From IMG/VR virus record IMGVR_UViG_3300020452_000867, positions 1 through 24,967 of that record: 24,967 nucleotides of DNA. One strand, given 5' to 3'. The notes beneath the pieces were generated by a model that saw only the letters and a list, made by a program, of their open reading frames with translations, had not been told where the DNA came from and did not search any database. This document shows, one piece after another, positions 1 through 24,967 of the stretch. This stretch comes from a virus. The position numbers and the translations under genes are program-made. How positions within the stretch are numbered: the stretch's first letter is position 1; each line of letters opens with the position of its first letter.

Positions 1-437
1 CTTCAGCTAAGATAGCTGACGATGCAGTTGTACAAGCCGCCGTAGCAGATGACGCAGTTAATGAGGCCAGATTACAAGTTAGTAACTCTCCTACTAATGG
101 GTATTTTCTTTCAGCCCAATCAGGAAACACTGGCGGATTAACTTGGGCCGCAGTAGGAGGAGCTTACAGTGACTGGACTATTCTTACAACCACTCCTACT
201 ACTTTAGCTGCGAAAGGACAATATGTATGTAATGATACTACTGCTAGAACTCATACCTTACCTTCGGGTTCAGCAGGAGACTCAATAACTATTTGTAATG
301 CTGGATCAGCTACAGTAACTCTAGGACGTACTAGTAGTCAAAAAATTAATTCAGCAGCAGAAGATGGTAGTTTACCTCAAGGCAATAGTGTTCAACTTGT
401 ATATGTAGATGACACTATTGGTTGGTTCGAGATTTAA
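1..437 (+). CDS. Tail-fibre-like protein, 5' end cut off
   Basis: Only the last 145 codons are visible; the frame is open to the left edge and stops with TAA at 435-437. The first residues read SAKIADDAVVQAAVADDAV, the same decamer type seen in other fibre proteins of this window, followed by a linker (VSNSPTNGYFLSAQSGN) and a C-terminal beta-rich segment of about 85 residues. Such decamers are common in tail fibres of marine phages and probably form an elongated trimeric stalk; this is family knowledge plus inference. The linker is duplicated in the protein starting at 3194. The next gene begins two bases after the stop. A virion fibre role is likely, but the receptor or exact position in the tail cannot be told. 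Confidence 0.75.
   Translation, partial: SAKIADDAVVQAAVADDAVNEARLQVSNSPTNGYFLSAQSGNTGGLTWAAVGGAYSDWTILTTTPTTLAAKGQYVCNDTTARTHTLPSGSAGDSITICNAGSATVTLGRTSSQKINSAAEDGSLPQGNSVQLVYVDDTIGWFEI
45..152 (+). repeat. Intragenomic duplicated linker, copy 1
   Basis: These 36 codons align without gaps to 3626-3733 (constant offset 3581). Both encode ADDAV-(N/D)-EARLQ-(V/I)-SNS, then TNGY and SGNTG-x-LTWAA. Many third positions differ, so it is an old duplication or an exchanged fibre module, not a recent copy. Confidence 0.75.
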
Positions 438-439
438 TT

Positions 440-1432
440 ATGGCAGTATTAGGAGCAGCAGCAGGCGGAGGTGGAGGACAACTACCTACTATAAGTTTTA
501 TGACTTCTCAAGCATGGACTCCGTCCTATAACTTAACAGCCTATGTATATGTAATAGGAGGGGGAGGTGCAGGAGGTTCCACTAATAACAGCGTTGGAGG
601 CGCTTGTGGAGGAGGCGCAGGCGGCTGTTCTGTAAGCAAGTTAGACCTTTCATCGGGCACAACTTATACTATTACAATAGGAGCAGGAGGAGGGTCTGCT
701 TCCGCTTCTAGTGCTAATGTAAATGGTAATACAGGAGGCAATACCTCTTTTGCAGGTTCGGGAATTAGTACAATGACCGGAAATGGTGGAGCAGGAGGAG
801 TTACGCGAGCTAGTAATGATAGTACACAGTCAGCTGGAGCCGCTGGAGGAACTGCAACTGGGGGAACTCTTGGTAATTTTACGGGCGGAAAAGGTGCAGC
901 AATAACGGCAGCAGTAAACAGTACGGCTTATATCATGGGTGGCGGTGGAGCCGTTGGACTTTGGGCAACTGGAAATGATGCTCCCGATGCACATTCTAAT
1001 TATGGATATAGTTGCATAGGCGGTATGGTAAATGTAGAAAAAGGTGATATAAATCCTGCATATTTCTGGAATCGTGCATCAGATAATGGTGGAGATAATC
1101 ATGAATTTACTGGGTACCCAACAGTTGAGGCTTTTACAGGAGTTCTTACTACAGAAGTAGTATTACTAGGTGATGATTATGATCATACTTTTGAAAAAAG
1201 AACAGGCGCAATGGATGCTAAAGGTTCAGGATTTCTTAGGAGTAGTAAACTTTGGGGGGGTATGTCTGCTCCTTTTCAAGGGGGTAACGGAATGAGCGGT
1301 GCAAATGGCTATGGTCAAAGAGGTTGTGCAGGTTCGGGAGGCGGAGGCTCATATATGTATAGTTCTGCTACTTATGGTGGGGCAGGTGGAAACGGCCTTG
1401 TCCTTATTTTTCCAACCAGCATAGGAGACTAA
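440..1432 (+). CDS. Glycine-rich tail adhesin-like protein
   Basis: This is a 330-residue protein. I place the start at ATG 440, two bases after the previous stop, rather than at the in-frame TTG at 422 that lies inside the previous gene. It is dominated by short polyglycine runs (AAAGGGGGQLPT at the N-terminus, VIGGGGAGGS, GGGGAVG, CAGSGGGGSYM, YGGAGGNGLVLIFP at the end). This pattern is typical of glycine-rich domains in phage tail proteins, and glycine-rich segments form the receptor-contacting tips of some T-even adhesins (gp38 type). The ending GNGLVLIFP, where a beta strand follows the glycine motifs, is usual for this domain. It sits among fibre genes and is followed after one base by a probable fibre chaperone. 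Function as a distal receptor-binding tip is inferred. Confidence 0.7.
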   Translation: MAVLGAAAGGGGGQLPTISFMTSQAWTPSYNLTAYVYVIGGGGAGGSTNNSVGGACGGGAGGCSVSKLDLSSGTTYTITIGAGGGSASASSANVNGNTGGNTSFAGSGISTMTGNGGAGGVTRASNDSTQSAGAAGGTATGGTLGNFTGGKGAAITAAVNSTAYIMGGGGAVGLWATGNDAPDAHSNYGYSCIGGMVNVEKGDINPAYFWNRASDNGGDNHEFTGYPTVEAFTGVLTTEVVLLGDDYDHTFEKRTGAMDAKGSGFLRSSKLWGGMSAPFQGGNGMSGANGYGQRGCAGSGGGGSYMYSSATYGGAGGNGLVLIFPTSIGD

Positions 1433-1433
1433 T

Positions 1434-1748
1434 ATGCCAGAAATAAAAATAACAAAAGACGGAGTAAGTAATACTATAGTAGGTTCTTTAGCGTTTGCGC
1501 AAGAAGCGTATCCGACAAGTGCGGGATATTCGCATGAAAATGTTTCTATACAACAGACAGAAGAAGAAATACTAAATGTGAAGAAAATTCATGCACGAGA
1601 GTGGAGAAATTTAGAACTTGAAAGAACTGATACAATATCTTTGCTTACAGACCACCCAAAGAAAACAGAAATAGCTGCGTATCGAGTAAAATTAAGAGAC
1701 TGGCCGAGTACTTCAGATTTTCCAGATACTAAACCGGTAATGGAATAA
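1434..1748 (+). CDS. Probable tail-fibre assembly chaperone
   Basis: A 104-residue protein with a good ribosome binding site (AGGAG at 1424-1428, inside the end of the previous gene). Its C-terminal half holds the pattern seen in phage tail-assembly chaperones of the Phage_tail_APC type: REWRNLELERTD, then YRVKLRDWPSTSDFP, matching the usual 'W-x-x-R-N-x-x-L-x-x-T-D ... YR-x-x-LRD-x-P ... P' layout. Proteins of this family lie directly after fibre or adhesin genes and assist their folding or attachment. Here it follows the glycine-rich adhesin, which fits. The N-terminal part (EIKITKDGVSNTIVGSLAFA) is beta-like and is not recognised. No signal peptide or membrane segment is seen. Confidence 0.65.
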   Translation: MPEIKITKDGVSNTIVGSLAFAQEAYPTSAGYSHENVSIQQTEEEILNVKKIHAREWRNLELERTDTISLLTDHPKKTEIAAYRVKLRDWPSTSDFPDTKPVME

Positions 1749-1758
1749 GGAGAATTAA

Positions 1759-2085
1759 ATGTCAACATCACCAGTAGCTTCGTCAGTATCTACCATAGCA
1801 GGTACAATAAATACTAATTCTGTAACAGAATTTGTAGCAACAAGTAATCAAACTACATTTTCAGTAACTTATAATGTTGGTGAATTAATGGTATTTTTAA
1901 ATGGTGTACTACTAGATAATGGAGTAGATTACGCAGCAACAAATGGTACTTCAGTAGTATTAGTAAATGGTGCAGCAGCAAACGATGTAGTAACTATAAA
2001 CACAGACAAATTAGAATTTTCTGCAGGAGCAGGAACCTTTGCATCAGTAGACGACGCCACAGCATTGGCAATCGCATTAGGATAA
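1759..2085 (+). CDS. Small fibre-type structural protein
   Basis: This 108-residue protein begins after an AAGGAG ribosome binding site. The core, about residues 25-85, contains TTFSVTYNVGELMVFLNGV, then a 'DYAATNGTSVVL' strand and 'ANDVVTI'. This beta module recurs in tail-fibre and structural proteins of marine myoviruses and podoviruses, and a divergent copy is present in the protein starting at 3194 (LMVSLNGVTQAPIAAYTV). It has no transmembrane segment. It probably is a short virion component or a fibre-attachment piece. The exact role is unknown, and the assignment rests on module recognition and position between fibre genes. Confidence 0.65.
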   Translation: MSTSPVASSVSTIAGTINTNSVTEFVATSNQTTFSVTYNVGELMVFLNGVLLDNGVDYAATNGTSVVLVNGAAANDVVTINTDKLEFSAGAGTFASVDDATALAIALG

Positions 2086-2089
2086 AATT

Positions 2090-2425
2090 ATGGCAAATAC
2101 ATTTAAAAATGCATTCGCAGCAAGTGTAAATCACTCAGCTTATGTTGATTTATATACTGTTCCGTCTAGCACAACTACGGTAATTCTTGGTTTAGCACTT
2201 TGTAATAAGACAGCAAATGCTGTAAATGTTACAGTGCAAATGCAAGATACTTCCGCATCAAACGCAGACTTCCAAGTTCTTGATACTGTGAGTATACCAG
2301 CAAGAACAACCTTGGAAGTACTAGCGGGGCAGAAATATATTTTAGAAACAACAGATGTGTTACGAGTAAAAGCAGGGACTGCATCTGCTATTGATGCAAC
2401 TCTAGGAATGATGGAGATTACCTAA
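2090..2425 (+). CDS. Small conserved phage structural protein
   Basis: A 111-residue beta-rich protein (MANTFKNAFAASVNHSAYVD at the start, then LYTVPSSTTTVILGLALCN and later IPARTTLEVLAGQKYILE). Small proteins of this pattern are familiar to me from marine phage tail-fibre clusters, where they are annotated as structural or hypothetical. The stop overlaps the next start as TAATG, so it is probably translationally coupled to the fibre protein that follows. The alternating hydrophobic pattern and lack of charged catalytic residues argue for a structural jelly-roll-like domain, not an enzyme. The spacing to the previous gene is four bases and there is no strong ribosome binding site, which again suggests coupling. 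Confidence 0.6.
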   Translation: MANTFKNAFAASVNHSAYVDLYTVPSSTTTVILGLALCNKTANAVNVTVQMQDTSASNADFQVLDTVSIPARTTLEVLAGQKYILETTDVLRVKAGTASAIDATLGMMEIT

Positions 2426-3183
2426 TGGCTTTAACCAAGCTAAATACTCATGGTATAGGTGCTGATGTAATTCTTGCAGAAGATATCGCTGCTAATGCCG
2501 TTACGGTTTCCGAAATACAGGATAACGCAGTAACCCTCGCCAAGATGGCTAGCGGAACTGACGGGCAGATTATAACTTATGATGCCTCTGGTGACCCAGT
2601 AGCTGTAGGGCCAGGAACAGATGGACAAGTTTTAACAAGTACTGGAGCAGGAAGCCCTCCTGCATTTGAAAATGCGAAACAATGGACTGCAACCACCGAA
2701 GGTTTAGTAACCACAACAAGTGGGCAAAATAATATAGATTTTACTATTCCAGCTGACGTAAATCAAATAAAAGCTGTATTTTATAGTTTGTCTCAAGCAA
2801 GCGCAGAGTTGGTTAAAATAAAAGTAGGAAATGCAGCTGGAACCATTAAAGGCGCAGGGTACTACGGTAATACTTCAACTTATTGGAGTCATGGTAGTGC
2901 TCCCAGTCTTGCTGAGAATAACGATGGTATTCAGTTGAATGGCTGGAGCGCAGCAGGAAACTATTGGTACGGCTCATTAAATATGGAGAGTGTCGCTATG
3001 GATGGCAGAAGATGGAGCTATTTTATGGCTCCATATAATGACACATATGGCGAATATTTTATAATGTGCAATGGTCGCATTGCGTTAGATTCATCAGAAC
3101 AAATAAGAAAGATAAGATTTTTAACTGACAGCGGTGGATTTGACGTGGGCTGCTTAATCAAAGTTTACACAGCGACGTTTTAG
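2425..3183 (+). CDS. Tail fibre protein with GTDGQ linker
   Basis: A 252-residue protein. The N-terminal 45 residues carry fibre decamers (VILAEDIAANAVTVSEIQ, DNAVTLAKM). Residues of about 43-85 form the linker GTDGQIITYDASGDPVAVGP followed by GTDGQVLTSTGAGSPPAFE, a motif pair that is very common in tail fibres of marine phages. The remaining 165 residues form a beta-rich C-terminal domain with many aromatic and Gly residues (GYYGNTSTYWSHG, YFMAPYNDTYGEYF) and probably bind a receptor. It has the same general design as the proteins starting at 3194 and 8085 but a different tip domain, which fits module exchange. Start ATG overlaps the previous stop by one base. Confidence 0.7.
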   Translation: MALTKLNTHGIGADVILAEDIAANAVTVSEIQDNAVTLAKMASGTDGQIITYDASGDPVAVGPGTDGQVLTSTGAGSPPAFENAKQWTATTEGLVTTTSGQNNIDFTIPADVNQIKAVFYSLSQASAELVKIKVGNAAGTIKGAGYYGNTSTYWSHGSAPSLAENNDGIQLNGWSAAGNYWYGSLNMESVAMDGRRWSYFMAPYNDTYGEYFIMCNGRIALDSSEQIRKIRFLTDSGGFDVGCLIKVYTATF

Positions 3184-3193
3184 GAGTAATTAA

Positions 3194-4276
3194 ATGCCAT
3201 TTTTAGGAAAATCACCATCAGACGGAAATCATAATGTATTGTTAGATGCAATTACTACTTCAGCTACTGCTACTTACAATTTAACAAAAGATAGTGTAGC
3301 GTATACACCAGTAAGCGCACAATCTTTGATGGTTTCTTTAAATGGTGTAACACAAGCACCGATAGCTGCATATACAGTGAGTGGCTCAACAATAGTTTTC
3401 GCAAGTGCACTTACAAGTAATGACGTAATTGACTATATAATATGTTTTGAAGGACCAAAAGTTAATGCTACTTTAGATGATAATACTGTTACTACTTCAA
3501 TGATTCAAGACAACGCAATAACTTCCGCTAAAATTGGAATAGATGTAATTGTAGCGGAAGATTTAGCAGCGAATTCGATTACAGTTTCAGAGATAACAGA
3601 CGATGCGGTAACACAAGCAAAAATCGCAGATGATGCAGTAGACGAAGCTAGACTACAAATTAGTAACTCTGGTACGAATGGATATGCATTAACTTACCAG
3701 TCCGGAAATACAGGAAAGTTAACATGGGCTGCTATGTCGGGCGGAGTTTCTGGAATTACAAGTAGTGCTGACGCTACTGCCATGACTATCGATAGTAGTG
3801 AACGTATTGTTACACCTTCTCAACCGCTGTTTTCCGCCTGTTCTATAAGTGCAGTTAGCGGAGGTTCTTTACGTACAGAAACTAGCGCTATATATAATAT
3901 TGCAGGGGCAACAACATTAACTATGCAAGCGGTATCATTTGGCAAAATTTGGTCAAATGTTGGTAGTCACTGGAGTAATACTACAGGAGAATTTACTGTT
4001 CCAGTAGCTGGAAGGTATTACTGCTACTTTAATAATAACTATCACGCAGCTACTAGTTGGCCTAATGCACATTTTATGCATGATGATATGATTATAGCAA
4101 CTGCATGGACAAACGTTACTGAGAATGCTAGCTCATACTCCAGTCTTGTAGCTTCTGTTATAATTGAGGCTGCAGTGGGTGATAAGCTTTGGCCTGGCTA
4201 TCGTAGTAATTATAATGCTCCCCATGTTGAGACTAACTTGGGATATCATTCTTGTCAGATACTATTAATAGGATAA
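3194..4276 (+). CDS. Tail fibre protein with C1q-like tip domain
   Basis: A 360-residue protein. It begins MPFLGKSPSDG, a short N-terminus shared in form with the small gene at 4287. Residues of about 20-95 form the 'LMVSLNGV' beta module, followed by fibre decamers (DDNTVTTSMIQDNAITSAKI, LAANSITVSEITDDAVTQAK). A linker at about 145-180 is duplicated from the gene at the left edge. The C-terminal part, about residues 215-360, contains GEFTVPVAGRYYCYFNNNY and later VIIEAAVGDKLWPGY, a pattern resembling the C1q/TNF-like trimeric jelly roll ('G-x-(F/Y)-x-x-P-x-x-G-x-Y'). Such tips bind receptors as trimers. A ribosome binding site (AGGAG) lies before the ATG. Confidence 0.72.
   Translation: MPFLGKSPSDGNHNVLLDAITTSATATYNLTKDSVAYTPVSAQSLMVSLNGVTQAPIAAYTVSGSTIVFASALTSNDVIDYIICFEGPKVNATLDDNTVTTSMIQDNAITSAKIGIDVIVAEDLAANSITVSEITDDAVTQAKIADDAVDEARLQISNSGTNGYALTYQSGNTGKLTWAAMSGGVSGITSSADATAMTIDSSERIVTPSQPLFSACSISAVSGGSLRTETSAIYNIAGATTLTMQAVSFGKIWSNVGSHWSNTTGEFTVPVAGRYYCYFNNNYHAATSWPNAHFMHDDMIIATAWTNVTENASSYSSLVASVIIEAAVGDKLWPGYRSNYNAPHVETNLGYHSCQILLIG
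3626..3733 (+). repeat. Intragenomic duplicated linker, copy 2
   Basis: Gapless counterpart of 45-152. It lies between the decamer stalk and the tip domain of this fibre, the same architectural place as in the gene at the left edge. Confidence 0.75.
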
Positions 4277-4286
4277 GGAGAATAAT

Positions 4287-4427
4287 ATGCCTTTTATAGG
4301 AGAACAACCAGCAGAAGCAGCAAGTTTAAAAGTAGTGGGTAGATCCGCTACAGTTACAGTCGAATTAACATCTGGCACCATAGTAGTAACAACTAGGTCC
4401 GGAACGGTGAGCGTAGGAGTAGAATAA
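4287..4427 (+). CDS. 46-residue fibre-associated small protein
   Basis: A short gene with a clear ribosome binding site (AAGGAG at 4275-4280) and ATG at 4287. The stop TAA at 4425-4427 overlaps the next ATG as TAATG. The protein begins MPFIGEQPAEAASLKVV and ends with beta-like repeats (TVTVELTSGTIVV). The start resembles that of the preceding fibre (MPFLGKSPSDG), so it may be a remnant of a fibre N-terminal attachment piece or an independent small virion protein. The intact frame, ribosome binding site and coupled stop support translation. Function is not known. Confidence 0.6.
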   Translation: MPFIGEQPAEAASLKVVGRSATVTVELTSGTIVVTTRSGTVSVGVE

Positions 4428-5065
4428 TGGCAGATAGGTACGCACTTGTTGTAGATTCAACAAACAATAATATAAAGGAAATTCCTGCCGCAGATAGGTT
4501 AGTAGCTGATAATTTATTATTGTCGGGCACTACTCCAACATTAACGATTGGAGATGCCGGTGCGGAAGATACAAAAATAGTTTTTGACGGAAATGCACAA
4601 GATTTTCATATTGGACTTGACGACTCAGCAGATGATTTAGTAATCGGACTTGGTTCCGCAGTAGGAACAACACCCGCTATAAGTATTGACGAGAGCCAAG
4701 ATGTAGTCGCTAATCAAGAATTTAGAGCAGTCTCATACAATGAAACGTATGTAGCTCCTACAAGTTCATCTAATGCTACTACTATTAACTGTGAAACAGG
4801 AAATTATTTTAAACATACACTTACAGAGAATACTACATTTACATTCTCTAACCCTCCTGCAAGTGGAACAGGTTTTTCTTTTGTACTTCATTTGATACAG
4901 GATAGTAGTGCTAGAACTGTTACATGGCCTAACTCAGTAGACTGGGCGTCCGCAACAGCACCAACAATTTCAACAGGAAATGGAGATGATGATTTCTATG
5001 TATTTGCAACTTCAGATGGCGGAACAATCTGGTACGGATTTACCGCAGGACAGGCAATGGCATAA
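4427..5065 (+). CDS. Phage structural protein, fibre cluster
   Basis: This 212-residue protein has two recognisable parts. Residues of about 30-95 contain LTIGDAGAEDTKIVFDGNAQ, DFHIGLDDSADDLVIGLG and then 'PAISIDESQDV', a module frequent in tail-associated proteins of marine phages. The C-terminal half has TVTWPNSVDWASATAPT and DDDFYVFATSDGGTIWYGF, a beta-sandwich-like stretch also common in those proteins. It has no signal peptide or membrane segment. Its start overlaps the stop of the 46-residue gene and its stop overlaps the start of the large lectin-like protein, so the three are probably translated in series. A role as fibre or baseplate-associated protein is inferred. Confidence 0.68.
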   Translation: MADRYALVVDSTNNNIKEIPAADRLVADNLLLSGTTPTLTIGDAGAEDTKIVFDGNAQDFHIGLDDSADDLVIGLGSAVGTTPAISIDESQDVVANQEFRAVSYNETYVAPTSSSNATTINCETGNYFKHTLTENTTFTFSNPPASGTGFSFVLHLIQDSSARTVTWPNSVDWASATAPTISTGNGDDDFYVFATSDGGTIWYGFTAGQAMA

Positions 5066-7560
5066 TGAGTAGAACCGCACATAAATTAATGGCAAGTTCA
5101 GGTGGTAAAGACTATGAAATAGAGCAGTCTTTGATGTTTAATGCTGCTGACACAGCTCATCTTAAACGTACTCCTTCGTCGGCAGGAAACAGAAGGACTT
5201 TCACATTAAGTGCGTGGATTAAAACGACAGACGCTCTTGCTTCTTCTCCTATATTTTGTTGTGGTACAGGAACAAATGATGCGTCCACCACATATATCGC
5301 CTTTTATCAAGGAAAAATGCAATATCAGGGATATAATACTAACTATCGAGTAACAAATAGAGTGTTTAGAGATGTTGGATCTTGGTATCACTTTGTATGG
5401 GCTATTGATTCAACACAAGGTACTGCGGATAATCGCATACGACTTTATGTCAACGGTGTTGAAGAAACCAGCTTTGGAACAAAAAATAATCCTTCTCAAA
5501 ATTATGACTTTATAATTAACTCTACTAACGAACATCAGTTAGGGGATGAAGGAGGTCAAACTGGAGGTTATCCTCCTTTTGATGGTTACATGGCTGAAGT
5601 CAATTTTATTGATGGAGCGCAACTTACTCCATCATCTTTTGGAGAAACTAATTCAGACACAGGACAGTGGGTTCCCAAGCAAACCACAGGTTTAACTTAC
5701 GGTACAAATGGTTTTTATTTAAAATTTGTATCAGGAGCAATCGGTACAGACAGTTCTGGTCAAAGCAATAATTATACAGCAACAAATTTAGCAGATGCAG
5801 ATGTTTTACTTGATACGCCTAGTAATAATTATCCAATAATAAATTCTGTTCTTCCACTAGACACAACTTTAGTAAAACTTTATGAAGGAAATTTAAGAAC
5901 TTACGGAGGCGCACAATCAGGAGGAAATGGACAAGCTAATAGTTTTTGTACGTTCCAAGTGCCTTCTTCTGGAAAATGGTATATAGAGAGTTATGTAGGA
6001 ATAGGTGCAGGTTCAGCAGGAGGAAATATTGCAGCATTAGGTGTAATGGAACAAGATTTTATTATTCCTAACACTGATGCCATTATGTTTTCTCAATCTA
6101 GTTTTACAGGCATGGTTTTTAGTACCTATCAAGACTTTGCTAAATTATATGATGGGGGTTCAGCCGTTTCCACAGTTACAGGATTAACTGGCACAGTGTA
6201 TGTAGTGGCACTAGCTATTGATGTGGATAATGGAAAAGTTTATACAGGATACGATGGCGGTTCAAGTATTACATGGTTAAATTCTGGAAATCCGGGCGGT
6301 AATTCAAATGGTACGGCACATACGTTTAGTACAGATACAGTAATTGCAGTACATTTATCTGTAGATGGTGGTTCACCAGCTAATACTGCCGATTTAAGAT
6401 TAAACTTTGGTCAGAATGGAACTTTTAATGGAGGCAAAACGGCTGGTGGAAATAGCGATTCCACAGGGGAAGGTAATTTCTTTTATTCTGTACCGTCTGG
6501 TTTTAAAGCGTTGTGCACTAAAAACTTACCTACGCCAGCAGTTAGACCCTCAGAGCATTTTAGTACAGTTCTTTATACAGGTACTGGTAATACAGACCTT
6601 GATATAACTGGAGTTGGTTTTGATCCCGACATGACTTGGATTAAAAAAAGAAGTGAAGCCGATGATCATGTGCTTACTACTGCTACTGTTGGTGTTGGAT
6701 ATATTCTTAAACCACACTCTAATGCTGTTCAGGCAGACTGGACTGATTATGTTGGGCCTTATATAACGGATGGAATTCGCTTAAATGATGTTCAACAGGG
6801 TGATGCAGTAAATGAGTCAGGTCAAACTTATGTAATGTGGAGCTGGAAGGCGGGAGGCGGTGGAAGTTCTCCCGGTGCAAATACGGACGGCTCAATCAAT
6901 ACTCATGGAACAAGTGTAAACACTGCAGCAGGAATTAGCATTTCAAAGTATTCGGGTACAGGAAGTAATGCAACCATTGGACATGGACTTGGAAAAGTTC
7001 CCTCCGTAATTGTTTTAAAAAATAGAAGTACGAATGATAATTGGAGGGTTTTTTCACGAAATGACCCAACGGATTATTTAGCTTGGAACTGGACAGGAGG
7101 CACTACAGACGATAACACTTCTTGGAATGATACAGCCCCAACAAGTTCTGTTTTTAGTGTAGGAACAGACACAAATACTAATAGAAGTGGAAATAGTTTT
7201 TTAGCTATTTGTTTTGCAGAGATAGAAGGTTTTAGTAAATTTGGAACCTACGAAGGCAATAATAATGCAAATGGACCTTTTATCCACACAGGTTTTACTC
7301 CGGCATGGATAGTGTTTAAATATATAGATAATAATGATGAATCTTGGTGGATGGTAGATACCACAAGAGATCCTCTTAATCCAAACACTCTAAACATGTT
7401 TATAAATTTAAATAATGGTGATTATGATGCTGGAGGAGTAGATATTCTATCAAATGGTTTTAAACTTAGAGCAACAAATGGAGGTTTAAATGGGTATACT
7501 GGTACATTTTTCTACATGGCCTTTGCCGACTTTCCATTCAAATATGCAAACGCGAGATAA
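5065..7560 (+). CDS. Large LamG/SPRY-like tail lectin protein
   Basis: At 831 residues this is the largest tail protein in the window. Residues of about 20-210 look like a LamG/concanavalin-type jelly roll: RRTFTLSAWIK at 43-53, RIRLYVNGVEE near 124-134 and YMAEVNFIDG near 174-183. Residues of about 300-460 look SPRY-like, with SGKWYIESYVGIGAG and DVDNGKVYTGYDG. The last 330 residues contain YTGTGNTDLDITGVGFDPDM, GHGLGKVPSVIVLKNRS and GFTPAWIVFKYID, a paired beta module (the 'GFxPxWIxxK' pattern) that I know from marine phage tail proteins. All three parts suggest surface-glycan binding. The start ATG overlaps the previous stop. A C-terminal YANAR ending and the absence of enzyme motifs argue against a depolymerase, though this cannot be excluded. 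Confidence 0.75.
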   Translation: MSRTAHKLMASSGGKDYEIEQSLMFNAADTAHLKRTPSSAGNRRTFTLSAWIKTTDALASSPIFCCGTGTNDASTTYIAFYQGKMQYQGYNTNYRVTNRVFRDVGSWYHFVWAIDSTQGTADNRIRLYVNGVEETSFGTKNNPSQNYDFIINSTNEHQLGDEGGQTGGYPPFDGYMAEVNFIDGAQLTPSSFGETNSDTGQWVPKQTTGLTYGTNGFYLKFVSGAIGTDSSGQSNNYTATNLADADVLLDTPSNNYPIINSVLPLDTTLVKLYEGNLRTYGGAQSGGNGQANSFCTFQVPSSGKWYIESYVGIGAGSAGGNIAALGVMEQDFIIPNTDAIMFSQSSFTGMVFSTYQDFAKLYDGGSAVSTVTGLTGTVYVVALAIDVDNGKVYTGYDGGSSITWLNSGNPGGNSNGTAHTFSTDTVIAVHLSVDGGSPANTADLRLNFGQNGTFNGGKTAGGNSDSTGEGNFFYSVPSGFKALCTKNLPTPAVRPSEHFSTVLYTGTGNTDLDITGVGFDPDMTWIKKRSEADDHVLTTATVGVGYILKPHSNAVQADWTDYVGPYITDGIRLNDVQQGDAVNESGQTYVMWSWKAGGGGSSPGANTDGSINTHGTSVNTAAGISISKYSGTGSNATIGHGLGKVPSVIVLKNRSTNDNWRVFSRNDPTDYLAWNWTGGTTDDNTSWNDTAPTSSVFSVGTDTNTNRSGNSFLAICFAEIEGFSKFGTYEGNNNANGPFIHTGFTPAWIVFKYIDNNDESWWMVDTTRDPLNPNTLNMFINLNNGDYDAGGVDILSNGFKLRATNGGLNGYTGTFFYMAFADFPFKYANAR

Positions 7561-7571
7561 AGGAGAAAATA

Positions 7572-8084
7572 ATGTTCGCAATAGTTAAAGATGGTGCAAT
7601 CACCAAAACAGGTCCTTCTCTTAAAGGTTTATTTCCAAATGTCTCATTCCCTGCGAGTGGACCTGATAATAGCTGGAAAACTACCGAAGGAATAAAAGAA
7701 ATTGTGCAAGGAGTACAAAAAGATCAACAGTATTATTTTGTTGTCGAAGGAGACATTACTCTTGTAGATGGAGTACCTACTCAAGCGTATACTAATACAG
7801 CTAAACGTTTAGTAGATGAAACTATTGACGGAGTTCTTAATCAAGGTCTTAAATCTGTTATGACAAATAAAGTAAAGTATAATGCTGGACAGCTACTTTC
7901 AAACACTGATTGGATGGTTATACGAAAATATGAAAGAGATGTAGCAATACCTTCAGCTACCGTGACTTATCGAGCCGCAGTAATTACTGAATGTGCAAGA
8001 CTAGAGTCAGCGATAGCAGGAGCCGGAGATGTGGATGCACTAGCAACTGTAATGGCGGCACAGAACTGGCCTACGGAGTCTTAA
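7572..8084 (+). CDS. Tail-fibre accessory or chaperone-like protein
   Basis: A 170-residue protein with AAAGGAG before its ATG. The C-terminal part, about residues 105-170, reads AGQLLSNTDWMVIRKYERDV then IPSATVTYRAAVITECARLE and ends AAQNWPTES. The layout 'L-x-x-TDW-x-x-x-R ... R-x-x-x-(I/V) ... WP' is that of phage fibre assembly proteins. The N-terminal part (MFAIVKDGAITKTG, LKGLFPNVSFPASGP) is found in small marine phage tail proteins. It lies between the large lectin protein and another fibre, the usual position for a chaperone. It might instead be a minor structural protein. The stop is followed directly by the next ATG. Confidence 0.6.
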   Translation: MFAIVKDGAITKTGPSLKGLFPNVSFPASGPDNSWKTTEGIKEIVQGVQKDQQYYFVVEGDITLVDGVPTQAYTNTAKRLVDETIDGVLNQGLKSVMTNKVKYNAGQLLSNTDWMVIRKYERDVAIPSATVTYRAAVITECARLESAIAGAGDVDALATVMAAQNWPTES

Positions 8085-9461
8085 ATGGCATATTCTAAGG
8101 CCAGAAGATTAGCAGATTTAATGAGTACGAGTGCGGGAATACCTACTGCTTCTATTCAAGATGATGCTATTACATCAGCAAAAATTGCGGACGATGCTAT
8201 TACAAGTGCTTTAATTGCCGATGATGCAGTCGTTGCAGCCGCTATTGCTGATGACGCAGTTGTAGCCGCAGCTATTGCAGATGATGCAGTTGTAACAGCC
8301 TCTATAGCAGATGATGCTATTACAAGTGCTCTAATTGCCGATAACGCAGTAGTCACAGCTTCTATTGCCGATAATGCTGTAACCTCTGCGAAGAGTACAG
8401 TAACGGGCGCAAACCCTAATCTTATAATTAATGGGGATATGGCTATAGCCCAAAGAGCAAGCTCAAGCACAGCTACAGGAGTTAAAGTTGTGGATCGCTG
8501 GAGTTCTTTATGGGGGGGAAGTGGAAGTGCAATAACTCAATCGCAAGTTGCTTTAACTTCGGGAGGAGCGTACGACGAAGGTCATAGACATGCTTATAAA
8601 ATGGCAGTTACTTCAACAAGTAGTGATACCGGAAGGTATGCACAAATGCGCTACATACCAGAAGCAAAAGATATAAGAAATATGGGATGGCAATATACAT
8701 CAGGTAGTTCTTACATAACGATATCTTGGTGGGCTAAAGTTTCTTTAGCGGGAACTTACTGGTTTACATTTTATGGGCCAGATTCAGGAACTGCTCAACA
8801 GTATATTACTTCTTATGCATTGGCAGCAAACACTTGGACGAAGGTAACAAAAACTATTCCTGGCGGGTCAAACATTGTACTAAACGATGATAACGGTATT
8901 GGTTTTTATATAGATTGGCGTCTGGACAAAGGCACAGATGATACAGCCTCTGACGCTACGCTTAATGCTTGGACTAATTATGTTTCCGGAAAAACTGGTA
9001 CAGACTATGCACAAGCATGGCAAAACACTGCAAATGCAACTTTTGAACTTACAGGCGTTAAATTAGAAGTTGGTCAAAGCGCAACTACGTTTGAAAAACC
9101 AGACTATACAACAGAGATCCAAAAATGTCAACGTTACTTTTGGTGTATAAAAGCGTCAGATGGTACTTATTATGCATTTCTACTTCAATTTTCTGCCAAT
9201 ACTACCTCGGGATGGAATCCTTACTGGTATCTGGGATTTCCTGTAAAAATGCGAGCTAATCCAACACTCTCTCTTGAGGGCACATTGGCTGTGAATAATA
9301 CTAATACTAGCGCAGGCGCGAGCTATCCACAAGGAATTATTACAACTTATAAGAATACTCAAAGTTGCGCTATAGGAATATATCAAACTTCTTACGGTGC
9401 ACCTAGTTATATACATACGAATAGTACAGATGACATGATAATGTTTGATGCGGAGTTATAA
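8085..9461 (+). CDS. Tail fibre with decamer stalk and tip domain
   Basis: A 458-residue fibre. Residues 21-100 are eight exact-length decamers of the form (S/T/A)-A-x-I-A-D-(D/N)-A-(V/I)-x, for example AAAIADDAVV twice in a row. They are followed by NLIINGDMAIAQRASSS (about 110-127) and VVDRWSSLWGG, a start-of-tip motif common in phage tail proteins, then a carbohydrate-binding-like beta domain. KLEVGQSATTFEKPDY near residue 326 and EIQKCQRYFWC are also typical of these proteins, and a last variable domain of about 110 residues follows. The stalk probably trimerises. The ATG directly follows the previous stop and the next gene starts directly after its TAA. Receptor specificity is not predictable. 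Confidence 0.78.
   Translation: MAYSKARRLADLMSTSAGIPTASIQDDAITSAKIADDAITSALIADDAVVAAAIADDAVVAAAIADDAVVTASIADDAITSALIADNAVVTASIADNAVTSAKSTVTGANPNLIINGDMAIAQRASSSTATGVKVVDRWSSLWGGSGSAITQSQVALTSGGAYDEGHRHAYKMAVTSTSSDTGRYAQMRYIPEAKDIRNMGWQYTSGSSYITISWWAKVSLAGTYWFTFYGPDSGTAQQYITSYALAANTWTKVTKTIPGGSNIVLNDDNGIGFYIDWRLDKGTDDTASDATLNAWTNYVSGKTGTDYAQAWQNTANATFELTGVKLEVGQSATTFEKPDYTTEIQKCQRYFWCIKASDGTYYAFLLQFSANTTSGWNPYWYLGFPVKMRANPTLSLEGTLAVNNTNTSAGASYPQGIITTYKNTQSCAIGIYQTSYGAPSYIHTNSTDDMIMFDAEL
8145..8384 (+). repeat. Eight tandem 30-bp coding repeats
   Basis: These eight in-frame 30-bp units encode the decamers of the fibre stalk (residues 21-100). The consensus amino-acid unit is x-A-x-I-A-D-D-A-V-x. 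Units four and five are identical in protein but differ in third positions, so the array is not from very recent slippage. Confidence 0.85.
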
Positions 9462-9650
9462 ATGAATATTACATCAGCAAGATGGATAAATACAATGGCG
9501 GGAGATACTGTTTTACCTAATAAAGAGAATATTTGGGCAGTAATTGATGGTGAAACACTACAAGTGCCTACCGACCCTATGAATAGACACTATATAGAAA
9601 TACAAAAACAAGTAGCGGCGGGTACGCTAACAATAGAAGATGCAGATTAA
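9462..9650 (+). CDS. Small conserved protein after tail fibre
   Basis: A 62-residue protein whose ATG follows the fibre stop directly, so translational coupling is likely. It contains ENIWAVIDGETLQVPTDPMN then RHYIEIQKQVAAGTLTIEDAD. Short proteins with this 'VPxDxxNRHYxEIxxQVxAGTLxIxxAD' ending are familiar from tail clusters of marine phages. They are not given a function. Size and position directly downstream of a fibre suggest a fibre-assembly helper, but this is inference. Confidence 0.6.
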   Translation: MNITSARWINTMAGDTVLPNKENIWAVIDGETLQVPTDPMNRHYIEIQKQVAAGTLTIEDAD

Positions 9651-9686
9651 CAAATAGGGCTAAGCCCAAGAATATAGGAGGTTTAC

Positions 9687-10370
9687 ATGAAAAAACTATT
9701 GACCATTGGCATATTATTTCTTAGTGCATATATGGTCGGGTGTGCAAGCACTCAAAGTACCGAGTATTACACTGCTGTGCAAAACGCGGCTATAGCACAG
9801 TCAAACATGATGAAAGCTAGGTACGATGCACTAGGTAAAATAGCAGGAAATGGAGGAGAGGCGTCTACAGCAGCAGTAATGGCTTTAGCTATGACAAGTC
9901 AAACTCCTATAGTTCCTCAGCCACAAAAATCAGAAGCATTACAATGGGCACAAATATTAGCCGGTCCAATAGCTGGATTGGGTTCTATGTGGTTGTCTAA
10001 TGATGCAACTAAAACAATGGCAAGATATAATAAAGATACGCAGATATCTAGGATAAATGCAGATCAGCAGAACACTACAGAACTTTATGGTCTTATGGGC
10101 AATAATTCAGATAATATGATGGATTTAGGTCTAGGAGGGTTTAATGCGCTGAATACTTCAATGGAATATATGGATAATAGTGATATTACATTCCCTGATT
10201 ATTCTACTAACTTTGGTAATATTGACAATTATCTATTACAAATAATAAATAATTTAAATACGAGTAGTACTGATGATAATCAAATTTGGATTCCTGGAGT
10301 AAATTGTGTTAACAATGCTAATCCAGGCGTTATTGGCGTTGGTGGTACAGTTACTGTTTGTCCGCAATAA
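9687..10370 (+). CDS. Phage-encoded lipoprotein
   Basis: A 227-residue protein with the strongest ribosome binding site of the + strand cluster (AGGAGG at 9676-9681). Residues 1-18 form a signal peptide (KK, then LLTIGILFLSAYMVG) ending in a lipobox with Cys19. The residue after Cys is Ala, not Asp, so Lol sorting to the outer membrane is expected. The mature protein has an Ala/Met-rich helical part (AVMALAMTSQTP, AQILAGPIAGLGSMWLS) and a C-terminal Asn-rich region with two late cysteines (CVNNANPG and VTVCPQ). It is the last + strand gene before the terminator. Possible roles are superinfection exclusion, lysis or receptor masking; none is shown by the sequence. It is too long and lacks the neighbour expected of a classical o-spanin. 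Confidence 0.65.
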   Translation: MKKLLTIGILFLSAYMVGCASTQSTEYYTAVQNAAIAQSNMMKARYDALGKIAGNGGEASTAAVMALAMTSQTPIVPQPQKSEALQWAQILAGPIAGLGSMWLSNDATKTMARYNKDTQISRINADQQNTTELYGLMGNNSDNMMDLGLGGFNALNTSMEYMDNSDITFPDYSTNFGNIDNYLLQIINNLNTSSTDDNQIWIPGVNCVNNANPGVIGVGGTVTVCPQ

Positions 10371-10373
10371 AAT

Positions 10374-10395
10374 AAAGGGGCTTTCGCCCCTTTTT
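10374..10395. terminator. Bidirectional intrinsic terminator
   Basis: An 8-bp perfect stem (AAAGGGGC at 10374-10381 with GCCCCTTT at 10386-10393) has a four-base loop (GAAA when read on the - strand) and T-runs on both sides. It lies between two convergent genes that end at 10370 and 10398, so it can stop both transcripts. Confidence 0.9.
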
Positions 10396-10397
10396 CT

Positions 10398-10985
10398 TTA
10401 GAAATTCCACACTATTCCTATTGTGGATTCCTCACTACCGATCTGTCCCCCAACTGTCCAATCACCAAGCTCTTTCGAGATATTGATGGCTTTATAGTTG
10501 TCAAAACCGGTTGCTTTTCCGTACTCTAATGAGACGTCAAACTCTTTAATAAAAGGTACTTCTACTATAGCATTTACGAAATCTAAATCAGAATTATCAA
10601 TATCTTGATAGTAAGTTAAACTTACACCATATGTACTAAATCCTACATATGCCTCTTCTATAGTATCATAAATTTCATCCCACGCATAACGAATATAACC
10701 TCCAGACAGTTTAAAATTATCATTTACCCAATAATCGTACCCTGCAACTAAATCATATTCATACTTAGCATCATCATTAAAATCTACTTGAGATGCCCAG
10801 GCTGCTAAAGTAAATCCACCTAATGCGACTCCTACTCCTGCACTAAGAGCTACTTCTCCGTCATTCTGAGAATATCCTCGCCATACATAATCTGAATGTA
10901 CACCGATCATTCCACTAAAATGCTCTGCAGATATAGCTGTAGTGGGTAGTAAGAGTAATAATATTATTATTATTTTTTGAATCAT
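10398..10985 (-). CDS. Outer-membrane beta-barrel, Gcw_chp/TIGR02001-like
   Basis: A 195-residue protein with a signal peptide at residues 1-20 (IIIILLLLLPTTAISA, then EHF). The mature part begins GMIGVHSDYVWRGYSQNDGE, followed by FTLAAWASQVDF and the acidic EYDLVAGYDYW. This matches the pattern I recall for the Gcw_chp family (TIGR02001), proteobacterial proteins of unknown function: 'SDYxxRGxSQ ... G(x)WxSxVDF ... ELD'. Alternating strands and a final Phe (STIGIVWNF) form a BAM-type beta signal, so insertion into the host outer membrane is expected. The start overlaps the stop of the 48-residue gene as ATGA, tying it to the nrd operon. Function may be host-surface alteration or uptake; this is inference. 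Confidence 0.72.
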   Translation of the reverse strand: MIQKIIIILLLLLPTTAISAEHFSGMIGVHSDYVWRGYSQNDGEVALSAGVGVALGGFTLAAWASQVDFNDDAKYEYDLVAGYDYWVNDNFKLSGGYIRYAWDEIYDTIEEAYVGFSTYGVSLTYYQDIDNSDLDFVNAIVEVPFIKEFDVSLEYGKATGFDNYKAINISKELGDWTVGGQIGSEESTIGIVWNF

Positions 10986-11128
10986 TCATTTTCCTCTGTG
11001 GGTGCTACTTGAGGCTGAGCCTGCTCTTGTACTTTTTGAATAACGGGCATACTAACCTTTGCTGGTAATTCTCCAAGAGCATTTAAAACTACGTTTACCT
11101 CGTCCAGCTCTAAGTTTAATGTTATCAT
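10982..11128 (-). CDS. 48-residue protein after nrdB
   Basis: This small gene is coupled at both ends: its ATG overlaps the nrdB stop (ATGA at 11125-11128) and its TGA overlaps the start of the outer-membrane protein (ATGA at 10982-10985). The protein starts MITLNLELDEVNVVLNALGE and continues LPAKVSMPVIQKVQEQAQP, with an acidic tail. Short proteins with the 'EVNxxLxALxxLPxxxxxxxIxKIxxQ' pattern are known to me from other phages, where they have no assigned function. Predicted as one or two amphipathic helices, soluble. Coupling to nrdB suggests co-expression; a role in reductase control is only a guess. Confidence 0.68.
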   Translation of the reverse strand: MITLNLELDEVNVVLNALGELPAKVSMPVIQKVQEQAQPQVAPTEENE

Positions 11129-12084
11129 TTAAATATATCCTGCCAATTTCCTGTTGTACTTGCACGAGAGTACTCAGTTGCTCGGTTCTCAAAGAAATTA
11201 GTGTGCTCAACCCCGTTTAACATGTAATCTAACCATCCTAATGGATTTTGCTCACTCCCAAATATCTTTTTCAATCCTAGCCCTAGGAGTCTACGATCTG
11301 CAATATAACGAATATATCCTTTTACTTCTTCAGCACTTAAATCTGGTACTTCCGCACCGTGAAAGCATAAATCAATAAAAGAATCTTCTAGTTCTACTGC
11401 TCGCTCTGCAGCACAGTAGATTTCATATTTCAAATCATCATTCCATAGTTCAGGATTTTCTTTAACAAAAGTTCGAAATAGTTGTGACATTCCCTCTACG
11501 TGAAGAGTTTCGTCTCGTACTGACCAAGTCACGATCTGTCCCATTCCTTTCATTAAGTTGTGACGAGGAAAGTTCAATAATACAGCAAAACTGCTAAATA
11601 ACTGTACTCCCTCTGTAAAACCCGAATAGATAGCCATAGTTTTGGCAATATCCATCGGAGTGTCCATACCAAAGTTATTGAGATGTTCATGCTTTGCCAA
11701 CATTTCTTCATGCTCAAAGAACTTCTGATACTCTTCATCTCCAAACCCTAGAGTTTCTAGAAGTAAGGAGTATGCTTCCTGATGTACTGCTTCCATCGCT
11801 GCAAAAGCAGACAACATCATACGTACTTCAGGTTGTTTAAAAGTTGGTAAATAATGTTTTGCATACCCACAACAAACATCTACATCTGCTTGAGTAAAAA
11901 ACCTAAAAATCTGTGTAATAAGTCTTCTGTTCCCAGGGGTTAGTTTCTCACGATAATCTCTTAAATCATCTGCAAGATTTACTTCATCTGGAAGCCAATG
12001 CATATGCTGTTGGGTTTTGTAATGTTCAAAAGCCCACGGGTAATTAAACGGTTTGTAATACTCTCTTTCTTCTAATAAACTCAT
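11125..12084 (-). CDS. nrdB: Ribonucleotide reductase class Ia, small subunit
   Basis: The 319-residue beta subunit makes the tyrosyl radical for dNTP synthesis. Di-iron ligands can be read at Asp67, Glu98, His101 (AMEAVHQEAY), Glu158 (FTEGVQ), Glu192 and His195 (RDETLHVEGM). The radical tyrosine is Tyr105, four residues after His101 as in E. coli NrdB (Tyr122 after His118). The spacing between the second-half ligands (Glu158 to Glu192, 34 residues) equals that of E. coli. The protein is about 55 residues shorter than E. coli NrdB. The C-terminus contains HTNFFENRATEYS, typical of phage and bacterial class Ia proteins. It follows nrdA and a 54-residue gene, and an SD-like GGTGAG precedes its ATG. 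Confidence 0.95.
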   Translation of the reverse strand: MSLLEEREYYKPFNYPWAFEHYKTQQHMHWLPDEVNLADDLRDYREKLTPGNRRLITQIFRFFTQADVDVCCGYAKHYLPTFKQPEVRMMLSAFAAMEAVHQEAYSLLLETLGFGDEEYQKFFEHEEMLAKHEHLNNFGMDTPMDIAKTMAIYSGFTEGVQLFSSFAVLLNFPRHNLMKGMGQIVTWSVRDETLHVEGMSQLFRTFVKENPELWNDDLKYEIYCAAERAVELEDSFIDLCFHGAEVPDLSAEEVKGYIRYIADRRLLGLGLKKIFGSEQNPLGWLDYMLNGVEHTNFFENRATEYSRASTTGNWQDIFK

Positions 12085-12087
12085 ATC

Positions 12088-12252
12088 TCACCAATTATGT
12101 ACTATGTTTGTCATAATGAAAAAAGCACACACAACATTAACAATTACTATTAAAGTTCTTAGCATTGCTACAATATTATCATACTCTGCTGTTTTTTCAT
12201 CACTAAAACTGCCTATTGTATATTTCCAAACTGTCCAAACTTTACCCTTCAC
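12088..12252 (-). CDS. 54-residue membrane protein between nrdA and nrdB
   Basis: This gene starts with GTG inside the last codons of nrdA and ends three bases before nrdB. The N-terminal part is soluble (KGKVWTVWKYTIGSFSDEKT), then residues of about 31-50 form one membrane helix (LRTLIVIVNVVCAFFIMTNI), and the protein ends VHNW. The frame is open over its whole length and is the only one that fills the nrdA-nrdB gap. Small proteins with the 'YTIGSFSD-K-AEYDN' start and 'HNW' end are, from memory, common beside nrd genes in marine phages. A membrane-linked accessory role to dNTP synthesis is possible but not shown. Confidence 0.72.
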   Translation of the reverse strand: MKGKVWTVWKYTIGSFSDEKTAEYDNIVAMLRTLIVIVNVVCAFFIMTNIVHNW

Positions 12253-14011
12253 AAGCTACACAGCCTTCATCATCTAAGCTATCAAATATATACTGTCGTA
12301 AAACTTCATCAGAAACAGTTTCTGCTCTTTTAATAGCTTCACTTCGTAGATAGTATAGGGTTTTTACTTTTCTTTTCCATGCCATCATATGTATTGCATG
12401 AAGTTCTTGTTTTGACACATCTGCGGGAAAGAATATATTTAAAGATTGACTTTGACAAATATCCATTTGTCTATCAGATGCCATATCAATAATCCATTTC
12501 TGGTCTATTTCTACAGCAGTTTTAAATACATCTTTACTCCATTCATCTAAAAAGTCTAGATGTTGTACTGAGCCATTATTTGTAATAATACTCTTCCATA
12601 CATCATCTGTATCTTGGTCTAGCTCTTGTAGAATATGTTCTAAGTACTCATTTTTGAGTAGGCTAGATCCGCTTTTAGTTTTCTGTGTAAATGCATTAGC
12701 CCTATAAGGCTCAATACTGGGAGAAGTATTACCACATATAATACTACTGCTAGCATTAGGAGCCACAGCCAGAAGATGAGCGTTACGAACGCCATAACCA
12801 ACTCCATCAGGGCATTCACCCCTTTCTTCAGCCAATTTTTTAGTTGCATCCTTTGCTCTCCATTTTATGTGCTGAAACATTTTCATGTTCGCACCTTTTG
12901 CTGATGCGCTCTCAAAAGGAAGATTATGCCGTTGTAAGTATGCGTGAAATCCCATTGCTCCAAGACCTAAACTTCTTTCTCTAGATGCACTGTATACAGC
13001 CCTTACTAAATGCATTGGGGCATTTTCAATAAAATAACTAATAACATTATCTAGCATACGAATAAGATCAGGAATAAAATTATCATCATGTTTCCACTCA
13101 TCGAACTCTTCCAGATTTACACTTGATAGACAACATACTGCAGTTCTATCTTCACTTGTTGGAAGAGTAATTTCAGAACACAGATTTGAATGGTGTACAT
13201 TTAATCCTGCATCTTTTTGAAACTGAGGTAATGCTGCCTGAACTGTATCTTTAAACATAATGTAAGGTTCACCAGTTTCTACTCTATTTTGAATTAATTT
13301 AACCCAAAGAGTTTTTGCAGAAACTGTTTTTGTTACTTGATTTGTATGTGGATCTATCAAATCCCAAGAGTCGTCAAACCCTTCCTCTCTTGTAGCGCCT
13401 TCTATAAGCCCCATGAAATCATCACCAACAAGAATACCGTGATGTAAATTGACAGACTTTCTGTTGACGTCCCCACCTGTAGGTTTACGAACATCCAAAA
13501 ATTCTTCAACTTCTGGATGAGATATGTCCAAATATGCTGCATAACTTCCTCTCCTTGTGACTCCTTGTGAAAAAGCTAACATTTCTGCATCTACTACTTT
13601 CATAAAAGGAATAACACCAGTACTTTCAGATCCATTCGAAGTTTTAGAGCCTACGCTTCTAACATGACTCCAATAACCGCCCACACCACCACCAACACTA
13701 GAAAGAAAAGCGTTCTCAGTGTAGTGTCCGGTGAGTCCCTGTCTACTATCCTCAACGTAGTTAAGGAAACAGCTAATAGGAAGCCCCCTAGATGTTCCGC
13801 CATTACTGAGGATAGGAGTAGAAAACATAAACCAAAGTTTACTAACATAGTCATACAACCTCTGTGCGTGTGCATCATCATCTGAAAATGCTTTTGCCGC
13901 TCGTGCAAACGCATCTTGAGGAGAAGTTTCCCCCTCTATTAAGTATCTATCTTGCAATGTTTTATGACTGAATTCCGATAAATACTTATCTCTATCGTAA
14001 TTAATTAACAC
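12242..14011 (-). CDS. nrdA: Ribonucleotide reductase class Ia, large subunit
   Basis: The 589-residue alpha subunit reduces ribonucleotides. Active-site residues are Cys81 (PISCF), Asn276-Leu-Cys278-Ser-Glu280 (SNLCSE), Cys293 (AVCCLSS), Tyr553-Tyr554 (LYYLRS) and a C-terminal Cys584-x-x-Cys587 that receives electrons from thioredoxin or glutaredoxin. Length is about 170 residues below E. coli NrdA (761). The N-terminal ATP-cone that senses dATP appears absent, since Cys81 occurs where E. coli has Cys225. The start is GTG at 14011, with AAGGAG five bases upstream at 14017-14022, and overlaps the end of the exonuclease gene by seven bases. The short N-terminus suggests freedom from dATP feedback, as in other phage enzymes. 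Confidence 0.95.
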   Translation of the reverse strand: MLINYDRDKYLSEFSHKTLQDRYLIEGETSPQDAFARAAKAFSDDDAHAQRLYDYVSKLWFMFSTPILSNGGTSRGLPISCFLNYVEDSRQGLTGHYTENAFLSSVGGGVGGYWSHVRSVGSKTSNGSESTGVIPFMKVVDAEMLAFSQGVTRRGSYAAYLDISHPEVEEFLDVRKPTGGDVNRKSVNLHHGILVGDDFMGLIEGATREEGFDDSWDLIDPHTNQVTKTVSAKTLWVKLIQNRVETGEPYIMFKDTVQAALPQFQKDAGLNVHHSNLCSEITLPTSEDRTAVCCLSSVNLEEFDEWKHDDNFIPDLIRMLDNVISYFIENAPMHLVRAVYSASRERSLGLGAMGFHAYLQRHNLPFESASAKGANMKMFQHIKWRAKDATKKLAEERGECPDGVGYGVRNAHLLAVAPNASSSIICGNTSPSIEPYRANAFTQKTKSGSSLLKNEYLEHILQELDQDTDDVWKSIITNNGSVQHLDFLDEWSKDVFKTAVEIDQKWIIDMASDRQMDICQSQSLNIFFPADVSKQELHAIHMMAWKRKVKTLYYLRSEAIKRAETVSDEVLRQYIFDSLDDEGCVACEG

Positions 14012-14820
14012 ACTATCTCCTTAATTTTCGAAATGTTATCCGACCCAATTGCATCATCACAATATGTTACTAAATCCATTAATTCATAATTTTGAAGAAT
14101 ACGCTCTGCATTTGCATTTAACTCTTGAATATGCTTGTACTTACTTGGTATCGGAATAGAGTCATAAATATTCATTGCATTGCCGTAGCTAATAATTAAA
14201 TCTTTTGCTCTCTTTGGACCAATACCTGTTATCCCAGGAACGTTATCTCCTTTATCGCCTGTTAGACACTTAAGAGAAATATACTGATCAGGTTTAACTT
14301 CGTAATGCTCATGCCAATTCTGAATCCGAATCTCTTTTCGAGTGACATAAGAAAACCTACTTACATTATTTTGTATAAGTAAATCCCAGTCTCGGTCACT
14401 CGATATTAGCCAGATTTCTTTAAAGCCATATGTTTCTTTTTCTTTTACAAGATGTGCTGCAATATCATCTGCTTCTACTCCTTTAAATTGAAGTAAAGGC
14501 CAGTCTAACATGTCTAATGTTGCTTGGTATTCTTCAAAAAATTCTTCAAATGCAATTTTCTCAGCTTGAGTTTGATCTGCATACTTTTCCTTTCTATTTT
14601 GCTTATAGTCAGGAAGTATATTTCTTCTATAGCTAGATGATCCTTCGTCTGCTGTTATAATTACATTTTTACACTTGTATGAGTTTGCTAAAGATTTTAC
14701 CGTCTCTTGGTACTCATACCTAAAATCTGTTCTACCTTGGTGTTTCCATCGAAATGCTAAGTTCAAGGCATCAACTATTAGCGTTCCTTCTTTTTCTTGT
14801 GAATTAAATTTAAAAGCCAC
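14005..14820 (-). CDS. 5'-3' exonuclease / flap endonuclease
   Basis: A 271-residue FEN-family nuclease that would remove RNA primers and 5' flaps in replication, since the polymerase in this genome lacks that domain. Metal-binding acidic residues are visible at Asp17 (LIVDALNLAFR), Asp58 (ITADEGSSSYRR, with the arginine pair of the helical arch), Glu116, Asp118 and Asp119 (GVEADDIAAHL), Asp142 and Asp144 (SSDRDWDLL), and Asp189 and Asp192 (TGDKGDNVPG). A helix-hairpin-helix follows (GITGIGPKRAKDLI, about 196-209). The family includes T5 D15, T4 RNase H and the N-terminal domain of bacterial Pol I. The start is a GTG with a weak ribosome binding site, within the end of the preceding gene. Confidence 0.92.
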   Translation of the reverse strand: MAFKFNSQEKEGTLIVDALNLAFRWKHQGRTDFRYEYQETVKSLANSYKCKNVIITADEGSSSYRRNILPDYKQNRKEKYADQTQAEKIAFEEFFEEYQATLDMLDWPLLQFKGVEADDIAAHLVKEKETYGFKEIWLISSDRDWDLLIQNNVSRFSYVTRKEIRIQNWHEHYEVKPDQYISLKCLTGDKGDNVPGITGIGPKRAKDLIISYGNAMNIYDSIPIPSKYKHIQELNANAERILQNYELMDLVTYCDDAIGSDNISKIKEIVC

Positions 14821-15307
14821 TTCCTATAAACCTTATCTTTTCAGAGGTTAACCACTCGTCAGCTACCATAACGTAGCATTGTAGTGGGCTTATGTAAACA
14901 TAGTTTTTTACAGTTTCTGGTTCTTCTTCCGTACAAACAAACACTTTTGACCGATTATATTTAAAAAATAATAATGGTTGTTGATTTCCTCCATGTGCTT
15001 GTACTAAAAGTTTTCGCCACCAACGTATTATATTATTTGTTTTTTGCTGAGTTAGGACTTTATCAGACAATGGGGAATCTGCATAATTTTTTACTTCTAT
15101 ACAATAGCTGTTATTTTGGTTAGGTATATACAAATCCCCTTTCAAATATTCTAAAGCACCTGACATTGGCACTCTTTCAAATTGAAGTCCGGTATGTTCC
15201 CTTAATAAGTCTCGTACTAAGTATTCCCCTCGTGCTCCTTTAGCCCTGCTGTCTACCACTTTTTTATTCCTTTTATGAGTAATTACTATATCTTCTGGTA
15301 TTATCAT
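14810..15307 (-). CDS. PD-(D/E)XK nuclease, possible Holliday resolvase
   Basis: A 165-residue protein with the core RAKGARGEYLVRDLLREHTG (Glu28), then GALEYLKGDLYIP (Asp58) and YCIEVKNYADS (Glu71-x-Lys73). This is the order of catalytic residues in the PD-(D/E)XK fold: Glu in helix one, Asp, and the E-x-K pair. The 'K-G-x-RGE' start and 'GDLY' strand resemble Hjc/VRR-type junction or structure-specific nucleases. Genome context, between SbcC and the flap exonuclease, fits a resolvase that clears recombination branches before packaging. It could instead be a host-DNA nuclease. ATG overlaps the SbcC stop (ATGA), indicating coupling. Confidence 0.7.
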   Translation of the reverse strand: MIIPEDIVITHKRNKKVVDSRAKGARGEYLVRDLLREHTGLQFERVPMSGALEYLKGDLYIPNQNNSYCIEVKNYADSPLSDKVLTQQKTNNIIRWWRKLLVQAHGGNQQPLLFFKYNRSKVFVCTEEEPETVKNYVYISPLQCYVMVADEWLTSEKIRFIGSGF

Positions 15308-17097
15308 TCCAATTTACTTACATTCCCATCTTTAACTACTTCAATTTTTTCTAGTAGAGGATGAGTCCAGCCGTGAGAGACTACGTATGTATTTAAATCT
15401 TCTTCGAGTAAAACCTCGACTAGTTTTTCTCGTCCTGCGTCATCTAAGACCGCAATAACTTCATCTAAAAATAATATATTCAACCGAGACTTTGATATAC
15501 TACTCATTAACTTTCTTATAGCAATAAGAGTAGCTGTATTTACTCTTGCTAACTCTCCTGAAGAAAGTGCGAGAATATCTACAATTTTTCCGTTGTCCGT
15601 CACTTGAACATTTAACTTATCATTAGATACTACAAATTCAAGAGTAAACCTACCATCGGACAATTCTCCAAGATAGGTGTTCGCTAATTCTTCTAACTCT
15701 TTTACAAGGTTTTCAATCTTGTAAGCTAATAAACCATTTGTACTAAATGCTTTTTTCAGTATTTCTAAATTTGATACAAGTGTCTTTTTCTCTTCAAGAA
15801 TTTCTGATATTGCTCCACGTTCTTGTAGAAAATTATCAGTCTGTTCCTCTATTACCTGTATACGCGTATTTTGCTTCGTTCTTCTCTCGTTTTCTCGAGC
15901 TGTGCTAGATAGCTGCTCTTTTGCGAGAAGTAAGTTAGCTCGAACGTCTTCCAACCTTCCTTCAAGCTCACCTTTATCCAAAGAAATGTCTGGTAAACTC
16001 TTGTCAATGCTTCTAAACAAGTCCACCCAATCTCTCTCAACTTTTCTGCAACGTTCGAATTCAATATTTGACTTCTTAATTCGTTGTATTTCTCTTTCAA
16101 TTTCTCCACTTTTATCCTCTGCCTCGACCAGTTTCCTAGTCTCTGAGTCTTTTAGACTATTTATAAACTCTGGATCTACTACCTGTTCACAAGTAGGACA
16201 AACATCTCCTAATTTATTTAACTTTTCTATGAGGCGTTGAGACCCCGTTAAAGTTCCTTTATGCTCACCTAACTCTGCTTGGAGATGATCGTATGATTCT
16301 ACTCCCTCTATAGTAGAGGACTGTGCCTCTTGTATATTGATTTGTTGCAATGCTTCTTTGAAATGATTATTTTGTGAGATTTTTTTATTTTTTTCGGAGA
16401 TATTTTCAATTTCTTTCTCCAAAAACCTCAAAGCTTTCTCGTCTTCTTCCGTATCAATTTCTAGATTTAGCATAGGAAGTATGGTAGTATCCTTCAATTT
16501 GTTATCTACTAACCATTTTTCTATTGTATCTATCTTTGCTTGTATTCCAGTAATTTCTGAACTAACAAGTCTTGATGCTTCTTTAAAAATATCAAATAAT
16601 TCTACATAATTTTCAAGATGTAATAAATCTATTAAAAACTTTTTTCTATTTGTATCTGTTGCTGTTAGGAATTGCAGACTTGCATTTGTATTTTGATAGA
16701 CTAACTGAGAAAAAGTTTTAAAGTCTACACCAATAATATCTTGAATTGTTTTGTAAGTATTTGTTGCTGTATGACTAGAGATGTCTTCACCGTTTTTCTC
16801 TAGTTTAACTTTTATATTCGTTTTGCGATTAATATTTACACTATAAATATCTTCGTCTTTTGAAAAAGTTAATACAATTTTATATCCATCATTTATATAC
16901 CTATTGGGTATATCGGCTTTCTTTATACCTTTTGAATTTTTATTGTAAAGTGCTTCTTCAATAATTAACGGTATGGACGACTTGCCCATACCGTTAGTAC
17001 CAATTATTTGAGTAACTGCTGTGTCATTAAGAATAAGATCATTATCTTGTCCGTAACTAAAGCAATTATCCCATTGTAGCCGTCTGAGCGTAATCAT
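15304..17097 (-). CDS. SbcC/Rad50-like recombination ATPase (gp46-like)
   Basis: A 597-residue SMC-type ATPase. Walker A is GTNGMGKS at residues 33-40. Two coiled-coil arms flank a zinc hook Cys300-Pro-Thr-Cys303. The ABC signature is LSSGELARVN at 511-520. Walker B is LNILFLDEV with Asp545-Glu546, and the switch His575 lies in VVSHGW. It pairs with the Mre11-like nuclease encoded just upstream; the complex processes DNA ends for recombination-dependent replication, as T4 gp46-gp47 and T5 D13-D12 do. The protein is short for Rad50/SbcC, with short coiled coils, as usual for phages. Its first 32 bases overlap the end of the nuclease gene. Confidence 0.93.
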   Translation of the reverse strand: MITLRRLQWDNCFSYGQDNDLILNDTAVTQIIGTNGMGKSSIPLIIEEALYNKNSKGIKKADIPNRYINDGYKIVLTFSKDEDIYSVNINRKTNIKVKLEKNGEDISSHTATNTYKTIQDIIGVDFKTFSQLVYQNTNASLQFLTATDTNRKKFLIDLLHLENYVELFDIFKEASRLVSSEITGIQAKIDTIEKWLVDNKLKDTTILPMLNLEIDTEEDEKALRFLEKEIENISEKNKKISQNNHFKEALQQINIQEAQSSTIEGVESYDHLQAELGEHKGTLTGSQRLIEKLNKLGDVCPTCEQVVDPEFINSLKDSETRKLVEAEDKSGEIEREIQRIKKSNIEFERCRKVERDWVDLFRSIDKSLPDISLDKGELEGRLEDVRANLLLAKEQLSSTARENERRTKQNTRIQVIEEQTDNFLQERGAISEILEEKKTLVSNLEILKKAFSTNGLLAYKIENLVKELEELANTYLGELSDGRFTLEFVVSNDKLNVQVTDNGKIVDILALSSGELARVNTATLIAIRKLMSSISKSRLNILFLDEVIAVLDDAGREKLVEVLLEEDLNTYVVSHGWTHPLLEKIEVVKDGNVSKLE

Positions 17098-18025
17098 TAT
17101 ACGTCCCTATTATATCTGGAATTTTATCATTCGAAAGCTCTAGAATATATGTTAGATACTCTACTAATTCGTCTTCTACTGTCATATCTTTATTTAGTAC
17201 AAGAGTTGCTTCCGTACTACGTCTTACTACTTTTTTATCCAGAAGTTCAGAGTTCTTAACTCCAGCTAAATCTTGGATGTCTCCTTCCAATTCATAAATT
17301 GTATGGTCTATATCTGTAGGTATCATTTCATCTGGACTTTCTACTGTCTTTCTTAAAAGCTGTGGGAGATCGAAAGGCTCCCACATCCATGTCCAGTCTA
17401 CTGGGTTGATAAGAATATACCCTGTTGAAACCTTATTCCTATGAAAAGACGTAGTCATAGGGCTTCCAGGGTATACAATGTTCCTTTGAGTGTTACTATG
17501 TGCGTGTAAATCGCCTGCAAAGACGACCGGAAAATCCTCAAACCTATCTAAGTCCACCTCTGGCTTAACATGAGGAGGAATTTCTCCACGGACATGAGTA
17601 AATAAAGGCTTACTCGTATCAAACTTTTCGATACTTTCTTTCTTATGAAGATCAGCGTATGGTAGTATTCCAAACCCTAAATCATCATCTATATACGATA
17701 TATCCACTATATTTATGAGTGGGTTTATATCTCTTGAAGCGGTTTTTAATTGACTAAAAAAGGTTTTATTCTTCTTAGTCGCTTCATGATTACCATCATA
17801 TATGATAGTTGGTACTTTTACATTGCGAATAAAAGAAAAGTATATTTCAAGCTCTGGTATCGTTGGAATGCGATCAAAAAGGTCACCTCCTATGATATGC
17901 ATATTGCACTGTTGTTCTAACGAGTGTACCTGCTCAAAAAACTTTTCGTATCTCTTTGTAGCCCAAGCTACTGGGACATTTTTCTGTCCCAGTTTCAAGT
18001 GCCAATCCGCTGTAAATAAAATCAT
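17066..18025 (-). CDS. SbcD/Mre11-like nuclease (gp47-like)
   Basis: A 319-residue metallophosphoesterase nuclease. Motifs run in the expected order: Asp7-x-His9 (FTADWHL), Asp48 (IIGGDLFDR), Asn79-His80 (DGNHEAT), His144 (LFTHVRG) and Asp172-x-His174-x-His176 (FAGDLHAHS). These bind two Mn ions in Mre11/SbcD. It acts with the ATPase encoded next. The ATG overlaps the stop of the SSB gene (ATGA), without a good ribosome binding site, so translation is probably coupled. The C-terminal third (about 230-319) is acidic and helical and is likely the contact with the ATPase coiled coil. Confidence 0.93.
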   Translation of the reverse strand: MILFTADWHLKLGQKNVPVAWATKRYEKFFEQVHSLEQQCNMHIIGGDLFDRIPTIPELEIYFSFIRNVKVPTIIYDGNHEATKKNKTFFSQLKTASRDINPLINIVDISYIDDDLGFGILPYADLHKKESIEKFDTSKPLFTHVRGEIPPHVKPEVDLDRFEDFPVVFAGDLHAHSNTQRNIVYPGSPMTTSFHRNKVSTGYILINPVDWTWMWEPFDLPQLLRKTVESPDEMIPTDIDHTIYELEGDIQDLAGVKNSELLDKKVVRRSTEATLVLNKDMTVEDELVEYLTYILELSNDKIPDIIGTYNDYAQTATMG

Positions 18026-18648
18026 GCAATATTAAACTCAGCTTCTAGGGTTTCATCTACCTCAGTAGTACTTGCTTCACGTATTCTGTCAAGCAATTCT
18101 TTCTGAGCGTCAGGAGTTGGACGAGGCATTACGTCATCCATAGACTTGAGATCCGCATAAAGTGCTTTGTCGTCTTCACTTAAAGCACTTGGCTTGCACT
18201 TAAGAGCCTGTAACTGATACTCTACATTATAAGGCAGAGGTCCAGTCTTAACTTTCTTAAAGCAAACATCCCATCCAGTATCTGGATCTGTAGGATCACC
18301 TAAGTCTTCAGCAGCAGTAATAATCTGCTCCCAGAGCTTCTTCTTCAAGTTAACAACTTTTACTTCACCGTTGTCAATACATTGAGTGGCATAGCTCCAG
18401 CCACACTTAAGATCAGGGTAGTAGTTACGAACCCAGTCTGTCTCTTTATTATTAAAAGATTCAGTATTGCGATCGAATGAAAGACACTCTAAAGGAATGT
18501 TCTTATCGTTCTCACCCTTGATCCAGTATACGTATCGTGCTAATATGTCTCCGCATAGACGCATCTTATTATCGCCATCAGTGTACTGATATGATTTGAT
18601 TGAAGTCTTTTGTGCAGAACCTTTCTGTTGGTTAAATGATATTGCCAT
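18022..18648 (-). CDS. gp32-like single-stranded DNA-binding protein
   Basis: A 208-residue protein with a polar N-terminus (FNQQKGSAQKTSIK), an OB-like core containing MRLCGDILARYVYWIKGE, then KKKLWEQIITAAEDLGDPTD and GWDVCFKKVKTGPLPYNVEY, and an acidic tail (TTEVDETLEAEF). The order 'K-K-x-W-x-x-I ... D-P ... G-x-D-x-x-F-K-V-K' echoes the T4 gp32 core, and the acidic tail is the usual protein-docking region of phage SSBs. A gp32-type zinc finger is not evident. It sits between the helicase and SbcD, where T4-like systems need it. The call depends on pattern and context. SD GGAG is eight bases from ATG, and the start overlaps the previous stop (TAATG). Confidence 0.6.
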   Translation of the reverse strand: MAISFNQQKGSAQKTSIKSYQYTDGDNKMRLCGDILARYVYWIKGENDKNIPLECLSFDRNTESFNNKETDWVRNYYPDLKCGWSYATQCIDNGEVKVVNLKKKLWEQIITAAEDLGDPTDPDTGWDVCFKKVKTGPLPYNVEYQLQALKCKPSALSEDDKALYADLKSMDDVMPRPTPDAQKELLDRIREASTTEVDETLEAEFNIA

Positions 18649-19049
18649 TAATGTTTCTCCGTTGGGGCTTCTTCGTATTTAAAGTGAATCTGGTCACCTA
18701 TCACACGAAGTAGGCTAAAGTTTTGTAAAAATATAAAAGGATCTACTGGCAAATGCAGTAAATCAAGCGTTGTTTTGCCATATGCTACATAATCTGCATA
18801 AGGTCTTAGGCTGGCTACAGCAACATATATACATACATCTTTATAGCCATATTCGTACTCATTATATAAAAGGACATCTGGATGTACAAGAAAAGACTCA
18901 CCCTTAAAATTTATAGTTGAATAACGATAGATTTTATCGTATTTATTTTTAGGAATCTGATTAAATGCTAACATCTTTAAGACTCTTACCATTTCAATGG
19001 AATTGCCTTCGCATGTATCAAAGATTTTTTTCCAATTATAGAATAACAT
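18648..19049 (-). CDS. Conserved phage protein of unknown function
   Basis: A 133-residue protein beginning MLFYNWKKIFDTCEGNS, then YDKIYRYSTINFKGESFLVH, and near the end DLLHLPVDPFIFLQNFSLL. I recall proteins of this type in marine phage replication regions, without known function. It has no signal peptide, membrane helix or nuclease motif. The odd point is the start: the ATG at 19049 touches the -10 box of a consensus promoter (19050-19055). A transcript from that promoter would begin inside the frame and could not use this ATG; read-through from upstream would be needed. An in-frame ATG at codon 20 (18992) is an alternative and would give 114 residues. No ribosome binding site precedes the first ATG. 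Confidence 0.65.
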   Translation of the reverse strand: MLFYNWKKIFDTCEGNSIEMVRVLKMLAFNQIPKNKYDKIYRYSTINFKGESFLVHPDVLLYNEYEYGYKDVCIYVAVASLRPYADYVAYGKTTLDLLHLPVDPFIFLQNFSLLRVIGDQIHFKYEEAPTEKH

Positions 19050-19078
19050 ATTATATCAAAAAATGAAGTTCATGTCAA
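19050..19078 (-). promoter_or_regulatory. Consensus sigma70-type promoter P1
   Basis: On the - strand TTGACA (19078-19073), a 17-base spacer and TATAAT (19055-19050) match the consensus fully. Flanks match those of promoter P2 near 21270. It should drive leftward transcription of the SSB/SbcDC/nrd block. Confidence 0.85.
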
Positions 19079-19089
19079 GAACTATTTTT

Positions 19090-20373
19090 TTAAAGTTCCT
19101 TTATGGTATAACCCTGTTTCATATAATATCCAATCCTATTCGAAGCCTGCTTTCTAGCAGTATTCCCTTTCAAATGAATATCTATAACTACAGGATCTTT
19201 CTTGCCTTCCTTCTGTCGGATTACTCTTCCAATTAACTGTGTGAGCAGGGGCTCATTGTTAACAGGAGTTCCTAAGATTAGACAACTTAGATCATCAAGA
19301 GATATACCTTCTGAAAATATTGCTTGAGTTCCAAAAAGTATATCTTTCTTACCAGCTCGTATCTCATCTAACATAGTTTCTCTATCCTCATGCGCAACTT
19401 CGCCGGTAACGCAGATCGCGCTATCACCGACCAACTCAGCGCAATACTGAAGAAAGTATACTCGATCACTTACTACTAAAACTTTGTGACCTCTCTTTGC
19501 GTAGGCTGCAGCAATCATTGCTACAGTATGACGATATTCTTCATCATTTGCCAAAGCAGTAACTCTGTTCGCCCACGGTATTCTTGCCCCATCCATAAAT
19601 CTTATCTCTGAACGATGGATTCTTATCGAAGGAGTCATATAGTTCTCCTTCGGGGGTTTAATTACTTTATTTCCAAAGTAATCTCGAAATACTACATGTT
19701 TGCCATCCTTTCTTTCAATTGTTCCTGAAAGCCCAAGCTTATAGCGGCAGTAGTTTGTGTCGATAACTTTGGAAAAAGTTGGACTACTTACATGGTGCAT
19801 TTCGTCCAGTATAATTGTTCCAAATTCTTTTCTAACTTTGGGAATGTTACGGTATAAAGTCTGTGTATTCCCAATTACAATAGGAGCATCAATTTCAAAC
19901 TTTCCGCTCCCTATGATTCCAGGCGTGATACCAAAGACTTTCTCTACTTCTTTTGCCCACTGGTTTCGTAGCGGTACTGTGTGGACAATAACCAATGTTT
20001 TCTGTCCAAGCTTTCCTGCTATCGCCAACCCCGTAAAAGTCTTTCCCCAACTGACCCAAGCGTTTATTATACAATTGTCTTCTACCTCATCATAAGCGTC
20101 TTTCTGACTCGGGCGTAAATCAAACTTAAAGTCAGGAAAGTCTGCTGGTATCTCAATACGCTTATCAACTACTTCGTAATCATTTGGTATCAAATCCGTT
20201 CTTCCGATTGGAATACTCACTAAGTTATCTCGAACTCGTGCCATATTCTTTATGACGATAGGCGGATCATTTGGATTGTGCGAAGGCACAGTATATGTCA
20301 GTTCTTTACTTAAAACTTCTTTATACTGGTGTGTTACTTCAAGATAAATCCTGTTACTAACAACTGCCTTCAA
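19090..20373 (-). CDS. SF2 DNA helicase, UvsW-like
   Basis: A 427-residue helicase. I choose TTG at 20373 as start: a strong GGAGGAG (20387-20381) lies seven bases upstream, while the longer frame up to 20400 has no support. Motifs in this numbering: a Q-motif-like RPSQKDA (87-93), motif I AWVSWGKTF with Lys111, motif II DEMHH (190-194), motif III SGT (216-218) and motif VI QLIGRVIRQ (379-387). Motif I is unusual (SWGKT in place of xGxGKT). The closest functional parallel is T4 UvsW, which unwinds R-loops and branched DNA and switches origin-dependent to recombination-dependent replication. That role fits the neighbouring SSB and SbcCD. The N-terminal 80 residues look like the small beta-alpha domain seen in UvsW. 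Confidence 0.88.
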   Translation of the reverse strand: MKAVVSNRIYLEVTHQYKEVLSKELTYTVPSHNPNDPPIVIKNMARVRDNLVSIPIGRTDLIPNDYEVVDKRIEIPADFPDFKFDLRPSQKDAYDEVEDNCIINAWVSWGKTFTGLAIAGKLGQKTLVIVHTVPLRNQWAKEVEKVFGITPGIIGSGKFEIDAPIVIGNTQTLYRNIPKVRKEFGTIILDEMHHVSSPTFSKVIDTNYCRYKLGLSGTIERKDGKHVVFRDYFGNKVIKPPKENYMTPSIRIHRSEIRFMDGARIPWANRVTALANDEEYRHTVAMIAAAYAKRGHKVLVVSDRVYFLQYCAELVGDSAICVTGEVAHEDRETMLDEIRAGKKDILFGTQAIFSEGISLDDLSCLILGTPVNNEPLLTQLIGRVIRQKEGKKDPVVIDIHLKGNTARKQASNRIGYYMKQGYTIKEL

Positions 20374-20576
20374 TCTAGCTCTCCTCCACAATGGGGGCAA
20401 GTATTCTCACGTTTTGCTTCATCAATTACTGTTTGAAGTCTTTTTATATCTCTAATCCAAGACTTTAATGTTTCTCTACGTCTCTCCGACTTAGTTTTCT
20501 CTAACTCGAGTTTAATAGATTTTCTTAGTTTGTCTATTCGTACTTTAAATACAGAAATAAATGCTTGTGTTTTCAC
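20370..20576 (-). CDS. Small coiled-coil CxxC protein
   Basis: A 68-residue protein with a GTG start that overlaps the stop of the 30-residue gene. Residues of about 10-57 are a charged helix (KVRIDKLRKSIKLELEKTKS, ERRRETLKSWIRDIKRLQTV) and the C-terminus is Cys60-Pro-His-Cys63-GGELD, half of a zinc ribbon. Zinc binding would need a second CxxC from a partner or a dimer. There is no in-frame ATG. Its stop overlaps the helicase TTG, so it is probably co-translated. It may be a helicase or replication accessory factor, which is inference only. Confidence 0.65.
   Translation of the reverse strand: MKTQAFISVFKVRIDKLRKSIKLELEKTKSERRRETLKSWIRDIKRLQTVIDEAKRENTCPHCGGELD
20381..20387 (-). promoter_or_regulatory. 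Ribosome binding site fixing the TTG helicase start
   Basis: GGAGGAG on the - strand lies seven bases before TTG 20373, inside the last codons of the upstream CxxC protein. It decides the helicase start and implies coupling with the upstream gene, whose TGA overlaps the TTG. Confidence 0.8.
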
Positions 20577-20665
20577 TTGCGTCTACTTACTGCAAAGAAA
20601 AACAAAACTACTAAAGCTATGGTAGTACCTATCACTACCATCCCTGCGATTGGCATCTCATACAT
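20573..20665 (-). CDS. 30-residue single-pass membrane peptide
   Basis: This tiny gene has an ideal ribosome binding site (TAGGAGAA) five to six bases before its ATG and a stop that overlaps the next start. The peptide begins MYEMPIAGMVVIGTT, continues with a hydrophobic stretch (IALVVLFFFAV) and ends SRRK, an N-out, C-in topology by the positive-inside rule. Nothing else occupies these bases. It could be an inner-membrane regulator or toxin-like peptide. Small holin or antiholin is possible but a replication-block location makes this less likely. Confidence 0.65.
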   Translation of the reverse strand: MYEMPIAGMVVIGTTIALVVLFFFAVSRRK

Positions 20666-20674
20666 AATATTCTC

Positions 20675-21247
20675 CTAAGCTGTGATTCTTATATCGTAAC
20701 TGGCTTCTTCTTCATTCCACCAAGAAGGTTTGTCTCTGTGTTTCCACGAGGCGAATGTAGCTTTATCTTTATGATAAAATCTACGATATGCTGTCACTCC
20801 GTCTGAACCTTTGAGTTCATCTGGCATAGCTTGTGCAAATGGTGTAAGTTTATCCCGAGGTAGGGAGACTGGCTCGGGTAACTTAAGTATAACATTGCAC
20901 ACTGATTTGTGGTCTTTGCCATATCTGTATCGGTACTCTTCGTTGAGTGCAATAGCATAGCAGACCAACCACTCATAGTTATCCAGAGTAGTACGTGCCC
21001 AAATAGTACAAGGGTGATTGTGCATAGTTGGTAGGTATGGAAAGTCTCTCGGCTCATTTGTCTTTTTCTCTCTGAGAAGTGCTAACTCTTCTTTTGTTAG
21101 CTTTCTAGGTGCAAAGCCAATGTATTTGTCAATCCACATTGTAGTACATATCATTTGTGCAGCTTCTAGAGGCATCTTGACAATATGTTTGTCAACATGA
21201 TACTCTGCACATTTGTCGTGATTTTCGTCAAGTATAAAAATATTCAT
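20675..21247 (-). CDS. Conserved phage protein of unknown function
   Basis: A 190-residue soluble protein. It begins MNIFILDENHDKCAEYHVDK, continues HIVKMPLEAAQM, and has HNHPCTIWARTTLDNYEWLV, ALNEEYRYRYGKDHKS and LTPFAQAMPDELK before a basic aromatic end. I recognise this 'D-x-x-x-C-A-x-x-x-x-D-K-H-x-V-K-M ... HPC-x-x-WAR ... NY-x-WL ... EY-x-x-RY' pattern from many marine and T4-like phages, where it has no established function. Conserved His, Cys and Asp residues suggest an enzyme or metal site. Its ATG lies seven bases after the -10 box of promoter P2, so it may be read from a leaderless message. Confidence 0.75.
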   Translation of the reverse strand: MNIFILDENHDKCAEYHVDKHIVKMPLEAAQMICTTMWIDKYIGFAPRKLTKEELALLREKKTNEPRDFPYLPTMHNHPCTIWARTTLDNYEWLVCYAIALNEEYRYRYGKDHKSVCNVILKLPEPVSLPRDKLTPFAQAMPDELKGSDGVTAYRRFYHKDKATFASWKHRDKPSWWNEEEASYDIRITA

Positions 21248-21254
21248 AGTGTAT

Positions 21255-21283
21255 ATTATACCTAAAAATGGGTTTTATGTCAA
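21255..21283 (-). promoter_or_regulatory. Consensus sigma70-type promoter P2
   Basis: On the - strand TTGACA (21283-21278), a 17-base spacer and TATAAT (21260-21255). A 40-base window here (21253-21292) matches P1's window (19048-19087) at 33 positions by eye. The start codon of the next gene lies seven bases after the -10 box. Confidence 0.87.
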
Positions 21284-21290
21284 GAAGTAT

Positions 21291-21782
21291 TTAGACTTTT
21301 CGTCTAGTATCTTTTACTTTTTCTTTAGAATACTCATACAGCATCCAAGGCAATCCATACAAATGTAGTAGTCCTGCCCAAAGCATATCTGAGTGTGGAG
21401 GTCTTGGAATTGTGAAAGGTGCTTTGACCCCGTTCAGATGTAGAACTGATGCAACTATTTTCTGTTCTACTTTACGAATACTATAGTATTTTAACTTACA
21501 CCATATAGTTTTTTCATAAATGAAAGGATTACCTGCAGTATCTATATAGGTATTTCCATTTTGCTTTATCATACCTAAGTGACTATCTACAGACTTTTTT
21601 AACGGCATTAAATCCATATGACTTTGCATACGTCTTATACCAATAGTTGCTCCATGCATATTACAATCGTCTACTATTTTATCATCTACAAATAGCAGTC
21701 CATCTTCTCGATGCCAGTTACTACTGGGAATCTTGAAGGCTGGAAATGTTACGCGTGGAACGTCCTTGTACGTAATGATCAA
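21291..21782 (-). CDS. Conserved phage protein of unknown function
   Basis: A 163-residue protein starting at TTG 21782, six bases after AGAGGAG (21795-21789). It contains DDCNMHGATIGIRRMQSHMD, LMPLKKSVDSH, GNPFIYEKTIWCKLKYYSIR, KAPFTIPRPP and a C-terminal LLHLYGLPWMLYEYSKEKVK followed by DTRRKV. The 'YEKT-x-x-x-x-LKY', 'PFT(I/V)PRPP' and 'GxPWxLYEYSxEKxKDTRRK' patterns are, from memory, shared by many marine phages without known function. It is soluble and basic at the end. It overlaps the upstream gene by 62 bases. Terminal position before P2 suggests it ends a polA-isc transcript. Confidence 0.68.
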   Translation of the reverse strand: MIITYKDVPRVTFPAFKIPSSNWHREDGLLFVDDKIVDDCNMHGATIGIRRMQSHMDLMPLKKSVDSHLGMIKQNGNTYIDTAGNPFIYEKTIWCKLKYYSIRKVEQKIVASVLHLNGVKAPFTIPRPPHSDMLWAGLLHLYGLPWMLYEYSKEKVKDTRRKV

Positions 21783-22011
21783 TGAGTTCTCCTCTAAAAT
21801 AAATTTTAATATCAGTATTACCTTGTCCTTCTAATATTTTTGCATAGGTATAAGGTCCAACACTGTGCATATCTGCGTATATTGCAGTGCCTTCTAAATT
21901 TGTCCAACTCACACTATATTTACTTATCCTATCCATTGTAGCACATCTATAGCTATTTCGAGAAGATGTAATACTATCTCGAAAGTTATTAACATAATTA
22001 ATATTTTCCAT
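21721..22011 (-). CDS. Unknown 96-residue phage protein
   Basis: ATG 22011 follows the iscA stop by three bases. The protein begins MENINYVNNFRDSITSSRNS, then YRCATMDRISKYSVSWTNLE, and has a beta-like middle (DIKIYFRGELIDHYVQ). I do not recognise a family. The C-terminal 20 residues are encoded in a 62-base overlap with the next gene, and that gene's ribosome binding site is inside codons for RGEL. The intact frame and position support a real gene. No membrane segment, signal peptide or metal-binding cluster is seen. Confidence 0.6.
   Translation of the reverse strand: MENINYVNNFRDSITSSRNSYRCATMDRISKYSVSWTNLEGTAIYADMHSVGPYTYAKILEGQGNTDIKIYFRGELIDHYVQGRSTRNISSLQDSQ
21789..21795 (-). promoter_or_regulatory. 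Ribosome binding site fixing a TTG start
   Basis: AGAGGAG on the - strand is six bases before TTG 21782. It lies within the coding region of the upstream gene and decides the start. Confidence 0.75.
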
Positions 22012-22014
22012 TTG

Positions 22015-22335
22015 TCAACCACTTATTACTCCTAAATTAAAACTAACTCCACATCCACAGGCATCCTGTGCATTTGGATTCGTAATTGTAATTGCATCGC
22101 CACCCAGACTAGAATTGTAATCAATTACACTTCCAGCAACAGCAAACTCTGCATTTTCTTCAACTATTACTAAGTCTGCAACAACTCGGCCATTATGATC
22201 TTCGTCTGCATAGTCCCAAACATATTCAAATCCAGCGCAACCACTTGGTTTTAAACTAAGACCTGCATATTTGTGACCTTTCTTCTTTAGTTGTTCTTTA
22301 AGATACTTCTTCGCATTGGCAGTTATAGTCAACAT
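22015..22335 (-). CDS. A-type iron-sulfur carrier (IscA/HesB family)
   Basis: A 106-residue protein. I prefer ATG 22335 (MLTITANAKKYL), preceded by GAGGGA, over ATG 22347, which would add four residues. The three cluster-binding cysteines are Cys33 (PSGCAGF), Cys93 and Cys95 (DACGCGVSF), spaced as in IscA, SufA and ErpA. These proteins pass Fe-S clusters to apo-enzymes. By eye it is far from E. coli IscA outside the motifs, so it looks like an established phage lineage, unlike the adjacent IscU. HesB-like genes are known in marine phages. Possible clients are host or phage Fe-S proteins; the sequence does not name one. The frame overlaps the end of iscU by 38 bases. Confidence 0.9.
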   Translation of the reverse strand: MLTITANAKKYLKEQLKKKGHKYAGLSLKPSGCAGFEYVWDYADEDHNGRVVADLVIVEENAEFAVAGSVIDYNSSLGGDAITITNPNAQDACGCGVSFNLGVISG

Positions 22336-22708
22336 TTTTTCCCTCATAATCGCTTATAGCGGCTTTTATAGCATCTTCGGCAAGAACACTACAATGTATT
22401 TTTACTGGGGGTAGGCTAAGTTCTGTAGCAAGCTCGGTATTCTTGATCTTACGAGCGTCTTCAAGTGTCTTTCCCTTAACCCACTCGGTAAGCAAAGAAC
22501 TCGATGCAATTGCCGATCCACATCCGTAAGTTTTAAACTTAGCGTCTTCAATGACTCCTTCCTCAGTGACTTTAATTTGTAGTCGCATAACGTCACCACA
22601 AGCAGGTGCTCCAACCATACCTGTGCCCACGGATCTAGCGCTTTCATCAAATCTTCCAACGTTTCTTGGTCTTTCATAATGATCTAATACCTTCTCAGAG
22701 TAAGCCAT
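22298..22708 (-). CDS. iscU: IscU-type iron-sulfur cluster scaffold
   Basis: A 136-residue scaffold on which Fe-S clusters are built. I start at ATG 22708 (MAYSEKVLDHYERPRNVG), the conserved IscU N-terminus, not at the longer frame. Cys37 and Asp39 (GAPACGDVM), Cys63 (YGCGSAIASSS) and Cys106 (KIHCSVLAED) are all present, as is LPPVK at 99-103, the HscA chaperone docking motif. Compared from memory with E. coli IscU, about three quarters of residues are identical. A final stretch NVDYNCQCEEVS with Cys130 and Cys132 is extra and lies exactly in the overlap with iscA. It would therefore work with host IscS, HscA and HscB. The first 14 bases overlap polA. Confidence 0.95.
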   Translation of the reverse strand: MAYSEKVLDHYERPRNVGRFDESARSVGTGMVGAPACGDVMRLQIKVTEEGVIEDAKFKTYGCGSAIASSSLLTEWVKGKTLEDARKIKNTELATELSLPPVKIHCSVLAEDAIKAAISDYEGKNVDYNCQCEEVS

Positions 22709-24965
22709 ATTGTTTCTCGAATTTGCCCATTGAATAGTCATCTCCTATTTCAAAGTCACATCCAACCGGGGCTCCAGGGATCTTTATCCCTCTGTCTAAT
22801 TGTATAAAATGTTGTAAAAACTCACAGTATTCTTGCTCTTCATCATTAGGTACTTCGGCAAGAATAGAGTCATGTACTAATGCAAATATACGAGACTTCA
22901 TTTTGTTTACTCGTATATACTCACCCATATCTATAGCTCCAAGTAAGTTAATGTCAGAAGCAGCAGACTGCACCAGAAAATTAAGACCACTCCTAATGGA
23001 ATGACTTTTGATTCCAGCGTCAGATGATTTAACGTTAGGGAGTCTCCTTTTTCTTCCAAAGAAACTGTATATAAATCCATTTTGCTCAATAAACCGTTGA
23101 CTAGCGTCAATCCACTTCCTAAGCATATGAAAAGAAGTAAAGTAATCATCAATAACCTCCTTGGCCTCATTCTGGCTAAAGTATGTGCCAGAATCTTTTG
23201 TAACTTGTTCACTAATTTTTTTCGGCCCTGCACCGTACATGATACCGAAGGTTACAGCTTTGGCAGCCTGTCTTTTATCTTTATACAGCATATCTACATC
23301 TTCAACAGGACAGGGTAGTCTAAATACTGTTTTCGCAATACTACTATGAAAGTTACCGCCAGAACGAAATACTTCCATGAGTGCTTCATCCTTTGCTAAT
23401 ATTGCAGCAACATATACTTCTGCAGTAGTTAAATCCATTGCAACTATACGATGCCCTTCTGATGCTTTGATACAGCCTTTTACAATGGGATTGTCCCGAG
23501 GCAACTGCTGCATGTTAAGTTTACCGCTAGAGCTAAGACGCCCGCTAGTAGTACCGTGAAGATTAAAACCTGTACGTAGTCGGCTATCTCGATCCAGTTG
23601 CGGTATGATTTTGTCCAAATAAGTATTTTTAATTTTGGATTTTTGTCGTATGTCCAAGATGAGTTGAGGGACTTCGGATTGCTCTGAAAGCCGCTCAAGG
23701 ACTTCTGCATCGGTTGAGTGCGCGCCTGTCCCTGTTTTCTTTCCAGTAGGATTAAGACCGATGTAATCAAAAAGTAAGCTACGGAGCTGTACTGTACTAT
23801 TGGGATTAAAATCTTTTCCATTTATTTTCTCGAATTCTGCAATCTTTGGGTTCTCATATAGTGTTGCAATGGCTTTATCAATATCATCTTGCATAAGTTC
23901 TTGTGAAATTTGTAATCTTCTTTTATTGAATGGTACACCATTGTCCTGTGTATCCGTTAGAAACCGGCAACCTGGAATCAAAATATGATCATAAACCCAT
24001 GCTAACTTCTTATTCTGTTTGATTTTTACAAACTTTTCATAAAGTAAAAACGTACACAATGCATCCATTGCTGCGTATGTTTTCATTACTTCAAAAGGAA
24101 TAGAACTCCATTGAAAATCATTTTTCAATATTCCATGTTCTTTCCTGTACTGATCCATCCAATCATACATTGGCTTTTCATAATCACCATACGGTGTAAA
24201 CTTTATAGATAACTGCTTTAAACCATGCCCTCCTGGGTTCTCGTCTATGAGATAGTGGAGCAACATTGTATCTTCAAATCTTGGAAACTCAAAATTAAAA
24301 TGGTATTCAAAGAACGCCATATCAAACTTTGCATTATGAAATACTACTATCTTATTCTTAAATAATTTTCTAAGTAACTCTTCTGTAGTTTCATCGAATA
24401 CTTCTGTATTAATATATGCTCCTGACTTCCCATCATAACAAAGAGATATGCCAAGCATATATCCGTCACGAGGATACAACCCCGTTGTTTCTGAGTCAAG
24501 AGATATATACTCACCTTCATGGTCTATAGCTGCTTGTATAAATGTATTACATTCTTCTGTATCGTCAATTCCGAAAGCAATAGACTCATCAATTATAACT
24601 TCTTCTATCTCACCATTTATATACTTTATAATATTTTCTTTTGAATCATCCCAAGTCTTTCTTGCTTCTGGTTTAAATGTAAGCATTGCTGGGTTGATAA
24701 CTGGTAAAAACTTTTCTTCTACTTTTTTACCTGAGTATTCTGTAACTGAATTAATTTTAGTATAGTACTTTAACGCATCACTACCTACTAGTACAATCCA
24801 GTCATATAAACTTATATCGAGATCAATATCACAATCTCGTTTTAATACTTTTTTAATTTTAGGATCAGAACATAATTGATACTGATCAAAGTCAAACGCA
24901 CCTTCAAACTCACGTCTAAAGTCCGTTCTACTTGGTTTAGTTTCTACTAAGGCAACTTTAGCCAT
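22695..24965 (-). CDS. polA: DNA polymerase A family, with 3'-5' exonuclease
   Basis: A 756-residue replicative polymerase starting two bases from the window edge, so the start cannot be tested by its ribosome binding site. Exonuclease motifs: Asp157 and Glu159 (SLDSETTGL), Asn211 and Asp215 (FHNAKFDMAFF), Tyr297 and Asp301 (KTYAAMDA). Polymerase motifs: TTSGRLSS near 472-479; motif A Asp511 and Glu516 (MDLTTAEVYVAA); motif B Arg565, Lys569, Phe573 and Tyr577 (RQAAKAVTFGIMYG); motif C His698-Asp699-Ser700. Phe573 corresponds to E. coli Phe762. There is no 5'-3' nuclease domain; a separate gene supplies it. Residues of about 1-120 resemble a degenerate uracil-DNA glycosylase fold (VLVGSDALKYYT, VINPAMLTFKPEA). 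Motif C carries Ser instead of the common Glu. Confidence 0.95.
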   Translation of the reverse strand: MAKVALVETKPSRTDFRREFEGAFDFDQYQLCSDPKIKKVLKRDCDIDLDISLYDWIVLVGSDALKYYTKINSVTEYSGKKVEEKFLPVINPAMLTFKPEARKTWDDSKENIIKYINGEIEEVIIDESIAFGIDDTEECNTFIQAAIDHEGEYISLDSETTGLYPRDGYMLGISLCYDGKSGAYINTEVFDETTEELLRKLFKNKIVVFHNAKFDMAFFEYHFNFEFPRFEDTMLLHYLIDENPGGHGLKQLSIKFTPYGDYEKPMYDWMDQYRKEHGILKNDFQWSSIPFEVMKTYAAMDALCTFLLYEKFVKIKQNKKLAWVYDHILIPGCRFLTDTQDNGVPFNKRRLQISQELMQDDIDKAIATLYENPKIAEFEKINGKDFNPNSTVQLRSLLFDYIGLNPTGKKTGTGAHSTDAEVLERLSEQSEVPQLILDIRQKSKIKNTYLDKIIPQLDRDSRLRTGFNLHGTTSGRLSSSGKLNMQQLPRDNPIVKGCIKASEGHRIVAMDLTTAEVYVAAILAKDEALMEVFRSGGNFHSSIAKTVFRLPCPVEDVDMLYKDKRQAAKAVTFGIMYGAGPKKISEQVTKDSGTYFSQNEAKEVIDDYFTSFHMLRKWIDASQRFIEQNGFIYSFFGRKRRLPNVKSSDAGIKSHSIRSGLNFLVQSAASDINLLGAIDMGEYIRVNKMKSRIFALVHDSILAEVPNDEEQEYCEFLQHFIQLDRGIKIPGAPVGCDFEIGDDYSMGKFEKQYGLL

Positions 24966-24967
24966 AT

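Follow-up and report, generated by a model that had tools for sequence, protein, structure and literature searches.

Why does a phage carry, at the end of its ribonucleotide reductase genes, a gene for a protein that appears destined for the outer membrane of its host? The question is raised by the stretch of DNA analysed here (the window), which comprises the viral contig IMGVR_UViG_3300020452_000867 over its 24,967 bases. We approached it through the family and predicted fold of the product, the setting of the gene in this and other phages, and the genes that accompany bacterial members of the family.

The window encodes a putative TorF-family porin

A reading of the sequence alone had placed a gene of a Gcw_chp-like barrel family at 10398-10985 without giving its strand. 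The plus strand across this interval is riddled with stop codons, and an ORF on the minus strand fills the coordinates exactly (Table 1). The family assignment is borne out by two profiles that the product matches above cut-off, namely TIGR02001 (NCBIfam, TorF family putative porin; E 9.6e-20, 71.2 bits against a cut-off of 47.15) and PF09694 (Pfam, Gcw_chp; E 7e-8, 33.1 against 24). The signal peptide, the SDYVWRGYSQ signature and the C-terminal beta-signal named in that reading are all present in the sequence. The signal peptide has a Lys, a hydrophobic core and a closing AISA followed by Glu, with no lipobox Cys in residues 1-20; Asp-32, Tyr-33, Arg-36, Gly-37, Ser-39, and Gln-40 of the signature are invariant in an alignment of 32 phage and bacterial porin members; and TIGIVWNF matches the BAM beta-signal pattern polar-x-G-x-x-aromatic-x-aromatic. 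The porin gene is under purifying selection (dN/dS between porin copies, 0.04-0.21), and relatives that are 53-99% identical occupy the equal operon position in other viral contigs. Taken with the profile matches, these results argue that the ORF is not a chance one. No relative of the window porin was found among INPHARED phages, and there was no PHROG match and no PDB match by sequence. Weak matches to Vibrio phage proteins annotated as PagP (E 0.5) and to contigs of "Acinetobacter phage MD-2021a," which look bacterial, were set aside.

Table 1. Features of the porin locus in the window
Feature	Position	Strand	Basis or remark
Putative lipoprotein, lipobox VGCAST, end of tail-fibre block	9687..10370	+	translation
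Terminator-like hairpin between convergent porin and lipoprotein genes	10374..10393	both	hairpin found on both strands
TorF-family (Gcw_chp) porin gene	10398..10985	-	195 codons from ATG; TIGR02001 and PF09694 over cut-off
BAM beta-signal TIGIVWNF, residues 188-195 (C-terminal)	10401..10424	-	read from sequence
SDYVWRGYSQ signature, residues 31-40	10866..10895	-	alignment
Signal peptide, residues 1-20	10926..10985	-	read from sequence
48-aa ORF between nrdB and porin gene	10982..11128	-	ATGA overlaps at both ends; relatives have a counterpart
nrdB, class I ribonucleotide reductase small subunit	11125..12084	-	phrog_86, E 6e-87
nrdA, ribonucleotide reductase large subunit	12242..14011	-	phrog_84, E 5e-175

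The porin is predicted to be a 12-strand barrel with an acidic lumen

AlphaFold2 predicted a 12-strand barrel from 5 phage sequences (pLDDT 75) and again from 32 phage and bacterial sequences (pLDDT 83.7). The sequence-only reading had suggested a fold search as a check, and the predicted barrel proved closest to KdgM among solved folds (Z 17.2, rmsd 2.3, 157 aligned), with VhGalP (Z 16.0), NanC (Z 15.1), and Tsx (Z 13.8) as further matches. No KdgM-type family was among the Pfam matches of the window porin at E up to 1, so that it shares with KdgM-type porins the fold only. Tsx, another of the fold matches, raised the idea of a nucleoside channel of its kind that supplies the nrd pathway. We rejected this candidate, since the scores of KdgM-type porins are higher and no link to Tsx was seen at the sequence level. 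Export and a barrel, both proposed earlier, thus have the support of the sequence, the profile matches and the model, which are predictions, and we infer that the host would export the product and that BAM would insert it in the outer membrane. Nine acidic residues and one basic residue of the strands face inward when assigned by strand alternation without coordinates, which makes the lumen charge an estimate. Alignment and alternation together identify Glu-76 and Glu-111 as conserved acidic lumen-side residues. The lumen is predicted to be acidic and to favour cations.

The porin gene closes an operon-like nrd block

The genes in this block run SbcD-SbcC-RusA-5' exonuclease-nrdA-nrdB-48-aa ORF-porin, an operon-like order in which the porin comes last. 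Four-base ATGA junctions join nrdB, the 48-aa ORF and the porin gene, ATGA is found at the porin start in all relatives checked, and the hairpin parts the nrd/porin block from the virion (tail-fibre) genes. It had been claimed that the porin is expressed with the nrd genes and not with the virion genes; the one support for this claim is the gene layout, i.e. the ATGA overlaps and the hairpin, from which it appears that the porin would be made early or midway in infection alongside ribonucleotide reductase. The lipoprotein across the hairpin, whose family is unassigned, could be an Llp-type surface lipoprotein.

Elsewhere in the window, a NifU-like Fe-S assembly gene (22298-22741, phrog_8429) lies within the replication block, and no amt or glnK was recognised in the 24,967 nt. 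The window DNA polymerase is nearest to those of large Vibrio and Aeromonas phages (~43%), and a fibre protein is nearest to those of Pelagibacter and Roseobacter phages (~40%). One relative (L036-L038) encodes a D5-like regulator and a two-part NAD ligase, which are replication genes of the T5-like kind.

The slot after nrdB holds exchangeable putative uptake proteins

We surveyed viral contigs with close nrdB relatives for the gene that follows the small ORF. This slot is occupied by the porin in 12 contigs (window included) and otherwise by a TonB-dependent receptor, of which there are two types, or by neither; receptor and porin stand in tandem in three contigs (L130, L131, and L146). The receptor genes (756-816 aa) directly follow nrdB and the small ORF (L050:4109-6379, L051:4109-6550, L097:4124-6574, and others). 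Both receptor types carry the plug domain PF07715, the barrel domain PF00593 is found in type B, and a TonB-box-like EEIVV follows the signal peptide. Among NCBIfam models, they match TonB-siderophor best, with a score under the cut-off of that model. Type A relatives occur in 23 viral contigs and type B relatives in 4, and for one slot receptor the closest bacterial relatives lie in one alphaproteobacterial (1.4 Mb) and one gammaproteobacterial (1.2 Mb) genome. On the nrdB tree, the porin label needs five changes, at least three of them forced by well-supported branches, and the receptor A label needs four. We therefore conclude that the cargo of the slot has been exchanged. A receptor A that is 60% identical is followed by a divergent family porin in a different phage group with PPK2 and terminase genes (L136 and L137), in which no nrd genes were seen within the stretch read.

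Several further observations were made in these contigs. A lipoprotein similar to that of the window (lipobox GCAST) adjoins the slot in L068, L148, and L150. The slot is filled by a 2OG-Fe(II) oxygenase-like gene in L075 (4105-4749) and also in L072, L104, and L105. The PPK2-like polyphosphate kinase gene of the phage with the receptor-porin pair lies at L136:643-1263 on the minus strand. Two contigs (L013:3807-5684 and L163:2960-4837) keep the porin and lack nrdA and nrdB, in place of which they encode a 625-aa protein, maybe a ribonucleotide reductase of another class. L013, which carries the small ORF twice, is labelled as a "Parcubacteria" locus, and we took it to be a misbinned phage contig because its phage gene order is identical.

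Related porins are spread across phages

Searching with a wider alignment, we found 56 viral loci, and the 43 viral loci examined fell into 12 neighbourhood groups, which rest on contig fragments, some of which could be pieces of related genomes. The TIGR02001 cut-off is passed by eight proteins from different groups and by both proteins from the isolated Caulobacter phages CcrSC and CcrBL9, in which the porin gene stands directly before a PnuC-like transporter gene, followed by ribosylnicotinamide kinase. Neighbours of the porin in viral contigs encode IscU-like proteins (17 contigs), peroxiredoxin, ThyX, and a 2OG oxygenase. An ammonium transporter gene, amtB (PF00909, E 2e-45), lies upstream of gp47-gp46 and the porin in a T4-like block (L189), ~3.8 kb from the porin, and amt is present in 1 of the 12 viral records tested. 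Viral amt genes were already known (PMC9083009); in the literature searched, the coverage of which was incomplete, we found nothing on a TorF/Gcw_chp porin in phages or on its linkage to amtB.

Two side observations were made in viral loci. In the IscU group (L171:3-1481 and relatives L170 and L173-L182), a gene for one viral protein that combines CHASE2 with adenylate/guanylate cyclase, unusual for a phage, lies just upstream of the porin. One viral family member (L203:2690-3766, also in L202, L204, and L205) is 358 aa long and has an extra N-terminal part of ~115 residues.

Bacterial members of the family often adjoin ammonium-uptake genes

In a sample of 114 gammaproteobacterial genomes, at least 30 of 69 family members (a lower bound) have amt on the same strand no more than 2 kb away, with ~0.26 expected. 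At least 28 of 56 genomes have an amt-linked member, and amt is downstream in at least 26 cases; more than half of the members in this sample were not seen near amt. A search with the phage alignment gave 22 bacterial loci, 9 with the order Gcw-glnK-amtB and 2, both from Methylophaga, preceding methylamine dehydrogenase genes. Further, glnK and/or amtB adjoin 10 of 11 additional alpha- and gammaproteobacterial loci with a good fit to the phage profile, which were chosen from the better matches and not at random (glnK alone was called in L240). In the family tree, which leaves out bacterial rows L040 and L044, the marine phage sequences group together (87/80, not strong) within a clade (98/94) with eight bacterial members, seven of which are amt-linked and some of which come from genomes of 1.2-1.4 Mb. 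The window porin falls within this clade, shared with the amt-linked members; neither glnK nor amtB is found beside the window gene, which follows nrdB instead.

The statement in the sequence-only reading that the family has no known function was too strong, as Gcw_chp is listed under TCDB 1.B.71, with 12 predicted strands, in a survey of outer-membrane pore families (PMC4827864), and the genes that surround its members suggest a role in nitrogen uptake. A substrate for any TorF-family member was not found in the literature searched.

The porin may open a nitrogen-uptake route during infection

Because bacterial versions often adjoin ammonium-uptake genes, the phage probably feeds nitrogen to the infected cell. 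We propose, holding the case to be evenly balanced, that with this porin the phage supplies the outer-membrane half of an uptake route, whose most likely cargo is ammonium or small nitrogenous cations. The proposal draws on computed features, i.e. the family, predicted fold, layout, purifying selection, spread among phages, receptor exchange, and amt linkage of bacterial members. The porin would be exported by the host and inserted by BAM as an open 12-strand barrel whose acidic lumen would favour cations; it would be produced early or midway in infection together with the phage ribonucleotide reductase; and the inner-membrane half of the route would be a transporter of the host itself, with AmtB as the likeliest candidate. 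More ammonium or small nitrogenous cations could thus enter, presumably to the benefit of the phage, while it makes nucleotides. The porin gene, which lies on a phage contig, belongs to a host-type family, and is under purifying selection, is a candidate auxiliary metabolic gene. The sequence-only reading had offered nutrient uptake, receptor masking, and exclusion of other phages as functions; the first gains family-level support from glnK-amtB, methylamine dehydrogenase, pnuC, and the alternation with TonB-dependent receptors, and we found no specific support for the other two. Ammonium can pass general porins, and a dedicated ammonium porin therefore needs a reason. The IscU-like, peroxiredoxin, and ThyX neighbours, which are not nitrogen genes, also count against ammonium, as do the majority of sampled bacterial members that were not seen near amt, a window in which no amt or glnK gene was recognised, and the finding of amt in just one of the 12 viral records tested.

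Another possibility is a nutrient porin whose cargo is not ammonium but iron-related compounds, cofactors, or a mix of small solutes, and which works with the TonB-dependent receptors found in the same slot. The alternation with receptors whose best model is TonB-siderophor (below cut-off), the IscU-like genes after the porin, the NifU-like gene of the window itself, the fact that nrdB encodes an iron enzyme, and the pairing of pnuC with the porin in CcrSC and CcrBL9 would all fit such a function. However, siderophore complexes need TonB receptors and not a narrow porin, the linkage seen in bacteria is to amt, and the IscU adjacency may reflect a mere shared cargo island; we consider this explanation unlikely.

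Alternatively, the porin could change the cell surface against other phages, by masking or replacing a receptor or by sparing progeny from loss on debris. Outer-membrane proteins commonly serve as phage receptors, T5 encodes the receptor-blocking lipoprotein Llp and phage-encoded porins such as Lc of PA-2 may act likewise, the group has T5-like replication genes, and a slot that swaps a porin and two receptor types would suit shifting surface roles. A dN/dS of 0.04-0.21, the linkage of bacterial members to ammonium genes, the pairing of amtB and pnuC with the porin inside phages, and slot alternatives that are uptake proteins with TonB-box-like motifs speak against it and make it, in our judgment, distinctly unlikely. 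A general alteration of the envelope (osmotic balance, permeability, or BAM load) that involves no specific substrate would agree with a prediction that covers the barrel fold only, but the repeated pairing with specific transporters and the conserved acidic lumen-side residues, e.g. Glu-76 and Glu-111, are hard to reconcile with it, and we regard it as improbable.

Implications and comparison with known systems

To our knowledge, known phage nutrient genes act mostly inside the cell or at the inner membrane. Here, phages themselves seem to provide the outer-membrane uptake step, and to do so repeatedly and with interchangeable proteins. Overall, we tentatively suggest, as something short of an even case, that a phage-specific clade of an ammonium-associated bacterial porin is common to some ten lineages of marine phages; that one T5-like marine group has an exchangeable slot for uptake proteins (the porin, two types of TonB-dependent receptor, or both); that phages thereby take over the outer-membrane uptake step, beyond inner-membrane or metabolic steps; and that TorF is an unrecognised outer-membrane part of bacterial ammonium acquisition. 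A widespread bacterial porin family thus gains a testable substrate hypothesis, ammonium or small amines, which is also open to test in the cultured pair of Caulobacter vibrioides CB15 and CcrSC.

Outer-membrane uptake proteins have been seen in marine viruses before. The huge marine phage Mar_Mega_1 encodes a SusC-like TonB-dependent receptor (PMC9723777), whereas in the window group the genes that replace one another in the single slot after nrdB encode a porin and receptors of two kinds that differ from the SusC-like one. Viruses of oxygen-minimum zones carry glnK-amtB-ompL cassettes, in which a porin of unknown substrate appears in a nitrogen-uptake setting (PMC8115048); that porin is OmpL-like, comes from Flavobacteriales and lies downstream of amtB. 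In isolated phages, CcrSC gp344 and CcrBL9 gp342, annotated as hypothetical or putative exported proteins, are likewise TIGR02001 members but represent a separate acquisition in the tree and have the pnuC and ribosylnicotinamide kinase genes directly after them. KdgM and NanC, 12-strand porins and the closest solved folds, share <20% identity with the window porin, and KdgM takes acidic sugars, whereas the lumen of the window porin is predicted to be acidic. With the TorF family (TIGR02001 and PF09694; TCDB 1.B.71), the window porin has in common the DYxxRGxSQ signature, both profiles and 12 predicted strands; it is shorter (~175 versus ~215 mature residues) and, being phage-borne, stands in an nrd block and not beside glnK-amtB.
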